Below, one piece after another: positions 1 through 64,000 of a stretch of 64,000 bases of DNA. Each line of letters begins with the position of its first letter. The stretch's first letter is position 1. The notes under the pieces were generated by a model. It did no database searches. It was not told the DNA's origin and saw only the letters and a list, made by a program, of their open reading frames with translations. The stretch spans positions 1 through 64,000 of the forward strand of contig WGNH01000014.1 of assembly GCA_016124665.1 (NCBI GenBank), in the 5' to 3' direction. The stretch comes from Alphaproteobacteria bacterium. Its GTDB lineage: Bacteria > Pseudomonadota > Alphaproteobacteria > Caulobacterales > Maricaulaceae. The position numbers and the translations under genes were made by a program.

Positions 1-447
1 CAACGTTGTGGCATCCGCCATGGTGAAGGGCACATCAATGATACGCGCCAGCGTCTGCGCCAGCAGCGTCTTGCCGCACCCGGTCGGGCCGATCAGCAGG
101 ATGTTGGACTTGGAAAGCTCGACATCCTGATTTTGCGAGGCGTGGTTGAGGCGCTTGTAATGGTTGTGCACTGCGACGGAGAGGACGCGCTTGGCCCAGT
201 CCTGACCGATCACATAATCGTTCAGCACCTTGTAGATCTCTGTCGGTGTCGGAACGCCTTCCTTGCCCTTGACCAGCGAGGTCTTGTTTTCCTCGCGGAT
301 GATATCCATGCACAATTCGACGCATTCATCGCAGATGAAGACGGTCGGACCGGCGATCAGCTTGCGGACTTCGTGCTGGCTCTTGCCGCAGAAGGAGCAA
401 TAGAGCGTGTTCTTGGCTTCGCCGCCGTTACTGGTTGACTTGCTCAT
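1..447 (-). CDS. clpX: ClpX, ATPase subunit of ClpXP protease (partial, 3' end outside window)
   Basis: ClpX is the AAA+ unfoldase that feeds substrates into ClpP in the cytoplasm. The first 149 codons are present. The N-terminal zinc-binding domain is visible: CSFCGK, then [10 protein letters not shown] about 25 residues later, giving the four zinc-ligand cysteines. It is followed by the ClpX-typical stretch around [16 protein letters not shown] and the Walker A motif GPTGCGKT near residue 134. The start ATG (445-447) gives the normal ClpX N-terminus [13 protein letters not shown]. The gene lies downstream of clpP on the same strand with a 158 bp gap, so it may have its own promoter there. 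It is cut by the window edge, not damaged. Confidence 0.97.
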
Positions 448-605
448 ATTCCCACCTGCCCGTTGCTGCGGCACGCTACACTATCGTTACGCGCTTGCGA
501 TTCCACCCCAGCAAGATCGGGGCCGAACCTTAGCGAAACGTAATCACACACCCAATTTGTTCTCATGCCAACCCGTCAGAACATGCGGGAATGTGGTCCG
601 TGCGG

Positions 606-1235
606 TCACTTGTCACCGCTGGCCGCATCCTCACGGGTGGCATAGACATGATCGATCAGCCCCCAATCCCGGGCCTCTTCCGAGGACATGAAGGTGTCGC
701 GATCCAGTTTCGCCTCGACCTCATCATAGGTCTGACCGGTGTGTTTTACGTAAATTTCGTTCAGACGTTTCTTGGTCTTGATGATGTCTTCCGCATGGCG
801 CTGGATGTCGGACGCCTGACCCCGGAAGCCGCCAGAGGGCTGGTGGACCATGATCCGCGAATTGGGCGTGGCGGAGCGCATGTCTGCATGACCGCCGCAC
901 AATAACAGCGAGCCCATGGACGCTGCCATGCCCATGCAGGCGGTGGCCACCGGGCTGCGGATGTATTGCATCGTATCGTAGATCGCCATGCCCGAGGTCA
1001 CCACGCCCCCCGGCGAGTTGATATACATGGCGATTTCCTTTTTCGGGTTTTCCGACTCCAGGAAGAGGAGCTGGGCCACGATCAGGCTGGCCATATTGTC
1101 CTCGATCGGACCGGTGACGAAAATGATGCGCTCTTTCAGGAGCCGCGAATAGATATCATAGGCCCGTTCGCCGCGGCTGGACTGCTCCACCACCATGGGA
1201 ACAAGGTTCATCATCACTTCCTGAGGGTCTTGCAT
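606..1235 (-). CDS. clpP: ClpP, ATP-dependent Clp protease proteolytic subunit
   Basis: This is the serine peptidase that forms the tetradecameric barrel of ClpXP/ClpAP in the cytoplasm. The 209-residue product has the usual family length. The catalytic triad is readable: Ser106 in GMAASMGS, His131 in MVHQPSGG and Asp180 in KLDRDTFMS, with spacing matching E. coli ClpP. The open frame continues 41 codons upstream to 1358, but that part overlaps the tig terminator and does not resemble ClpP, so I start at [19 protein letters not shown] start at either of the two Met codons a few residues later is possible. It lies between tig and clpX in the conserved tig-clpP-clpX order. Confidence 0.97.
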
Positions 1236-1315
1236 CGCGTGCTCCAGCAAACTTGCAGACAGGCAGGACGCCCGTCCGATTCGGCTAAACGTGTTGGGCG
1301 CAACTATCGCGACGC

Positions 1316-1342
1316 AAAACGCCCCGCGCAAGGCGGGGCGTC
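1316..1342 (-). terminator. Rho-independent-like terminator after tig
   Basis: A 9 bp perfect stem, ACGCCCCGC (1319-1327) against GCGGGGCGT (1333-1341), encloses a 5 nt loop. Read on the minus strand it is followed by GTTTTGCG, a short T tract. It sits 30 bp beyond the tig stop and 80 bp before clpP, so it should end or attenuate tig transcription. Confidence 0.7.
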
Positions 1343-1371
1343 TTATCGATGTCAGCAAAGGTTAACAGGCG

Positions 1372-2925
1372 TTACTTTTTCTTGGCAGCCGTTTTCTTTG
1401 CCGGGGCCTTTTTTGCGGCCGGTTTCTTGGTATCGGCCTTCTTTGCCGGAGCCTTCTTGGCCGCCGGTTTGGCGTCGGCCTTTGCCGCAGCCTTTTTAGC
1501 GGGGGTCTTCTTGTCAGCGGCCTTTTTCGCCGGGGCTTTCTTGGCCGCGGCTTTCTTGCCGGCCGGCTTCTTGGCACCGGACAGAATGTCGTCCTCGTCC
1601 GAGAACAGCGCTTCGCGGCTGACCTTTGCGTCCTTCACCTCGGCCAGTTCGAGCACGTAATCGACGACTTTTTCCTCGTAGATCGGGGCGCGGACCTGAG
1701 CGACAGCGTTCGGATTCTTGGTGTAGAATTCGACGACCTGCTGTTCCTGACCCGGATAGCGCTGGGCTTCCTGATTGATGGCGCGGGCAATCTCTTCCTG
1801 CGTGACCTCGACACCCGAGCCCTGACCGATCTTGGCCAGCACGAGGCCCAGGCGCACGCGGCGTTCCGCGATGGTCCGGTATTCGGCTTTCAACTCGTCC
1901 TCGGACTTGTCCTTGTCCTCATCATCGAGATGGCCGTGCTCGATGGCATGGCTGACTTCGCGCCAGATATTGTCGAATTCGGCGTTCACCATCGAGGCCG
2001 GCAAGTCGAATTCCTTGTCGACATCCAGAGCGTCAAGCAGCGCCCGCTTGGCCCGCATGCGCGACTGGGCAGCATGTTCGCGTTCGAAACGCTGTTTCAG
2101 CGCGTCCTTCAGCGAATCCAGCGATTCCAGACCCAGACGCTTGGCCAACTCGTCGTCAATCTTCGACTCGGCAGGCGCTTCAACAGCCTTGACCGTCGTC
2201 TCGAAAACCGCATCCCGTCCGGCCAGGTTTTGTGCCTGGTATTCTTTCGGGAAGGTCACTTTCAGCTCGATCTGGTCGCCCTTCTTGGCGCCTTTCAGCT
2301 GTTCTTCAAAACCGGGAATAAAGGCGCCATCGCCGATCACGACGCGGGCATCCTCGGCGGAGCCGCCTTCAAAGACCTCGCCGTCCAGCTTGCCGACGAA
2401 ATCGACGACCACGGCATCGCCGTCTTCGGCCTTGGCATTCTTGCCTTTTTTCTCTTCGAACGCGCGGCTTTCCTTGGCCAGCTCGGCGAGTGCCTCGTCA
2501 ATCTGCGCGTCCTCGACCTCGGCGACCGGGCGCGTGATTTTCAGCTTCTTCGGATCGGGCGCCTCGAAGGACGGCATGATGTCCAGCTCGATCTGGAACG
2601 AGAAATCAGCGCCGGACACCAGCTCCTTCGGGTCGCTCTTGATCTCGACCCGCGGCTGGGATGCCGGTTCGATGGAGCGTTCCTTGAGCGTGGAATCAAT
2701 CGTCTGCGGCAAGAGCTCGTCATTCAGGAGATCGCCCAGAATGGATTCACCGAAGACCTTCTTGATGTGCGCGGCCGGCACCTTGCCCGGGCGGAAGCCC
2801 TTGAGGCGCACTTGCGGGCGGATTTCGTTGATCTTGGCGTCGAGGCGAGCCTGCAGATCCTTTGACGGGATCACAATCTCGAAAGTGCGGCTCAAGCCTT
2901 CGGCGGCTTTTTCTGTAACTTGCAT
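1372..2925 (-). CDS. tig: Trigger factor with long Lys/Ala/Pro-rich C-terminal tail
   Basis: Trigger factor is the ribosome-bound chaperone and peptidyl-prolyl isomerase that meets nascent chains. The protein has 517 residues. The N-terminal ribosome-binding domain carries the signature GFRPGKVPAAHIKK at about residues 44-57. The FKBP-type PPIase domain follows (roughly 160-245, GDAVVVDFVGKLDGEVFEG), then the SurA-like C-terminal domain. The usual family length is about 430-450. Here the last 70 or so residues are a low-complexity tail of AKKAP, PAKKA and AAKK units resembling histone H1 tails. It is read in frame with the chaperone and ends in KKK. Shorter basic tails are known in related alphaproteobacteria. 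It is first in the tig-clpP-clpX group. Confidence 0.96.
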   Translation of the reverse strand: MQVTEKAAEGLSRTFEIVIPSKDLQARLDAKINEIRPQVRLKGFRPGKVPAAHIKKVFGESILGDLLNDELLPQTIDSTLKERSIEPASQPRVEIKSDPKELVSGADFSFQIELDIMPSFEAPDPKKLKITRPVAEVEDAQIDEALAELAKESRAFEEKKGKNAKAEDGDAVVVDFVGKLDGEVFEGGSAEDARVVIGDGAFIPGFEEQLKGAKKGDQIELKVTFPKEYQAQNLAGRDAVFETTVKAVEAPAESKIDDELAKRLGLESLDSLKDALKQRFEREHAAQSRMRAKRALLDALDVDKEFDLPASMVNAEFDNIWREVSHAIEHGHLDDEDKDKSEDELKAEYRTIAERRVRLGLVLAKIGQGSGVEVTQEEIARAINQEAQRYPGQEQQVVEFYTKNPNAVAQVRAPIYEEKVVDYVLELAEVKDAKVSREALFSDEDDILSGAKKPAGKKAAAKKAPAKKAADKKTPAKKAAAKADAKPAAKKAPAKKADTKKPAAKKAPAKKTAAKKK

Positions 2926-3099
2926 TTAAACGGTCCTGGCAAGGTTGGGCGATCAGCAGGGCAATGCGACTCTGCTGCGTTGAAGGCGCGGGTTATGTCA
3001 CGGTGCCCTCCCCTATGCAACGGGGCTTGGCGGGGGAGAGTGCAGTGGGGGCGGATTGCCAGCCCGGGCACTACGGAAACAATGGAAAGCATGGTTAGC

Positions 3100-3129
3100 G
3101 AGATCCTCCGGTTAAACCGGAGGATGACG
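3100..3129 (-). repeat. REP-like palindromic element, copy 1
   Basis: This 30 bp element matches copy 2 at 5999-6028 when read on the minus strand. Both begin CGTCATCC, have a central CCGG...CCGG stem around TTTAA/CTTGT, and end GGATCTC. The palindrome CCTCCGG/CCGGAGG is perfect. The shared flanks and variable loop are typical of dispersed REP-like elements in alphaproteobacteria. Confidence 0.65.
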
Positions 3130-3250
3130 GAAGATGTACATGGGAGATGTCGAGCCCCTCCGAACCCGCAAGGGTTCGCAAGCGCGACTGCGCGCCCGCA
3201 GCTTTAGCGAGGACCGACCGAGCGGAGGCGAGGGAGGACAGGATATAAAG

Positions 3251-3284
3251 CTGGCTTGCCAAGCCGAAGCTCGCGTCAGCGAGC
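3251..3284 (+). repeat. 22 bp direct repeat plus hairpin, copy 1
   Basis: CTGGCTTGCCAAGCCGAAGC followed by TC (3251-3272) is repeated exactly at 3366-3387. It contains the palindrome GGCTTGCCAAGCC. Its end opens a second hairpin, GCTCGC-gtca-GCGAGC (3269-3284). Confidence 0.75.
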
Positions 3285-3365
3285 GCAAATCAGATTTTCC
3301 AAGCAGATATGTGGTGGTCTGCCTTCGCCTTTCAGGCTTCGGCGAGACAGCCTTCGCTCTGGCGG

Positions 3366-3398
3366 CTGGCTTGCCAAGCCGAAGCTCTCGAAGAGAGC
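3366..3398 (+). repeat. 22 bp direct repeat plus hairpin, copy 2, abutting tRNA-Leu 3' end
   Basis: Exact copy of the 22 bp unit at 3251-3272. Here the following hairpin is GCTCTC-gaa-GAGAGC (3384-3398). The arms differ from copy 1 but stay complementary. It ends 6 bp from the encoded CCA of the tRNA, so on the minus strand the hairpin lies immediately downstream of the tRNA and may help end or process the transcript. Confidence 0.75.
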
Positions 3399-3404
3399 GA
3401 AGGC

Positions 3405-3489
3405 TGGTACGGGTGAGAGGACTCGAACCTCCACGTCGCAAGACACTGGAACCTAAATCCAGCGCGTCTACCAGTTCCGCCACACCCGC
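3405..3489 (-). tRNA. tRNA-Leu (anticodon UAG)
   Basis: An 85 nt class II tRNA is readable on the minus strand. Acceptor arms are GCGGGTG (3483-3489) and CACCCGT, closing with a G1-U72 wobble, then A73 and a genomically encoded CCA (3405-3407). The anticodon stem is CTGGA/TCCAG with loop TTTAGGT, giving anticodon UAG, which reads CUN leucine codons. The long variable arm between anticodon and T arms is as expected for tRNA-Leu, and the T arm carries GGTTCGAGTCC. It lies upstream of tig on the same strand. Confidence 0.97.
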
Positions 3490-3543
3490 ACGATATCTGG
3501 AGCTCCTGACTAGCCAAAGTCCGCCGGCGGGGAAAGGTGAAAT

Positions 3544-3717
3544 TCACTCAGGACTGCCGGTAGTCCCGCCATCGTCCCGCTGAATGAATAGCGAGGTGGG
3601 CTGCCGGATATCCAGCCAGCCCTCGGCCCGCATATAGCCCAGGACGGCGATCAGGAGCAGCGCCCCTGCCAGCGTCAACAGTATAAGGGCAATACCTGTC
3701 TTGATTGCATCCCGCAT
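3544..3717 (-). CDS. Small single-span membrane protein (57 aa), unrecognised
   Basis: I do not recognise this protein. ATG at 3715-3717 opens a 57-codon frame ending TGA at 3544-3546. The translation starts MRDAIKTGIALILLTLAGAL, continues with LLIAVLGYMRAEGWLDIRQP and ends FIQRDDGGTTGSPE. That is a short basic N-terminus, one hydrophobic helix (about residues 8-28) with the charge pattern of an N-in anchor, and a polar tail of about 28 residues. A G-rich stretch GGGGGGA about 10 nt before the ATG can serve as ribosome binding site. It reads toward tRNA-Leu on the same strand, 54 bp upstream of it. A longer frame on this strand (3548-3799) looks like a shadow. No function can be given. Confidence 0.6.
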   Translation of the reverse strand: MRDAIKTGIALILLTLAGALLLIAVLGYMRAEGWLDIRQPTSLFIQRDDGGTTGSPE

Positions 3718-3847
3718 CGCCCGTGCATCCCCCCCATGCCTTGCGTGCCGATTCCCCGGTCCGGCGGCGCAAGGTGTTACAGAGGCTCGATTGTTTCAAG
3801 CCGGTCCCGGATAATCGCCACAGAAAACCGTGGAAAGGCAGCCTGTA

Positions 3848-4453
3848 ATGAGCAGCACATCGGACAGATCACCCATGGACTGGGAGCAGCGATTCCGCGA
3901 TGACACAACGCCGTGGGAACGCAAGGGGCTGCACCCGGCCTTCGTGGACTGGCGGGAGGCCGGGGCCTTTGCGGATCTCACCACCGTGATCGTGCCCGGC
4001 TGTGGCCGTTCGGCGGAACTCAAGGGCTTTGCCGCGCTGGGGAAATCCGCCATCGGGGCCGATCTGTCGGCCACGGCGCTGGCCTGGCAGAAGGCGCAAC
4101 TGGACAAGGATGGTCTGTCAGCCGAACTGATCGAGGCCGACATCCTGTTGTGGCGGCCGGACGCACCGCTGGATGCGGTCTATGAGCAGACCTTTCTGTG
4201 TGCCATCCCGCCCCGCCTGCGCGCGGAATACGAAGAGGCCGTCCATGCCTGGCTGAAACCGGGCGGCAAGCTGTTCGCACTGTTCATGCAGAAGGACGAG
4301 CCGGGCGGTCCACCCTATGGCTGTTCCATCCCGGCCATGCGGGAATTGTTTCCGGCGGCGCGCTGGGCGTGGCCGGACAGTGAGCCCGCCGCCTACCCGC
4401 ACCCGTCGCTGAGCGGCAAGCCGGAACTGGCTATGATTCTGACGCGGCGCTGA
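3848..4453 (+). CDS. TPMT-family SAM-dependent methyltransferase
   Basis: This is a predicted cytosolic class I methyltransferase of the thiopurine S-methyltransferase-like family. The N-terminus WEQRFRDDTTPWERKGLHPA is the family hallmark. It is followed by the SAM-binding motif I VPGCGRSAEL near residues 45-55, an acidic motif II region (GADLSATAL), and EQTFLCAIPPRLR, which matches the family's post-II segment. I start at ATG 3848, preceded by GGAAAGG, rather than the GTG at 3830. The substrate is unknown; bacterial members act on thiols, selenium or tellurium compounds or unknown small molecules. Its 3' end overlaps the convergent MATE gene by 23 bp. Confidence 0.88.
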   Translation: MSSTSDRSPMDWEQRFRDDTTPWERKGLHPAFVDWREAGAFADLTTVIVPGCGRSAELKGFAALGKSAIGADLSATALAWQKAQLDKDGLSAELIEADILLWRPDAPLDAVYEQTFLCAIPPRLRAEYEEAVHAWLKPGGKLFALFMQKDEPGGPPYGCSIPAMRELFPAARWAWPDSEPAAYPHPSLSGKPELAMILTRR

Positions 4454-5843
4454 CCGGTTCCGGTGCCTTGCGCTGGCGGCGCTTGCGGGCCTCCATGGGG
4501 GCCCGGAACAGGACATAGCCCGCCGTGCCCAGCCCGGACAGGATGTTGGCGAGGGCAATCCCCGCAATGACACCGATGGGCGCCTGCATGACCATCCCCC
4601 CGGTGACGGCAAAGACCGCCATCATCACCGCCCGGCTGGAAGTGATCATGACACCGAAACTGGGCCGTCCGAGCCCGGTAAAACCGGCGCTGGCGGCCAT
4701 GGTCACGCCGTATCCCGCAATCGTCAGTGTGACCAGCGACCAGTAGGTCCGGGCCACGTCCTGACCCATCTCGCTGGGCAGGAAGGCCGGCGCCAGCCAG
4801 CGCGAGGCGAGCAGGATGATGGCCGCAATGGCCGCCGACCAGATCAGACAGAACAGAAAGCTCGTTGCGAAGGCCTCCCGAACGCGGGCGGTGAGGCCCG
4901 CCCCGCCATTCTGACCGGTGACCGGACCGATGCAGGCCGACAGGGCAAAGAGCGGGACAATGGCAAAGGCTTCCAGACGGGCCGCCACGCCAACGCCGCC
5001 GACCGCCGCATCCCCGAATTGCGCCATGCCCAGCGCGCCCATGACAATCGTCAGGGCAAAGGGATTGAAGGTGTTGGACGCCGCCGAAGGCAGGCCGACG
5101 CGGGCGATCTCGCCCCAATTGTGGAACAGCTCGTCAAATCCGTGCCAGGTAAAATCGATCAGCTTCTCGCGGAATACGAGATAGGCGGAGATCATGACAA
5201 AGGTGACGCCATTGGCCGCAACCGTCGCCAGGGCGGCCCCTGACACGCCCCAGCCAAAACCCGGAAGACCGAGGAATTCATCCAGAATGAAGAAAGGATC
5301 GAGCACCATGTTCACGACCGCTGCGGCGATCATCATGATCGAGGGCAAGATCGCATTGCCGAGGGCGCGCAGGATATTGCTGGCCACCATGGGGCCGACA
5401 ATCAGGACAATGCCGGAAAACCACACCGTCATGTAGTCAATGACGTGTGGCATCATGGTGTCCGAGGCGCCGATCAGGCGGAAAAGCGGTTCGACGAAAA
5501 TCACGCCGAGGAGCGACACAAATCCGACCGCCAGAATGGACAGGGTCAGCGCATCGGTCGCGGTGCGCCGGATGACGCTGTCATCCTTCTCACCGGCGGC
5601 GCGGGAGACCACCGATACGGCTCCGGCCCCGAGGCCGATGGAAATGCTCATGACCAGCATGGTGACGGGGAAGCTCAGCTGTACGGCGGCCTGCTGGCTG
5701 GTGCCCAGCGTGCCGACCCAATAGGTGTCGATCACGCCGGTCAGCATCATGGCCACGATGCCGAAGCTCATCGGGACGACCATGCGGGCAATATGACCGA
5801 AAACCGGCCCCGTCGTCATGTCCCGTGAAGCGCGTCCTGCCAT
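4431..5843 (-). CDS. MATE family multidrug/Na+ or H+ antiporter
   Basis: An inner-membrane efflux transporter of the MATE family, 470 residues, the normal length. About twelve hydrophobic segments in two homologous halves are visible. The N-terminal segment includes the family-typical PMSFGIVAMMLTGVIDTYWV followed by a QQAAVQLSFP stretch. Such proteins expel cationic drugs or metabolites using Na+ or H+ gradients; the substrate cannot be read from sequence. It is a single gene, convergent with the methyltransferase. It has no adjacent regulator, and a REP-like cluster lies upstream of its start. Confidence 0.93.
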   Translation of the reverse strand: MAGRASRDMTTGPVFGHIARMVVPMSFGIVAMMLTGVIDTYWVGTLGTSQQAAVQLSFPVTMLVMSISIGLGAGAVSVVSRAAGEKDDSVIRRTATDALTLSILAVGFVSLLGVIFVEPLFRLIGASDTMMPHVIDYMTVWFSGIVLIVGPMVASNILRALGNAILPSIMMIAAAVVNMVLDPFFILDEFLGLPGFGWGVSGAALATVAANGVTFVMISAYLVFREKLIDFTWHGFDELFHNWGEIARVGLPSAASNTFNPFALTIVMGALGMAQFGDAAVGGVGVAARLEAFAIVPLFALSACIGPVTGQNGGAGLTARVREAFATSFLFCLIWSAAIAAIILLASRWLAPAFLPSEMGQDVARTYWSLVTLTIAGYGVTMAASAGFTGLGRPSFGVMITSSRAVMMAVFAVTGGMVMQAPIGVIAGIALANILSGLGTAGYVLFRAPMEARKRRQRKAPEPVSAASES

Positions 5844-6180
5844 GCCATTCCCCTCGCCTGAACGGCCCCTATAGAAGCGTTCGCGCGCGATTGCACCTCA
5901 CGATGTGATGAGGTGGAGTTTTGCCTCGCCGCGGAGGGGATTGCGTGTTTCGAGACTCTCCTTGCGGAAAGCCCCTCAGCATAAGGTAACATCTTTCCCG
6001 TCATCCCCCGGCTTGTCCGGGGGATCTCTCTGATAATGAGATCACCCGGATCCGCTCGAGCGCGGCCGGGTGATGAGGCTGGTATTTGGTATTTAATGCC
6101 GCCATCAGACCGAATCGCCACAGGATACTCTTTGGTTGCAGTGAGGCGTTGCACTGCTGAATAAATAATGGGCTGTCATC
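5844..6180. other. Intergenic region upstream of MATE gene containing REP-like palindromes
   Basis: No gene is visible in these 337 bp between two divergent genes. The centre holds the REP-like palindrome pair at 5999-6076. The flanks should carry the promoters of the MATE gene and of the exported protein at 6181, but I cannot assign -35/-10 boxes with confidence. Confidence 0.7.
5999..6076 (+). repeat. REP-like palindrome pair, copy 2
   Basis: The first unit (5999-6028) is CGTCATCCCCCGGCTTGTCC plus GGGGGATCTC, the sister of copy 1 at 3100-3129. After a short AT-rich spacer comes a second inverted repeat (about 6038-6076) with arms TCACCCGG and CCGGGTGA and matching outer bases GAGA/TGAG. 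The paired arrangement resembles a composite REP (BIME-like) element. Confidence 0.65.
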
Positions 6181-7599
6181 ATGTCTTCTCTTTCGGTTGC
6201 GACGATTTTTGCCGGACTTCTATTCCAGTCAGCTCCAGTGCCAGGGGAATATGTCGGGGAATGGCCCGAAAATCCGGAAAACCGCCAACTCTGGGAACGG
6301 TTCGGGACAGGCATGTTAATGGCGATGCTTGAAGATCGCTCTGCTGATGACCACTGGCCTGAATTCTATCTGGAGCCCCATTTCGTAGATAGCCGCTATC
6401 TCTGCGGTCTCTACAGCGCCAGTGGCGATGACGAGACCAGCGCGAATAACTATCACATCTATATTACCTATCTTGCACATCTGAATTTCGGGGGGCCGGA
6501 CGAGCGGCGCGCCCTTCCTGTACAAGTCGTGAGCCGCGATGCAAGTGAAGCAGAGCTGGACGAATATTGTCCGAATCTACCGGCTGATTTGCGGACAGAT
6601 CTGCTGAACCCCGAAATCCGCCATGCGGTCCCTCCCGTTGATTTTGACCCTGAAGCCGCGGGGATGATTTCTAATATCCCCCAAACGCTGGTTTTAATGG
6701 ACAGCTTGAACCGCATTCATCCCGAGTGGCCAGAAGGTACACACGCGCTCAACTGGGGCTTCCCGGTCTATCGGGAGCAAGACCATATTTGCGCAGAATA
6801 TCAGATTTCCACACCGGAGCAGAGAGCATGGACACCACACTGGCTCATTGCCCGGATCGACTCGTTTTCGCAGGCTATGCCCCTCACCCTACTGAATGGA
6901 GATGCCAGCCCCCAAGAGGTGCTTTCTGCATGCCCCAGCCTGGCCGATTGGGGTGAATTGGAAAGCCTCACAACCCCTCAAGAATGGTATCGGTCTGACA
7001 AATTACAGGAATCCATCGAGCGGTCATTAACGCCCGCCCTGATCAACCGGTTTCAGGAAGCTGTACCGGCCGAAGCCGGAATTTCAGCAAGCTATACCGG
7101 AGAGCCCAACTTCTATGCACAAGGCACGGACCGGGTCTGCGGAACCATTCCCGTCCGCCTGACGTCAGAACACGCCACGGAACCAGGGCAAGCCTTTGTC
7201 GCCGACATTGACGCAACACCCCTGACACCCGGCGAAGCCTCTCCCTTTCCCATGTGGGATGTTCGCATAGTCGATATTTTCCTCCCGGAGTCGGCGGACG
7301 CGTTTGAAGCGGCCTGTCCAAGTCTGACAACCGGTTCTCCGGATGGATATGGATTACGTGTTGATAGCCTATTCAACACAAGCTTTGCTGAATCGATTTC
7401 GGCCCATCAGCGTGGCGAGCGAGTGTGCCATTTCTGGGAAGATGACGATTCACCGCAGTCAGATGTCTCCCGTCCGGAATATCCGCGTGAAATCTCCGGA
7501 GAGCCATGCCGCCGAGTGTCACGTCAAACGGCGAATCTACACCGTGCCAGGATGGAAGCACAAATGCGTCAAGACACAGAGCGCTTACCGATGGAATAA
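6181..7599 (+). CDS. Exported protein with repeated paired-cysteine units, unrecognised
   Basis: I do not recognise this 472-residue protein. The N-terminus MSSLSVATIFAGLLFQSAPV is a weak signal peptide. The rest is polar and acidic. All eight cysteines fall into successive pairs: 75/130, 204/251, 320/379 and 416/443. The first three pairs open in similar contexts (SRYLCGLYS, QDHICAEYQIS, TDRVCGTIPV) and close in CPNLP, CPSLA and CPSLT. This suggests three or four divergent copies of a disulfide-closed domain. Its base use looks more AT-rich than its neighbours. It stands alone between the REP-like cluster and maeB. An envelope or secreted location is inference. Confidence 0.75.
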   Translation: MSSLSVATIFAGLLFQSAPVPGEYVGEWPENPENRQLWERFGTGMLMAMLEDRSADDHWPEFYLEPHFVDSRYLCGLYSASGDDETSANNYHIYITYLAHLNFGGPDERRALPVQVVSRDASEAELDEYCPNLPADLRTDLLNPEIRHAVPPVDFDPEAAGMISNIPQTLVLMDSLNRIHPEWPEGTHALNWGFPVYREQDHICAEYQISTPEQRAWTPHWLIARIDSFSQAMPLTLLNGDASPQEVLSACPSLADWGELESLTTPQEWYRSDKLQESIERSLTPALINRFQEAVPAEAGISASYTGEPNFYAQGTDRVCGTIPVRLTSEHATEPGQAFVADIDATPLTPGEASPFPMWDVRIVDIFLPESADAFEAACPSLTTGSPDGYGLRVDSLFNTSFAESISAHQRGERVCHFWEDDDSPQSDVSRPEYPREISGEPCRRVSRQTANLHRARMEAQMRQDTERLPME

Positions 7600-7766
7600 C
7601 GGGTCTGTGGCGGTCTTCGTTTTGCATGTAATCGAATGCCCAGTGAGCAATCCCGCGTACCAATCCGCACTTCCAAACTGCTGACACTGTATAACTCTTG
7701 GCTCCCTCGCGAGGAGGGGAGCGCAAGGCCATGGATGCGTATGTTTAAGCCACGCTGGTTTCACCC

Positions 7767-10046
<2,280 letters not shown>

Positions 10047-10075
10047 TTCGACTCAATCTGTCAGATTCAACTTGG

Positions 10076-11608
10076 TTATGCGTTGTTATGGCGCGCGTTT
10101 AAAGCCGCGCGCATGGCGAAAATCCGGCGGCGGCGCGCCAGATCTGCAAAAACCTCCGGCAGGATATCCGGCAGGTCCCCGGCGATCAGGCCCGTCCCCC
10201 GCCGGATCCCCGCATCGCCATGCAGCCAGACCGCTGCAGACGCCGCATCTAAACCACTGGCACCGCGCGCCAGGAGACCGCCAATCATGCCGGCCAGCAC
10301 ATCGCCCGCCCCGGCCGTGGCAAGCGCCGGGTCGGCATGGACATTGACCCGCACCTCCCCGCCTGGTGACGCGATGACCGTATCCGGCCCCTTGCAGATG
10401 ATGGTGCAACCGGCCTGCTTGGCGGCCAGGCGCACCCGCTCGATCTTGCTGCGTTCAAATCCGAACAGGTCCGGGAACAGGCGCCGGAATTCGCCGTCAT
10501 GCGGTGTCAGAACGTCATTTGCCCGCAGATGCGAGAACAGGTGATCCGCATCGCCTTCAAAGCTGGTCAGCGCATCTGCATCCAGAACCAGCGCGGCTTC
10601 CCGCGCGGTGGCGGCAATCACCAACTCTTTCGTTTCGGCCCCGACACCGCAGCCCGGTCCGATGACCGCCGCCGTTGCCCGCCGGTCATCCAGCGCCTGA
10701 AGCAAGCCTTCCACGCCTTCAAACCGCTGCAGCATCACTTCGGTCAGGTGCATGGCATTGACCTGCAGCGCTCCGGGCGGGCTGAGAAGGGTCACCAGCC
10801 CTGCCCCGGCCCGCAATCCGGCCTCTGCCGCCAGCCGGGCGGCGCCTGTCGCACTGGCCGGGCCGCTGACCACGCACAGCCGCCCGCGCTGATGTTTATG
10901 GATCGTACGCGGCGAAAGCCGTGGCAGGGCGGGCCAGAGGTCAGGCCCATTGACCGTGGCCAAGGGTTCGGCCTCCGCTTCCCATCCCTCCGGGATACCA
11001 ATGTCAGCCAGCACGATTTCGCCGCACAGCGACCGGCCCAGCTCGAGGAGGTGGGCGGCCTTGAAGCGGTGAAATGTCACCGTCAGATCCGCCTTGAAAG
11101 CACAGCCCTGAGGCTTGCCCAGATCGCCGTCCACGCCGGACGGCACGTCGACCGCGACAAAGGGCACGTCATAGTCTGCGGCCTGATGCGCCAGTCTGAA
11201 CGCGTCGCGCGCCAGCGGCCGTGACAATCCGGCACCGAACAGCGCATCCACGACCAGATCGCAGCCATCAAGACCTGTTTTGGCGATGGGGAGGCACGGC
11301 CCTGTCCATTTCGCCAGCATGGCCGCTGCATCGCCACGATACGCTTCGCGATCAGCGTAAAGCGACACGACAACCGGCCAGCCCGCCGCCTGCAGATGCC
11401 TGGCAATCACGAAACCGTCGCCGCCATTATTGCCCGGACCACACAGGATCAGCGCCCTACGCGGACTCCAGCGGGCCATGATTTCGCGCGAAACGGCCGC
11501 CCCGGCATTTTCCATCAGGACCGGGCCCGGAGCACCATTCGCAGCGGCAAAGGTATCCACAGCGCGATGATCGTTCACGGAAAGAATTTTATTCGCGGGG
11601 GGATGCAT
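10076..11608 (-). CDS. nnrDE: Bifunctional NAD(P)H-hydrate epimerase / ADP-dependent NAD(P)H-hydrate dehydratase
   Basis: Repairs damaged NAD(P)H hydrates in the cytoplasm. The N-terminal YjeF_N epimerase domain (about 1-210) has MENAGAAVSREI and the signature GPGNNGGDGFVIARHL. The C-terminal kinase-fold dehydratase domain (about 220-510) has TPHDGEFRRLFP and the nucleotide-binding GAGDVLAGMIGG. The length of 510 residues is normal for the fused form. The frame stays open to 11830, but that extension would overlap glnB on the other strand and is not conserved-looking. I therefore start at MHPPANKILSVNDHRAVD. It is divergent from glnB with a 96 bp shared upstream region and cotranscribed-looking with maeB. 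Confidence 0.95.
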   Translation of the reverse strand: MHPPANKILSVNDHRAVDTFAAANGAPGPVLMENAGAAVSREIMARWSPRRALILCGPGNNGGDGFVIARHLQAAGWPVVVSLYADREAYRGDAAAMLAKWTGPCLPIAKTGLDGCDLVVDALFGAGLSRPLARDAFRLAHQAADYDVPFVAVDVPSGVDGDLGKPQGCAFKADLTVTFHRFKAAHLLELGRSLCGEIVLADIGIPEGWEAEAEPLATVNGPDLWPALPRLSPRTIHKHQRGRLCVVSGPASATGAARLAAEAGLRAGAGLVTLLSPPGALQVNAMHLTEVMLQRFEGVEGLLQALDDRRATAAVIGPGCGVGAETKELVIAATAREAALVLDADALTSFEGDADHLFSHLRANDVLTPHDGEFRRLFPDLFGFERSKIERVRLAAKQAGCTIICKGPDTVIASPGGEVRVNVHADPALATAGAGDVLAGMIGGLLARGASGLDAASAAVWLHGDAGIRRGTGLIAGDLPDILPEVFADLARRRRIFAMRAALNARHNNA

Positions 11609-11644
11609 TTTGAATCCATTTCCGTTTATGCTGCAGCTGCGTAA

Positions 11645-12043
<399 letters not shown>

Positions 12044-12096
12044 AGTCCGACTTCACCCCTCTTTATCAATAGCCCCAAAAAGGGAGCCTTTCCCCA

Positions 12097-13500
12097 ATGT
12101 CAAATGACATTCAAAAGAAAATCAAAGACGAAGACATCGAATTTGTGGATCTCCGGTTTACCGATCCGCGCGGCAAGCTGCACCATGTGACATTCGACGT
12201 CTCCATGGTGGACGAGGATTTCTTCGAAGACGGGGTAATGTTTGACGGCTCGTCGATTGACGGCTGGAAAGCCATCAATGAGTCCGACATGACCATGATG
12301 CCGGATGTTGCCAATGCGACGGTTGATCCGTTTTTCCAGAACAAGACCTTGTCCATGTTCTGCGACATTCTGGAACCGGGCACCGGCAACGCCTACAGCC
12401 GCGATCCACGGACAACCGCAAAGAAGGCCGAAGCCTATCTGAAATCCTCAGGGATTGGCGACACCGTCTATGTCGGCCCGGAAGCGGAATTCTTTGTCTT
12501 TGACGATGTCCGCTGGTCAACCGAACAGCATAATACCGGCTATGCTTTTGACTCCGAGGAAGGCCCCTATAACTCCGGCCGCCAGATGGAAGGCGGGAAT
12601 ATGGGCCACCGTCCGGGACCGAAAGGTGGCTATTTCCCGGTGCCGCCAATCGATAGCGGCCAGGACATGCGTTCGGAAATGCTGGCCGTAATGACCGAGC
12701 TCGGGCTGGAGCCGGAAAAGCACCACCACGAAGTGGCGCCGTCCCAACACGAGCTGGGCATGCGGTTCAACACGCTGACCCGCATGGCCGACAACATGCA
12801 GGTCTATAAATACATTGTGCATAATGTGGCGCACGCCTATGGCCGCACGGCGACCTTCATGCCGAAGCCGGTCTGGCACGATAACGGCACCGGAATGCAC
12901 GTTCACCAGTCGATCTGGAAAGACGGCAATCCGCTGTTTGCCGGCGACAAATATGCCGACCTGTCGGAAACCTGCCTCTATTATATCGGTGGTATCATCA
13001 AGCACGCGCGGGCGATCAACGCTTTCGCGAACTCGACCACCAACTCCTACAAGCGGCTGGTGCCGGGATTTGAAGCCCCGGTCCTGCTGGCCTATTCCGC
13101 CCGCAACCGCTCGGCCTCGATCCGGATCCCGTATTCGACCTCGCCGAAAGGCAAGCGCATCGAGACCCGCTTCCCGGATCCGGCCGGCAATCCCTATCTG
13201 ACCTTTGCCGCGCTGTTGATGGCCGGACTTGACGGGATCGAGAACCGGATCCATCCGGGCGATGCCATGGACAAGGATCTCTATGATCTTCCGCCCGAGG
13301 AATTGAAGGATATTCCGACCGTTTGCCGTTCGCTGCGCGAGGCCCTGGAATCGCTCGATGCGGATCGTGATTTCCTGAAAAAGGGCAATGTCATGGATGA
13401 CGACCAGATTGATGCCTTCATCGATCTGAAAATGGATGAGGTGCTACGTTTCGAAATGCACCCGCATCCCGTCGAATTCGACATGTATTACAAATCCTGA
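12097..13500 (+). CDS. glnA: Glutamine synthetase type I
   Basis: Makes glutamine from glutamate, ammonia and ATP as a cytosolic dodecamer. The protein has 467 residues. Visible signatures are [18 protein letters not shown] (near residue 50), the ATP-binding [20 protein letters not shown], and the adenylylation site [10 protein letters not shown] with Tyr396, the target of GlnE. This marks the GSI-beta adenylylated form. The start follows a GGGAGCC stretch. A strong terminator closes the glnBA unit. Confidence 0.98.
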
Positions 13501-13519
13501 CCTTAACCGCCATGCGGAG

Positions 13520-13556
13520 AAATGGCTGGAGCTCTAACGGGCTCCAGCCATTTTTA
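13520..13556 (+). terminator. Rho-independent terminator of glnBA
   Basis: A stem AAATGGCTGGAGC ... GGCTCCAGCCATTT encloses a short TCTAACG loop and ends in TTTTTATTT. It begins 20 bp after the glnA stop and is the clearest intrinsic terminator in the window. Confidence 0.93.
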
Positions 13557-13658
13557 TTTGTAAACAGCGATGGGTGGTCGACGGACGCGTTCTGCTCGGC
13601 TAAACCTTCGGCCAAGTGCATCTTAGCGCCTTTGATTGTTACGAATTGAGAGTTGTCC

Positions 13659-16600
13659 ATGCGGAATCGTTTTCTGGTCTCAACCGCGCTCTGCGCCGCA
13701 TTTGTATCGGCCCCTGTCTTTGCCGACACGACGGTTGATGACGAACGTACGACCGGCATACGAACCTCCACCATCAATGATGGCGCGCCGGACAATCTGA
13801 TTATCGGCTCCAATGGCCGGGTCACGATCACCACGGAGAATGGCGGCACCGGACCGGCTGTGACCGTGGACAGTGACAATACCTTTGCCAATGGCGGCGT
13901 CATTGAAGACACGACCGGAGATGATGGGGCTACGGGCGTTCTCGTCAATGGCGGGACGACGGGTGGCATAACGAATAACGGCCGCATTTCGGTTACCGGC
14001 GCACTCGTCAATAATGATGAAGATGGCGATGGCGATAATGATGGCCCGTTTGCCGACGCCAGCAACCGGACCGGAATTCTGATCGTTGGTCCCGGCACCT
14101 ATATCGGCGATGTCCTGAATACGTCGAACGGGGTGATTGATGTCAACGGCAACAATTCAGCCGGCATCCGCCTGCTGACCATGGTCGACGGGCAACTGAC
14201 CTCGCTGGGCACGATTTCAGTCACCGGTGAAAACAGTTTTGGTATTGATCTCGCAGGCGGATTGAGCGGCAATTTTACAGTGGATGGCACGGTCAGCACT
14301 GTCGGGCCGGGGTCCAGCGCAATCCGCATCCGCAGCGATGTCGGCGGAGCCTTTATTGTCGCCGGACAGGTCAATTCAACGGCCTACCGCTATACCGGAA
14401 ATGTGCCCGACAATTTCGAGAACCTGCTTGATGAGGATGACACGCTTCTTTCGGGCTCGGCGATCACGGTTGGCGCGAGCATCACGAATGGCATCTTTCT
14501 CGCGGGCGCGACGTTTACGGGTGATGGAACGACGGCGAGCATCGCATCTGCCACAACTGCACCGGCTTTCTGGATCGCCCCCGAACTGGGCACTGGAAAC
14601 GACATTGTCATCGGCAATGTCTTTATCGGCGCTGATCCGGAAGACGAAGAAAGCGAAGACATTTCGCTCAATTACGGCTTCGTGAATCGCGGCGTCATCT
14701 CGGGCGAAGGCCGGTTTGACGGATTTGATTCCACAGGGTTGAGAATCTCCGGATCCATGGTCAACAATGTGCTGCGGACGACGACAATCGCGGGCGGTTT
14801 GCTCAATGAGAACCTGATCACCTCCCGCGCTGTTGAAGCTGAAGCGCGGGCAGTGGAGATCGGCAATGGAGCCATCCTGCCTGTCTTCGAAAATGCCGGT
14901 GCAATCCGTGCTACGGCGGTTGGTCAGAATTCGAACAGTATCGGCCTTATCATTCTGGCAGGTGCGAATGTCCCGGTCATCCGCAATTCGTCGAACTTCT
15001 TTGTCGAGAATTTCGGTATCGGCAGCGCGACCGCCATTGTTGACCAGTCGAACACGGTCGGATTGATCGAGAATACAGGTCTGATCTTCTCCACCGTCGG
15101 ACAACTGTCGACAGAAGTGCAGAGCGAACCCGACGGAACCGCCAGCAGCGGGCCGGTATCAGTGGTTAACCGCACAGCAATCGACGTTTCGCGCTCAACG
15201 ATTGATGTTACTTTCCGCCAGACATTGCCGGACGTGATCGCCCGGGAAGGTTCAGGGCAGGTCCGCGGCGATATCCGGTTCGGGTCCGGCGATGATTTCG
15301 CGGACATCCAGGGCGGCCTTGTCGAGGGCGATATCTATTTTGGTGATGGCGCAGACCGCCTCAGCATCACAGGCGACTCTGCCGTGGTCGGCGCCATCAA
15401 TGACTCGGATGGCGATCTGGATATCTTTGTCGAGAACGGTCAGCTGGAACTCCAGAACACATCCAGTGTGAATATCCGTACAGCGACTTTCAATGACGGT
15501 TCCCGGCTGGTGTTTGAAGTCGATACGCTGGACGAGGATTCCCGTTTCATCACAGCGTCGGATACGGTCACTTTCAATGAAGGCTCAACCGTTACGGCTT
15601 CGCTCGCCAATCTGATCGGCGAAGGGGCTGAATTTATTGTTCTGGAAGCCAACAGCCTGGTTATCAATTCCGCGATTGACAGCCTCCAGGATGCCAATTC
15701 GCCCTATCTGTACAACACCACACTGGCCCGTGACGCAAACAATCCCAATCAGCTTGTTCTGACGCTTCGCCGCAAGACGACCGATGAACTCGGCATGCAT
15801 GAAAACCGGGCCGCCGCCTACAATGCCGCTTTCACGGCCTGGTCGGAAAACGAGCGTCTGGGTGCCGCGTTTGCATCGCTGACCAATTCGGCGGACTTCT
15901 TCGAGGCCTATGATCAATTGCTGCCGGAATATGCCGCCAGTGCGATCCAGTTTGCCGTTGCCAGCAATGACAGCGCCATCGGGGCGCTCTCCAGCCGTCT
16001 TGATGCCGCCCGGCGCAGCCCGGACGGAACAGGCGGCATCTGGCTGCAGGAATTCGGCTATTTTGCTGACCGCGAACAAACCTCCTTCGGTCCCGGCTAT
16101 CGCGGACAGGGCGTCGGCATTGCCGGCGGTGTCGACCGTCCGGCCGGGCCTTTCTATGCGGTCGGCGTGAATTTTGTCGGTGCGGCCAGTGAAATCGAGG
16201 AATCCAATGGTGTCGACCAGCCCATGACCGCGCTGACCGGTCAGATCGGCGTTTATGGCGGCGTTGATTTCGGCAATGCCTTTGCCGGTGAATTCTATGC
16301 CGGAGCCGGCGTCGACAGCTTTGAAACCGAACGCCGCGTGCTGATCGGCACGTTCGACCAGACGTCAACGGCGGACTGGACCGGCTATCATTATGCCGCG
16401 TCCGCCCGTTTCGCCCGCGATTTCGAACTGGGCCGCTGGTATGCACGTCCATCGGTATCGGTTGACTATCTGCGCCTGTATGAGAGCGCCTATTCGGAAA
16501 CCGGTGGCGGACCCGGCATCGACCTTGTTGTGGATGACCGCGAAAGCTCGACCTTCTCGTCGACCGCCAGCTTTACCCTCGGCGGGCTATATGGCTCACC

Positions 16601-16862
16601 GTCAAGCTGGTGGTCACCGCAGGTTCGCCTCGGTTACCGCAATGATTTCAGCGGCGATGCGGCCATCACGAATGCCCGTTTTGACGGCTATAACAACGAG
16701 TTTTCTTTCCGGTCCGAAGACCTTCCGGGCAGCGGATTCGTGGTCGGGTTTGCGCTGCAGGCAGGCTCTGACTACTCCACATTCTCGTTTGATTATGATG
16801 CCGATCTGCGCGACGGCTTCGTGCGTCATACCGCCCGCCTCGTCTTGCGTCTGATCTTCTAG
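13659..16862 (+). CDS. Autotransporter with repeat-rich passenger and C-terminal beta-barrel
   Basis: Type Va secretion protein of 1067 residues. A signal peptide MRNRFLVSTALCAAFVSAPV ends at an FA cleavage context before DTTVDD. The passenger (about 25-720) is Gly/Asn/Thr-rich with repeating beta-helix-like phrases such as NNGRISVTGA, GTISVTGENS and NAGAIRATAVG. It has almost no cysteine. From about residue 780 an autotransporter beta-domain follows (YRGQGVGIAGGVDRPAGPFY). It ends with TARLVLRLIF, whose terminal Phe is the usual BAM signal. The start is ATG 13659; a TTG two codons earlier is less likely. The role is probably surface adhesion or biofilm, by inference. No catalytic motif was seen. 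A lipoprotein transglycosylase follows 39 bp downstream. Confidence 0.92.
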   Translation: MRNRFLVSTALCAAFVSAPVFADTTVDDERTTGIRTSTINDGAPDNLIIGSNGRVTITTENGGTGPAVTVDSDNTFANGGVIEDTTGDDGATGVLVNGGTTGGITNNGRISVTGALVNNDEDGDGDNDGPFADASNRTGILIVGPGTYIGDVLNTSNGVIDVNGNNSAGIRLLTMVDGQLTSLGTISVTGENSFGIDLAGGLSGNFTVDGTVSTVGPGSSAIRIRSDVGGAFIVAGQVNSTAYRYTGNVPDNFENLLDEDDTLLSGSAITVGASITNGIFLAGATFTGDGTTASIASATTAPAFWIAPELGTGNDIVIGNVFIGADPEDEESEDISLNYGFVNRGVISGEGRFDGFDSTGLRISGSMVNNVLRTTTIAGGLLNENLITSRAVEAEARAVEIGNGAILPVFENAGAIRATAVGQNSNSIGLIILAGANVPVIRNSSNFFVENFGIGSATAIVDQSNTVGLIENTGLIFSTVGQLSTEVQSEPDGTASSGPVSVVNRTAIDVSRSTIDVTFRQTLPDVIAREGSGQVRGDIRFGSGDDFADIQGGLVEGDIYFGDGADRLSITGDSAVVGAINDSDGDLDIFVENGQLELQNTSSVNIRTATFNDGSRLVFEVDTLDEDSRFITASDTVTFNEGSTVTASLANLIGEGAEFIVLEANSLVINSAIDSLQDANSPYLYNTTLARDANNPNQLVLTLRRKTTDELGMHENRAAAYNAAFTAWSENERLGAAFASLTNSADFFEAYDQLLPEYAASAIQFAVASNDSAIGALSSRLDAARRSPDGTGGIWLQEFGYFADREQTSFGPGYRGQGVGIAGGVDRPAGPFYAVGVNFVGAASEIEESNGVDQPMTALTGQIGVYGGVDFGNAFAGEFYAGAGVDSFETERRVLIGTFDQTSTADWTGYHYAASARFARDFELGRWYARPSVSVDYLRLYESAYSETGGGPGIDLVVDDRESSTFSSTASFTLGGLYGSPSSWWSPQVRLGYRNDFSGDAAITNARFDGYNNEFSFRSEDLPGSGFVVGFALQAGSDYSTFSFDYDADLRDGFVRHTARLVLRLIF

Positions 16863-16901
16863 GAAACCGGCGGTTAACCGTCTTGCGGTCAAAGAAAGGG
16901 C

Positions 16902-17510
16902 ATGCAGATTCTGCTTGCCCTTTTCTTCTGCCTGATCGCAGGCCTGATTGCAGGGTGTGGCCATGCGCCACCTTCGCAAACCCATGACGCCTGCCTGATC
17001 CTGGAGGACAACCGGGCCTGGTGGCGGGATTTGCGGCGAAGCGAAGACCGGTGGGGGATTTCTCCCGGTATCCAGCTGGCCATCCTCAAACGTGAATCAT
17101 CTTTCGATGCCAATGCCCGCCCTGCCCGGCAACGCCTGCTGGGCATCATACCGGGCCGCCGCCCCTCGTCTGCCTATGGTTATGCACAGGCCCTGGATGG
17201 CACATGGGACTGGTACCGGGAAGAAACCGGACGCCGCGGCGCAGATCGCGACGATTTTGGCGATGCGGTCGATTTCATCGGCTGGTATGGCCATATGAGC
17301 GGCCGCCTCTCGGGAATATCTTCCAGTGATGCGCGCGCGCACTACCTCGCCTATCATCAGGGGCATACCGGTTATAATAATGGCAGCTACCGCAATATTT
17401 CATGGCTGAATCGGGCCGCCGACCAGGTCGCGCGCGATGCGGCGCGATATGACAGCCAGATTTCGCAATGCCGCCGCCGACTGAACCGGCGCTTCCTCGG
17501 AGTGTTCTAA
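16902..17510 (+). CDS. Lipoprotein lytic transglycosylase-like protein
   Basis: Predicted murein-cleaving lysozyme-fold lipoprotein, 202 residues. The signal ends in the lipobox LIAGC (Cys19), so it should be anchored in the envelope. The SLT-like core shows LAILKRESSFDANA, with the presumed catalytic Glu, followed by SAYGYAQALDGTWDWY, which matches the G-x-x-Q active-site segment of lytic transglycosylases. A later HYLAYHQGHTGYNNG segment completes the fold. It directly follows the autotransporter on the same strand and may open the wall for it, but that link is inference. Its start follows AAAGAAAGGGC, a plausible ribosome site. Confidence 0.82.
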   Translation: MQILLALFFCLIAGLIAGCGHAPPSQTHDACLILEDNRAWWRDLRRSEDRWGISPGIQLAILKRESSFDANARPARQRLLGIIPGRRPSSAYGYAQALDGTWDWYREETGRRGADRDDFGDAVDFIGWYGHMSGRLSGISSSDARAHYLAYHQGHTGYNNGSYRNISWLNRAADQVARDAARYDSQISQCRRRLNRRFLGVF

Positions 17511-17548
17511 ATCTCCCCTTCCGTTTGCGACTCGGGCAATATCCGCGC

Positions 17549-19636
17549 ATGAGCGCCAAACCTGAACAAGACGACCTGTTTTCCGCCCCGCCGGTCTCCC
17601 CGCTACAGCCGGTCAAGCCGGCCGCAGAAAAAGCGGACGAAGATAATGAGCCGGAGGCAAGCCATCGCCCTGCCCCGAATCCGGGCGGCACCTCCTATGA
17701 TGCCGATTCCATCGAGGTCCTTGAGGGGCTGGAGGCCGTCCGCCGCCGCCCAGGCATGTATATCGGCGGCACGGATGAGCGTGCCCTGCACCACCTGTTT
17801 GCCGAAGTGCTCGACAATTCCATGGACGAGGTCGTGGCCAGCTGGGCCGACCGGATCGAGGTCCGGATGGATGCCGACGGCTTTGTCACTGTTACGGACA
17901 ATGGCCGCGGCATCCCGACGGGTCCGCACCCGAAATTCAAGGACAAGTCCGCGCTGGAAATCGTGTTCACCACCCTGCATGCCGGTGGCAAGTTTTCTGA
18001 CAAATCCTACAAGACAGCGGGCGGGCTGCACGGGGTCGGCGCGGCCGTGGTCAATGCGCTGTCCGAACGCCTGGAAGTCGAAGTGGCGCGCGAGAAAACC
18101 CTGTGGCGGCAGGTCTTTGAACGCGGCCACCCCATGGGCAAGCTGGAAAAAGTCGGCGCGGCCCCCAACCGGCGCGGCACCAGTGTCCGCTTCAAACCCG
18201 ATGAGCAGATCTTCCATGGCAGGGCGCAGCTGAAACCGGCGCGCCTGTTTGCCATGGCGCGGTCCAAGGCCTTCCTGAGACGCGGCGTTGAAATCCGCTG
18301 GTCGTGCGATCCGGAACTGGTCGCCGGGACAGATACGCCGTCACAGGCCGTGCTCAGCTTCCCCGGCGGGCTGTCCGACCGCCTCACCGAGATCATCGGC
18401 AAGAAAAGCCAGGTCACACAGTCCCAGTTTGCCGGCCGCATCGAGAAAGAGGCCGGTCACGGGGCGGTGGAATGGGCGGTCAGCTGGTCACTGGTCGGTT
18501 TTGGTGATGTCGACGGATTCGTTCAGTCCTTCTGTAATACCGTACCGACCCCGCAGGGCGGATCGCATGAACAGGGGCTACGCAACGCCCTGACCAAGGG
18601 GCTGCGCGCCTATGCCGAGCTGGCCGGCGTCAAGAAAGGCAATCTGATCACACCGGAAGACGTGATGGGCGGGGCGGGCGCGCTGGTGTCCGTCTTTATC
18701 CATGATCCCGAATTCCAGGGTCAGACCAAGGACCGGCTGGCGACCGCCGAAGCGGCCCGTATTGTCGAAACCTCCGTCCGCGACCGCTTCGACCACTGGC
18801 TGGGCGGTGCGCCCAAGGAAGCCGATATCCTGCTGTCATGGGTCATCGAGCGCGCAGAAGACCGCATGCGCCGCCGCAAGGAGAAACAGGTCAAGCGCCA
18901 GACCGCGTCGCGCCGATTGCGTCTGCCCGGAAAGCTGGCGGACTGTTCGCGGGCGGGCTCGGACAATACCGAACTTTTTCTGGTCGAGGGTGATTCGGCC
19001 GGCGGCTCGGCAAAGCAGGCGCGGGACCGGAAGACGCAAGCCATTCTTCCCTTGCGCGGCAAGATACTGAATGTGGCCTCGGCGACAGCCGACAAGATGG
19101 CGGCCAATCAGGAGATCAGCGACCTGCTGCTGGCGCTGGGGGTTCAGACCGGCTCGAAATTCAATCCCGATGACCTGCGCTATGAGCGGGTGATCATCAT
19201 GACCGATGCCGATGTCGACGGGGCGCATATAGCCGCCCTGCTCATCACCTTCTTCTACACTGCCATGCCGCGCCTCATTGAAGCCGGACGGCTTTATCTG
19301 GCGCAACCGCCGCTCTATCGCCTGACGCAGGGTTCGAAGACGGTGTATGCGCGCGATGATGCCCATCGTGAGGAATTGCTGAAGTCGGAGTTCAAGGCCG
19401 GCGCAAAAGTCGATGTCGGACGCTTCAAGGGCCTTGGTGAAATGACACCGGCGCAATTGAAGTCGACCACGATGGACCCGTCGGTGCGGCAGCTGGCCCG
19501 GATCACCTTCGATGCTGCCGGACGGCCGGCTTTCGAAGCCCTGGTCGAAACGCTGATGGGTAAGAAGGCTGAATTGCGCTTCCAATACATCCAGGACCAC
19601 GCGCCGCAATTCTCGGATTCCGCGCTGGACGTTTGA
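17549..19636 (+). CDS. parE: DNA topoisomerase IV subunit B
   Basis: ATPase subunit of topoisomerase IV, which with ParC decatenates replicated chromosomes. It has 695 residues. The GHKL ATPase motifs are visible: FAEVLDNSMDE near residue 85, TDNGRGIP, and GGLHGVGAAVVNALS. The TOPRIM domain has EGDSAGGSAKQARDRK and TDADVDGAHI. The length and the QEISDLLLALGVQTG segment favour ParE over GyrB. The first 45 residues are a polar leader, common in alphaproteobacterial ParE. The start at ATG 17549 is supported by MSAKPEQDDLFS; the open frame reaches further upstream into the preceding gene. Confidence 0.95.
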   Translation: MSAKPEQDDLFSAPPVSPLQPVKPAAEKADEDNEPEASHRPAPNPGGTSYDADSIEVLEGLEAVRRRPGMYIGGTDERALHHLFAEVLDNSMDEVVASWADRIEVRMDADGFVTVTDNGRGIPTGPHPKFKDKSALEIVFTTLHAGGKFSDKSYKTAGGLHGVGAAVVNALSERLEVEVAREKTLWRQVFERGHPMGKLEKVGAAPNRRGTSVRFKPDEQIFHGRAQLKPARLFAMARSKAFLRRGVEIRWSCDPELVAGTDTPSQAVLSFPGGLSDRLTEIIGKKSQVTQSQFAGRIEKEAGHGAVEWAVSWSLVGFGDVDGFVQSFCNTVPTPQGGSHEQGLRNALTKGLRAYAELAGVKKGNLITPEDVMGGAGALVSVFIHDPEFQGQTKDRLATAEAARIVETSVRDRFDHWLGGAPKEADILLSWVIERAEDRMRRRKEKQVKRQTASRRLRLPGKLADCSRAGSDNTELFLVEGDSAGGSAKQARDRKTQAILPLRGKILNVASATADKMAANQEISDLLLALGVQTGSKFNPDDLRYERVIIMTDADVDGAHIAALLITFFYTAMPRLIEAGRLYLAQPPLYRLTQGSKTVYARDDAHREELLKSEFKAGAKVDVGRFKGLGEMTPAQLKSTTMDPSVRQLARITFDAAGRPAFEALVETLMGKKAELRFQYIQDHAPQFSDSALDV

Positions 19637-19706
19637 CACGCCCCCCCGGCACCCGCTTCAATACGCGAACCAATTAGAGGCACGACTTCACAAGGGGTGG
19701 AACAAC

Positions 19707-21128
19707 ATGTCACTGGACTGGAAGCGATGGACAGCCTTGCTGGCCATGGGGGCGCTCGCCGCCTGCTCGGGCGCTGAAGATAATGGCGAAAGCCCGTCAG
19801 ACGGAGAGGACGACGAGGCCGCGGAGCTGGTGCGCTTTGATCTGGATCCCTATCCCTCGACCTATTCGCCGCAAGCTGGCGAAACCACTATCATCACCGG
19901 CGCGACGATTTTCGACGGCGCCGGCAATGAGATCGAGAATGGCGACGTCCTGATCGAGAACGGCCGTATTGCGGCCGTCGGTCAGGGGCTGGAAGCGCCT
20001 GAAGGGGCCGTCATTGTCAACGCCGCGGGCCGTTTCATCACGCCCGGCGTTATCGACATCCACTCCCACCTCGGGGATTATCCCTCACCGCAGGTTGACG
20101 CGCATTCTGACGGTAATGAGCTGACGCAGCCGAACACCGCCGAGGTCTGGGCAGAGCATTCCGTCTGGCCGCAGGATCCGGGATTTGCCCGCGCGCTGGC
20201 CGGTGGCGTCACCACGCTTCATGTCCTGCCGGGCTCCGGCAATCTATTCGGCGGCCGCGGCATCACGCTCCGCAATGTCGCCGCCCGCACGGTTCAGGAT
20301 ATGAAATTCCCGGATGCGCCCTACACGCTGAAAATGGCCTGTGGCGAGAATCCGTCGCGCGTTTACGGCAGCCGCGGATCGTCACCGGCGACGGATATGG
20401 GCAATATGGCCGGATACCGCGCCAGCTGGATCCGCGCCGCGGATTACCGCGATAGCTGGAATGACCACTGGGATGACCCGGAAAACAATCCGGCCCCGAC
20501 CCGCGACCTGGAACTCGACACGCTGATGGGCGTCCTGGAAGGCGAAATCCTGATTCAGATGCATTGCTACCGTGCCGACCAGATGGCGCAGGTCATCGAT
20601 ATGAGCGAGGAATTCGGATACCAGGTCACGACATTCCATCACGCTGTCGAAGCCTACAAGATCCCCGACCTTCTGGCCGAAGCCGACATCTGCGCTGCGG
20701 TCTGGGCAGACTGGGGCGGTTTCAAGATGGAAGCCTATGACACGGTCCGCGAAAATCTCGCCCTGACGCATTCCAACGGGGCTTGCGCCATGATCCACTC
20801 GGATGATGCGCTGGGCATTCAGCGGCTCAATCAGGAGGTCGCAAAAGCGCTCTCCGATGGCCGCCGTATGGGGCTCGAGATTTCAGATGCGGAAGCCGTC
20901 TCCTGGTTCACCTCCAATCCGGCGCGCGCGCTGGGGATTGCGGATGAAACCGGATCCATCGAGGCCGGCAAACGCGCCGACATCGTTATCTGGTCGGCCC
21001 ATCCCTTCTCCACCTATGCGCAGGCGGATCACGTCTATATCGACGGGGCGCTGATGTATGACCGCGCCAATGACGTGCAACCGGTCAGCGATTTTGACCT
21101 GGGACAGATTGGTGAGGGAGACGACTGA
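19707..21128 (+). CDS. Amidohydrolase lipoprotein (metal site intact)
   Basis: An exported amidohydrolase of 473 residues. The signal ends in lipobox LAAC (Cys20), so it is likely an envelope lipoprotein. The amidohydrolase fold starts with TIFDGAGNEIENGDVLIENG. The metal motif ITPGVIDIHSHLG has both histidines (119 and 121). Further likely ligands are in LIQMHCYRADQ, TTFHHAVEAYK and MIHSDD. The closing strands have ARALGIADETGSIEAGKRAD. Related proteins are annotated as imidazolonepropionase-like or peptidase-type amidohydrolases; the substrate is unknown. It overlaps the next gene by one base (TGATG), so the two are translationally coupled. Confidence 0.9.
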   Translation: MSLDWKRWTALLAMGALAACSGAEDNGESPSDGEDDEAAELVRFDLDPYPSTYSPQAGETTIITGATIFDGAGNEIENGDVLIENGRIAAVGQGLEAPEGAVIVNAAGRFITPGVIDIHSHLGDYPSPQVDAHSDGNELTQPNTAEVWAEHSVWPQDPGFARALAGGVTTLHVLPGSGNLFGGRGITLRNVAARTVQDMKFPDAPYTLKMACGENPSRVYGSRGSSPATDMGNMAGYRASWIRAADYRDSWNDHWDDPENNPAPTRDLELDTLMGVLEGEILIQMHCYRADQMAQVIDMSEEFGYQVTTFHHAVEAYKIPDLLAEADICAAVWADWGGFKMEAYDTVRENLALTHSNGACAMIHSDDALGIQRLNQEVAKALSDGRRMGLEISDAEAVSWFTSNPARALGIADETGSIEAGKRADIVIWSAHPFSTYAQADHVYIDGALMYDRANDVQPVSDFDLGQIGEGDD

Positions 21129-22396
21129 TGAAAACGATCATTGCACTTCTCGCTGCCGGTACCGCGCTGACCAGTGCGGCGGCCGCGCAGGACCTCGCCA
21201 TTCTCAATGGCCGCGTCATCACCAATACCGACCAGGGGCAGATCAGCTCCGGCGGGGTGCTGATCCGCGATGGCGTAATTGTCTCGGTCGGCGCGAATAT
21301 CGACGTCCCTGACGGTGTCGACACTATTGACGCCAATGGCGGATGGATCACGCCGGGTATTTTCGCGCCTTTCACCCAGCTTGGCCTCATCGAGGTCGCA
21401 CTCGAGGATACCGCCAATGACGCCTCGGCGTCCGAAAGCGAATTCTCGGTGGCACTGGATGTTGCCGACAGCTTCAATCCGAACGGCACCTATATCGCCA
21501 CATCGCGGATCGAGGGTGTGACCCGCTTCGCTGTGGTCCCGTCAACCGGATCGACAGTGTTTGCCGGGCTCGGCGCTCTGGGAGATTCCAGCGGCGACAT
21601 GGATTCGCTGTTTGATACGCAAAGCTTCGTCTTCGCCGATCTCAGCCAGTCCGGCGCCGGTTCTGCCGGCGGTTCGCGGTCTGCCGCCTGGGCCTATCTG
21701 GAGGCGGCGTTCGGCGATGCCCGGGCCTATCCGGGGCGCTATGCTTCCGGCCAGGGCGATGCGCTGAGCCGTTATGATGCGGCCTCATTGGTAGATGTGG
21801 TCCGGGGCCGTATGCCGCTCATCCTCGAAGTGGATCGCGCCGCGGATATCCGCCGGGCCATCCGCTTTGCAGAAGAAAATGCGCCGGTCCAGCTGGTGAT
21901 ATTCGGAGCCGCCGAAGCCTGGATGGTGGCCGGCGAACTGGCGGAAGCCGGTATTCCTGTACTGATGGATCCGATGCGGAACCTGCCCTCCTCCTTTGAT
22001 GCGCTCGGATCAACGCTGGAAGCCGCTGCACGTCTTGATGCGGCGGGTGTGCGTGTGGCCTATACGACGCAGACAGCGGACGGTTATTTCAACGCCCGGC
22101 TGCTGCCGCAACATGCCGGGAATGCCGTGACAAACGGCGTGTCCTGGGAGACTGCCTTCCGGGCCATTACCCTGACACCGGCTGAAATCTACGGGGTTGG
22201 CGACCAATATGGCGCCCTTGCCGCCGGTTATATGGCGGATGTTGTTGTCTGGGACGGCGATCCGCTTGAAGTGATGTCGGCCCCCACTCATGTCATCATT
22301 GACGGCGAAGAGACGGAAATGTCCTCTCGTCAGACCCGGTTGCGGGATCGTTATGCTGACATGGATGACACAACGCCTTTCGGTTATCGCCGCTAG
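21128..22396 (+). CDS. Amidohydrolase paralogue lacking the HxH metal motif
   Basis: An exported amidohydrolase-like protein of 422 residues. The signal peptide is MKTIIALLAAGTALTSAAAA, probably cleaved before QD, with no lipobox. The fold is recognisable: NGRVITNTDQGQISSGGVLI at the start and AGYMADVVVWDGDPLE at the end. At the position of the partner's DIHSHLG, however, this protein reads IFAPFTQLG. The two metal-binding histidines are replaced by Phe and Gln, and the later histidine ligands are not seen either. It is therefore probably catalytically silent or uses another mechanism. It is coupled to the upstream lipoprotein paralogue and may form a heteromer with it (inference). Confidence 0.88.
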   Translation: MKTIIALLAAGTALTSAAAAQDLAILNGRVITNTDQGQISSGGVLIRDGVIVSVGANIDVPDGVDTIDANGGWITPGIFAPFTQLGLIEVALEDTANDASASESEFSVALDVADSFNPNGTYIATSRIEGVTRFAVVPSTGSTVFAGLGALGDSSGDMDSLFDTQSFVFADLSQSGAGSAGGSRSAAWAYLEAAFGDARAYPGRYASGQGDALSRYDAASLVDVVRGRMPLILEVDRAADIRRAIRFAEENAPVQLVIFGAAEAWMVAGELAEAGIPVLMDPMRNLPSSFDALGSTLEAAARLDAAGVRVAYTTQTADGYFNARLLPQHAGNAVTNGVSWETAFRAITLTPAEIYGVGDQYGALAAGYMADVVVWDGDPLEVMSAPTHVIIDGEETEMSSRQTRLRDRYADMDDTTPFGYRR

Positions 22397-22454
22397 AGGG
22401 TCACGCTGATTGACAGTTCCGGCGCCATTCGTATGGTGCCGCCAACTTTAGGAG

Positions 22455-22481
22455 GGTCGCGCCTATCGAATAGGCGCGACC
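22455..22481 (+). repeat. Perfect 12 bp inverted repeat upstream of the DEAD-box helicase
   Basis: GGTCGCGCCTAT (22455-22466), loop CGA, then ATAGGCGCGACC (22470-22481). It lies 58 bp beyond the amidohydrolase stop and 33 bp before the helicase ATG. There is no T tract after it, so it is a poor intrinsic terminator. It could be an operator, a leader hairpin of the helicase mRNA, or a 3' end-stabilising stem. Confidence 0.75.
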
Positions 22482-22514
22482 GCAACCCTGCCCGGATAGC
22501 TAGATAATCTTTTC

Positions 22515-23945
22515 ATGATCTCATTTTCAGACCTCGGCCTCGGCCAGAAACTTCTCGATGCCCTTGATGCCGTCGGCTACAAACAGCCGACCCCTATCCA
22601 GGAAGGTGCCATCCCCCACGCGCTCGCAGGCAAAGACGTTCTGGGCATCGCCCAGACCGGCACCGGCAAGACCGCGTCCTTCACGCTTCCTCTGATCGAA
22701 CGCCTGTCCAAAGGCCGCGCCAAGGCCCGCATGCCCCGCTCGCTGATCCTGTCGCCGACCCGTGAGCTGGCTGCGCAGATTGCGGATAACTTCGACAATT
22801 ACGCCAAGAATACCAAGCTGACGAAAGTCCTGCTGATTGGGGGCGTCGCTTTCGGCCCGCAAGAGGAAATTCTCAACAAGGGGGCCGATGTCGTTATTGC
22901 AACGCCCGGCCGCCTGCTGGACCAGTTCGAACGCGGCAAAGTTTTGCTCAACGGTGTGCAGATCCTGGTGATTGATGAAGCCGACCGGATGCTGGATATG
23001 GGTTTCATCCCGGATATCGAACGTATCTTGAAAACCCTGCCCGCGCAGCGCCAGACGCTGTTTTTCTCGGCCACCATGCCACCGGAAATCAAGTCGCTCG
23101 TGGATCGTTTCATGAATGATCCGGTGCGCGTTGAAGTCTCGCGCCCGGCCTCGACCGCAACGACGATCACGCAATTGGTGGCGCGGGTGAAAGACAAGAC
23201 GCCTGCTGCCAAGCGCGACATGCTGCGCAAGGCCATCGGGCGGAGCGGCGTGAAGAACGGCATCATTTTCTGCAACCGCAAGCGTGATGTCGACACCGTG
23301 GCACGATCACTGATCAAGCACGGTTTCTCGGCCGCGCCGATCCATGGCGATCTTGACCAGTCCACGCGGACCAAAACGCTGGACGAGTTCAAGTCGGACA
23401 CGTTGCGCTTTCTTGTCGCCAGCGATGTCGCTGCCCGGGGGCTAGACATTCCGGCGGTCAGCCATGTGTTCAATTTCGATGTGCCCCATAATGCGGAGGA
23501 TTATGTCCACCGCATCGGCCGCACAGGCCGCGCCGGGCTTGAGGGCGAAGCGATAACCATTGTCGGTCCCTCGGACGATCGTAATCTCGCCGCCGTCGAA
23601 AAAATGCTCGGAAAGAAGATCCCGTCTGCCAATTTCGGTGACGGTGCCCCTTCCGCGCCCGAGACCGGACAAGCGGACGAAACAAAGCCCTCTCGCGGGC
23701 GCAAGCGGCGGCCTGCCAAAAAAGAGACGGAAAAATCCGCAGCACCAGACAAGGCCGAAAAGCCGGACGCGGAGACATCTGAAGCTCCTGTGGCCGAGGC
23801 CCTGAATACGCCGGAAAAGCCGAAACCGGTCCCGCGCCGTGAGCGGTCGGGCCGCAGCACCGCAAGGGATTCTGGCGGCGGCAAAGACAATGTCAAAGGC
23901 TTCGGCGATGATACGCCGGCCTTTTTCAATATCGGGCAGGGTTAA
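22515..23945 (+). CDS. rhlE: DEAD-box RNA helicase, RhlE type
   Basis: ATP-dependent RNA helicase acting in ribosome assembly and RNA decay. It has 476 residues. In order: Q motif (GYKQPTPIQEGAIP), motif I AQTGTGKT, Ia PTRELAAQ, motif II IDEADRMLDMGF, motif III FFSATMP, and C-lobe motifs SDVAARGLDIPAVSHV and HRIGRTGR. A basic, disordered tail of about 110 residues rich in Lys, Pro and Ala follows (GRKRRPAKKE, PRRERSGR). The start MISFSDLGLGQKLLDAL matches the family, although no good Shine-Dalgarno precedes it. The hairpin in its leader may take part in control, for example in the cold, as known for related helicases. Confidence 0.94.
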   Translation: MISFSDLGLGQKLLDALDAVGYKQPTPIQEGAIPHALAGKDVLGIAQTGTGKTASFTLPLIERLSKGRAKARMPRSLILSPTRELAAQIADNFDNYAKNTKLTKVLLIGGVAFGPQEEILNKGADVVIATPGRLLDQFERGKVLLNGVQILVIDEADRMLDMGFIPDIERILKTLPAQRQTLFFSATMPPEIKSLVDRFMNDPVRVEVSRPASTATTITQLVARVKDKTPAAKRDMLRKAIGRSGVKNGIIFCNRKRDVDTVARSLIKHGFSAAPIHGDLDQSTRTKTLDEFKSDTLRFLVASDVAARGLDIPAVSHVFNFDVPHNAEDYVHRIGRTGRAGLEGEAITIVGPSDDRNLAAVEKMLGKKIPSANFGDGAPSAPETGQADETKPSRGRKRRPAKKETEKSAAPDKAEKPDAETSEAPVAEALNTPEKPKPVPRRERSGRSTARDSGGGKDNVKGFGDDTPAFFNIGQG

Positions 23946-24015
23946 TTCTGCCGGGCTGTTTACCGCTTCTTTCCCTTTGTGACGCACTTTGGAGACCACA
24001 CGAATCACGGGACAG

Positions 24016-25104
24016 ATGTGGTTCATCGTAAAACGGATTATCAAGGGGTTGGCCGTGAACGGACGTTTGCAGGGACCAGAAGGTCGCACATTGGCGAAAG
24101 AAACGCTCGATTTGATGGAGCGTTACGACGTCGCGCCCACGCCAGAGAATTACGCCGTCTTTTCCAGTTTTGCCTCCGATTCCATACCGGAATTGTGTGA
24201 GGCGGTTTCAGCCCGGATTGAAAAGGGCGAGCCGCTCAATCAGACGTTCTGCAACAGGATGTATGACGAGCACTTTGCCATCGCGAAAATCCAGGAAGCG
24301 GTCATGGCCAGCTCCGGTGCCATGGGCAAGGAGCTCGCCCAGGTTCGCGAAACCCTGAAAGCCGCCGAACAACATACCGCCGAGTATGGCGAAACGCTGG
24401 CCGGTGCCGAAACGGCGTTCGATGAAAATGCCGACCCGGATGCCGTCCGCAGCGTCGTCCAGTCGCTGGTCGCCGCGACGACACGGATGCAGCAACGCTC
24501 GCGCGAGCTGGAGCGCCGTCTGCATGAAACTTCCAGCGAAGTGGTCAAGCTGCGGACCAATCTGGAACGTGTCCGCGAAGAATCCATGACGGATGCCCTG
24601 ACCGGCATCGCCAACCGCAAGCGGTTTGACGAAATGCTGCGCAAGGGCCGCCGTTCGGCTGATGCCAATAACGAGTCCATGTGCCTCATTCTCTGCGACA
24701 TTGATCATTTCAAGCGCTTCAATGACACGTGGGGCCATCAGACAGGGGACCAGATCATCCGCTTTGTGGCGGGCTGCATGACCCGCAATGCCGGTGACAC
24801 GCACACGGTTGCGCGTTATGGCGGCGAGGAATTTGCCGTTGTGATGCCGAAAACCAGCCTGATGGAAGCCAATGCACTGGCTGAAAAAATCCGCATGACG
24901 GTTGAGGGTAAGCGCTTGCTGCGCAAGTCAACCAGCGAGGATCTGGGCAATATCACCATTTCGCTCGGTGTCGCCAGCTACAAGCATGGCGAGGCGGTCG
25001 AGGAATTGATCGAGCGCGCCGATTCCAATCTCTACAAGTCCAAGAAAGACGGACGTAACCGGGTCACGACAGAAACCGGCGACAGTGTCCGGTCGGCTGC
25101 CTAG
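24016..25104 (+). CDS. GGDEF diguanylate cyclase
   Basis: Makes cyclic di-GMP, the second messenger for surface attachment and motility. With ATG 24016 it has 362 residues; a TTG at 23989 and a GTG at 24055 are alternatives. The N-terminal half (GPEGRTLAKETLDLMERYDV, APTPENYAVF) belongs to a helical domain common in alphaproteobacterial cyclases. A coiled coil follows (RMQQRSRELERRLHETSSEV). The GGDEF domain starts at DALTGIANRKRFDE, with CDIDHFKRFNDTWGHQTGD and active-site RYGGEEFAVVMP. No RxxD inhibitory I-site is present in the expected place before GGEEF. No membrane segment was seen, so it is likely cytosolic. A terminator follows. Confidence 0.93.
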   Translation: MWFIVKRIIKGLAVNGRLQGPEGRTLAKETLDLMERYDVAPTPENYAVFSSFASDSIPELCEAVSARIEKGEPLNQTFCNRMYDEHFAIAKIQEAVMASSGAMGKELAQVRETLKAAEQHTAEYGETLAGAETAFDENADPDAVRSVVQSLVAATTRMQQRSRELERRLHETSSEVVKLRTNLERVREESMTDALTGIANRKRFDEMLRKGRRSADANNESMCLILCDIDHFKRFNDTWGHQTGDQIIRFVAGCMTRNAGDTHTVARYGGEEFAVVMPKTSLMEANALAEKIRMTVEGKRLLRKSTSEDLGNITISLGVASYKHGEAVEELIERADSNLYKSKKDGRNRVTTETGDSVRSAA

Positions 25105-25130
25105 CAGCGCCTGAAAAAACGCATTAGTTC

Positions 25131-25160
25131 AAGCCCCGGCATTCCCGCCGGGGCTTTTTC
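25131..25160 (+). terminator. Rho-independent terminator after the diguanylate cyclase gene
   Basis: Stem AAGCCCCGGC with GCCGGGGCTT around an ATTCCC loop, followed by TTTTTC. It begins 27 bp after the cyclase stop and separates it from the convergent GST/suf transcription unit. Confidence 0.92.
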
Positions 25161-25224
25161 ATTAGCACAACATTTTCCGGGAAATGCTTCACCCGCACCG
25201 CAAAAGCCGTATCTGTGTGGCGGC

Positions 25225-25830
25225 TCACGCAGCGGCCGGGGGTTCCGTCGACTGATAGGATGGACGCTCTTTCCATTTCTCATGGAAGGCCGTCAAACGA
25301 TCGCGGCCGGTCCGCCATTCGCTCTCCGGATAGCGGAAATCCAGATATCCAAGCGCCACGGCGATGGCCAAGCCGCCAAGATCGAAGGCGCCTGCAAACT
25401 TGTCAGCTTCGGATTCGAGCAGATCAAGTGACCGGCGGATGCCGCCTTCCTGCCGCTCGATCCAGAAATCAAAGCGTTTTTCGTCCGGCCGGGTCATTTC
25501 CACGCGGCGCCCCACAGCGAGGTCGAGGATACCGTCGGCAATCGCCTGGAAGCGCAAGACGCGCCAGCGCGATGTGCCGGATTTGGGAATCCAGCGGTCC
25601 TCATTGAGGCTGTCGATATATTCGCAGATCAGCGGGCTATCGACGAGCGGTGTGGCCCCGTCCCGGATGAGCGCCGGCACCTTGCCCAGAGGGTTGGCCG
25701 ATAGAAGATCATCCGGGTCATCCAGCGGCAGGGCCTCGATCTCCTCGATCCGGGCTGTTAGCCCCTGCTCCCGGATCAGCATCCGGCATTTCCGCGCATA
25801 GGGCGAAGTCTCGGTCATCAGCAGTTTCAC
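25225..25830 (-). CDS. Glutathione S-transferase family protein
   Basis: A cytosolic GST-fold protein, 201 residues with the chosen GTG start (25828-25830), which yields (V/M)KLLMTETSPYARKCRM, the normal N-terminus for this class. The glutathione site region includes NPLGKVPALI and VDSPLICEYID. The helical C-terminal domain has FDLGGLAIAVALGYLDFRYP. The first Ser of TSPYARK is the probable catalytic residue. It is last in the suf run, 116 bp beyond sufA, so it may be read through with suf or have its own promoter. The substrate is unknown. Confidence 0.9.
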   Translation of the reverse strand: MKLLMTETSPYARKCRMLIREQGLTARIEEIEALPLDDPDDLLSANPLGKVPALIRDGATPLVDSPLICEYIDSLNEDRWIPKSGTSRWRVLRFQAIADGILDLAVGRRVEMTRPDEKRFDFWIERQEGGIRRSLDLLESEADKFAGAFDLGGLAIAVALGYLDFRYPESEWRTGRDRLTAFHEKWKERPSYQSTEPPAAA

Positions 25831-25946
25831 GTCAGTCGCCCCTACAGCTTTGGCTAAACCGGATAGCCGTGCCGCGCTCTTCTTACTTGCAATCGGCCCG
25901 GCGAACGAATGCTTTTTCGCAGTCCGCCACGCGGCTTGCGCAGGAC

Positions 25947-26303
25947 TCAGTGCGTCGTCTGGGCGGGAATGAGGGTGACACTCTCGCCGCATCCGCAAGC
26001 ATCCGTCTCGTTCGGATTGCGGAACACGAATTTCGAGGAAATCGGAGTCACATCCCAGTCGATCTGTGATCCCAGAAGGAATAACAGGGAGGTGGCATCC
26101 ACGACGATGGTCACGCCCTTGTCCTCGACAATTTCGTCCAGCGGTTCGGGGGCGGTGATGTAATCCATCACATATTCCATACCGGCACAGCCGCCCTTCT
26201 TGACGCCCACGCGCAAATAACCGGCACCGCGGGACGCCATGATGTCCTTCACACGCTCGGCGGCGCGGTCGGAAATGGTCAGGGCCTGTTTCTTTTCGGT
26301 CAT
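25947..26303 (-). CDS. sufA: A-type Fe-S carrier SufA
   Basis: Carries Fe-S clusters from the SufBCD scaffold to client enzymes in the cytoplasm. It has 118 residues. The three ligand cysteines are Cys39 in KKGGCAGMEY and Cys103/Cys105 in DACGCGES, the A-type signature. I start at MTEKKQALTISDRAAERV; the frame continues 22 codons upstream into sufT without resemblance to the family. It is downstream of sufT with an 11 bp gap in the suf operon. IscA and ErpA are possible alternative names; the context favours SufA. Confidence 0.93.
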   Translation of the reverse strand: MTEKKQALTISDRAAERVKDIMASRGAGYLRVGVKKGGCAGMEYVMDYITAPEPLDEIVEDKGVTIVVDATSLLFLLGSQIDWDVTPISSKFVFRNPNETDACGCGESVTLIPAQTTH

Positions 26304-26314
26304 ATCCTTGGCCT

Positions 26315-26731
26315 CTACAGCATGTTCAGCGCCAGACGCGCTTCGTCGGTCATCCGGTCCGGCGTCCAAGGCGGTTCAAAGACCAGTTCGACCTTTACCT
26401 TTTCCACGCCCTCGACCTGCGCAGCCGCATCATGCACCCACATCGGCATCTCGCCCGCCACCGGACAGCCGGGTGCTGTCAGCGTCATGGTGATGTGCAT
26501 TGTGCGGTCATCATCCAGATCGACCTTGTAAATCAGGCCGAGCTCGTAGATATCGACCGGGATTTCCGGGTCGAAAACGGTCTTCATCGCCTCCACGACA
26601 TCTGCGGTGATCCGCTCCAGCTCCTCTTGCGGGATGCTGGAGGGCGCAGACGGGGTATCCGCTGCCGGCTCGGGATCCGGGCGGCGAGAAAGATCAATCA
26701 TATCGCGGGCATTTTCGGTCATGTCAGTCAT
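26315..26731 (-). CDS. sufT: SufT, MIP18-family Fe-S assembly factor
   Basis: A small Fe-S maturation factor, 138 residues. A disordered acidic/proline-rich leader of about 35 residues precedes the MIP18/DUF59 domain. The domain shows TVFDPEIPVDIYELGLIYKV and MTLTAPGCPVAGEMP with its conserved Cys, then VELVFEPPWTPDRMTDEAR. Related proteins assist cluster delivery. Its start follows the sufS stop directly with no gap, so it should be cotranslated with sufS. Confidence 0.94.
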   Translation of the reverse strand: MTDMTENARDMIDLSRRPDPEPAADTPSAPSSIPQEELERITADVVEAMKTVFDPEIPVDIYELGLIYKVDLDDDRTMHITMTLTAPGCPVAGEMPMWVHDAAAQVEGVEKVKVELVFEPPWTPDRMTDEARLALNML

Positions 26732-27970
26732 CTAGATGAGAAAACTCTTCGCTTTATGCAATGCCTCGAGAAAGACATCGACTTCGTCAGCCGTATTGTA
26801 GATCGCGAAACTGGCCCGGACCGTCGAGTCCACGCCGAAGCGGCGCATCAGCGGCTGGGCACAGTGATGACCGGCGCGCACCGCCACACCATATTTGTCT
26901 AGCAATTGCGCCAGATCATGCGCATGCGCGCCGTCCAAGGCAAAGGACAGGATCGCCCCCTTGTCCTGCGCCGTGCCGATCAGCTGGATGCCCGGCATGG
27001 CGGACACGCCCTGGGTCGCCCGGTCGAGCAGCGCGCGCTCGTGCTCCATCACCGCAATGCGATCGAAGCGGCTGACCCAATCGATTGCGGCGCCGAGCCC
27101 GATGACATCCGCTATGGCCGACGTTCCGGCCTCGAATTTGTGCGGTACATCGGCCCAGGTCGAATGATCTTCATGGACATCGGCGATCATCTCGCCCCCG
27201 CCCTGCCAGGGCGGCAGCCGGTCCAGCCAGTCGCCCGACGCATAAAGCGCACCGGCGCCTGACGGGCCATAGAGCTTGTGGCCAGTGAAGACGAAAAAGT
27301 CACAACCGAGCCCGGTCACATTGACCGGCATGTGAACCGCAGACTGCGAACCGTCCAGCAGCACGGCCGCGCCATTGTCGCGGGCCATCTTCACGATACG
27401 CGAGGCCTCATTCGTGGTGCCCAGCACGTTGGACATATGGACCATGGCCACCAGCCGCGTGCGCGCACTCATCAGGCCCATCAGCGCATCATAATCGAGC
27501 TCTCCGGTCTGGGTGACCGGGCACCATCTGATCACCGCACCGGTGCGCTGTGCCAGCAGCTGCCAGGGAATGATGTTGGAGTGGTGCTCCATCTGGCTGA
27601 GGATGATTTCGTCCCCGGATTCAAGGGTCTGGCCGAAACTGTTGGCGACCAGATTGATGGCTTCTGTGGCACCGCGCGTCAGAACGATCTGCGCGGCATT
27701 CTGAGCGCCCAGAAAGTCGGCAATCTTCTGCCGTGCGCCCTCGAACGCCTCGGTGGCCTCATTGGCCAGCGTATGCAGGCCGCGATGCACATTGGCATAG
27801 GAATAGCGATACACGTTCGAGAGCGCCTCGATCACAGCCTCCGGCTTCTGCGCGGAGGCAGCATTGTCCAGATAAACCAGTGGCTTGCCATTGATCTCGC
27901 GCTGCAGGATCGGGAATTCCGACCGGATCGCCGCGATATCGAGCGCCTTTATGGGCGTGTGCGCCGTCAT
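26732..27970 (-). CDS. sufS: SufS-type (class II) cysteine desulfurase
   Basis: PLP enzyme that takes sulfur from cysteine as persulfide for Fe-S assembly. It has 412 residues. Class II features are YLDNAASAQKP near the N-terminus, PLP-binding Lys232 in TGHKLYGPSG, and catalytic Cys370 in VRAGHHCAQPLM, with the short active-site loop of SufS. It overlaps sufD by 4 bp (ATGA). No SufE gene is in this window, so its sulfur acceptor is either encoded elsewhere or replaced. Confidence 0.96.
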   Translation of the reverse strand: MTAHTPIKALDIAAIRSEFPILQREINGKPLVYLDNAASAQKPEAVIEALSNVYRYSYANVHRGLHTLANEATEAFEGARQKIADFLGAQNAAQIVLTRGATEAINLVANSFGQTLESGDEIILSQMEHHSNIIPWQLLAQRTGAVIRWCPVTQTGELDYDALMGLMSARTRLVAMVHMSNVLGTTNEASRIVKMARDNGAAVLLDGSQSAVHMPVNVTGLGCDFFVFTGHKLYGPSGAGALYASGDWLDRLPPWQGGGEMIADVHEDHSTWADVPHKFEAGTSAIADVIGLGAAIDWVSRFDRIAVMEHERALLDRATQGVSAMPGIQLIGTAQDKGAILSFALDGAHAHDLAQLLDKYGVAVRAGHHCAQPLMRRFGVDSTVRASFAIYNTADEVDVFLEALHKAKSFLI

Positions 27971-29076
27971 ACCAGGTCCTTCAACCGCTTCGCCACCAGG
28001 CCGCGGATCGTGGCCGCCGTCTGTTCATGCGTGATTTCAGCGAGGGCTTCATCCAGGAAGCTTTCCACCAGCAGGCGGCGCGCCTCGGATTCCGGAAGGC
28101 CGCGCTGCTGCATGTAGAAGAGCGCCATTTCATCAAGCGTGCCAATCGCATTTCCGTGCGCGCATTCAACGTCATCGGCATAGATTTCCAGTTCGGGCTT
28201 GGCGTCGATCTCCGATTTCTCGTCTATGATCATGCCCTTGTGGGTCATCCGGGCGTCGGTTTTCTGGGCTTCACGCTTGACGTGAATCTTGCCCTGGAAA
28301 ACGCCATGGCCACCGCCATAGGCAATGCCCTTGGTCAGCTGCGACAATTCCCCGTCCGGCCCGTGCATGTTGACGCGTGTCGTCAGATCCGCGTGTGCGC
28401 CCTTGCCGACCAGATAGGCCGCGTTCAGCGTCACTTTTGCGCCCCCGCCTGCCGAATGCAGCTGGGTTTCATGCCGGACCAGCTTGCCGCCCTGGGAAAT
28501 CACGGTCTGCACAAACTCGCCGGTCTCATGCACGGTCACGCCACTGGATAAAAGCAGTACGGATTCCGGCGCTTCGTCGATCAGGATGACACGCTCCACA
28601 TGCGCGCCCGGCCAAACAACGTAATCCACACCGATGGCGCTGAAGGCCTGGACTTCCGAGCTGTAATGTTCATGCACCCTGACGGACATGCCCGGCGCTC
28701 CTACAATCGTGGCCGCGGCCTGCGATACGCCTTTCAGCGCCCGGAAATCGAGATCGAGTACGGTCAGATTCCGGGGCTCGAAATAGGTGACATTCATCAC
28801 ACCGGCAAAGGCCAGCAGATTGGCAAAGAAATCCTGATCTGCCGCACGGCGCACTTCGGTCCACTCCGGATTGACCGAGGACCGGAACTGGACTTTTCCC
28901 GCGCCGGTAATGCCTTTGGTGGCCCGCTCCACATCCGACCATTTCCAGTCTTCATCGCGCCGCGTCGGCAGGCCGACCTTTTTCAGACGGGCCGCGAAGT
29001 CGCCACGCCAGCCGGTCGCCCCCTTGAAGGGCAACAGCACCTGCTCAAGGGCGTTTGTGGGTTCGATGACTGCCAT
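27967..29076 (-). CDS. sufD: SufD, Fe-S scaffold subunit
   Basis: Partner of SufB in the SufBC2D scaffold. It has 369 residues. The conserved C-terminal SufBD core includes DEKSEIDAKPELEIYADDVE, then CAHGNAIGTLDEMALFYMQQ and RGLPESEARRLLVESF, with the invariant Cys/His pair of the cluster-assembly interface. The N-terminal half is divergent, as is usual. The start overlaps the sufC stop by one base and the end overlaps sufS by four, so the three are translationally coupled. Confidence 0.95.
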   Translation of the reverse strand: MAVIEPTNALEQVLLPFKGATGWRGDFAARLKKVGLPTRRDEDWKWSDVERATKGITGAGKVQFRSSVNPEWTEVRRAADQDFFANLLAFAGVMNVTYFEPRNLTVLDLDFRALKGVSQAAATIVGAPGMSVRVHEHYSSEVQAFSAIGVDYVVWPGAHVERVILIDEAPESVLLLSSGVTVHETGEFVQTVISQGGKLVRHETQLHSAGGGAKVTLNAAYLVGKGAHADLTTRVNMHGPDGELSQLTKGIAYGGGHGVFQGKIHVKREAQKTDARMTHKGMIIDEKSEIDAKPELEIYADDVECAHGNAIGTLDEMALFYMQQRGLPESEARRLLVESFLDEALAEITHEQTAATIRGLVAKRLKDLV

Positions 29077-29828
29077 CAGGCCGCCCTCACATATTTGTCA
29101 TAACCTTCGGCCTCGAGCTCCTTTGCGAGCTCCGGACCGCCGGACGCCACGATCTTCCCGTCGCTCATAACATGAACAACATCAGGCGAAATATGATCCA
29201 GCAGACGCTGATAATGGGTAATGACCAGCATACCGCGCTCGGGCGAACGCAAGGCATTGACGCCGTCGGAGACAACTTTCAGCGCGTCGATGTCCAGCCC
29301 GCTATCGGTTTCATCAAGGATGAGGAAGCGCGGCTCCAGCACGGCGGCCTGCAGGATTTCGAGGCGTTTCTTCTCGCCGCCGGAAAATCCGACATTCACA
29401 GGGCGCTTTAACATATCACCAGAAATATTCAGAAGCTTTGCCTTTTCCCGAACATGTTTCATGAAATCGGGTGCCGACATCTCATCTTCGCCACGGGCAC
29501 GGCGCTGGGCGTTCAGTGCTTCCTTCATGAAAGTCAGGGTCGGCACGCCGGGAATTTCGACCGGATACTGAAAAGACAGGAAGAGGCCCTTCGCGGCCCG
29601 CTCCTCGGGCGCCAGATCGGCGATGTTCTCACCGTCATAGAGGATGCTCCCGTCTGTCGCCTCATAGCCGTCCCGGCCGGTCAGCACATAGGAAAGAGTC
29701 GATTTGCCCGAGCCATTCGGGCCCATGATGGCGTGCGCCTCACCCTTGGGCACAGACAGGTCCAGCCCCTTGAGGATGGGTTTGTCGCCACCAACCGAGG
29801 CGTGGAGGTTCTTGATCTCAAGCATCAC
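29076..29828 (-). CDS. sufC: SufC, ATPase of the SufBCD complex
   Basis: ABC-type ATPase that powers the Suf scaffold. It has 250 residues. Walker A is GPNGSGKST, the signature is GFSGGEKKRLEI, Walker B is LILDETDSGLD, and the H-loop region is LVITHYQRLL. No membrane partner is present, as expected. The start ([18 protein letters not shown]; either Met) overlaps the stop of the unrecognised gene upstream by 4 bp. This means that gene, and not sufB, is its immediate neighbour here. Confidence 0.97.
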   Translation of the reverse strand: MMLEIKNLHASVGGDKPILKGLDLSVPKGEAHAIMGPNGSGKSTLSYVLTGRDGYEATDGSILYDGENIADLAPEERAAKGLFLSFQYPVEIPGVPTLTFMKEALNAQRRARGEDEMSAPDFMKHVREKAKLLNISGDMLKRPVNVGFSGGEKKRLEILQAAVLEPRFLILDETDSGLDIDALKVVSDGVNALRSPERGMLVITHYQRLLDHISPDVVHVMSDGKIVASGGPELAKELEAEGYDKYVRAA

Positions 29829-30454
29829 TGATTACCCATTGCGAGGCCGCAATAATACGCCTCGCCCTCTGTTTGGCCGCCATCGACGAGCGAGCAGTCG
29901 GGGCCGTCATCGACGTTCTCGACGGTCTCGTATGTCAGGAAAATCGTGGCGATATTGTCGAGCTCGAGCCCTTCGAGACGATAGAATTCGATATAGCGGG
30001 CGATCGCGCTGTCGCGGGCGGCGGCCATGAAGACGCCGTCGCCGACCGGGTCAATGCCATAGCCATTCAGCTCGTGTGAGGTCCATTCGAAGCCGTATTC
30101 CGTGCCGATGGCCAGACTGTAGGTCGTGTTGACGTTTCCGGTTTCGAGCGGCACCAGCAATTCTTCCATGCCGTCGCCATTGAGGTCGGTCAGGCTGGGA
30201 TAGAAGAAGCTCTCCGTGGCATAGCTCATCGTCTGCGCCAGCGTTCCGTCGAGATACCGGACCGTCGCATCGATCATTTCGCGGCGGTCATCAAGCGGCG
30301 AGAATTCGAAGCTGAGCATGAAGGCGTGGTCGCCGGCTGTCTGAAACACGCAATCTTCGTGCGTGGCATTGCTTTCCAGCTCATCGCACAGTGGCAGACC
30401 TTCCTGGCCAGCATCCTGCGCCATCAGCGCGGCGGCGAGTGCGAATTCGATCAT
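29825..30454 (-). CDS. Exported-looking protein inside the suf operon, unrecognised
   Basis: I do not recognise this 209-residue protein. The N-terminus [19 protein letters not shown] looks like a short signal peptide, though it lacks basic residues. Four cysteines (23, 35, 187, 202) sit as one pair near each end, suggesting disulfides and export. Residues 90-97 read DLNGDGME, a D-x-N-x-D-G-x-E calcium-type loop seen in FG-GAP/VCBS-like proteins, inside [20 protein letters not shown]. It overlaps sufB upstream by ATGA and sufC downstream by ATGA, so translation of all three is coupled. The open frame extends upstream into sufB; the ATG at 30452-30454 is the sensible start. A role in Fe-S assembly is not shown. 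Confidence 0.82.
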
Positions 30455-31953
30455 CCCACGCTCCCTTCGAGCGAGACCTTGAGGAGTTGCTGGGCTTCGA
30501 CCGCGAATTCCATCGGCAATTCCTGCAGCACGTCGCGGACAAAGCCGTTCACGAGCAGCGCAGTCGCGGTTTCCTCGTCCAGACCACGCTGGCGGGCATA
30601 GAAGAGCTGGTCCTCGGCGAGCTTGGTCGTTGTCGCCTCGTGCTCCAGCTGGGCTTTGGGCGTCTTGCATTCGATATAGGGCACGGTGTGAGCGCCGCAC
30701 TGATCGCCGATCAGCAGGCTGTCGCACTGGGTGAAATTGCGCGCGCCCTCGGCCTTGGCGTGGATGGAGACCAGACCGCGATAAGTGTTGTCAGAGCGGC
30801 CGGCGGAAATGCCCTTCGAGATGATACGCGAGCGGGTATTTTTGCCCAGATGGATCATCTTGGTGCCGGTATCGGCTTGCTGTGCGCCATTGGTGACGGC
30901 GACGGAGTAAAATTCACCGACCGAATTATCACCGCGCAGGATGCAGGACGGGTATTTCCAGGTGATGGCAGAGCCGGTCTCGACCTGCGTCCATGACACT
31001 TTCGAATTCTTGCCCCGGCAATCAGCCCGCTTGGTGACAAAATTATAGACACCGCCCTTGCCGTTCTCGTCGCCCGGCCACCAGTTCTGAACCGTTGAAT
31101 ACTTGATCTCGGCATCGTCCATGGCGACGAGTTCGACCACGGCGGCGTGCAGCTGGTTTTCATCGCGCATCGGTGCGGTGCAGCCTTCCAGATAGGAGAC
31201 GTAAGAGCCCTCTTCCGCGATGATCAGCGTGCGTTCAAACTGGCCGGTACCTTCCGCATTCATGCGGAAATAGGTGGAAAGCTCCATCGGGCATCGCACG
31301 CCCTTGGGCACATAGACGAAGGTTCCGTCGGAAAAGACGGCGCAATTGAGCGTCGCGAAATAATTGTCCGATTTCGGCACCACCGAGGCGAGGTATTTCT
31401 TCACCAGTTCCGGGTGCTCGCGAATGGCTTCGGAGATCGACATGAAGATGACGCCCGCCCTGGCGAGCTCGGCCTTGAACGTCGTCGCAACCGAGACGCT
31501 GTCGAACACGGCATCGACCGCCACGCGGGGCTTTTCACGCGCTTCTGCGGCGGTTTCAGCCGCCCCGGCGACACCCAGCAGGACTTCCTGCTCGCGCAGC
31601 GGAATGCCGAGCTTTTCGAAGTCGGCGAGAATTTCCGGCGGCACGTCATCAATGGACTCATATTTCGCCCCGGATGAGGGCTCGGCATAGTAATAGATGT
31701 CCTGATAATCGATCTTCGGATAATTGACCTTGGCCCAGTCCGGCTCGCGCATTTCAAGCCAGCGCTTATAGGCCTCCAGCCGCCAGTCGAGCATCCATTG
31801 CGGCTCGTCCTTCTTGGCCGAGATATAACGGACGGTCTCTTCAGACAGGCCTTTCGGCGCACGTTCCTGCTCCACCTCGGTGGTGAAGCCGTACTTGTAC
31901 TTGTCCGATTCCAGACGTTTGACGTCTGCGATGGTTTCCTTGACCGCTACCAT
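30451..31953 (-). CDS. sufB: SufB, Fe-S scaffold subunit
   Basis: Main scaffold protein on which the cluster is built, with SufC and SufD. It has 500 residues starting [16 protein letters not shown]. Conserved stretches include [60 protein letters not shown], and the C-terminal core [20 protein letters not shown] with its cysteines. The longer frame to 32004 lies in the gap after the desulfurase gene and is not needed. The downstream neighbour by 4 bp overlap is the unrecognised exported-looking gene. Confidence 0.97.
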
Positions 31954-31966
31954 GATTTTCTTTCGC

Positions 31967-33109
31967 TTAAGCGATTTCCTTGAGACGCGGCTTGACCCGC
32001 GCATATTCGGCTGACCAAGCCTTCAGAAAGGCCTCGACATCGGCTTCGGTCGAATTCCAGCCGAGACTGACCCGGATCGTACAATTGGCCGTCTTCTCGC
32101 ACATCATCGATGACCAGGTCTTCGACACGCCGGTCTTGCCCGATGAACAGGCCGAGCCGGAACTAACGCAAATACCGGACAGGTCGAGCGCGATGACCTG
32201 CATGCCACCTTCCCAACCCGGCACACAAATGGCCGAAGTGTTGGGCGTGCGGGGCGCGTTCTTGCCGAGAAAACAGATGTTTGGATCGATTTCCTGCAAT
32301 TGGGATTCAATCCGGTCGCGCCAAATTCCGATCTGCTTCCACTTGTCCGGCTCCGCCAGACAGGCCTCCAGTGCCTTGGCAAAGGCATAGGCTCCCGGCA
32401 CATTCTCCGTGCCCGAACGTCGGCCCTTTTCCTGGCCACCACCGCGCCTTGGCACATCAAATGGGGCGTCGCAGGCCAGGATTAAAGCCCCAACGCCTTG
32501 CGGCCCGCCGACCTTGTGCGCGGAAACCGCAGCATAATGCGCCCCGGACGCGGCGAAATCGAACGAGATTTTTCCCAGCGCCTGCACGGCATCGATATGG
32601 AACAGCCCGCCAGCCCCGCGGACAATGCGCGCGGCTTCGGCAAAGGGCTGGATCACTCCGGTTTCGTTATTGGCGGCATGGAGACAAACCAGCACCTTTT
32701 CGTCTTCTCCGAGCGCTGAAAGCCGGTTTTGCAACCAGGTCAGATCGGCCAGCCCGTCGCGTGTGATCGGCAACAACTCGACCGGCAGCGCTGTGGTCTC
32801 GGCGAAACGCGCGACGGCCTCATGTTCACTGATCGTGTGGATGATGCGGGTCACGCCACCGCCCCGCACCGCGCCTTCAATGGCGAGGTTATCGGCTTCA
32901 GTGCCACCGGCCGTGAAGACGATGTCATTCGGCTGCGCGCAGACGGACCGGGCAATCGACAGACGGGCGTGCTCAAGAATGGCGCGCGCGCCCCTCCCCA
33001 CGGAATGAACAGCTGACGGGTTTCCGCCCCGATCCATGGCATCCAGCAATGCCTGACGCGCTTCAGGCCGCACCGGCGTTGTTGCATTGTGATCGAGATA
33101 GACTGCCAT
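31967..33109 (-). CDS. IscS-like (class I) cysteine desulfurase
   Basis: Second PLP cysteine desulfurase of the operon, 380 residues. The N-terminus [20 protein letters not shown] is class I. The PLP lysine lies in [10 protein letters not shown]. The catalytic Cys lies on the longer loop [19 protein letters not shown], as in IscS/NifS. It is placed between iscR and sufB, a common alphaproteobacterial order. It may supply sulfur for tRNA thiolation or for Suf under other conditions than SufS. I start at ATG 33107-33109; the extra 18 upstream codons overlap iscR's end. Confidence 0.94.
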
Positions 33110-33128
33110 TTCCCTCAATTGCCTTTGT

Positions 33129-33593
33129 CTATTCTGCCGCCATCGAATCCGATGCGCGTTCATTCGCGCCCCGGGCCGCGCCCATCACCCGCCCGGCAAT
33201 CACATCTTCCAACGTGATTGATCCGAGGAAAAGGTAGATGTGGCGACTCAGCTCATCCCACAGATCATGTGTGATACAGCGGCGGCCATTCTCTATACAG
33301 CCCCTGGCCTCACCTTCGCAGCGCGTGATATCAACGCTCTCATCGACGGCGGACATGATGTCGATCACGCGGATGTTCTCCGCTGGCCGTGCCAGGGAAT
33401 AACCACCGCCGGGTCCGCGCACGGAATCGACAAGCTCGGCTTTGCGCAAGCGTGCGAACAATTGTTCGAGATAGGATAGCGATATGGATTGGCGCGAGGC
33501 GATGTCGGCCAGAGTGACGGGACCGCGTACGGATCTGCGGGCCAGATCGGCCATCGCCATGACGGCATAGCGGCCTTTGGTGCTTAACTTCAT
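33129..33593 (-). CDS. iscR: IscR, Rrf2-family [2Fe-2S] transcription regulator
   Basis: Represses Fe-S assembly genes when loaded with its [2Fe-2S] cluster. It has 154 residues beginning [20 protein letters not shown]. The winged helix spans about residues 1-70 with [20 protein letters not shown]. The cluster ligands Cys92, Cys99 and Cys106 ([16 protein letters not shown]) are present, with His109 as likely fourth ligand as in E. coli. It is first in the iscR-suf operon, with a probable binding site about 100 bp upstream. So the operon should be autoregulated by cluster demand. Confidence 0.95.
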
Positions 33594-33690
33594 GTCTTCA
33601 CTCCCCAAAACCCTCGCATTTACAAGGCGGCTTGTGTTATCACGCGCCATCTTTGCCAGGGCGGCTGGAACATTACGTTCAGGGACGTAG

Positions 33691-33715
33691 ATCTCCGAGT
33701 GTTTTAGTCAACTTT
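33691..33715 (-). promoter_or_regulatory. Probable IscR type 1 operator upstream of iscR-suf
   Basis: Read on the minus strand the site is AAAGTTGACTAAAACACTCG followed by GAGAT. It fits the E. coli type 1 IscR pattern ATASYYGACTRWWWYAGTCRRSTAT at most positions, including YYGACT, the AT-rich centre and a near-mirror ACTCGG half. TTGACT may double as a -35 box. It is the only such site I saw in the suf region. Confidence 0.6.
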
Positions 33716-33805
33716 TTAGCACCTGCATACAAATGGTTTCTGGCTGATTGCAGTTGATAAACCGCATCAGTTAGTTGGGAATTGAAAAAGAAAGGCGAAA
33801 TCGCC

Positions 33806-34483
33806 ATGCCTGACGTCATCATCCCCGGCCCGGAAGGGCGCCTGGAGGGCCGCTATGCTCCGGGTGAAGCGGACAATGCTCCAATCGCGCTGATTTGCCA
33901 CGCCCATCCGATGGGCGGCGGGAATATGGAAAACCACACTTCAGTGATGATGTATGACATCTTCCGCAAGCGGGGCTTTGCGACATTGCGGTTCAATTTC
34001 CGGGGGGTCGGCCGCAGCCAGGGCAGCTATGATCAGGGTCTGGGTGAATTGTCCGATGCCGCGACGGCCCTCGACTGGGTCCAAGCCTACAACAATAATG
34101 CGCCTTTTTCCTGGGTGGCCGGCCATTCCTTCGGTGCGTGGGTGGGGATGCAGCTTTTGATGCGGCGCCCGGAAGTCGGCGGTTTCATCTCGGTGGCCCC
34201 ACCCACCAACATGTATGATTTCAACTTCCTCGCCCCCTGCCCGGCCTCGGGCATCATCCTGCATGGCTCCGAGGACAAGATTGTGCCCTATGACGATATG
34301 GAGCGCATGATGAGCAAGGTGCGCGTCCAGAAGGGTATTGTCATCGAGCGCGAGGAAGTGCCGGGTGCCGGTCACATGTTCTCGACCCATCTCGAGGAGC
34401 TTGAGAAAAGGATCGAGGCCTATCTTGACCGGCGCCTGCCGATTGTCATGGAAGAGCGCAAAGCCGTCCGCCCTCGCCGCTAG
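33806..34483 (+). CDS. Alpha/beta hydrolase
   Basis: Predicted cytosolic alpha/beta hydrolase, 225 residues. The strand order is readable: LICHAHPMGGGNMENH near residue 30, FNFRGVGRSQGSYDQG, the nucleophile elbow GHSFGAWVG with the presumed catalytic Ser, LHGSEDKIVPYDD with the acid, and GAGHMFSTHLEEL with the His. The start is ATG 33806, with AAAGGCGAAATC before it; the TTG at 33782 is less likely. It is divergent from iscR, an arrangement I recall from other alphaproteobacteria, and may share its control region. The last 4 bp overlap the convergent anmK. The substrate is unknown. Confidence 0.9.
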   Translation: MPDVIIPGPEGRLEGRYAPGEADNAPIALICHAHPMGGGNMENHTSVMMYDIFRKRGFATLRFNFRGVGRSQGSYDQGLGELSDAATALDWVQAYNNNAPFSWVAGHSFGAWVGMQLLMRRPEVGGFISVAPPTNMYDFNFLAPCPASGIILHGSEDKIVPYDDMERMMSKVRVQKGIVIEREEVPGAGHMFSTHLEELEKRIEAYLDRRLPIVMEERKAVRPRR

Positions 34484-35586
34484 ACCGCTTTTGCCAACCG
34501 GCCTCCCGTCATCGGCTCCGGCACACCGGTCGTTGACGGCAGGCTGAGCGGCAGGCCCTTGATCGAGCGGACAGCGAGCCAGGCGAAGGCCTGGGCCTCC
34601 ATCAGATCACCATTCCAGTTAACCGCTTCGACGGGCTCGGCCGGACGATCCAGCCGTTCGGCAATCGCCGCCATCATCACCGGATTTTTCCGTCCCCCGC
34701 CTGTCGCCAGAATGCGTTCGGGCCGCCCCATGCGCAAAATGGCATCGGCGACGGTCTGCGCGGTAAAGGCTGTCAGCGTGGCGGCACCGTCTTCCGGCGA
34801 AAGCCCGCGCACCGGATCCAGCGAAAAATCCCAGCGGTCCAGAGATTTGGGCGGCGGCAAGGCGAAATAGGGATGATTCATGAGCTGCGACAGCGCTGCC
34901 GCATTCACAGTGCCACGGGCGGCCAGCGCCCCATTCCGGTCGCAGGATTCGCCAATCGTCTGTTCACACCAGGCGTCCAGCAAGCCGCTGGCCGGTCCGG
35001 TGTCAAAGGCGACCGGGTCACCCGCGCCCAGCCATGATACATTTGCCACACCGCCCAGATTGAGCACCGCAACCGGACCGTCGAGCTTGTCGCGCCGGAA
35101 CAGGGCTTCGTGATAGAGCGTGGCCAGCGGTGCGCCATGGCCACCGGCGGCAACATCAGCACTGCGCATGTCATAGACGACATCAATGCCCACGGCTTTC
35201 GCCAGTGCCGGGCCATTGCCGATCTGGCGGGTCGCACCGCGCCGCTCCGGTGTTGGCGCACGATGCAGCACGGTCTGACCGTGGAAGCCGACAAGATCAA
35301 TATCGTCCGCGGTCAGTCCCGCCGATGCGATCACGCCTTTCACGGCACGGGCATGGGCCTCGGTGAGCGCGCGTTCGGCGTCCGCAAATTCCGGAGGCTC
35401 CTCGCCGTCGAATTTCCATTTCAGAGCGGCATTGACGGCCGCCTGCAGGCGCGCCCTCTCCGTATTTGAATAGGGCTGTTCCGTGCCGGCAAGCGGCGTG
35501 ATCCACATGCCGCCATCGGTCTCGATCACTGCGGCATCCACCCCGTCAAGCGAGGTGCCACTCATCAGTCCGATCACACGATACAT
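34480..35586 (-). CDS. anmK: Anhydro-N-acetylmuramic acid kinase
   Basis: Phosphorylates 1,6-anhydro-MurNAc during peptidoglycan recycling, in the cytoplasm. It has 368 residues. The N-terminal ATPase-fold signature is GLMSGTSLDGVDAAVIETDG. Further conserved parts are VGFHGQTVLHRAPTPERRGA, RQIGNGPALA, NLGGVANVSWLG and FDTGPASGLLDAWC, then ILATGGGRKNPVM. I start at MYRVIGLMSG; the 16 codons upstream run into the short gap shared with tyrS. It is divergent from tyrS, a conserved arrangement. Confidence 0.96.
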   Translation of the reverse strand: MYRVIGLMSGTSLDGVDAAVIETDGGMWITPLAGTEQPYSNTERARLQAAVNAALKWKFDGEEPPEFADAERALTEAHARAVKGVIASAGLTADDIDLVGFHGQTVLHRAPTPERRGATRQIGNGPALAKAVGIDVVYDMRSADVAAGGHGAPLATLYHEALFRRDKLDGPVAVLNLGGVANVSWLGAGDPVAFDTGPASGLLDAWCEQTIGESCDRNGALAARGTVNAAALSQLMNHPYFALPPPKSLDRWDFSLDPVRGLSPEDGAATLTAFTAQTVADAILRMGRPERILATGGGRKNPVMMAAIAERLDRPAEPVEAVNWNGDLMEAQAFAWLAVRSIKGLPLSLPSTTGVPEPMTGGRLAKAV

Positions 35587-35654
35587 GCTGCCCCCTTCCG
35601 GCTTTGGAAAAGCGCCGCTAAAAGACGCGGCCAACCCCTAATCAGGCCGAAGCC

Positions 35655-36905
35655 ATGACCGAATACAAGTCCGAACTCATCAAAACGCTGGTTTCCCGCG
35701 GCTATCTCAATCAGGCCACCGATATCGAAGGTCTGGATGAAGCCGCCGCAAACAAGCGGATTACCGGCTATATCGGCTTTGATATGACGGCCGATTCCCT
35801 GCATGTCGGGTCGCTTGTGCAGATCATGATGCTGCGCCGGATGCAACAGGCCGGGCACAAGCCGATCATACTGGTGGGCACCGGCACGACCAAGATCGGT
35901 GACCCGTCCGGCAAGGACCAGTCACGCAAGATGACGACCGACGCGGCGATCGCCGCAAACAAGGCCGGCATTCTGAAAGCGTTCGACAAGCTCCTGACCA
36001 TCGGTGACGGACCTGCCGATGCCATTGTCGTGGACAATGACGAATGGCTGTCGAAATTCGGGTATCTCGAATTCCTGCGCGAATACGGCCCGCACTTCAC
36101 CATCAACCGGATGCTGACATTCGAGTCCGTGAAATTGCGGCTGGACCGTGAACAACCCCTCACCTTTCTTGAATTCAACTACATGCTCCTGCAGGCGGTT
36201 GATTTCCTGGAATTGTCACGCCGCTATGACTGCACCCTGCAATTGGGCGGCGGTGACCAGTGGGGCAATATCATCAATGGCGTGGAATTGTGCCGGCGCA
36301 TCGACCAGAAACCGGTCTTCGGCTTCACCACGCCACTGATCACGACCGCCTCCGGTGCCAAGATGGGCAAGACGGAATCCGGCGCGATCTGGCTCAATGA
36401 GGACCGCCTCAGCCCTTACGAATACTGGCAGTTCTGGCGCAATACCGAAGACGCCGATGTCGGCCGCTTCCTGCGCCTCTTCACCGATGTGCCGCTGGAC
36501 GAGATTGCCGAACTCGAGAAAGCAGAAGGTGCCGCTCTCAACGCGGTCAAGGTACGTCTCGCCAATGAAGCCACGGCCATGCTGCACGGGGCCGAAGCGG
36601 CCCGGGAGGCAGAGGAAACGGCGCAGGCAACATTCGCGGACGGCGGGACGGGCGGGGCCTTGCCCGCCTTTGACATTGCGGCATCAGAGCTGTCAGCAGG
36701 GATGCCGGTGCTTGCGCTTCTCACCGGGGCCGGATTTGCCGAATCCAATGGCGAGGCCAAGCGTCTGGTCAAAGGTGGCGGCGTGCGGGTGAATGGCGAG
36801 GTCGTCTCCGATCCTCAAACTGTCATAACCACTGGCGACCTGGTGGACGGGGCGATCAAGATTTCCGCCGGGAAAAAACGCCACGCACTGGCCAGAGCCG
36901 TCTGA
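35655..36905 (+). CDS. tyrS: Tyrosyl-tRNA synthetase
   Basis: Charges tRNA-Tyr in the cytoplasm. It has 416 residues. Class I motifs are present: a HIGH-like [10 protein letters not shown] near residue 49 and a KMSKS-like [12 protein letters not shown]. The tyrosine pocket includes [14 protein letters not shown] and [12 protein letters not shown]-terminal S4 RNA-binding domain is visible ([20 protein letters not shown]). The stop lies one base from that of the AsmA-like gene on the opposite strand. Confidence 0.97.
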
Positions 36906-36906
36906 C

Positions 36907-39900
36907 TCAGTTTTCCGGCCCGTCTCCGCTCGCATCATTATCCGTGACCTCGTCCGCAGGAGTTGTTCCGGCCCCCGGTTCGGACGTCACCGCGTTTTCG
37001 ATCTCCTCTTCCCCGGCCTGCCGGGCCCGTTCACGCTCCGCGGCGGAGCCTTCGAACAGGCGGCGCAGGAGACCGGGGGCCAGTACGGAGAGCGGGTTCG
37101 CAATCACCGTTGGTTGATCAAACGGGCCTTCTGCAGAAAAGGTGATGCCGATCACCCCCTCGCCCGGACGCGACACCAGCGCATCCCCAACGAGTGGCAA
37201 GTTTCCGACAAAGGAATTGAGCCCGTAGGAGGGGGCGAGTACACCGTCCAGTGCCAACCGGTCCTGCGTCATGTTGATCGTGCCTTCGGTCGTGACCCCC
37301 AGTGAGGGGCCGCTGGCGCGCGCTTCCGAAATGCCGATATTTCCGTCCTCGATTGTCACGCCGGCCTGCAACAGATCAAAGGCGATGCCCTCATCTCCGC
37401 TCAGCAAGGCGGCCAGCCCTGGCAGGGACCCGGCAGCCAGCACCCGCGCCAGTACCGGCATGCGGATCAGCGTGAAGGGGCCCGACTCGACATAGAATTC
37501 GGTTCGTCCGTCCTCACCCGGTGGCGGCGTGGAGCCCGTGACGCTGAGCGCACCGCCCTCGACATTGTCATAAAGATCCAGAAGCCGCAGGAACTCGCCA
37601 AAATCAGGCGCATCGAGTGCAATCTCGCGCCGGCCTCCGGGGTCGGATTCCATATCCAGTGCAAAGACGCCGTCTGGAGTGCCGGCACGGACCGTCAGCA
37701 ATTCCCCTTCTGCTGCTGATGATTGCCAGTCGAGGCGCAGGTTATCATATCGAATGGCATTCGTGACCTGTATCTCATCAAAAGCGACGGTCAGCCCCAG
37801 AGGCGGCGGTGCGCCCCCTGCGCCGGAGAAGTCCGTCAATGACGGCAACAGTCCGGTCGCATCGAAAAACGGCCCTTCAATCATAAAGGCTAGCGGTCCG
37901 TCCGGGCCATGGGGCCGCTCCACCGTGCCGGAAGCCTCGATATAATTCTCTAGGAAAAGCCGCGAGATGCCGGCAGACAGAATCCGGCCGTCTGCAGCAA
38001 AGCGGGCCGTTGCCTGCGCATCAAGTCCGTCAGCCTGCATGCTGAAGCGGTCGATCATAACCGACCCGTCATCGCCGAACTGCATTTCGGCTTCGGCATC
38101 CGCCGCCTCGCCTTCCGGCTTGATGAATACGCCACCGGGCCATTCGATCCGGGCGTCCAGCAGGTCGGCCGTGAGCGAAACGGTATCAAACGCGAAAGCT
38201 TCGCCCAGCGTCCGGATGCGCACATCAATTGCCCCGTCCAGATACCGGCGCAGTGGAATCCCCAGCCGGTCCAGTGCCGCCGCATCCAGACGGGCCTCAA
38301 GATCCAGCGCCGTGGAGGCGGCGCCTTCGGGCAGCCCGAGTGTTTCCACCCATCGAATGCGCGTATTGGCTCCGGCCAGTTCCGCATCACCGCTGACTTC
38401 CACAGCTTGAGGTGTGGCCGTCAGCTGAATATCGCCATTGCTCAGGATCAGGCCGCGCATGCCGGTATTCATTTCCACGCCGGCAAAGTCCGCACGAATA
38501 TCAAAACCGATATCTTCGACCGCGACGTCTTCCAGCATGGGACGGCTGATTTCGAAGCTCACATCGCCTTGTCCGGTGATCATTCCGGGATCAAGGCCAT
38601 AATCGGAAACAAGGTTGAGCGGCGGTTCGTCGATCAGCGCCAGAACCGCCTGAGCCCGTGAGGTGGCTTCACCACCGAATGTCGCAATAGCACCGCGCGG
38701 ATTGAGGCGCGGAATATTGACATAGCCATTGCGGACCGGTGTCTCGCCGATAAATCCCTCGTCCATTGTCAGTTCGAAAGAATTGCCAAACAGGGTGGCC
38801 CGGCCGCTGCCGCGCGTCACCGGCGTCATGGTCGAGATGTACCGGAATGCGGCATTTTCGAATGCGAAGCCGAGCGTCATACGCTCATCTTCAAGCCGTT
38901 TAGCCACCAGAGCCTCGGCATTCAGGTCAAGATCAAGGTTGGCGTCATACAGCCGCCCGGAAATCACGGCCTCCTCAATCCAGCGGCGTGCACCATCGGC
39001 CAGCTCGACCGGCCAGTATTGCAACACCAGGCCCGGTGAAATATCGCCTTCGACAGGACCTGTGAGTTGAAGGTCCGGGAGCCAGCGCCCGTCCTCCACC
39101 TGCCGCAACCGCGCGAGACCGGTCAGGCGGGCGATGATGGGGCCGATGCTGGCATCCAGACGGTCAAAGCCGATCTCTAAAGAGCGGGCATTCATTTCGC
39201 CTGACAGGTCAATAGAATTCCATTCCGGCGGCACTTCAAAAACGCCCCCCAGATCCAGCCGCCCCGCCCCGATGGCGAGCTCGTAATTCCAGCGGCGCGG
39301 AAAGGCATCATCGAATTCGCGCATATCGAATATGCGGCCGCTGACGGTCGTTGCCAGCAGGTCGGTATCAATCTCCAGCTCGTTGATGCGGATGGCACCA
39401 TCCACGGGTTCGTACTCGATGCTCGCCGAAAGGCCGCGAATGGCCTGCGCCTGGGGGCCACGGCCCAGTTGTCCCTCCCCGACCCGCAGATTGAGATTTG
39501 CCGCGCGGATGCCGTCGCTTCGGGACGCGCTGGCGAACATCTCCACGGAAACCGGGGCATTGATATTGCCGGCACCGGCAAACGGTCCGGACAGCGGGGC
39601 GATGGCACGCGGGGACAGGTTCCCGGCCCGGGCCTCAAACAGGAAGGTGTTCAGATCAGCGCCTGCTTCAATGCGCATGGCCACCGGCGCAAAGCCGGCC
39701 GTTGTTGCAAAGCGTCCGGACAGGTCGGCCTGCAAGCGATCCGGATTCCGGTCCAGATGGAGCTCGGCCTGATCAATATACCAGTCGAGATGATTGACGG
39801 CATCCACGACCCGGACCGATGCCGAACGGATGGACACATTGGTCAGGTGCCCGAGCAGGGCATTGTCTTCGGGATTGCGAAGGAGTTCGAGGACGGCATC

Positions 39901-40380
39901 GACATTGCGGCCACGGCCGGCCGGCCGCGCGTCCCGGGCGACACGCTCCGGCGAACCGAGACCGGCGCCAACCGCGCCATCGGCCCGGCGCACAATGGAC
40001 ACTGCGCCGCCCTCGATCGACACACGGGCGGGGGCGATGCGCCCCACAATCAGCGTATCAAGGCCAAATCCGGCCTCGATCAGCGGCGCTCGTGTGATGA
40101 CATTGCCGCCCGCTTCGGCGACCGTCACATCCCGCGCAGCGATGATCAGCAAGCCGGTTGTGGTCTCGAAACGGGCCTCCAGCGACGTCAGGGCGACCAG
40201 ATCGCCCTCGAAGGCATCGGCGAGGCGCGCCTGGGCGTCGGCCACAAGGAAATCAAGCTCCATCGGGCCCTGCGACAGGCGCCAGATCAGCGCGCCCCCC
40301 GCGAAGAGGCCCAAGGCAAAAAGAACCGCAATCGCTTCCAGCGCGTAAATCACAAAGACGCGGATGGAACGCTTGATCAT
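36907..40380 (-). CDS. Large AsmA-like / DUF3971 envelope protein (YhdP type)
   Basis: A 1157-residue protein with one N-terminal membrane helix (VFVIYALEAIAVLFALGLFA, about residues 8-30) and a long beta-rich periplasmic body, as in the AsmA/YhdP/TamB group. These are thought to bridge inner and outer membranes for phospholipid transport. Repeats of short beta phrases such as AEGPFDQPTVIANPLSVLAP near the end match the AsmA-like C-terminal domain. The last 50 residues are an acidic, disordered tail. I start at MIKRSIRVFVIY; 32 upstream codons would overlap the leader of bcp. It is convergent with tyrS and divergent from bcp. Confidence 0.87.
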   Translation of the reverse strand: MIKRSIRVFVIYALEAIAVLFALGLFAGGALIWRLSQGPMELDFLVADAQARLADAFEGDLVALTSLEARFETTTGLLIIAARDVTVAEAGGNVITRAPLIEAGFGLDTLIVGRIAPARVSIEGGAVSIVRRADGAVGAGLGSPERVARDARPAGRGRNVDAVLELLRNPEDNALLGHLTNVSIRSASVRVVDAVNHLDWYIDQAELHLDRNPDRLQADLSGRFATTAGFAPVAMRIEAGADLNTFLFEARAGNLSPRAIAPLSGPFAGAGNINAPVSVEMFASASRSDGIRAANLNLRVGEGQLGRGPQAQAIRGLSASIEYEPVDGAIRINELEIDTDLLATTVSGRIFDMREFDDAFPRRWNYELAIGAGRLDLGGVFEVPPEWNSIDLSGEMNARSLEIGFDRLDASIGPIIARLTGLARLRQVEDGRWLPDLQLTGPVEGDISPGLVLQYWPVELADGARRWIEEAVISGRLYDANLDLDLNAEALVAKRLEDERMTLGFAFENAAFRYISTMTPVTRGSGRATLFGNSFELTMDEGFIGETPVRNGYVNIPRLNPRGAIATFGGEATSRAQAVLALIDEPPLNLVSDYGLDPGMITGQGDVSFEISRPMLEDVAVEDIGFDIRADFAGVEMNTGMRGLILSNGDIQLTATPQAVEVSGDAELAGANTRIRWVETLGLPEGAASTALDLEARLDAAALDRLGIPLRRYLDGAIDVRIRTLGEAFAFDTVSLTADLLDARIEWPGGVFIKPEGEAADAEAEMQFGDDGSVMIDRFSMQADGLDAQATARFAADGRILSAGISRLFLENYIEASGTVERPHGPDGPLAFMIEGPFFDATGLLPSLTDFSGAGGAPPPLGLTVAFDEIQVTNAIRYDNLRLDWQSSAAEGELLTVRAGTPDGVFALDMESDPGGRREIALDAPDFGEFLRLLDLYDNVEGGALSVTGSTPPPGEDGRTEFYVESGPFTLIRMPVLARVLAAGSLPGLAALLSGDEGIAFDLLQAGVTIEDGNIGISEARASGPSLGVTTEGTINMTQDRLALDGVLAPSYGLNSFVGNLPLVGDALVSRPGEGVIGITFSAEGPFDQPTVIANPLSVLAPGLLRRLFEGSAAERERARQAGEEEIENAVTSEPGAGTTPADEVTDNDASGDGPEN

Positions 40381-40479
40381 AAGGGCAGGCCTCGTGCAGT
40401 CGGCGGGGCTGTCGTCAGCTTCAAATCTTGTATGACAGAGCGGCGGGTATTGCACCCGGCGGAAACAGGGAGGCACGGA

Positions 40480-40953
40480 ATGACAACACTTACGGAGGGC
40501 CAGAAAGCGCCAGATTTTGAATTGCCCGCTGATGGCGGCGGAACGGTCAAACTATCGGATTTTGCCGGAAAGACCGTGATTCTCTATTTCTATCCCAAAG
40601 ACTCGACGCCAGGATGCACAACCGAGGCCATCGACTTTTCCGGGCTCAAGGCAGATTTCGACAAAGCCAATGCCGTTGTCATCGGTATTTCACGAGACAG
40701 CGTTAAACGGCATGACAATTTCAAGGCCAAGAATGATCTCAAAGTCATACTCGGGGCCGATCTGGAAGGCCGTGTGACGGAAGACTATGGCGTCTGGGTC
40801 GAGAAGAGTCTGTATGGCCGCAAATATATGGGAATTCAGCGCGCAACCTTTCTGATTGATTCGCAAGGCGTAATTCAAAAAGTGTGGCCAAAAGTCAAAG
40901 TAAAGGGTCATGCAGAAGATGTGCTGACCGCGGCGCAAGCGCTTTCTGGCTGA
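40480..40953 (+). CDS. bcp: Thiol peroxidase, Bcp/PrxQ type
   Basis: Reduces hydroperoxides in the cytoplasm with thioredoxin. It has 157 residues. The peroxidatic motif YFYPKDSTPGCTTEAIDF contains the catalytic Cys. The resolving Cys five residues later in classic Bcp (CTxExC) is replaced: here the sequence is CTTEAIDF. So it should act as a 1-Cys enzyme or use another resolving thiol. SLYGRKYMGIQRATFLID is typical of the family. The start ATG 40480 follows AGGGAGGCACGGA, a strong ribosome site. A much longer open frame upstream is the shadow of the AsmA-like gene. Confidence 0.95.
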   Translation: MTTLTEGQKAPDFELPADGGGTVKLSDFAGKTVILYFYPKDSTPGCTTEAIDFSGLKADFDKANAVVIGISRDSVKRHDNFKAKNDLKVILGADLEGRVTEDYGVWVEKSLYGRKYMGIQRATFLIDSQGVIQKVWPKVKVKGHAEDVLTAAQALSG

Positions 40954-41053
40954 AATCGCGAATGTTATTTGGCGCGCTGATTGCATAACGAAATATTGAT
41001 AAGTCGGGCAGGATCGTGTCCTATGCCCGGCGATCCGGGGTGGCTCAGGACAG

Positions 41054-42304
41054 GTGCGGACCAGTTATATGATTTCTGGCGTGTTTCAGAAGGCGTGGGA
41101 TATAGCCGAACAATGGTTTCCCAATCGCCAGATCTATCACCGCAGTGAGGGTCAGGTTCGGTATTTCGAGCTGACGACCACGATGCAGGTGAGCGCGCTG
41201 GCCAGCGTCGTGGCGCTGACCGGCTGGCTCTGTTTCACAACGATCTCCGTGGCCTTCCATGGCTATCAGCTGTCGCAACAGACCGCGGCGATGGAACGGG
41301 TGCGATATGAATCCTCCCGCATGGTCAGCGAGGCCATGGCGAATGAGGCCGCGACACAGGCCATGTTTGAATCGCAGGTCGAGGAATTCCGCTCGACGGC
41401 AAATGAATTCCAGTCCCGTCACGAAACGCTCAGCCAGTTGATCCAGCTGGTGGAAGACATTGACGGTGATGAATACGATCCCTCTCCGGCGCTGACGGGT
41501 GGACGTTTGCTGATGGCGGCAACGCCGGCCGATCCGACGCCGCGCCGGGCCCGCGACGAACTGGCCATTTCGATCAGCGATCCGAATGCGCCGGAGGACC
41601 GGGTCAGCTCATTGATCGAACAACAGGATGTGGTTCTGGCAGAAGCCGAAGACGCCGCCGAGGCCCGCCTGGAAAATCTCCGCGCTGTCCTGCGGCTGAC
41701 CGGACTGCGTCTGGACGATGTCCTGGCCGAGAACCGTGAGAATGAGGAAAGTGGCGGCCCCTTCCTGTCGATTGCCAGCTCCGCCTTCGCAACCGAGCTG
41801 GACATGGATGATGCCTTTTCAGCGCGTGTTGCCCGGATCGCCACACGGCTGATCGAGGCCCGCGAGATCGAAGCAGCCGTCATGTCGTTACCGCTGGGGG
41901 TTCCGATCCGCGGCGAGTTTCGCGAGACCAGCGATTACGGCCCGCGCATGGATCCGTTCACCGGGCGCCCGGCCTATCATTCGGGGCAGGACTTTGTGTC
42001 CGCCGAGTATCGTACACCTATTTATGCAGGTGGACCCGGCCGCGTCGTTTACGCAGGCTGGCGCTCGGGTTATGGTCGCACGGTGGAGATCGACCATGGC
42101 TACGGTTTCATGACCCGTTATGGCCACCTCTCCTCGATTGACGTCAGACGCGGTGATACCGTGCGCATCGGCCAGCAGATCGGCCGCATGGGCTCCACCG
42201 GCAGAAGCACCAGTACGCACCTGCATTATGAAGTCTGGAATAATCGACAAACGCTTGACCCCGAACGTTTCCTGAGAGCCGGACAATATGTTCAACAGAA
42301 CTAA
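41054..42304 (+). CDS. M23 family metallopeptidase with N-terminal anchor and coiled coil
   Basis: Predicted periplasmic peptidoglycan endopeptidase anchored in the inner membrane, 416 residues from GTG 41054; ATG 41069 is an alternative. A membrane helix lies at about residues 45-68 (ALASVVALTGWLCFTTISVA). Then comes a long coiled coil and acidic linker (about 75-275). The LytM domain shows SDYGPRMDPFTGRPAYHSGQ with zinc ligands His and Asp (YHSGQDF), RYGHLSS and HLHYEVWNN. All expected zinc ligands are there, so it should be active. It overlaps the bactofilin gene by 17 bp. In Hyphomonas a similar pair (LmdC and BacA) is reported to shape stalk and bud. Confidence 0.92.
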   Translation: MRTSYMISGVFQKAWDIAEQWFPNRQIYHRSEGQVRYFELTTTMQVSALASVVALTGWLCFTTISVAFHGYQLSQQTAAMERVRYESSRMVSEAMANEAATQAMFESQVEEFRSTANEFQSRHETLSQLIQLVEDIDGDEYDPSPALTGGRLLMAATPADPTPRRARDELAISISDPNAPEDRVSSLIEQQDVVLAEAEDAAEARLENLRAVLRLTGLRLDDVLAENRENEESGGPFLSIASSAFATELDMDDAFSARVARIATRLIEAREIEAAVMSLPLGVPIRGEFRETSDYGPRMDPFTGRPAYHSGQDFVSAEYRTPIYAGGPGRVVYAGWRSGYGRTVEIDHGYGFMTRYGHLSSIDVRRGDTVRIGQQIGRMGSTGRSTSTHLHYEVWNNRQTLDPERFLRAGQYVQQN

Positions 42305-42875
42305 AGAGAATTCTTCAGATGGCGCTGCCAGCGCCCCTCAACCGTCCCCCGTCAAAAGGTCCGCCATGAAATCGAAAGCCCCCTCTATCATCAGCGCCGA
42401 TATGGTGCTCCATGGATCCCTCACATCCGAGGGCGAAGTTCAACTGGACGGAAGCGTGGAAGGCAATATCCGCGCCGGGTCGCTCACTATTGGCGAGGAA
42501 GCCTCGGTTGATGGTGAAGTTGTTGCCGAAACCGTGATTGTCCGCGGCAAGGTCAAGGGCTCCATCCGCGCCCGTCAGGTCCAGCTGGCCGCAACCGCGC
42601 GAATCGAAGGCGATATCGTCCACTCCGCCCTGTCGATGGAAAGCGGCGCTTTCTTTGACGGTCATTGCCGCCATTCGTCCGATCCGGTGGCAGATGCAGG
42701 CAAATCGGCGGGTGCCAAAGCACCGGCCGCCGCTACGCCGTCCTCCGGTTCCGGCGCGGCCACGCCACCGCCGTCCTCGTCTTCGAGCAGCAGCTCGCCG
42801 TCTTCACCGCCAAAAGCCAGCGAATCTTCCAGTAATCCGTCGCTGGACCTGCCAAAGGCCAAAAGCTCGGCTTAG
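42288..42875 (+). CDS. bacA: Bactofilin
   Basis: Polymerising cytoskeletal protein, 195 residues. The central beta-helix (about 30-130) shows the regular bactofilin pattern: MVLHGSLTSEGEVQLDGSVE, GNIRAGSLTIGEEASVDGEV and RGKVKGSIRARQVQLAATAR. The N-terminal tail starts MFNRTKENSSDG, which often binds membrane or partner. The C-terminal tail is Pro/Ser-rich with a run of serines. The start lies inside the M23 gene and the overlap implies coupled synthesis. It probably localises the M23 peptidase and so cell-wall growth. The symbol is by family resemblance. Confidence 0.92.
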   Translation: MFNRTKENSSDGAASAPQPSPVKRSAMKSKAPSIISADMVLHGSLTSEGEVQLDGSVEGNIRAGSLTIGEEASVDGEVVAETVIVRGKVKGSIRARQVQLAATARIEGDIVHSALSMESGAFFDGHCRHSSDPVADAGKSAGAKAPAAATPSSGSGAATPPPSSSSSSSSPSSPPKASESSSNPSLDLPKAKSSA

Positions 42876-42914
42876 GCTTCGCTGAACTTTGTTGAATGAC
42901 GACGCAGCCGGTGC

Positions 42915-44052
42915 CTAGCCGGCGGCGTTTTCGTCTGCGTTCTCGCCCAGCTGGGCCGCCAGTGCCGCCGCCATGAATTCATCGAGATCCCCATCCAGCA
43001 CACCCTGTGTGTTGGAGGTTTCAACATTGGTGCGCAAATCCTTGACCATCTGATAGGGCTGCAGAACGTAGGAGCGGATCTGCCGTCCCCAGCCGATCTC
43101 GGTCTTTGAATCGGCCTCGGCCTGGGCTGCCGCTTCGCGCTTTTGCAATTCCAGTTCGTAGACACGGGCGCGCAGCATGTTCCAGGCGGTCGCCCTGTTC
43201 TTGTGCTGAGAGCGGTCATTCTGGCACTGGACGACTATCGGATCGGTTTCACCGGGCGGCGTATAGGTCAGCCGCACCGCGCTGTCGGTCTTGTTGATGT
43301 GCTGTCCGCCCGCCCCGGAGGCACGGTAGGTATCGGTGCGCACCTCGCTTTCGGGAATGTCGACCTCGATCGTATCGTCAACCAGCGGATAGGCCCAGAC
43401 ACTGGCGAAACTGGTGTGACGGCGGGCATTGGAATCGAACGGGGAAATCCGCACCAGGCGATGAACACCGGCCTCGGTTTTCAGCCAGCCATAGGCATTT
43501 TCGCCCCTGACCAGCAATGTGCATGACTTGATGCCTGCCTCCTCGCCCGCCTGCTCCTCGATCACTTCGACCTTGTAGCCCGAAGCATTGGCCCAGCGCA
43601 TATACATGCGCTGCAACATCGCGGCCCAGTCCGTGGCCTCCGTACCGCCGGCACCGGGATGAATTTCGATATAGGCGTCATTGCCATCAGCCTCGCCGGA
43701 GAGCAGCGCTTCAAGCTCGGCCCGCGCGGCCTTGTCCCGGGCCTTCTCGAGCGCAGCAACCGCCTCGGCCATCAGGTCTTCATCGCCGTCGGCTTCGGCG
43801 AGTTCAGCCAGTTCGGCATTGTCGGAAAGCTCGGATTCCAGTTCCTGAATCGCCTTCATTGACGATTCCAGCTTGTTGCGTTCCCGCATCAGGGCCTGGG
43901 CCTTGACCGGGTCATCCCAGAAGGACGGGTCCTCGGCGCGGGCGCTTAGTTCGTCGAACCGTTTTTCAGCCGTAGGCCAGTCAAAGACGCCTCCTCAGCA
44001 GTCCCACTGACCGCTCGATTTCGTCCGACAGGTTTTGCACATCTGCGCGCAT
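42915..44052 (-). CDS. prfB: Peptide chain release factor 2, with programmed +1 frameshift
   Basis: RF2 ends translation at UGA and UAA. The gene is read in two frames. ATG 44050-44052 opens 23 codons, [20 protein letters not shown] then RRL, ending at an in-frame UGA (43981-43983). After a +1 shift at CTT-TGA-C the frame goes on [20 protein letters not shown] to 42915. The whole protein has 378 residues. It carries the stop-recognition motif SPF (RISPFDSN) and the catalytic GGQ ([15 protein letters not shown]). Taking only the long open frame would lose the first 54 residues. It is not a pseudogene. It is upstream of nothing but faces bactofilin convergently, and follows mrcA. Confidence 0.97.
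43980..43995 (-). promoter_or_regulatory. prfB programmed frameshift site with internal Shine-Dalgarno
   Basis: On the minus strand the site reads AGGAGG-CGT-CTT-TGA-C. AGGAGG (43990-43995) is the stimulatory internal Shine-Dalgarno, CTT (43984-43986) the slippery codon, TGA (43981-43983) the in-frame stop, and C the base that makes UGA a weak stop. The 3 nt spacing equals that of the E. coli site. Low RF2 favours the shift and thus more RF2. Confidence 0.96.
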
Positions 44053-44135
44053 GGATCATTCCTTGTTCCAAGGCTTTCCGGATAGCCGCGACTGCGTGCG
44101 CTATCAAGACGGCCTCTGCATTGAAGATGCCGGGA

Positions 44136-46676
44136 TCAGTAGATACCGCCGAGATCCTCATCGGTGGAATCGTCATCGGAATCCCCGGAAAGGGCGCTAC
44201 CGGTAAACGTGAGGCCGGTTTCCTGATTACTGCCGTTGCGGCTCGGTTCCGTGCCCGGCTGGAAAGCCTCCAGAATCGTGCCCGGACGGCCCAGAACAGA
44301 CGGCTCGCCCGTTCGCGCATCAATCGGCACGAGGCTGACGCCTTCCGGGACGCGGAAAGGCGCAACCGGATAGTTCTGCAGCGCCACTTCCAGGAAATCG
44401 CGCACAATCGGCGTTGCCACGCGGCCACCGGCCTCGCCCGAACCCATTTGCTGAGGCGAATCAAAGCCGACATAAGCGCCAACGACAATGTCCGGCCCGA
44501 AGCCGACAAACCAGGCATCACGGAAATCATTGGTCGTGCCGGTCTTGCCCGCGAGTGGACGGCCGAGGGCTCTAAGCGCCTGACCTGTACCACGTTGCAC
44601 GGCGCCTTCCAGAATATGCACAATCTGATAGGCTGTGACGGGGCTGACGACTTCCTCGCCCAGTTCGGGGACCTCCGGCTCCGCCAGGCCCGGCTGCCAC
44701 GCCTCGACATCATAGTCATCGCTGGCGCGCGGATCATGGACGTAAATGGTCTCGCCATTGCGGTCCTGAACCCGGTCGATAATGGTGGGTTCAATCCGGG
44801 CACCGCCATTCACGAGGGCGCCATAGGCGGTCACCAGACGCCATAGGGTGGTCTCGCCAGCGCCGAGCGACATCGCCAATACCGGTTCGAGATCGTCGTA
44901 AATGCCGAAGCGCTCGCCATATTCGGCGATCGGGCCCATCCCCATTTCCTGCGCCAGACGGACGGTCATGACATTCCGCGACAATTCCAGCCCAAGGCGG
45001 AGCGTCGACATGCCGTAAAAGCGTTCGGAATAATTCTGCGGACGGTAGAAACGCAGGTCCGGCCCGCCGGAGGCCACAAAGGGCGCATCCAGGATCATCG
45101 AGACCGGCGTATAGCCATTATCCAGCGCGGCGGCGTAAACGAAAGGCTTGAAAGACGAGCCCGGCTGACGACGCGCCTGGGTGGCCCGGTTGAACTGGCT
45201 TTGCTGGAAGGAATAACCGCCCGCCATCGCCAGCACACGGCCGGTGTGCGGATCGAGAGCCAGAAGACCGCCATTGACGGCCGGCACCTGCCGCAAGCCG
45301 AAACCGGCCGCATTGCCGTCTTCATCGCGGATTTCCTCGGCGAGGACGACATCGCCCACCGACAGCACGTCCGACGGGCTGTTGATGGTCGGACCCAGCA
45401 ACCCGTCTTCAAGCGACTGGCGCGCCCATTCCAACTCCGACAGGGAAATCCGTCCTTCAGCCGGCTCGGGACCGGCCTCCTCTTCCTCGTCCTGCTCTAT
45501 CGCGTCGATGATTTCATTGCCGTCATCCTCGGGATGGATGAGATAGCCGATACGGACATCTTCACTGCCGACTTCCAGCACAACCGCCGGCCTCCATGTG
45601 TCATTGATGTCGGGAGGAATATCTTCAAACGCGTCGAGGCGTCCGGCCCAGCCCTCGCCCGCCTCGATCTGACCGAGCGGGCCGCGATAACCATGGCGGC
45701 GGTCATAGGCTTCCAGCCCGTTGCGCAACGCATTGCGGGCGGCCAGCTGAAGGCGCGTGTCCAGCGTTGTGCGGATGGACAGGCCGCCATTATAGAGCTG
45801 ATCATCGCCATAAGTATCAAACAGCTGACGGCGGGCCTCCTCTACAAAGTACTCCGCTGCGAGATATTCCTCGCCGCTGAAGCGCTCGATCACCAGCATT
45901 GGCTCCTGCGCGGCGGCCTCAGCTTCTTCCTGCGTGATGAAACCCTCGATCGCCATGCGCGAAAGCACCCAGTTGCGCCGGTCAAGCGTGCGTTCGGGGT
46001 GACGGATCGGATGAAACCGCGACGGACCATTCACCACGGCCGCCAGAAATGCACTCTCGGCCAGTGTCAATTCGTCCAGCGACTTGCCGAAATAATTCAT
46101 GGCGGCGGCGGCGACCCCATAAGAGCGGCGGCCGAAATAGATCTCGTTGAGATAAAGTTCGAGAATATCATCCTTTTCGAAGGCGCGTTCGATGCGCCGC
46201 GCCAGAATCATTTCGCGAACCTTGCGCTCAAGGCGCTGATCGGATGACAGAAGGAAGTTCTTTGCCACCTGCTGCGTGATGGTGGACGCACCTTCCAGCC
46301 GGTCGCCCCTTATGACATTGCCGATATTGTTTATGGCGGCGCGGATAATGCCGCGGAAATCGAGCCCGCCATGCTCATAGAAATTGGCATCCTCAGCTGC
46401 GAGGAACGCATTCGACAGCATCGGGGGAATGCGGTCGATCGGCACGAAGACGCGGCGTTCCCGCGCAAATTCGGCGATCAGGCGTCCATCGCCGGCGTGA
46501 ACCCGGCTGGTGATCGGGGGCTCGTATTCCGCCAGCTGGGTATAATCCGGCAAATCCTGCGAGACCCGCGCCACATAGACAACGGCCACGATCAGGCCGA
46601 TCAGCCCGAACGCCAGTGCTGCGCCGCCGCCCCAGATGGCCGCCCGGAATGTATTTCGCCACGTAAAGAGTTTCAT
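44136..46676 (-). CDS. mrcA: Penicillin-binding protein 1A
   Basis: Bifunctional peptidoglycan synthase of the inner membrane, 846 residues. One membrane helix (about 12-36) is followed by the glycosyltransferase domain with catalytic Glu95 in FLAAEDANFYEHGG, then EGASTITQQVAKN and YLNEIYFGRRSYG. An OB-like insertion (about 330-450) has a very acidic stretch (EQDEEEEAGPEP). The transpeptidase domain has Ser507 in PGSSFKPF, SRN at 566-568 and KTGTT at 711. All active-site residues are intact. It lies between amiC and prfB on the same strand. Confidence 0.96.
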   Translation of the reverse strand: MKLFTWRNTFRAAIWGGGAALAFGLIGLIVAVVYVARVSQDLPDYTQLAEYEPPITSRVHAGDGRLIAEFARERRVFVPIDRIPPMLSNAFLAAEDANFYEHGGLDFRGIIRAAINNIGNVIRGDRLEGASTITQQVAKNFLLSSDQRLERKVREMILARRIERAFEKDDILELYLNEIYFGRRSYGVAAAAMNYFGKSLDELTLAESAFLAAVVNGPSRFHPIRHPERTLDRRNWVLSRMAIEGFITQEEAEAAAQEPMLVIERFSGEEYLAAEYFVEEARRQLFDTYGDDQLYNGGLSIRTTLDTRLQLAARNALRNGLEAYDRRHGYRGPLGQIEAGEGWAGRLDAFEDIPPDINDTWRPAVVLEVGSEDVRIGYLIHPEDDGNEIIDAIEQDEEEEAGPEPAEGRISLSELEWARQSLEDGLLGPTINSPSDVLSVGDVVLAEEIRDEDGNAAGFGLRQVPAVNGGLLALDPHTGRVLAMAGGYSFQQSQFNRATQARRQPGSSFKPFVYAAALDNGYTPVSMILDAPFVASGGPDLRFYRPQNYSERFYGMSTLRLGLELSRNVMTVRLAQEMGMGPIAEYGERFGIYDDLEPVLAMSLGAGETTLWRLVTAYGALVNGGARIEPTIIDRVQDRNGETIYVHDPRASDDYDVEAWQPGLAEPEVPELGEEVVSPVTAYQIVHILEGAVQRGTGQALRALGRPLAGKTGTTNDFRDAWFVGFGPDIVVGAYVGFDSPQQMGSGEAGGRVATPIVRDFLEVALQNYPVAPFRVPEGVSLVPIDARTGEPSVLGRPGTILEAFQPGTEPSRNGSNQETGLTFTGSALSGDSDDDSTDEDLGGIY

Positions 46677-46771
46677 GCCGCTCCCGTCAGACCGGTTATA
46701 TTGCTTCGCCTGTTGTCAACATTATGGCGAAGCCTGCGTTTGAACGAAAGCCGTTTATCGCCAGACGCGTA

Positions 46772-47992
46772 TCAGGGGATGGGAGTCAATTCCGCAGCCC
46801 GGACCGGATTGCTGCCGCGCACTTCATCACGCGCAAAATACGCATCAATGGCGCGCAATACGGCTGCCATCTGACGCGACCGCGACCGCTCCGAGCGCAT
46901 ATTCGCCAGATCGGAAGGATTGGTCATGAAGCCCATTTCCAGCAACACGGCCGGCACACGCGGATCGAGCAACACGAAGAGATTGGCTTCGCGGTGCGGG
47001 TTCTGCAGCAGCGGACCGGCTTCTTCGAGGTGCTGGAGCATGACTTCGGCAAAAGCTGTCGACTGGTTGCGCTTCTCGCGCAATTCCAGCTCCACCAGAA
47101 TATTGTTCACATCAACGCGGCTGGTGTGATTGGCTCCCCGGCGCGCAATCTGGCGCGCCCGGTTCTCGGCCCGGTCATTGAGCGTGTAAACAGCGGCACC
47201 CCGCGTCTGCGCACTCGGAGAAGAATCGGCGTGAATGGACAAAAACAGGTCCGCGCGTTGCTCAGCCATGACGCCGACGCGCTCTTCCCAGGACGGGTAG
47301 GTATCGTTATTGCGCGTCATATAGACGACATAGCGCCCGGTGGCCTCCAGCTGGCGCTGCAGTTCGCGCGCCGCCGCCAGCGTAACATCAGCCTCCTCAG
47401 CTCCTCCTGCCCCGAGCGAGCCCGGATCGTGCCCGCCATGGCCGGCATCCAGAACGATGACCCGGCGTTCACGGGGAGGTGGAACATAAACGGCCTCGAC
47501 GCGCTCGGCGATCAACTGGCTGAGATCGGAGGCCTCCGGAAAACCGGAAGCGGCGTCCGCCTGCCCGGCCTCGACCCGGCGCAGATCGACTACAAGGCGG
47601 TGATGCGGATTGTCGGCATTCGCAGGAATGCCGAACTGGTTCACGATTACCGACGGCCCGTCCAGTTCGAAAACGATGCGCGAGGCATCGGCGGAACGAT
47701 CAAAAAAGCGGAAATCATCAACAAGGCCATAGCCCAGCCCCTCACCGGTTTCGAGCCCGGCTACTGACCATGCAGAACGGGGCAAATCGACCACCAGGCG
47801 CATTGACGGATCGGACACGGTGAAGGCACGAAAATCCAATTCGGAGGACATTTCGACGACGATGCGGGTTTCGCCATCATCGCCGCCAAAGCGGACCTGG
47901 CGGATTTCAGACGCATCAAGGGCAGCTGCGGTTGCGGAACCGGCCAGCCCCGTGAGCAGGAGCGAAATCAGGAAAGAGGACATTCTGCCCAT
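46772..47992 (-). CDS. amiC: N-acetylmuramoyl-L-alanine amidase with AMIN domain
   Basis: Periplasmic zinc amidase that splits septal peptidoglycan, 406 residues. Signal peptide MGRMSSFLISLLLTGLAGSA with cleavage near TAA; the fourth residue Met is an alternative start. An AMIN domain (about 25-150) that targets the septum is followed by the amidase_3 domain from about 175. Zinc ligands are seen in VIVLDAGHGGHDPGSLG, the Glu-containing segment, and FLSIHADSS; the catalytic Glu is in VLLEMGFMTNPSD. It is upstream of mrcA on the same strand and divergent from rne. Confidence 0.94.
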   Translation of the reverse strand: MGRMSSFLISLLLTGLAGSATAAALDASEIRQVRFGGDDGETRIVVEMSSELDFRAFTVSDPSMRLVVDLPRSAWSVAGLETGEGLGYGLVDDFRFFDRSADASRIVFELDGPSVIVNQFGIPANADNPHHRLVVDLRRVEAGQADAASGFPEASDLSQLIAERVEAVYVPPPRERRVIVLDAGHGGHDPGSLGAGGAEEADVTLAAARELQRQLEATGRYVVYMTRNNDTYPSWEERVGVMAEQRADLFLSIHADSSPSAQTRGAAVYTLNDRAENRARQIARRGANHTSRVDVNNILVELELREKRNQSTAFAEVMLQHLEEAGPLLQNPHREANLFVLLDPRVPAVLLEMGFMTNPSDLANMRSERSRSRQMAAVLRAIDAYFARDEVRGSNPVRAAELTPIP

Positions 47993-48418
47993 AACACCAC
48001 CATCGCAAACGCCGTGATTCGGTGCACGGCTTTTTTCCAGTGTTACCCGCTTTGCATTGACGTTTCGTTGACAGCATTACGATTTCCGGCTTGCTGATCA
48101 AATGCTTTCCATTCGTCCCGCTTTCGGGCATGTTGAAAAGCGTTCCGGAGGGCGAAGCGCTTGCGCCGCCTGGCCGAGGTCCCAGTCCGGAGCGCGCCGA
48201 GGCGGCTATCCGCCAAAACGCACTTCATCCCGCAGGTCCTGTCGTTCAGGCCTGCGACCCGAAACGCCCGTGAGGCCGCTTGCGAAGAGCCCTCACACCA
48301 GGAAAGTTTAACATGCGCGTCGCGCCGATTTTCCAGCCCCTGCAATCAAACACAGACGGGACTGTCCGCTGCGCCGCGCCGCCGCACCCTTTCGGGATGC
48401 GCGCAGGAGCAAATTTGC
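47993..48418 (+). other. Divergent amiC/rne intergenic region with long rne leader
   Basis: No gene is convincing in these 426 bp. The open frame that precedes the rne ATG in frame does not look like RNase E. The part next to amiC should hold its promoter. Toward rne there is a TTGACG ... TACGAT pair (near 48057-48083, spacing 15) that could be a promoter, plus GC-rich stems such as GGCGG-ctat-CCGCC around 48200. RNase E leaders in other bacteria are long and bind the enzyme for feedback; that is a reasonable guess here. Confidence 0.45.
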
Positions 48419-51010
48419 ATGTCAAAGAAAATGCTGATCGATGCGAGTCACTCGGAAGAGACTCGCGTCGCCATCGTCGAAGGATCCCGTGTCGAGGAGT
48501 TTGACTTTGAATCCGCGGCCAAGAAACCCATCCGCGGAAACATCTATCTGGCAAAAGTCACCCGCGTAGAGCCCTCTCTGCAAGCGGCTTTTGTCGAATA
48601 TGGCGGCAATCGCCACGGCTTCCTCGCCTTCAATGAAATCCATCCGGATTACTATCAGATCCCGCACGAGGATCGCCTTGCCTTGCAGGCCGAGGAAGAA
48701 AAGGCCGTCGAGGAAGCCATGGCCGATTCCGAGGAATCGGATGGCACGGAAGGCGAAGACGGGGCCGAAGATGACGCCGATGTCGAAGTCGAGGCTGTCG
48801 CCCGCAAGCGCCGGAATTTCTTCCGCAAATACAAGATCCAGGAAGTCATCAAGCGGCGTCAGGTGCTGTTGGTCCAGGTGGCCAAGGAAGAGCGCGGCAA
48901 CAAGGGCGCGGCGCTGACGACCTATTTGTCATTAGCCGGGCGCTATTGCGTGCTGATGCCGAATACGCCTCGTGGTGGCGGCATTTCCCGCAAGATTGCC
49001 AATGGCAGTGACCGCAAGCGCCTGAAGGACATCGTCAACGGCCTTGATCTGCCCACAGGCATGGGGCTGATTGTGCGCACTGCCGGTGCCAGCCGGACCA
49101 AGGCCGAAATCCGCCGCGATCATGATTATCTGCGCCGTGTCTGGGATGATATCCGTGCCAAGACGCTGGAATCTGTCGCTCCGGCCCTCGTCTATGAAGA
49201 GGGCGATCTCGTACGCCGCGCCATCCGCGACATGTATGACCGCGATGTCGAGATCGTGCTGGTCGAGGGAGAGGACGGCTACAAGGACGCCAAGGGCTTC
49301 ATGAAACTGCTGATGCCCTCACATGCCTCCAAAGTACAGCAATACAAGGAGCCGATGCCGCTTTTCGTCCGGCATCATGTCGAGGACCAGCTCGAATCCG
49401 CCTACAATGCCGAAACCCAGCTGAAATCCGGCGGATATCTGGTCATCCACCAGACCGAAGCCCTGGTGGCGATTGACGTGAATTCCGGGCGCTCCACCAA
49501 GGAACGCAATATCGAGGACACCGCGCTCAAGACCAATCTCGAAGCCGCTGACGAGGCCGCCCGCCAGATGCGGTTGCGGGATCTGGCCGGACTGATCGTG
49601 ATCGATTTCATCGACATGGAAGAAAACCGGAATATCCGGACTGTCGAAAAGCGCATGAAAGATGCGCTGAAAAAAGACCGGGCCCGCCTGCAGATGGGCC
49701 GTATCTCGCAATTCGGCCTGATGGAGATCTCACGGCAGCGCCGCCGCACCTCGATTCTGGAAGGCTCGACCCAGACCTGCCCGCATTGTGGGGGCAAGGG
49801 GTATCAACGCACACCGTCGTCCAGTTCCCTGGTGGCTTTACGTGCACTGGAAGAAGAAGGCGTACGGCGCCGGGCCGGCAAGGTCCGTATCACCCTGCCG
49901 ACGGATGTGGCTCTCTATCTGCTCAACGAGAAACGCGATCACGTGCTGGCCCTGGAGCAGCGCTACCAGTTCCGTGTCCTGATCGCTGCGGACCCGGACC
50001 TGATCCCGCCCGACTGCAAGGTCGAGGTGCTGGAAACCCGGGAACGGAACGCACAGGACGATGCCGACGAAGTGCCGGTTACGCAGTACATCCCGGTTAT
50101 TGAAGACGATCCGGTTGAAGATGATGACGAAGTTGATGCCGGCAATGAGCGCGGGCGTGACACTGGTGATGAGGGCAGCAATGAAAGCGGCGGACGCCGC
50201 CGACGCAGCCGTCGCCGCCGCCGGAAAGATGATGACGGATCTGCTTCGGATGCGAATGCAACCGCGACGGATTCCGCCGACGATTCAGATGAAGGCGATG
50301 GCGAAAGCCAAGCCGCCTCCCGTCCGGAAACGGATGAAGATGGCCAGCCTCGCAAGCGCCGCCGCCGCGGGCGGCGGGGCGGACGTGGCCGCCGCCGCAA
50401 CAGGGGAGATGGCAACACCCCGAATGACGAGTCACAACCCGATTCAAACGCGCCTTCCGATATCGCCGAAGCCCCTGCCGGTATGGCGGTGATTGATCCG
50501 GAAGCGGAAATCGAGGCCCTGCCCGCCAGCGAGGCTGCTGCCGAACCGCCCAAACGCCGGACACGCCGCAGGAAAGCCGATGCCGCCGTAAAGGCAGAGG
50601 GATCGGATTCCGATTCTGTGGCCGCGCCCGAAGCGGCGGCCGCCCAGACCGACGCCGAGGCCAAGCCCTCGCGTGGCCGCAAGCCGCGCAAGAAGCCTGA
50701 CGCTGCCACGGAGCAAGCGGCTGCTGCGGAGGATACGCCTGCCGCCGAGGAGAAACCAAAGCGCAAGCGGGCACCGCGCAAAAAGGCGGCTGACACTGCT
50801 GATGCATCCGCTGATCCAGCGACTCCTGAAGCGGAAGAAAAACCGAAGGCCACACGCAGCCGCAAGAAGCCGGCGGCCAAAGCCGAAACAAAAGCTGACG
50901 AAAAGGCCGAAACACCGTCAGAGTCCAAGCCGGCTGATGATGCGGGCAAGGACAGTGGCCCGAAGCGTACAGGCTGGTGGCAAAAGGGCGCCAAACTGTT
51001 CGGCGGCTGA
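48419..51010 (+). CDS. rne: Ribonuclease E
   Basis: Endoribonuclease and scaffold of the RNA degradosome, 863 residues starting MSKKMLIDASHSEETRVAIV. The S1 domain is split by an acidic insertion of about 75 residues (EEKAVEEAMADSEESDGTEG and on), known in alphaproteobacteria. Catalytic Asp lie in VAIDVNSG and IVIDFIDMEENRN. The zinc-link is CPHCGGKG. The C-terminal half is disordered with Arg-rich blocks (RKRRRRGRRGGRGRRRN) and Lys/Ala/Pro blocks. It ends RTGWWQKGAKLFGG, whose GWW matches the PNPase-binding motif shown for Caulobacter RNase E. Confidence 0.96.
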   Translation: MSKKMLIDASHSEETRVAIVEGSRVEEFDFESAAKKPIRGNIYLAKVTRVEPSLQAAFVEYGGNRHGFLAFNEIHPDYYQIPHEDRLALQAEEEKAVEEAMADSEESDGTEGEDGAEDDADVEVEAVARKRRNFFRKYKIQEVIKRRQVLLVQVAKEERGNKGAALTTYLSLAGRYCVLMPNTPRGGGISRKIANGSDRKRLKDIVNGLDLPTGMGLIVRTAGASRTKAEIRRDHDYLRRVWDDIRAKTLESVAPALVYEEGDLVRRAIRDMYDRDVEIVLVEGEDGYKDAKGFMKLLMPSHASKVQQYKEPMPLFVRHHVEDQLESAYNAETQLKSGGYLVIHQTEALVAIDVNSGRSTKERNIEDTALKTNLEAADEAARQMRLRDLAGLIVIDFIDMEENRNIRTVEKRMKDALKKDRARLQMGRISQFGLMEISRQRRRTSILEGSTQTCPHCGGKGYQRTPSSSSLVALRALEEEGVRRRAGKVRITLPTDVALYLLNEKRDHVLALEQRYQFRVLIAADPDLIPPDCKVEVLETRERNAQDDADEVPVTQYIPVIEDDPVEDDDEVDAGNERGRDTGDEGSNESGGRRRRSRRRRRKDDDGSASDANATATDSADDSDEGDGESQAASRPETDEDGQPRKRRRRGRRGGRGRRRNRGDGNTPNDESQPDSNAPSDIAEAPAGMAVIDPEAEIEALPASEAAAEPPKRRTRRRKADAAVKAEGSDSDSVAAPEAAAAQTDAEAKPSRGRKPRKKPDAATEQAAAAEDTPAAEEKPKRKRAPRKKAADTADASADPATPEAEEKPKATRSRKKPAAKAETKADEKAETPSESKPADDAGKDSGPKRTGWWQKGAKLFGG

Positions 51011-51027
51011 TCAATTGCATGTGAGGG

Positions 51028-51056
51028 GCAACGGATGGGCTTGGTCCATCCGTTGC
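51028..51056 (+). terminator. Hairpin after rne, possible terminator
   Basis: An 11 bp perfect stem GCAACGGATGG (51028-51038) / CCATCCGTTGC (51046-51056) with a GCTTGGT loop, 17 bp beyond the rne stop. Only a loose T-rich stretch (TTCTTTATT) comes about 12 bp later, so it may stabilise the mRNA end or work poorly as terminator. Confidence 0.55.
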
Positions 51057-51103
51057 ATGTGCTAGGTTCTTTATTCAGCGGGGGCTGTTCGAAGGATATC
51101 TGT

Positions 51104-52474
51104 ATGCGTGCCCTGATCGCTTTATTCACCGGATTGCTGACCGTTCTTGTGTCCAGCGGGTCCGCGCTTGCGCAATCCCTCATTCGCGATACTGAAATCG
51201 AGATCATGCTGCGGGACTATACCGACCCGTTCCTGAGAGCGGCGGGACTCGAGCCAAGCGATGTCGGCCTGTTCATTATCGCCGACCCCTCAATCAATGC
51301 CTTTGTCACCGGCGGCCAGAATATCTACATGCATACCGGCACGATCCTGGAAGCGACCGACCCGCTTCAAATCAAGGGCGTTCTGGCGCATGAGACCGGT
51401 CATATCTCCGGCGCTCACCTGGCGCGTACCGGCGAGGCGATGAATCAGGCGGCCATTCCGATGTTCGCCACACTCGGCCTTGGTGTTCTGGCGGCAATCG
51501 CAGGCGAAGGAGGCGCGGCCGGCGCACTGATGGCGTCCAGCCAGCAATTCGGCGCATTGCAGTTTTTCACTTATACACGCACGCAGGAATCCGCTGCAGA
51601 CCAGGCGGCTGTCCGCTTTCTCGAAGAAACCGGCACCTCGGCCGAAGGGCTGATGGAATTCTTCGAGCGTTTCCGTTACCAGGAAGCGTTCAGCCCGGCC
51701 CGGCGCTTCCCCTATTTCCGGACTCACCCGCTGTCGTCCGCACGCGTGGCATCCTTGCGGGAGGCGGTCGCCCGGTCACCCTATGCCGACCAGCCCGAAA
51801 GCCCGGAAGAGATTGCGCGGCTGGAACGCGTGCAGGCGAAAATCTATGGCTTCATGGCGGAGCCGGGACATGTCTTCTACCGCTATCCGGAATCCGATCA
51901 GAGCCTTCCGGCCCGCTATGCGCGGTCGGTGGCCTATTATCATGATGCCCGCATGGATGAAGCGCGGGAGGAAATTGAATCGCTGATCGAGGAAGAACCG
52001 GACAATCCGTTCTTTTTTGAGCTCTATGGTCAGATGCTGTTTGAAAGCGGCCATGCCGAGGAATCCATTCAATATCATCAGCGTTCCGTGGACCTGATGC
52101 CACAGGCACCGCTATTGCGGATCAATCTGGCCATGTCGATGATCGCGGCGGATGATGACATGTATCTCGAAGACGCCCAGCAGCATTTGCGTGTGGCGCT
52201 GGATATGGAACCCGACAATTCCTTTGCCTGGTACCAGCTGTCCATCGTTCACGAGCGCAACGGGGATACCGCCCGGGCCCAGCTGGCAATCGCCGAGCAA
52301 TCCTATGCGCTGGGTGACAGTGGACGGGCCATGCAATTTGCGTCCCGCGCCCGCCCACAGCTGGAGCCGGGCACGCCTGACTGGTATCGCGCCAGCGAAT
52401 TGCTGGCTGTTGCGCAGGCCAGCCTTCCGTCCGGCGGTCAGCAGCGTCAGCGCCGCCTCGGTTTCACCGAGTAA
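51104..52474 (+). CDS. M48 metalloprotease with C-terminal TPRs (BepA-like)
   Basis: Periplasmic zinc protease and chaperone for outer-membrane assembly, by family. It has 456 residues. Signal peptide MRALIALFTGLLTVLVSSGS ends at ALAQ. The zinc motif HETGH is at residues 96-100 in VLAHETGHISGAHLAR, and the third ligand Glu is in RTQESAADQAAV. After about residue 290 helical TPR units follow (ARYARSVAYYHDARMDEARE, EIESLIEEEPDNPFFFELYG and on). Layout and length match E. coli BepA (YfgC). I start at ATG 51104; upstream codons include the post-rne hairpin. Confidence 0.92.
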   Translation: MRALIALFTGLLTVLVSSGSALAQSLIRDTEIEIMLRDYTDPFLRAAGLEPSDVGLFIIADPSINAFVTGGQNIYMHTGTILEATDPLQIKGVLAHETGHISGAHLARTGEAMNQAAIPMFATLGLGVLAAIAGEGGAAGALMASSQQFGALQFFTYTRTQESAADQAAVRFLEETGTSAEGLMEFFERFRYQEAFSPARRFPYFRTHPLSSARVASLREAVARSPYADQPESPEEIARLERVQAKIYGFMAEPGHVFYRYPESDQSLPARYARSVAYYHDARMDEAREEIESLIEEEPDNPFFFELYGQMLFESGHAEESIQYHQRSVDLMPQAPLLRINLAMSMIAADDDMYLEDAQQHLRVALDMEPDNSFAWYQLSIVHERNGDTARAQLAIAEQSYALGDSGRAMQFASRARPQLEPGTPDWYRASELLAVAQASLPSGGQQRQRRLGFTE

Positions 52475-52543
52475 CAGTATCGTCATTGGCACATCGGACG
52501 CTGGCAGCTAAATGTCGGATGTCATCAAGTTCGGGGAAGTTTC

Positions 52544-53311
52544 ATGAATGCGTTTTTTACCGCTCTGACGGGTCTTTTTGCGCTGTTCGCCTTTGCCAGT
52601 CCGGCCGGCGCGCAGTCCGGCAGCGAATTCAGCGATGCCGAACGAGCCGAAATCCGTGAAATGGTTGGCACATATATTCTGGAAAATCCCGAAATCATCG
52701 AGGAAGCCCTGATCGAGCTCCAGCGCCGCGCGCGCCAGCGTGAGAGCGAGGCCATGATATCGGCCATAAACGCGAACGCCGACCTGCTCTACAATGATGC
52801 GCGTGACCCTTCGATCGGACCGGATGATGCCCCGATCGTGATCGTCGAATTCATGGACTATAAATGCGGCTATTGCCGCATCGCCTCGCAATGGGTGTCA
52901 GAAGCGCGCCAAACCTATGGCGACCAGATCCGCTTTGTCTTCAAGGAATATCCAATCCTCGGTGAAGAATCCCGCGTTGCCGCGCGCGCCGCCCTTGCCG
53001 TTCTGCGGCAGGGCGAAGACGTGTACTGGCGCTTCCATACGGCCATGGTCCAGTCGAGCGGTCCCCTGCCCGCCGGACGTATCGAGAATTTCGCGCGGCT
53101 GGCCGGCGTGGATGTCGCGCAGATGCAGGAAGATATGGATGATCCTGAAATCCAGACCCATCTGGAACAGGTCTATGCGCTCGGCCGGGCCATCGGCGCA
53201 GAGGGCACGCCCTTCTTCATCATCAATGGGCGTCCGGTTCCAGGGGCCAATCGGGACATGCTGGATGAATTGCTTGCGGCGGAACTGAGCCGCGTTCGCC
53301 GGGGCGGCTAG
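52544..53311 (+). CDS. DsbA-like thiol:disulfide oxidoreductase
   Basis: Exported thioredoxin-fold protein, 255 residues. Signal peptide [20 protein letters not shown] with AGA cleavage. A helical segment (about 30-80) of the Com1/ScsC type precedes the thioredoxin domain. The active site is CGYC (Cys108, Cys111) in [10 protein letters not shown]. The cis-Pro loop is [10 protein letters not shown]. It may act as a disulfide oxidase or isomerase; the N-terminal helices suggest oligomerisation as in ScsC-like proteins. The 3' end overlaps thiG, convergent, by 4 bp. Confidence 0.92.
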
Positions 53312-54081
53312 ATCAGCCCGCCCAGCGGGCTTGACGGGTCGGCATAGCGCTTTTTCGGCATGCGGCCCGCGAGATAGGCCTCGCGCCCCGCAATAACGGC
53401 ATGTTTCATGGCGCTGGCCATGCGGATGGGGTCTTTCGCTTCGGCAATGGCGGTGTTCATCAGCACGCCATCACAACCCAGTTCCATCGCTACAGCAGCG
53501 TCTGATGCCGTTCCGACACCGGCATCTACGATGACCGGCACTTTTGCTTCCTCGATGATGAGGCGGATATTGACCGGGTTCTGGATGCCCAGCCCCGAGC
53601 CGATCGGCGCGCCGAGCGGCATGATCGCGCAACACCCGGCGGCTTCCAGCTTCTTTGCGTAGACTGGGTCATCCGAGCAATAGACCATCACCTGGAAGCC
53701 TTCCTTAATCAGCATTTCAGCCGCGCGCAGGGTTTCTTCCATGTCAGGATAAAGGTGTTTGGGATCCGACAGGACTTCCAGTTTCACGAGGTCCCATCCC
53801 CCGGCCTCCCGCGCCAGGCGCAGAGTGCGGACAGCATCCTCACCGGTAAAGCAGCCGGCCGTATTGGGCAAAAAGATATATTTTTCCGGATCGATATGAT
53901 CGACCAGCATGGGCTGGTCCGGGTCGGTCAGATTGACCCGGCGTACGGCGACCGTGATCATTTCCGCACCGGACGCTTCCAGCGCCCGGGCGTTCTGCTC
54001 ATAGCTCTCATATTTTCCGGTGCCGATGATGAGCCGGGATTTCAGTGTCCGGCCAGCGATGATGAGCGATGTGTCTTCCAT
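53308..54081 (-). CDS. thiG: Thiazole synthase
   Basis: Forms the thiazole phosphate of thiamine from DXP, ThiS-thiocarboxylate and dehydroglycine. It has 257 residues. Conserved parts are [20 protein letters not shown] with the Schiff-base Lys region further on, [40 protein letters not shown] and [18 protein letters not shown]. It follows thiS by 2 bp. The other thiamine genes are not in the window. Confidence 0.96.
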
Positions 54082-54083
54082 GA

Positions 54084-54284
54084 TTATCCTCCGCCCACGA
54101 ACTGGACGATCTCTATGCGGTCGCCTTCGGACAACCGGGTTTCGGCGTGGAGCGATTTCGGCACGACTGCCAGATTGCGTTCTATGGCCACCTTCTTGGG
54201 GTGAAGGCCAAGCGCTTCAACCAGGCCGGAAATGGTCAGCCCGTCTGCAAAGTCCTGCGTCTCGCCATTAATGGTCAGTTTCAC
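54084..54284 (-). CDS. thiS: ThiS, sulfur carrier for thiazole synthesis
   Basis: Ubiquitin-like carrier whose C-terminal Gly becomes a thiocarboxylate. It has 66 residues, the normal length, and ends IVQFVGGG with the obligatory Gly-Gly tail. The N-terminus [20 protein letters not shown] is typical. It is translated just before thiG. The 80 bp upstream are shared with the divergent aroQ; I see no room for, and no match to, a TPP riboswitch. Confidence 0.95.
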
Positions 54285-54364
54285 GCCAACCGCCCTGCCT
54301 ACTTGAACTTCTCTGTCTGGAGGTCGTAGAACGCGGCCTCCACGTCAAGGGGCAAGGCGCATCC

Positions 54365-54799
54365 ATGGCAGCCAGACTGATGATCCTCAACGGACCGAAT
54401 CTCAACCTGCTCGGCAGCCGCGAGCCGGAGATCTACGGTCATGAGACGCTCGCCGATATCAAGGCCATGTGCATTGCGGCGGCCGGTGCCCATGGGCTGG
54501 AGGCCGATTTCCGGCAATCGAATCACGAAGGCGTGCTGATCGACTGGATCCAGGAGGCCCGCACGGGATTTGCCGCGCTGATCATCAATCCGGCTGCCTA
54601 TACGCATACATCCATTGCTTTACATGACGCTTTAAAGACGGTTTCCATACCGGTCATAGAAGTGCATATCAGCGATCCCTCCACGCGGGAGCCATTCCGG
54701 CATCATTCCTACGTGGGACTTGTCGCAACCAGAACAATCACAGGGCGCGGTGCGGCCGGTTATGTCGAGGCGGTGGAGATTGCCGCCAGTCTGATCTAG
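54365..54799 (+). CDS. aroQ: Type II 3-dehydroquinate dehydratase
   Basis: Third step of the shikimate pathway, cytosolic dodecamer, 144 residues. Visible: [20 protein letters not shown] with catalytic Tyr, [36 protein letters not shown] with the active-site Asn and His, and [20 protein letters not shown]-like [18 protein letters not shown]. It heads the aroQ-accB-accC-aat run, a conserved alphaproteobacterial order. Confidence 0.97.
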
Positions 54800-54838
54800 A
54801 ACACGCCCACCGAATCCGAGCCGAGGGACGAAACACGC

Positions 54839-55327
54839 ATGACCACGTCTTCCAAATCCGGTGCGAAGCCCGCATCCGCTTTTGATCCGAAACTGGTACG
54901 GGAACTCGCCGACATTCTCCGCGAAACCGAACTCACCGAGATCGAGGTCGAGCGCGGCGATCTGCGCCTCCGCGTTGCGCGCACGCTGACAGCGGCACCC
55001 GTCCAGCAGGTCATGGCCGGGCCTGCGGCCGCTCCGGCGGCGCCTGCCCCCGCGGCCGCACCAACACCTGCCGCTACCGCCAGCGATGCGCCGGTCAATG
55101 CCACGCCGTCACCCATGGTTGGTACGGTCTATATCCGTCCCAATCCGGATGCGGACCCCTTCTTCAAAGTGGGTGATCCGGTGAAGGAAGGCGATACGAT
55201 TTTGCTGATCGAGGCGATGAAAACCTTCAACCCGATCACGGCGCCCAAATCCGGCAAGCTGACCGCCATGCTGGCCGATGATGGCCAACCGGTGGAATTC
55301 GGTGAACCCCTCTTTGTGATCGATTGA
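54839..55327 (+). CDS. accB: Biotin carboxyl carrier protein of acetyl-CoA carboxylase
   Basis: Carries carboxybiotin from AccC to the transferase in fatty acid synthesis. It has 162 residues. An N-terminal helical part is followed by an Ala/Pro-rich linker ([18 protein letters not shown], about 63-80). The biotinyl domain has the biotinylation site LLIEAMKTF with Lys128. The start is 39 bp after aroQ and the end 13 bp before accC. Confidence 0.97.
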
Positions 55328-55340
55328 CCGGCGAGACCTG

Positions 55341-56690
<1,350 letters not shown>

Positions 56691-56693
56691 GCG

Positions 56694-57344
56694 ATGCCGG
56701 GCTTCGGACCGGCCGAATTGCTGGACTGTTACCGCACCGGCATCTTCCCGATGGCGGATTCGGCAGATGATCCGCGGATCTATCTGGTCGATCCGCCGGA
56801 ACGCGCCAACATTCCGCTGGACGGATTTCATATCCCCCGGCGGCTGAAACGGACCGTGCGGCAGGATAGGTTCAGCATCACCGTCAATCAGGATTTTGCC
56901 GCCGTGCTGGATGCCTGTGCGGCACCGGCACCGGACCGGCGTAACACCTGGATCAATGCACCCATACGCTGGCTTTATACGGAGCTGCATCGCATGGGCC
57001 ACTGCCATTCGGTCGAGTGCCGGATCGGCGGGCAACTCGCCGGCGGGCTTTATGGCGTGTCGCTGGGCGCGGCATTTTTCGGGGAAAGCATGTTCTCGCG
57101 CGCGACCGATGCGTCGAAGGTGGCGCTTGTGCATCTCGTGGCAAGGCTGAAAACCGGCGAGTTTGAATTGCTTGATGCGCAGTTCATGACGGACCACCTG
57201 ACGCAGTTCGGAACCGATGAAGTCCCGGCGGACATTTACCGCGAACGGCTGGCGCGGGCGGTAGAGAAAAATGCGGACTTTTTCAGAATGCCGGACGGGG
57301 CCAGCGGCGCCTATGCCCTGCAGTCGATCGGCCAGACATCGTAG
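56694..57344 (+). CDS. aat: Leucyl/phenylalanyl-tRNA--protein transferase
   Basis: Adds Leu or Phe to proteins with N-terminal Lys or Arg, marking them for ClpS/ClpAP degradation. It has 216 residues. Seen: LLDCYRTGIFPMADSADDPR, FHIPRRLKRTVRQDRFSITV, TWINAPIRWLYTELHRMGHC, HSVECRIGGQLAGGLYGVSL and GAAFFGESMFSRATDASKVA, then DAQFMTDHLTQFG. It starts 3 bp after accC. Its end overlaps the convergent DUF2155 gene by 34 bp. Confidence 0.97.
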   Translation: MPGFGPAELLDCYRTGIFPMADSADDPRIYLVDPPERANIPLDGFHIPRRLKRTVRQDRFSITVNQDFAAVLDACAAPAPDRRNTWINAPIRWLYTELHRMGHCHSVECRIGGQLAGGLYGVSLGAAFFGESMFSRATDASKVALVHLVARLKTGEFELLDAQFMTDHLTQFGTDEVPADIYRERLARAVEKNADFFRMPDGASGAYALQSIGQTS

Positions 57345-57718
57345 ACCGGGTGTTCCAGGGGATTGAGGGCCGGATTGGAGGCAAACATCCAGCCCGAAAA
57401 GATACGTTCATCCTCCGCTTCCACCATCTCACCTGTATCCGGTCGGTGATCGAAGATTTCGACGAAGACAAAAATTTCCGGCGTTTCTTCCGGCGGCCGT
57501 TCGCGGCAATAGCGCGGCAGGATGGTCAGCGATCCGAAACGGTATTCCTCGCCGATGCGGATTTCAAAGTCCTCGGTGCGTGCGGTTACCTTGTCGAGGC
57601 CGCGCATGACCAGAACATTGCCGGGCCGGCTGGACAATTCCGGTCCTGTCTGAGCCGAGGCGGCGGCCAGCGGCAGGGCAAGCAGGACGCAAATGAGAAG
57701 ACGCTTGATCACATTCAT
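57311..57718 (-). CDS. DUF2155 domain periplasmic protein
   Basis: Exported protein of 135 residues with signal peptide MNVIKRLLICVLLALPLAAA cleaved near SAQ. The DUF2155 domain shows VMRGLDKVTARTEDFEIRIG, FGSLTILPRYCRERPPEETP and ERIFSGWMFASNPALNPLEH, then VYDVWPIDCR. Two Cys may pair. The family is of unknown function and lies beside aat and NDUFA12 in many alphaproteobacteria. Start ATG 57716-57718; a Met ten codons earlier is less likely since the signal peptide would be spoiled. Confidence 0.92.
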   Translation of the reverse strand: MNVIKRLLICVLLALPLAAASAQTGPELSSRPGNVLVMRGLDKVTARTEDFEIRIGEEYRFGSLTILPRYCRERPPEETPEIFVFVEIFDHRPDTGEMVEAEDERIFSGWMFASNPALNPLEHPVYDVWPIDCRA

Positions 57719-57765
57719 TCCATCATGATGCCGCGAAGCGGCGGCCACGTCGAGCCGGAACGCCC

Positions 57766-58167
57766 CTAAGGCGACCAGCTTTCATAATCGGCGCTGTTGG
57801 CCTGACGCTTTCCGCCCCGCGACAGCGAGCCGGAGGGTTTGTAGGCGTGCAGCGTGCCGGTGAGATTCGGCTCATGACCCTTTTCCCAGGCATGGGCGGG
57901 CTCATCGCCCGTGGGCGGATCCTCGAATGTATGGTGCAGCCAGCCATGCCAGGCCATTGGCACGCGGCTGGCATCGGCATAGCCGTTATAAACCACATAG
58001 CGCCGGATGCGGCCGTCAGACCCGGTCGCCTTCTTTTCCTCGAAATAGCGGTTGCCGAACTCGTCTTCGCCCACCTTGCTTGCACCCTTTGCAAACAGCG
58101 TCAAATAGGTGCCGGGTGTGGCATCATCCCACCAGGCGAAGATTTTTCCGATAAAGCCGAGCATCAA
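57766..58167 (-). CDS. NADH:ubiquinone oxidoreductase accessory subunit NDUFA12 family
   Basis: Homologue of the mitochondrial complex I subunit NDUFA12 (B17.2), an accessory subunit found in alphaproteobacteria. It has 133 residues. Seen: GEDEFGNRYFEEKKATGSDG, RRYVVYNGYADASRVPMAWH, GWLHHTFEDPPTGDEPAHAW and EKGHEPNLTGTLHAYKPSGS. It lies upstream of the DUF2155 gene on the same strand with a 47 bp gap. The nuo operon itself is not in the window. Confidence 0.93.
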   Translation of the reverse strand: MMLGFIGKIFAWWDDATPGTYLTLFAKGASKVGEDEFGNRYFEEKKATGSDGRIRRYVVYNGYADASRVPMAWHGWLHHTFEDPPTGDEPAHAWEKGHEPNLTGTLHAYKPSGSLSRGGKRQANSADYESWSP

Positions 58168-58313
58168 GCGCTCCTTCAGGGGTCAGAGTCGCGCCGGAAT
58201 ATGCCTATCCACACCCGATTGGTCCAGTGCGCTGTGTGGCCGTTGGGCAGTTTGCCCGTGGCGCGTATGCTCGCCCGGTAAATAACTGATTCTCCTGATA
58301 CGGCGGGGCGGCC

Positions 58314-60623
58314 ATGGCCAAGGCAAAGACACCGGTTTTTATCACCTATGAAATCGCCGATCCCGATGGCGGGGAGCCGGTGAGCATCCGCGCTCCGGAG
58401 ACATGGTCTGTAAGTGCTGCAGCCGCTCTTGCCGGCCTTTGCGATATTGATCGCCCGGTAGAAACGAAAATCCGCAAGGGCACGAAGGGGCCCGATGCGT
58501 TCCGCAAGCGGGAAGCCGTGGGCTGGGAACGGGCGCCGGAGCGCGATGCCGAAACCGTCATCGACCGGATGGCCGCCCACTTCGCCAAACCCACAAAAGA
58601 CGAAAAAATGGTTGCCGCGCTCAAAGCCGACCTGATGGCCCGGCGGATTTCGCCGGCATCTGATCTGTGGCGTCATGCCGGCGTTGATCTGGCCTATGGC
58701 GATGCGCTTCCGGCGGCGGCAACAGCCAAGGCCAACCACGTCATTGCGGCAGAGAGCGGTGAAGCGCGGTCACTTGCCCGGGATATCAGCAATGCGCGGT
58801 TACGGGCTGCCATCACCGATGTCGGCGCGCGCGTCTTACGCGACCGGTTGAGAGCGATTGGTGAGGCCGTGGCGCAGTGCGCGGGTGAAATGGATGACTG
58901 CCTTGACCCGGCGCACAATCCGGCCCTGAAGCGCGCCCTGCAGGCCGCCAGACGCGATGGCGCGCCGGATGAAGCGATAGAGCATGCCCTCGCGCTTGCG
59001 CGTCAGGGCGAATTTGACGAGCCTGACCTCGGATTTACGCCTCTCGCCGTGGCGGCGTCCTCCACCCTGCACATCCCGGCTGCCATGCTTGAAGCGGAAG
59101 CGGACGATTCGTCCTGGGCTTTCCATGACGGCACAGAAATACCGGCACGCTCATGGTGGATGGATATTGCGCAATCGGTCTGGAGTTTCGGCGCGCCGGA
59201 CTTCCGCTTTGCCGATGCCCGCCCCGCTCCGGGACCGGTGCTATATCTGAACCTGCCGGCTTTCGGTACTGATGCGGACACCGTCAGCAAGACGGTCCGC
59301 CTGTGGGCCGACGTATTGCGCGCCGGTGCCGGAAAGTCCGCGCCCGCCGGAACGATTTCGCTGACCGGTTTTGCGGCCCTGTTTGCACAGTCCGGCCTGC
59401 CCTATGACAGTGAGGATGCACATAAGCTGGCGGACGACATCGCAGCTGCGGCCATGGCTGCGGCTGGTGACCGCATTGTGATCGCCGTGCTCGAGCCCGA
59501 GGGTGAGATCGCACGGCTGATGGAAGCGGATTCGCTCGGGTTTGCACCGCTGAATGATGTGCTTGTGAAGACTGCCTCCGGGCGCGAGCTTCGCCCTTGT
59601 GTGATTTCAGGTCTGAAGACGCTGGGCCTTGGCATGACCGACAAGGGCGCGATGACCGCCTTTGCCCGCCCGGCACCGGACGCCGTGATCATGCTCGCGG
59701 AAAAGCTGGAAGCCATCCTCAACGGCCCGGCGCCTGCGCATCTGACCCTGCCGGGCGATGCCGGCCCCGATCAGGCCGCGCGGCTGATGCGTCAGGCGGG
59801 CAAGGCCGGGTTGTCCGCGGTAAAAATCGAACGTCAGGGTTCAGGACTGACGGCATTGCTGGACGGAATCGACGAGGATCTCGAGCCCGGCGAGGAACGC
59901 ATTGTCGAGCGGATCATCGAGAAAATCGTCGAAAAACCGGTCAATCGGCGCAAAATGCCCGACCGCCGCAAGGGCTATATCCAGAAAGCAACGGTCGGCG
60001 GTCACAAGGTCTATCTGCATACCGGCGAATTTGACAGCGGCGAGCTGGGCGAGATTTTCATCGACATGCACAAGGAAGGCGCTGCCTTCCGGTCGCTGAT
60101 GAACAATTTTGCCATCGCCATTTCCATCGCACTGCAATACGGCGTGCCGCTGGAAGAATTTGTCGACGCCTTTGTCTTCACGCGGTTCGAGCCAGCGGGC
60201 GAGGTCGAGGGCAACGACTCCATCCGTCATGCGACCTCCATTCTCGATTATCTCTTCCGCGAACTGGCGGTCTCCTATCTGGGGCGCGATGACCTGGCCG
60301 AAGTGCAGCCGGATCTGTCTGGCGGTATCGGCCGGGGTGTTGCGAAAGAGAAAATCGTCCAGGAAGACGCGTTGCGTTATATCTCCAAGGGTTTCTCGCG
60401 CGGGCAATTGCCTGACAATGTGGTGATGCTCACCGCAGATATGCGAAAGGCCAAGGCCGACGAGCGCCAGACAGGCCAGGCCAGCAGCGAGATATTGCCA
60501 CCGGACAGCTATGATGGTGATCCCTGCCCGGAATGCGGGCATTTCACAGTGGCACGCCTGAATGACGGCACGCTGGATTGTCAGGCGTGCGGCTGGAGCA
60601 AAAGAAGCGAAAGCGGAAGCTGA
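58314..60623 (+). CDS. NrdJ-derived protein: decayed ribonucleotide reductase barrel with intact TSCPD and zinc-ribbon ends
   Basis: A 769-residue protein related to the C-terminal two thirds of B12-dependent ribonucleotide reductase. The TSCPD domain is well kept ([20 protein letters not shown] at about residue 543, [20 protein letters not shown]). It is followed by a C-terminal zinc ribbon (Cys738, 741, 756, 759). The middle keeps an RNR-like skeleton, as in [20 protein letters not shown], the counterpart of a barrel segment of NrdJ. But the SNPCSE-type catalytic Cys, the radical-site Cys and the B12-region signatures are absent. Normal NrdJ has about 1200 residues. It is read as one intact frame with neighbour-like codon use, so it is a stable protein and not a wreck. 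A regulator or scaffold role is a guess. Confidence 0.8.
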
Positions 60624-60628
60624 GGCGG

Positions 60629-62527
60629 CTAGTTTTCAGTCTCTCCGGCCGGGCTGAGCGGTGTGCGCGGAAAGCCCAGATCACCCCGCGGCGGCCATTC
60701 GAAATTGGCTTGCGCCAGGCGGCGTGAAAAATCCGGAACCGCATTGCGGTCAAACGGCGCCCCGCAGCGGCAGGAGTCGATCGCCGTCATCAGATCCAGA
60801 TAGCCATAGGGCCGGGCATCGATTTCGGCCGCCACGGCGTTGGCGGCCTCGGTATCGCCCATCCAGGTCAGAAGGATAAGGTTGAACCAGGCGGCGTCTT
60901 CGGAAAGTAATGGCGTGAGGACCTCGCGGGCTGTATCGCCGCCGCGGCGGGCCGCCAGCCGGAGCGATTCCCATTCCCAGTGAGGCTGCAGCATCGCTTC
61001 AGCATCCCCGAGCCGGCCAAGGCCCAACAGCGCGTCAAAGCCGACGACTTCGGCTTCGTAATCCATGCCGCGTTCTGTCAGATCGGCGGCCCAGTCCAGT
61101 GCTTCCTCGTAATCGCCCCGCACGATCAATGTGTTGCCATAAAACAGCCGGATCATCGGATTGAGCGGATCGCATTCAACCAGTCTCTCAGCATAAGCGA
61201 GGCGTTGATCCATATTGCCGTAAAGATAGGCAAAATCCTGTGTCCAGTTGTCATGCGCACAGATATCCGATGTGATCGCCTGCTCCAGCGTTTGCCGGGC
61301 ATAGGTCCAGTCTTCGGAAAACAGGATTTCATTCACCGCGACAATGGCGCGCCGTGTGTCATCGGATGCCGAGTCATAGGCCAGCTGCAGCAATTCGCCA
61401 TGACGTGCCCGGGCCTGCTCCCGCGCTTCGGCATCATCCGCCAGCGTCCCGTCACTCAGCAGGTGCCCATACCAGTCGCTTTGCAAAAGATAGGCTTCGG
61501 AGAAATCCGGCGCGAGCTCGGTCGCCCGCGCAAAATGCGCATCCGCCTGTTCAAGGAAGCGGTTCGTATCCTCTTCCTCATGCGCCCGGTCCCACAGGCT
61601 CTTGCCCTGCTGGAATGCGATGAAGGCGTCGATATTGCGCGTTCCGGAATTTCGCATCTGCCGGCGATTATCCTCGCTGAGCACGACATTGAGCACGGCC
61701 GCAACATTCTCGGCGATATCCTCCTGTATCTCGAAGACATCTTCCATCGTCCGGTCATAGGTCTGGGACCAGAGATGGACATCGTCGGAAGCGCGGATCA
61801 GCTGGACCGTGATCCGGACCTGCTCGCCTGACCGGCGGACCGAACCCTCCATGACATGGGCCACGCCAAGGCTCGCGGCGATCTCCGGGATTGATGGCAA
61901 ATCGCGGCCGCGGAACTGGAAGGCAGAGGTTCTGGACGTCACACGCAAATCCGGAAGAGCGGCCAGCGAATTGAGGATTTCCTCGGTCAGCCCGTCCGCA
62001 AAATAGGCGTCACTCTGGTCATCCGTGAAAGGCAGAAAAGGCAGAACAGCGACCGAGAGTTCGTTCGGTATAACCATCTCGCTTTGCGTTTCTGCGCTGC
62101 CGGATTCGCCGCCCGCCGGGGTTACGATATTTACCTCGCCGTCATTGCGTGCCAGTGGCGGCGCGCCTGTCCGGATGGTGTTGCTGATCGGTTGCCAAGC
62201 GAGCAGGCCGGCAAACAAGACGATCGCGCCCATAATGGCAAAATCCGCCAATCGTGGTGGCGGCAATACGTCGGCTTCGCTGGCATTGAGCCGGCGGGTG
62301 GCCTTGATGCCCTCGGGCGTCAACTCAAACGTCCAGGCGACAAATACCACAACAGGGAAAGCCGCCACCAGGACGATCAAGGCTACGCTGTCAGCCCATG
62401 CGGGAAAACCGGCAGCGCTTTCAATGCCCTGAACAACCTCGAACGTGACCCATGCGACGGCCAGATATCCGGCGATGATCCGGAACACATCCCGCCGCCG
62501 GAGCTCGTTCAGCAAGCCCCCGATCAC
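60629..62527 (-). CDS. Membrane protein with TolB-like domain and TPRs
   Basis: A 632-residue membrane protein. Three hydrophobic segments lie in the first 125 residues: FRIIAGYLAVAWVTFEVVQG, VALIVLVAAFPVVVFVAWTF and FAIMGAIVLFAGLLAW. A TolB-like domain follows (about 155-285: SVAVLPFLPFTDDQSDAYFA, DGLTEEILNSLAALPDLRVT, VEGSVRRSGEQVRITVQLIR-like MEGSVRRSGEQVRIT). TPR-like helices then make up the rest (about 300-600). Proteins of this layout often carry a DNA-binding or adenylate cyclase domain in front; here there is none. The tail has C-R-C in DSCRCGAPF. Function unknown. It is convergent with the NrdJ-like gene (5 bp apart). Confidence 0.85.
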   Translation of the reverse strand: MIGGLLNELRRRDVFRIIAGYLAVAWVTFEVVQGIESAAGFPAWADSVALIVLVAAFPVVVFVAWTFELTPEGIKATRRLNASEADVLPPPRLADFAIMGAIVLFAGLLAWQPISNTIRTGAPPLARNDGEVNIVTPAGGESGSAETQSEMVIPNELSVAVLPFLPFTDDQSDAYFADGLTEEILNSLAALPDLRVTSRTSAFQFRGRDLPSIPEIAASLGVAHVMEGSVRRSGEQVRITVQLIRASDDVHLWSQTYDRTMEDVFEIQEDIAENVAAVLNVVLSEDNRRQMRNSGTRNIDAFIAFQQGKSLWDRAHEEEDTNRFLEQADAHFARATELAPDFSEAYLLQSDWYGHLLSDGTLADDAEAREQARARHGELLQLAYDSASDDTRRAIVAVNEILFSEDWTYARQTLEQAITSDICAHDNWTQDFAYLYGNMDQRLAYAERLVECDPLNPMIRLFYGNTLIVRGDYEEALDWAADLTERGMDYEAEVVGFDALLGLGRLGDAEAMLQPHWEWESLRLAARRGGDTAREVLTPLLSEDAAWFNLILLTWMGDTEAANAVAAEIDARPYGYLDLMTAIDSCRCGAPFDRNAVPDFSRRLAQANFEWPPRGDLGFPRTPLSPAGETEN

Positions 62528-62750
62528 GTGACCTGTCCCTCTACGGTCATTGAGGGTTCAGTGGCGGTCACTGCCCGGAACACATTCCTGTTCTGAAGTG
62601 ACTTGAACAAAACGGCCATGGAGCCTCCCCTGCCGGGTGAAATGGCACGGATTAATGTTTAACTCAATGAAATCCACTAATAATGCCGGAGCGTGAGTGC
62701 GGCACCGCGCTTGCACGTGTCAGGGGAATTCCTGAAGGGAGCGATCCAGA

Positions 62751-63236
62751 ATGAAACGTCTCGCGATTCTTGTGGCCGCATTGATGATTTCGAGTCCGTC
62801 CGCCCTGGGCCAGAATGCCGGTGAAATCGATCGGGTTCAGTCCGGAGCGTCCTGCCCGGGCTGTAATCTGTTCCAGGCGGATCTCTCCTACCGTGATCTG
62901 CCACATATTAATCTTTCGGGATCGCGTTTGCGGCAGGCCAATCTCAGCCTGGCGACGATGAACGGGGCCAATTTCAGCCGTGCCGATCTGTCGGTGGCCG
63001 ACCTGTTCGGCGGCCGCTTCACAGGGGCCAGCTTTGCCCATACGAGCCTAAGGGATGCCAATCTGGTCGGTGGCTATTTTGGCAGCGCGGATTTTTCGGG
63101 AGCGGATCTGACCGGAGCGATTCTGTCCGGTGCCGAAATGGAAACCGCGCGCGGCATGACCCAGGCACAGCTCGATACAGCCTGTGGAGATCAGGACACA
63201 CGTCTTCCCGCCGGCTTGCGGATTCCGGTTTGCTGA
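62751..63236 (+). CDS. Exported pentapeptide-repeat protein with CxxC head
   Basis: Exported protein of 161 residues. Signal peptide MKRLAILVAALMISSPSALG with cleavage near QNA. A CxxC pair (SGASCPGCNL) directly precedes pentapeptide repeats of the A(D/N)Lxx type: FQADLSYRDLPHINLSGSRL, RQANLSLATMNGANFSRADL and more, about 18 units, to about residue 135. A closing TQAQLDTACGDQDTRLPAGL segment is typical of such families. The repeats form a four-sided beta-helix. The role is unknown. A second such protein follows 71 bp downstream. Confidence 0.88.
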   Translation: MKRLAILVAALMISSPSALGQNAGEIDRVQSGASCPGCNLFQADLSYRDLPHINLSGSRLRQANLSLATMNGANFSRADLSVADLFGGRFTGASFAHTSLRDANLVGGYFGSADFSGADLTGAILSGAEMETARGMTQAQLDTACGDQDTRLPAGLRIPVC

Positions 63237-63307
63237 CAGGCAGCTAACGGGGGGCTTACAGCGATTTAAGTCGAATATTTCCCGGAATTGCTCTAATTGC
63301 TTATCGC

Positions 63308-64000
63308 GTGAAAAGATTTGTCTTTTATATCCTGGCCGGGATCGGCTTTCTGACGGGAAGTGCGTTTGCAGGCGATACGCACCCGCACAGAACCATCACC
63401 ATTTCGGGTGAATGCCGCAGCTGTGAGCTGGCGCGTGAAAACCTTTATGGGGCCGAGATACTGGGCGCCCTGTTCATTGATGCCAATCTCGACGACACCA
63501 ATCTCAATCAGTCTCTGATTGTCGAAACGCGGTTTATGGGGTCGGAACTCAACCGCACCGACTTCACCCGCGCGCGCCTGTCCGGCGTTCTGTTTCACGG
63601 ATCATCGCTGCACGGTGCCATATTCGCGCGCGCACGCGGCGAGCGTGTGCGGTTTGACTCCTCGGATCTGAGCGGAGCAGACCTGTCCCACTCCCTGATG
63701 ATCCTCGCCAATTTCATGAATGCCGATCTCAGCGAGGCCGATCTGACATCGGCGCGCCTCTTCAATGCGCGCTTTGATGACGCCACCCTGACCGGTGCCA
63801 ATTTCTCGCAGGTCCGCATTCCCGGCGCTGTGCTGCGTGGTGTGGAAGGCCATTCGGTCCGGTTCACCGGTGCCGATATGCGCGGCGTGGACATGTCAGG
63901 TGCGGAACTGGTCGAAGCCGATTTCGAAGGCGCTGATCTGAACGGCGCCCGCCTGTCCGGAACCGTTCTGATCGATGTCCGTGGCCTGACCGCAGCCAGT
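63308..64000 (+). CDS. Exported pentapeptide-repeat protein with CxxC head (partial, 3' end outside window)
   Basis: The frame runs from GTG 63308 to the window edge without a stop (231 codons). The signal peptide (M/V)KRFVFYILAGIGFLTGSAF ends near AGD. After TISGECRSCELARENLYGAE, whose CxxC sits just before the first repeats as in the upstream paralogue, come some 30 pentapeptide units, for example DLSGADLSHSLMILANFMNA and TGADMRGVDMSGAELVEADF. It ends here in VLIDVRGLTAAS, which looks like the start of the closing segment of its neighbour. It is likely cotranscribed with the gene at 62751. Confidence 0.86.
   Translation, partial: MKRFVFYILAGIGFLTGSAFAGDTHPHRTITISGECRSCELARENLYGAEILGALFIDANLDDTNLNQSLIVETRFMGSELNRTDFTRARLSGVLFHGSSLHGAIFARARGERVRFDSSDLSGADLSHSLMILANFMNADLSEADLTSARLFNARFDDATLTGANFSQVRIPGAVLRGVEGHSVRFTGADMRGVDMSGAELVEADFEGADLNGARLSGTVLIDVRGLTAAS

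Follow-up and report, generated by a model that had tools for sequence, protein, structure and literature searches.

The junction between sufB and sufC is an accessory-gene slot in the bacterial order that holds the genome described here, and one of the slot's recurrent occupants, here called gene X, encodes a protein that is predicted to have the inhibitor fold of XAC2610, PliI and Tsi1 over most of its chain. On balance we lean towards X being an exported, calcium-loop member of this fold that inhibits a peptidoglycan hydrolase and that is carried by the suf operon as cargo, with no role in Fe-S assembly. Across a whole order, a single junction within the principal operon for Fe-S assembly is where unrelated genes dock.

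Gene X in the suf operon

In the window, meaning the whole 64,000-nucleotide stretch that was analysed, the suf operon reads Rrf2 regulator, IscS-like desulfurase, sufB, X, sufC, sufD and sufS, as judged from Pfam matches and gene order. The genes are the following.

33129..33593, minus strand: Rrf2/IscR-like regulator, upstream of the desulfurase (Pfam)
31967..33112, minus strand: IscS-like cysteine desulfurase (class V aminotransferase), named by position
30451..31953, minus strand: sufB (Pfam SUFBD_core); its stop overlaps the X start (ATGA)
29825..30454, minus strand: gene X, 209 residues, predicted divergent XAC2610/PliI-like protein, probably exported
29076..29825, minus strand: sufC (Pfam ABC_tran and position); its start shares one base with the X stop (TGATG)
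27967..29076, minus strand: sufD (Pfam SUFBD_core and position)
26732..27970, minus strand: sufS (class V aminotransferase), named by position

The frame of X (209 codons, minus strand, 29825-30454) is intact, and both the reading frame and the Pfam matches of its neighbours uphold the first-pass annotation, which had placed a 209-residue frame between sufB and sufC. That annotation had also described ATGA overlaps on both sides. The overlap is as described at the sufB end, where the X start codon is preceded by a GGAG-type ribosome site, but at the other end the X stop TGA (29827-29825) and the sufC ATG share a single base to give TGATG; an alternative GTG start for sufC would make this overlap GTGA. 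In the two closest genomes, G003 and G007, the first of which is assigned to the same genus as our own, X ends in TAA and still overlaps sufC by one base. X is present as a single copy in its own genome and belongs to a family of 71 members in 64 genomes, found by a profile search over all open reading frames of the fetched stretches (seven genomes have two).

Predicted fold and probable envelope location

The AlphaFold2 model of X has a pLDDT of 91.2. Searched against the PDB with Foldseek, it returns a single match below 1e-3, namely XAC2610 (4QTQ; E 1.5e-5, TM 0.51, rmsd 5.5, in an alignment of 201 columns with gaps to a target of 209 residues). VIA-align scores 4QTQ at Z 10.4 (rmsd 4.0, 163 aligned), the PliI structure 4PJ2 at Z 9.7 (rmsd 2.8, 105 aligned) and unrelated propellers at Z up to 8.8. 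As far as the model goes, the order of XAC2610 over PliI over unrelated folds is clear and the margin modest. Tsi1 is not among the 50 structural matches listed by Foldseek and VIA-align, and a search of a viral fold library gave no match to X below 1e-3.

Family models point the same way. The NCBIfam model NF047539 (XAC2610_fam) is matched at E<=5 by 36 of 49 aligned members of the X family, with a best value of 2.1e-7. When ten members were scanned singly, eight matched it (E 2.3e-7 to 7.3e-3) and two did not, the best reaching 31.2 bits and all eight staying below the curated cut-off of 35 bits. The X protein of the window has no match to this model at E<=5, and a search of its own genome with the model found none at E<=0.01; scanned alone against Pfam, NCBIfam and PDB sequences, window X gives nothing above cut-off. 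Matches of window X to fatty-acid-binding proteins (E 0.87 and worse) were judged to be chance. In a comparison of alignments, hhalign pairs the X family with seven XAC2610_fam proteins, taken from other genomes of the phylum and all above the cut-off, at a probability of 97.6 (E 3.9e-12, 94 columns). As controls, seven other slot families reached at most 16.9 over at most 31 columns; the orphan lipoprotein described below, aligned a second time, reached 21.1 over 22 columns.

The 49 aligned rows, chosen from the 71 members mostly for clean starts, share six invariant residues (C23, C35, D90, N109, C187 and C202). The features of X that matter for its location and function are as follows.

30419..30454, minus strand: putative short signal sequence, residues 1-12 (from the translation; low model confidence)
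30386..30388, minus strand: Cys23, invariant in 49 rows
30350..30352, minus strand: Cys35, invariant in 49 rows
30161..30187, minus strand: calcium-type loop D90-x-N92-x-D94-G-x-x-E98, from conservation; compare XAC2610 residues 151-159
30119..30145, minus strand: residues 104-112, by spacing the counterpart of loop 165-173, with which XAC2610 inhibits; includes N109, invariant in 49 rows
29894..29896, minus strand: Cys187, invariant in 49 rows
29849..29851, minus strand: Cys202, invariant in 49 rows

The two Cys pairs that had been pointed out earlier are present, with all four residues invariant in this alignment. The acidic loop had been written as D-x-N-x-D-G-x-E; the loop itself is kept, but its exact motif is the longer one listed above. 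D90 occurs in 49/49 rows, D94 in 46/49 (N in the other 3) and D or E at position 98 in 49/49. N109 is found in 49/49 rows, and its ungapped spacing of D90+19 in 48/49. Across the whole family, a stricter pattern places N at +19 in 66/71 members; a loose loop pattern also gives 66/71, with partly different misses and some matches outside the loop.

Taken together with the lipobox-like starts found in 48/71 family members (counted with a simple pattern applied to selected starts), the invariant Cys residues suggest that X is probably an envelope protein. The same family features favour the earlier view that X is not a cytosolic Fe-S factor. Window X itself has a short hydrophobic N-terminal stretch with no basic residues and no lipobox-like start, and the mean pLDDT of its model is 56 over residues 1-10 and 62 over residues 11-20; that this particular member is exported is likely on the strength of its relatives.

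In the mechanism that we propose, X would be periplasmic (a lipoprotein in most relatives) and would block a peptidoglycan hydrolase by pushing its conserved TGNVN loop, which carries the invariant Asn109, into the enzyme's active site. The blocked enzymes may be lysozyme-like, coming from rivals, predators or animals, or may include an autolysin of the cell's own. Through its place in the accessory-gene slot of a core operon, X would be made alongside the Suf proteins while taking no part in Fe-S assembly. An orphan defence role of this kind appears to be the simpler reading for X, and it would offer a function that can be put to the test for a family that no dedicated curated model covers.

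Alternatively, X may have this fold and sit in the envelope yet do something else, such as binding glycan, peptidoglycan or a partner protein as FG-GAP-type proteins do, and we consider this conceivable but somewhat unlikely. FG-GAP_3 is weakly matched by 31/49 members (best E 2.2e-4). A PDB profile search lists 59 chains, among them integrins and other FG-GAP proteins, lyases and lectins, and 4QTQ is absent from these 59. The tip residue of X is Asn, unlike the Tyr or Ser of known inhibitors. Set against these points, however, the best fold match over most of the length of X is XAC2610, its best family model is XAC2610_fam, and the loop next to the calcium loop on its C-terminal side ranks with the best-conserved stretches of the protein.

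The sufB-sufC junction and its occupants

The junction was surveyed in relatives picked by kinship and not by X content. Besides our own genome there were 59 of these, with sufC found at 1e-60 in 54 and sufB too in 51. In these 51 relatives the median gap between sufB and sufC is 813 nt; the gap exceeds 300 nt in 41/51 and is <=100 nt in 6/51. The sufC-sufD gap exceeds 300 nt in only 1/52 (52 of the 54 relatives with sufC). Among alphaproteobacteria outside the order, the sufB-sufC gap is >300 nt in 3/48 genomes, <=300 nt in 45/48 and <=100 nt in 35/48; these 48 were measured out of 61 class genomes with sufC, leaving out the 13 with the lowest SufC scores, i.e., the most diverged. Fisher's test for an insert of >300 nt in the order versus outside gives p about 1e-14, a guide value given that the genomes are related. 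The first-pass annotation had taken sufB to be directly followed by sufC as the standard arrangement, which holds for most sampled class genomes outside the order but not for this order. In a wider set of 110 stretches with sufC, sufB lies upstream in 105, and X is present in three of the remaining five (G001, G115 and G244). Stretches added later were chosen for carrying X, so that X counts over the 110 are biased upward.

The contents of the slot recur in changing combinations (for example, L052, L056, L050 and L090). Besides X, the occupants are RidA (16 genomes), a small membrane family (15), cupins (14) and an orphan lipoprotein (14), with VOC (5 genomes) and SnoaL-like (3) proteins being rarer, plus 44 singletons. 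Pfam names come from a scan of ten slot proteins, with the 44 singletons outside it. Several occupants deserve a description of their own. RidA clears reactive products of PLP enzymes, and RidA-family genes in the suf operon (e.g., L058:2472-3014 and L053:2499-2891; X also in 3/16) are possibly apt there, the operon encoding two desulfurases of the class V aminotransferase type. The small membrane-type family (L073:3376-3684, L163:3203-3502) co-occurs with X in 12/15 genomes and has no Pfam match for the one member scanned. The orphan lipoprotein (L053:1909-2460, L056:731-1213, L162:2713-3210) has invariant C, R, W and C residues near its end, and its model (pLDDT 83.6) finds no structural match better than E 0.38. 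Finally, in G037 a pair of small open reading frames (L088:2739-3301), resembling by eye an antitoxin and a ParE/RelE-type toxin, ends directly at sufC.

A literature search, which was not exhaustive, found no general description of a sufB-sufC slot. Another insert at this junction is known elsewhere, annotated as a putative ADP-ribosylglycohydrolase, with co-transcription shown by RT-PCR over some junctions of the operon. The momL gene of Muricauda olearia, a bacterium of a different phylum than the host of X, encodes an AHL lactonase. It too lies between sufB and sufC, as described in PMC5484670, a single case to be set beside an order-wide slot. Care must be taken when function is read from a suf neighbourhood in these bacteria, where genes lying between sufB and sufC may be cargo.

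Among named relatives, Hyphobacterium indicum comes closest, at 94% identity, and was the sole match in a genome-contig scan. NCBI taxonomy places this genus in Maricaulales, Maricaulaceae, and the order and family labels in our genome searches follow a different scheme. An X homologue occurs in 9/60 close genomes (own included) and in 63/398 genomes of the order; G383 (E 7.9e-4, one internal stop) was unconfirmed by the profile and is excluded from the 64 genomes of the family. Of the 71 X reading frames, 64 lie upstream of sufC on the same strand, <=1045 nt away, in 8 genera and 3 families (G383 again excluded). The remaining 7/71 have no sufC in the fetched stretch; they are the only copy in five genomes (G069, G188, G221, G330 and G350), where the sufB-sufC junction was seen without X, and a second copy in two. 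Just 9/64 suf-linked frames overlap sufC or end <=2 nt from it, so tight coupling is not a trait of the family. In three genomes, the off-suf X genes (L173, L174 and L177) share a neighbourhood with a LysR-type regulator and transporter-like genes, named by eye, and no hydrolase partner was recognised by eye beside the off-suf copies. Tandem pairs of diverged X genes occupy the slot in L128, L135, L137, L140 and L141.

Beyond the order, a class-wide search with the X profile matched 3/385 genomes, our own included. The remaining two, both weak and partial, score 30.3 and 26.9 bits in frames of 550 and 5628 residues and are provisionally taken as other FG-GAP proteins. The sequences searched suggest that the family is practically absent from the class outside the order, with the proviso that <=7 candidates were scored per genome and rare relatives could escape. 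Over 55 loci, X distances track SufC distances (Spearman 0.37, a value reached by 0/999 permutations), in keeping with a mostly vertical inheritance of X. X is nearly saturated (mean difference 0.71, against 0.27 for SufC).

These data also bear on whether X could be an accessory factor for Fe-S assembly or iron homeostasis, kept beside sufB and sufC for its function. Linkage of 64/71 frames to sufC in 8 genera would suit such a factor, as would the report in PMC11475020 that iron starvation raises the Caulobacter suf operon. The first-pass annotation had named conservation in several genera as support for a Suf-linked role; such conservation next to sufC is strongly supported, but it does not demonstrate a Suf role. 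Against it, lipobox-like starts and invariant Cys residues point outside the cytosol, unrelated genes fill the same slot in other genomes, the slot is <=100 nt in 6/51 relatives, and five genomes have their sole X copy among the seven off-suf frames. A Suf role of X is unlikely, and we would give it little weight. The unrelated company in the slot, the off-suf copies and the variable spacing from sufC favour cargo in a permissive slot over a component of the Suf machinery.

The idea that the X frame is a recent chance insertion, or goes unexpressed, deserves next to no credence: a homologue in just 9/60 close genomes and the failure of any family model to reach its cut-off for X would agree with it, but a dN/dS of 0.125-0.195, a family in 64 genomes, the GGAG site with a coupled start, and the lack of phage and plasmid homologues by tblastn at 1e-3 all stand against it. 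X is a protein under purifying selection that evolves faster than its neighbour sufC, with the above range (NG86, window versus the G003 and G007 set) accompanied by a YN00 value of 0.131 for one pair and by 0.03-0.04 for sufC in the same comparison. A PHROGs search gave weak scattered matches and nothing more. Recent insertion, one of two explanations offered for the coupling in the first-pass annotation, is not borne out by a family spread over the order with distances that follow those of SufC.

Returning to X as a cargo-borne inhibitor, its co-expression with suf under iron limitation would follow from its position. A broader reading, which we put forward tentatively as possible, is that the junction permanently houses cargo in this order, an iron-responsive core operon there driving genes for envelope defence and stress. 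X would then be a new class of orphan immunity protein, an Asn-tipped and effector-less inhibitor of peptidoglycan hydrolases that guards against the cell-wall enzymes of attackers.

Comparison with known inhibitors

The nearest known systems are XAC2610, PliI and Tsi1, the last of which is a T6SS immunity protein of Pseudomonas aeruginosa. According to PMC10933484, Tsi1 resembles XAC2610 and PliI both in topology and in the way its loop works, and PliI and Tsi1 plug their enzymes with a topologically equal loop. The same source describes calcium binding by residues 151-159 of XAC2610, predicts that loop 165-173 reaches into the active site of XAC2609, a GH19 effector, and reports that Y170A significantly compromises inhibition (PMC10933484). 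Counting without gaps, Y170 is 151+19 and N109 of X is D90+19; hhalign sets an insertion and a gap within the loop, so that N109 can be equated with the enzyme-contacting Y170 only to within about two residues. In XAC2610_fam, L251 and L252 have Tyr at the tip place, and L256 and L257 have GMVN there, as in several X members.

No cognate effector or hydrolase gene was recognised in the slots (slot clusters, and Pfam on 10 slot proteins with the 44 singletons outside), and a search for the T6SS sheath gene (VipB) in our own genome found no match, with a positive control in E. coli. That immunity proteins may pay off without an effector is a possibility raised in PMC6536674.

X thus resembles XAC2610 (X-Tfi of Xanthomonas citri, 4QTQ) in its predicted fold over most of the length, its calcium loop and the conserved loop that follows, and most X relatives show, by a simple pattern, a lipoprotein-like start. 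Unlike XAC2610, X has Asn109 in place of Tyr170, scores below the family cut-off, is placed in suf and has no recognised adjacent effector gene. PliI-Ah, a periplasmic inhibitor of i-type lysozyme (3OD9, 4PJ2), shares its core sheet with X but is shorter, with a Foldseek E of 0.066 at best, and has Ser at the loop tip according to PMC10933484. If X inhibits as proposed, this inhibitor fold would gain a branch whose tip residue differs and for which no effector partner was recognised, standing beside the Tyr-tipped XAC2610 and the Ser-tipped PliI-Ah.
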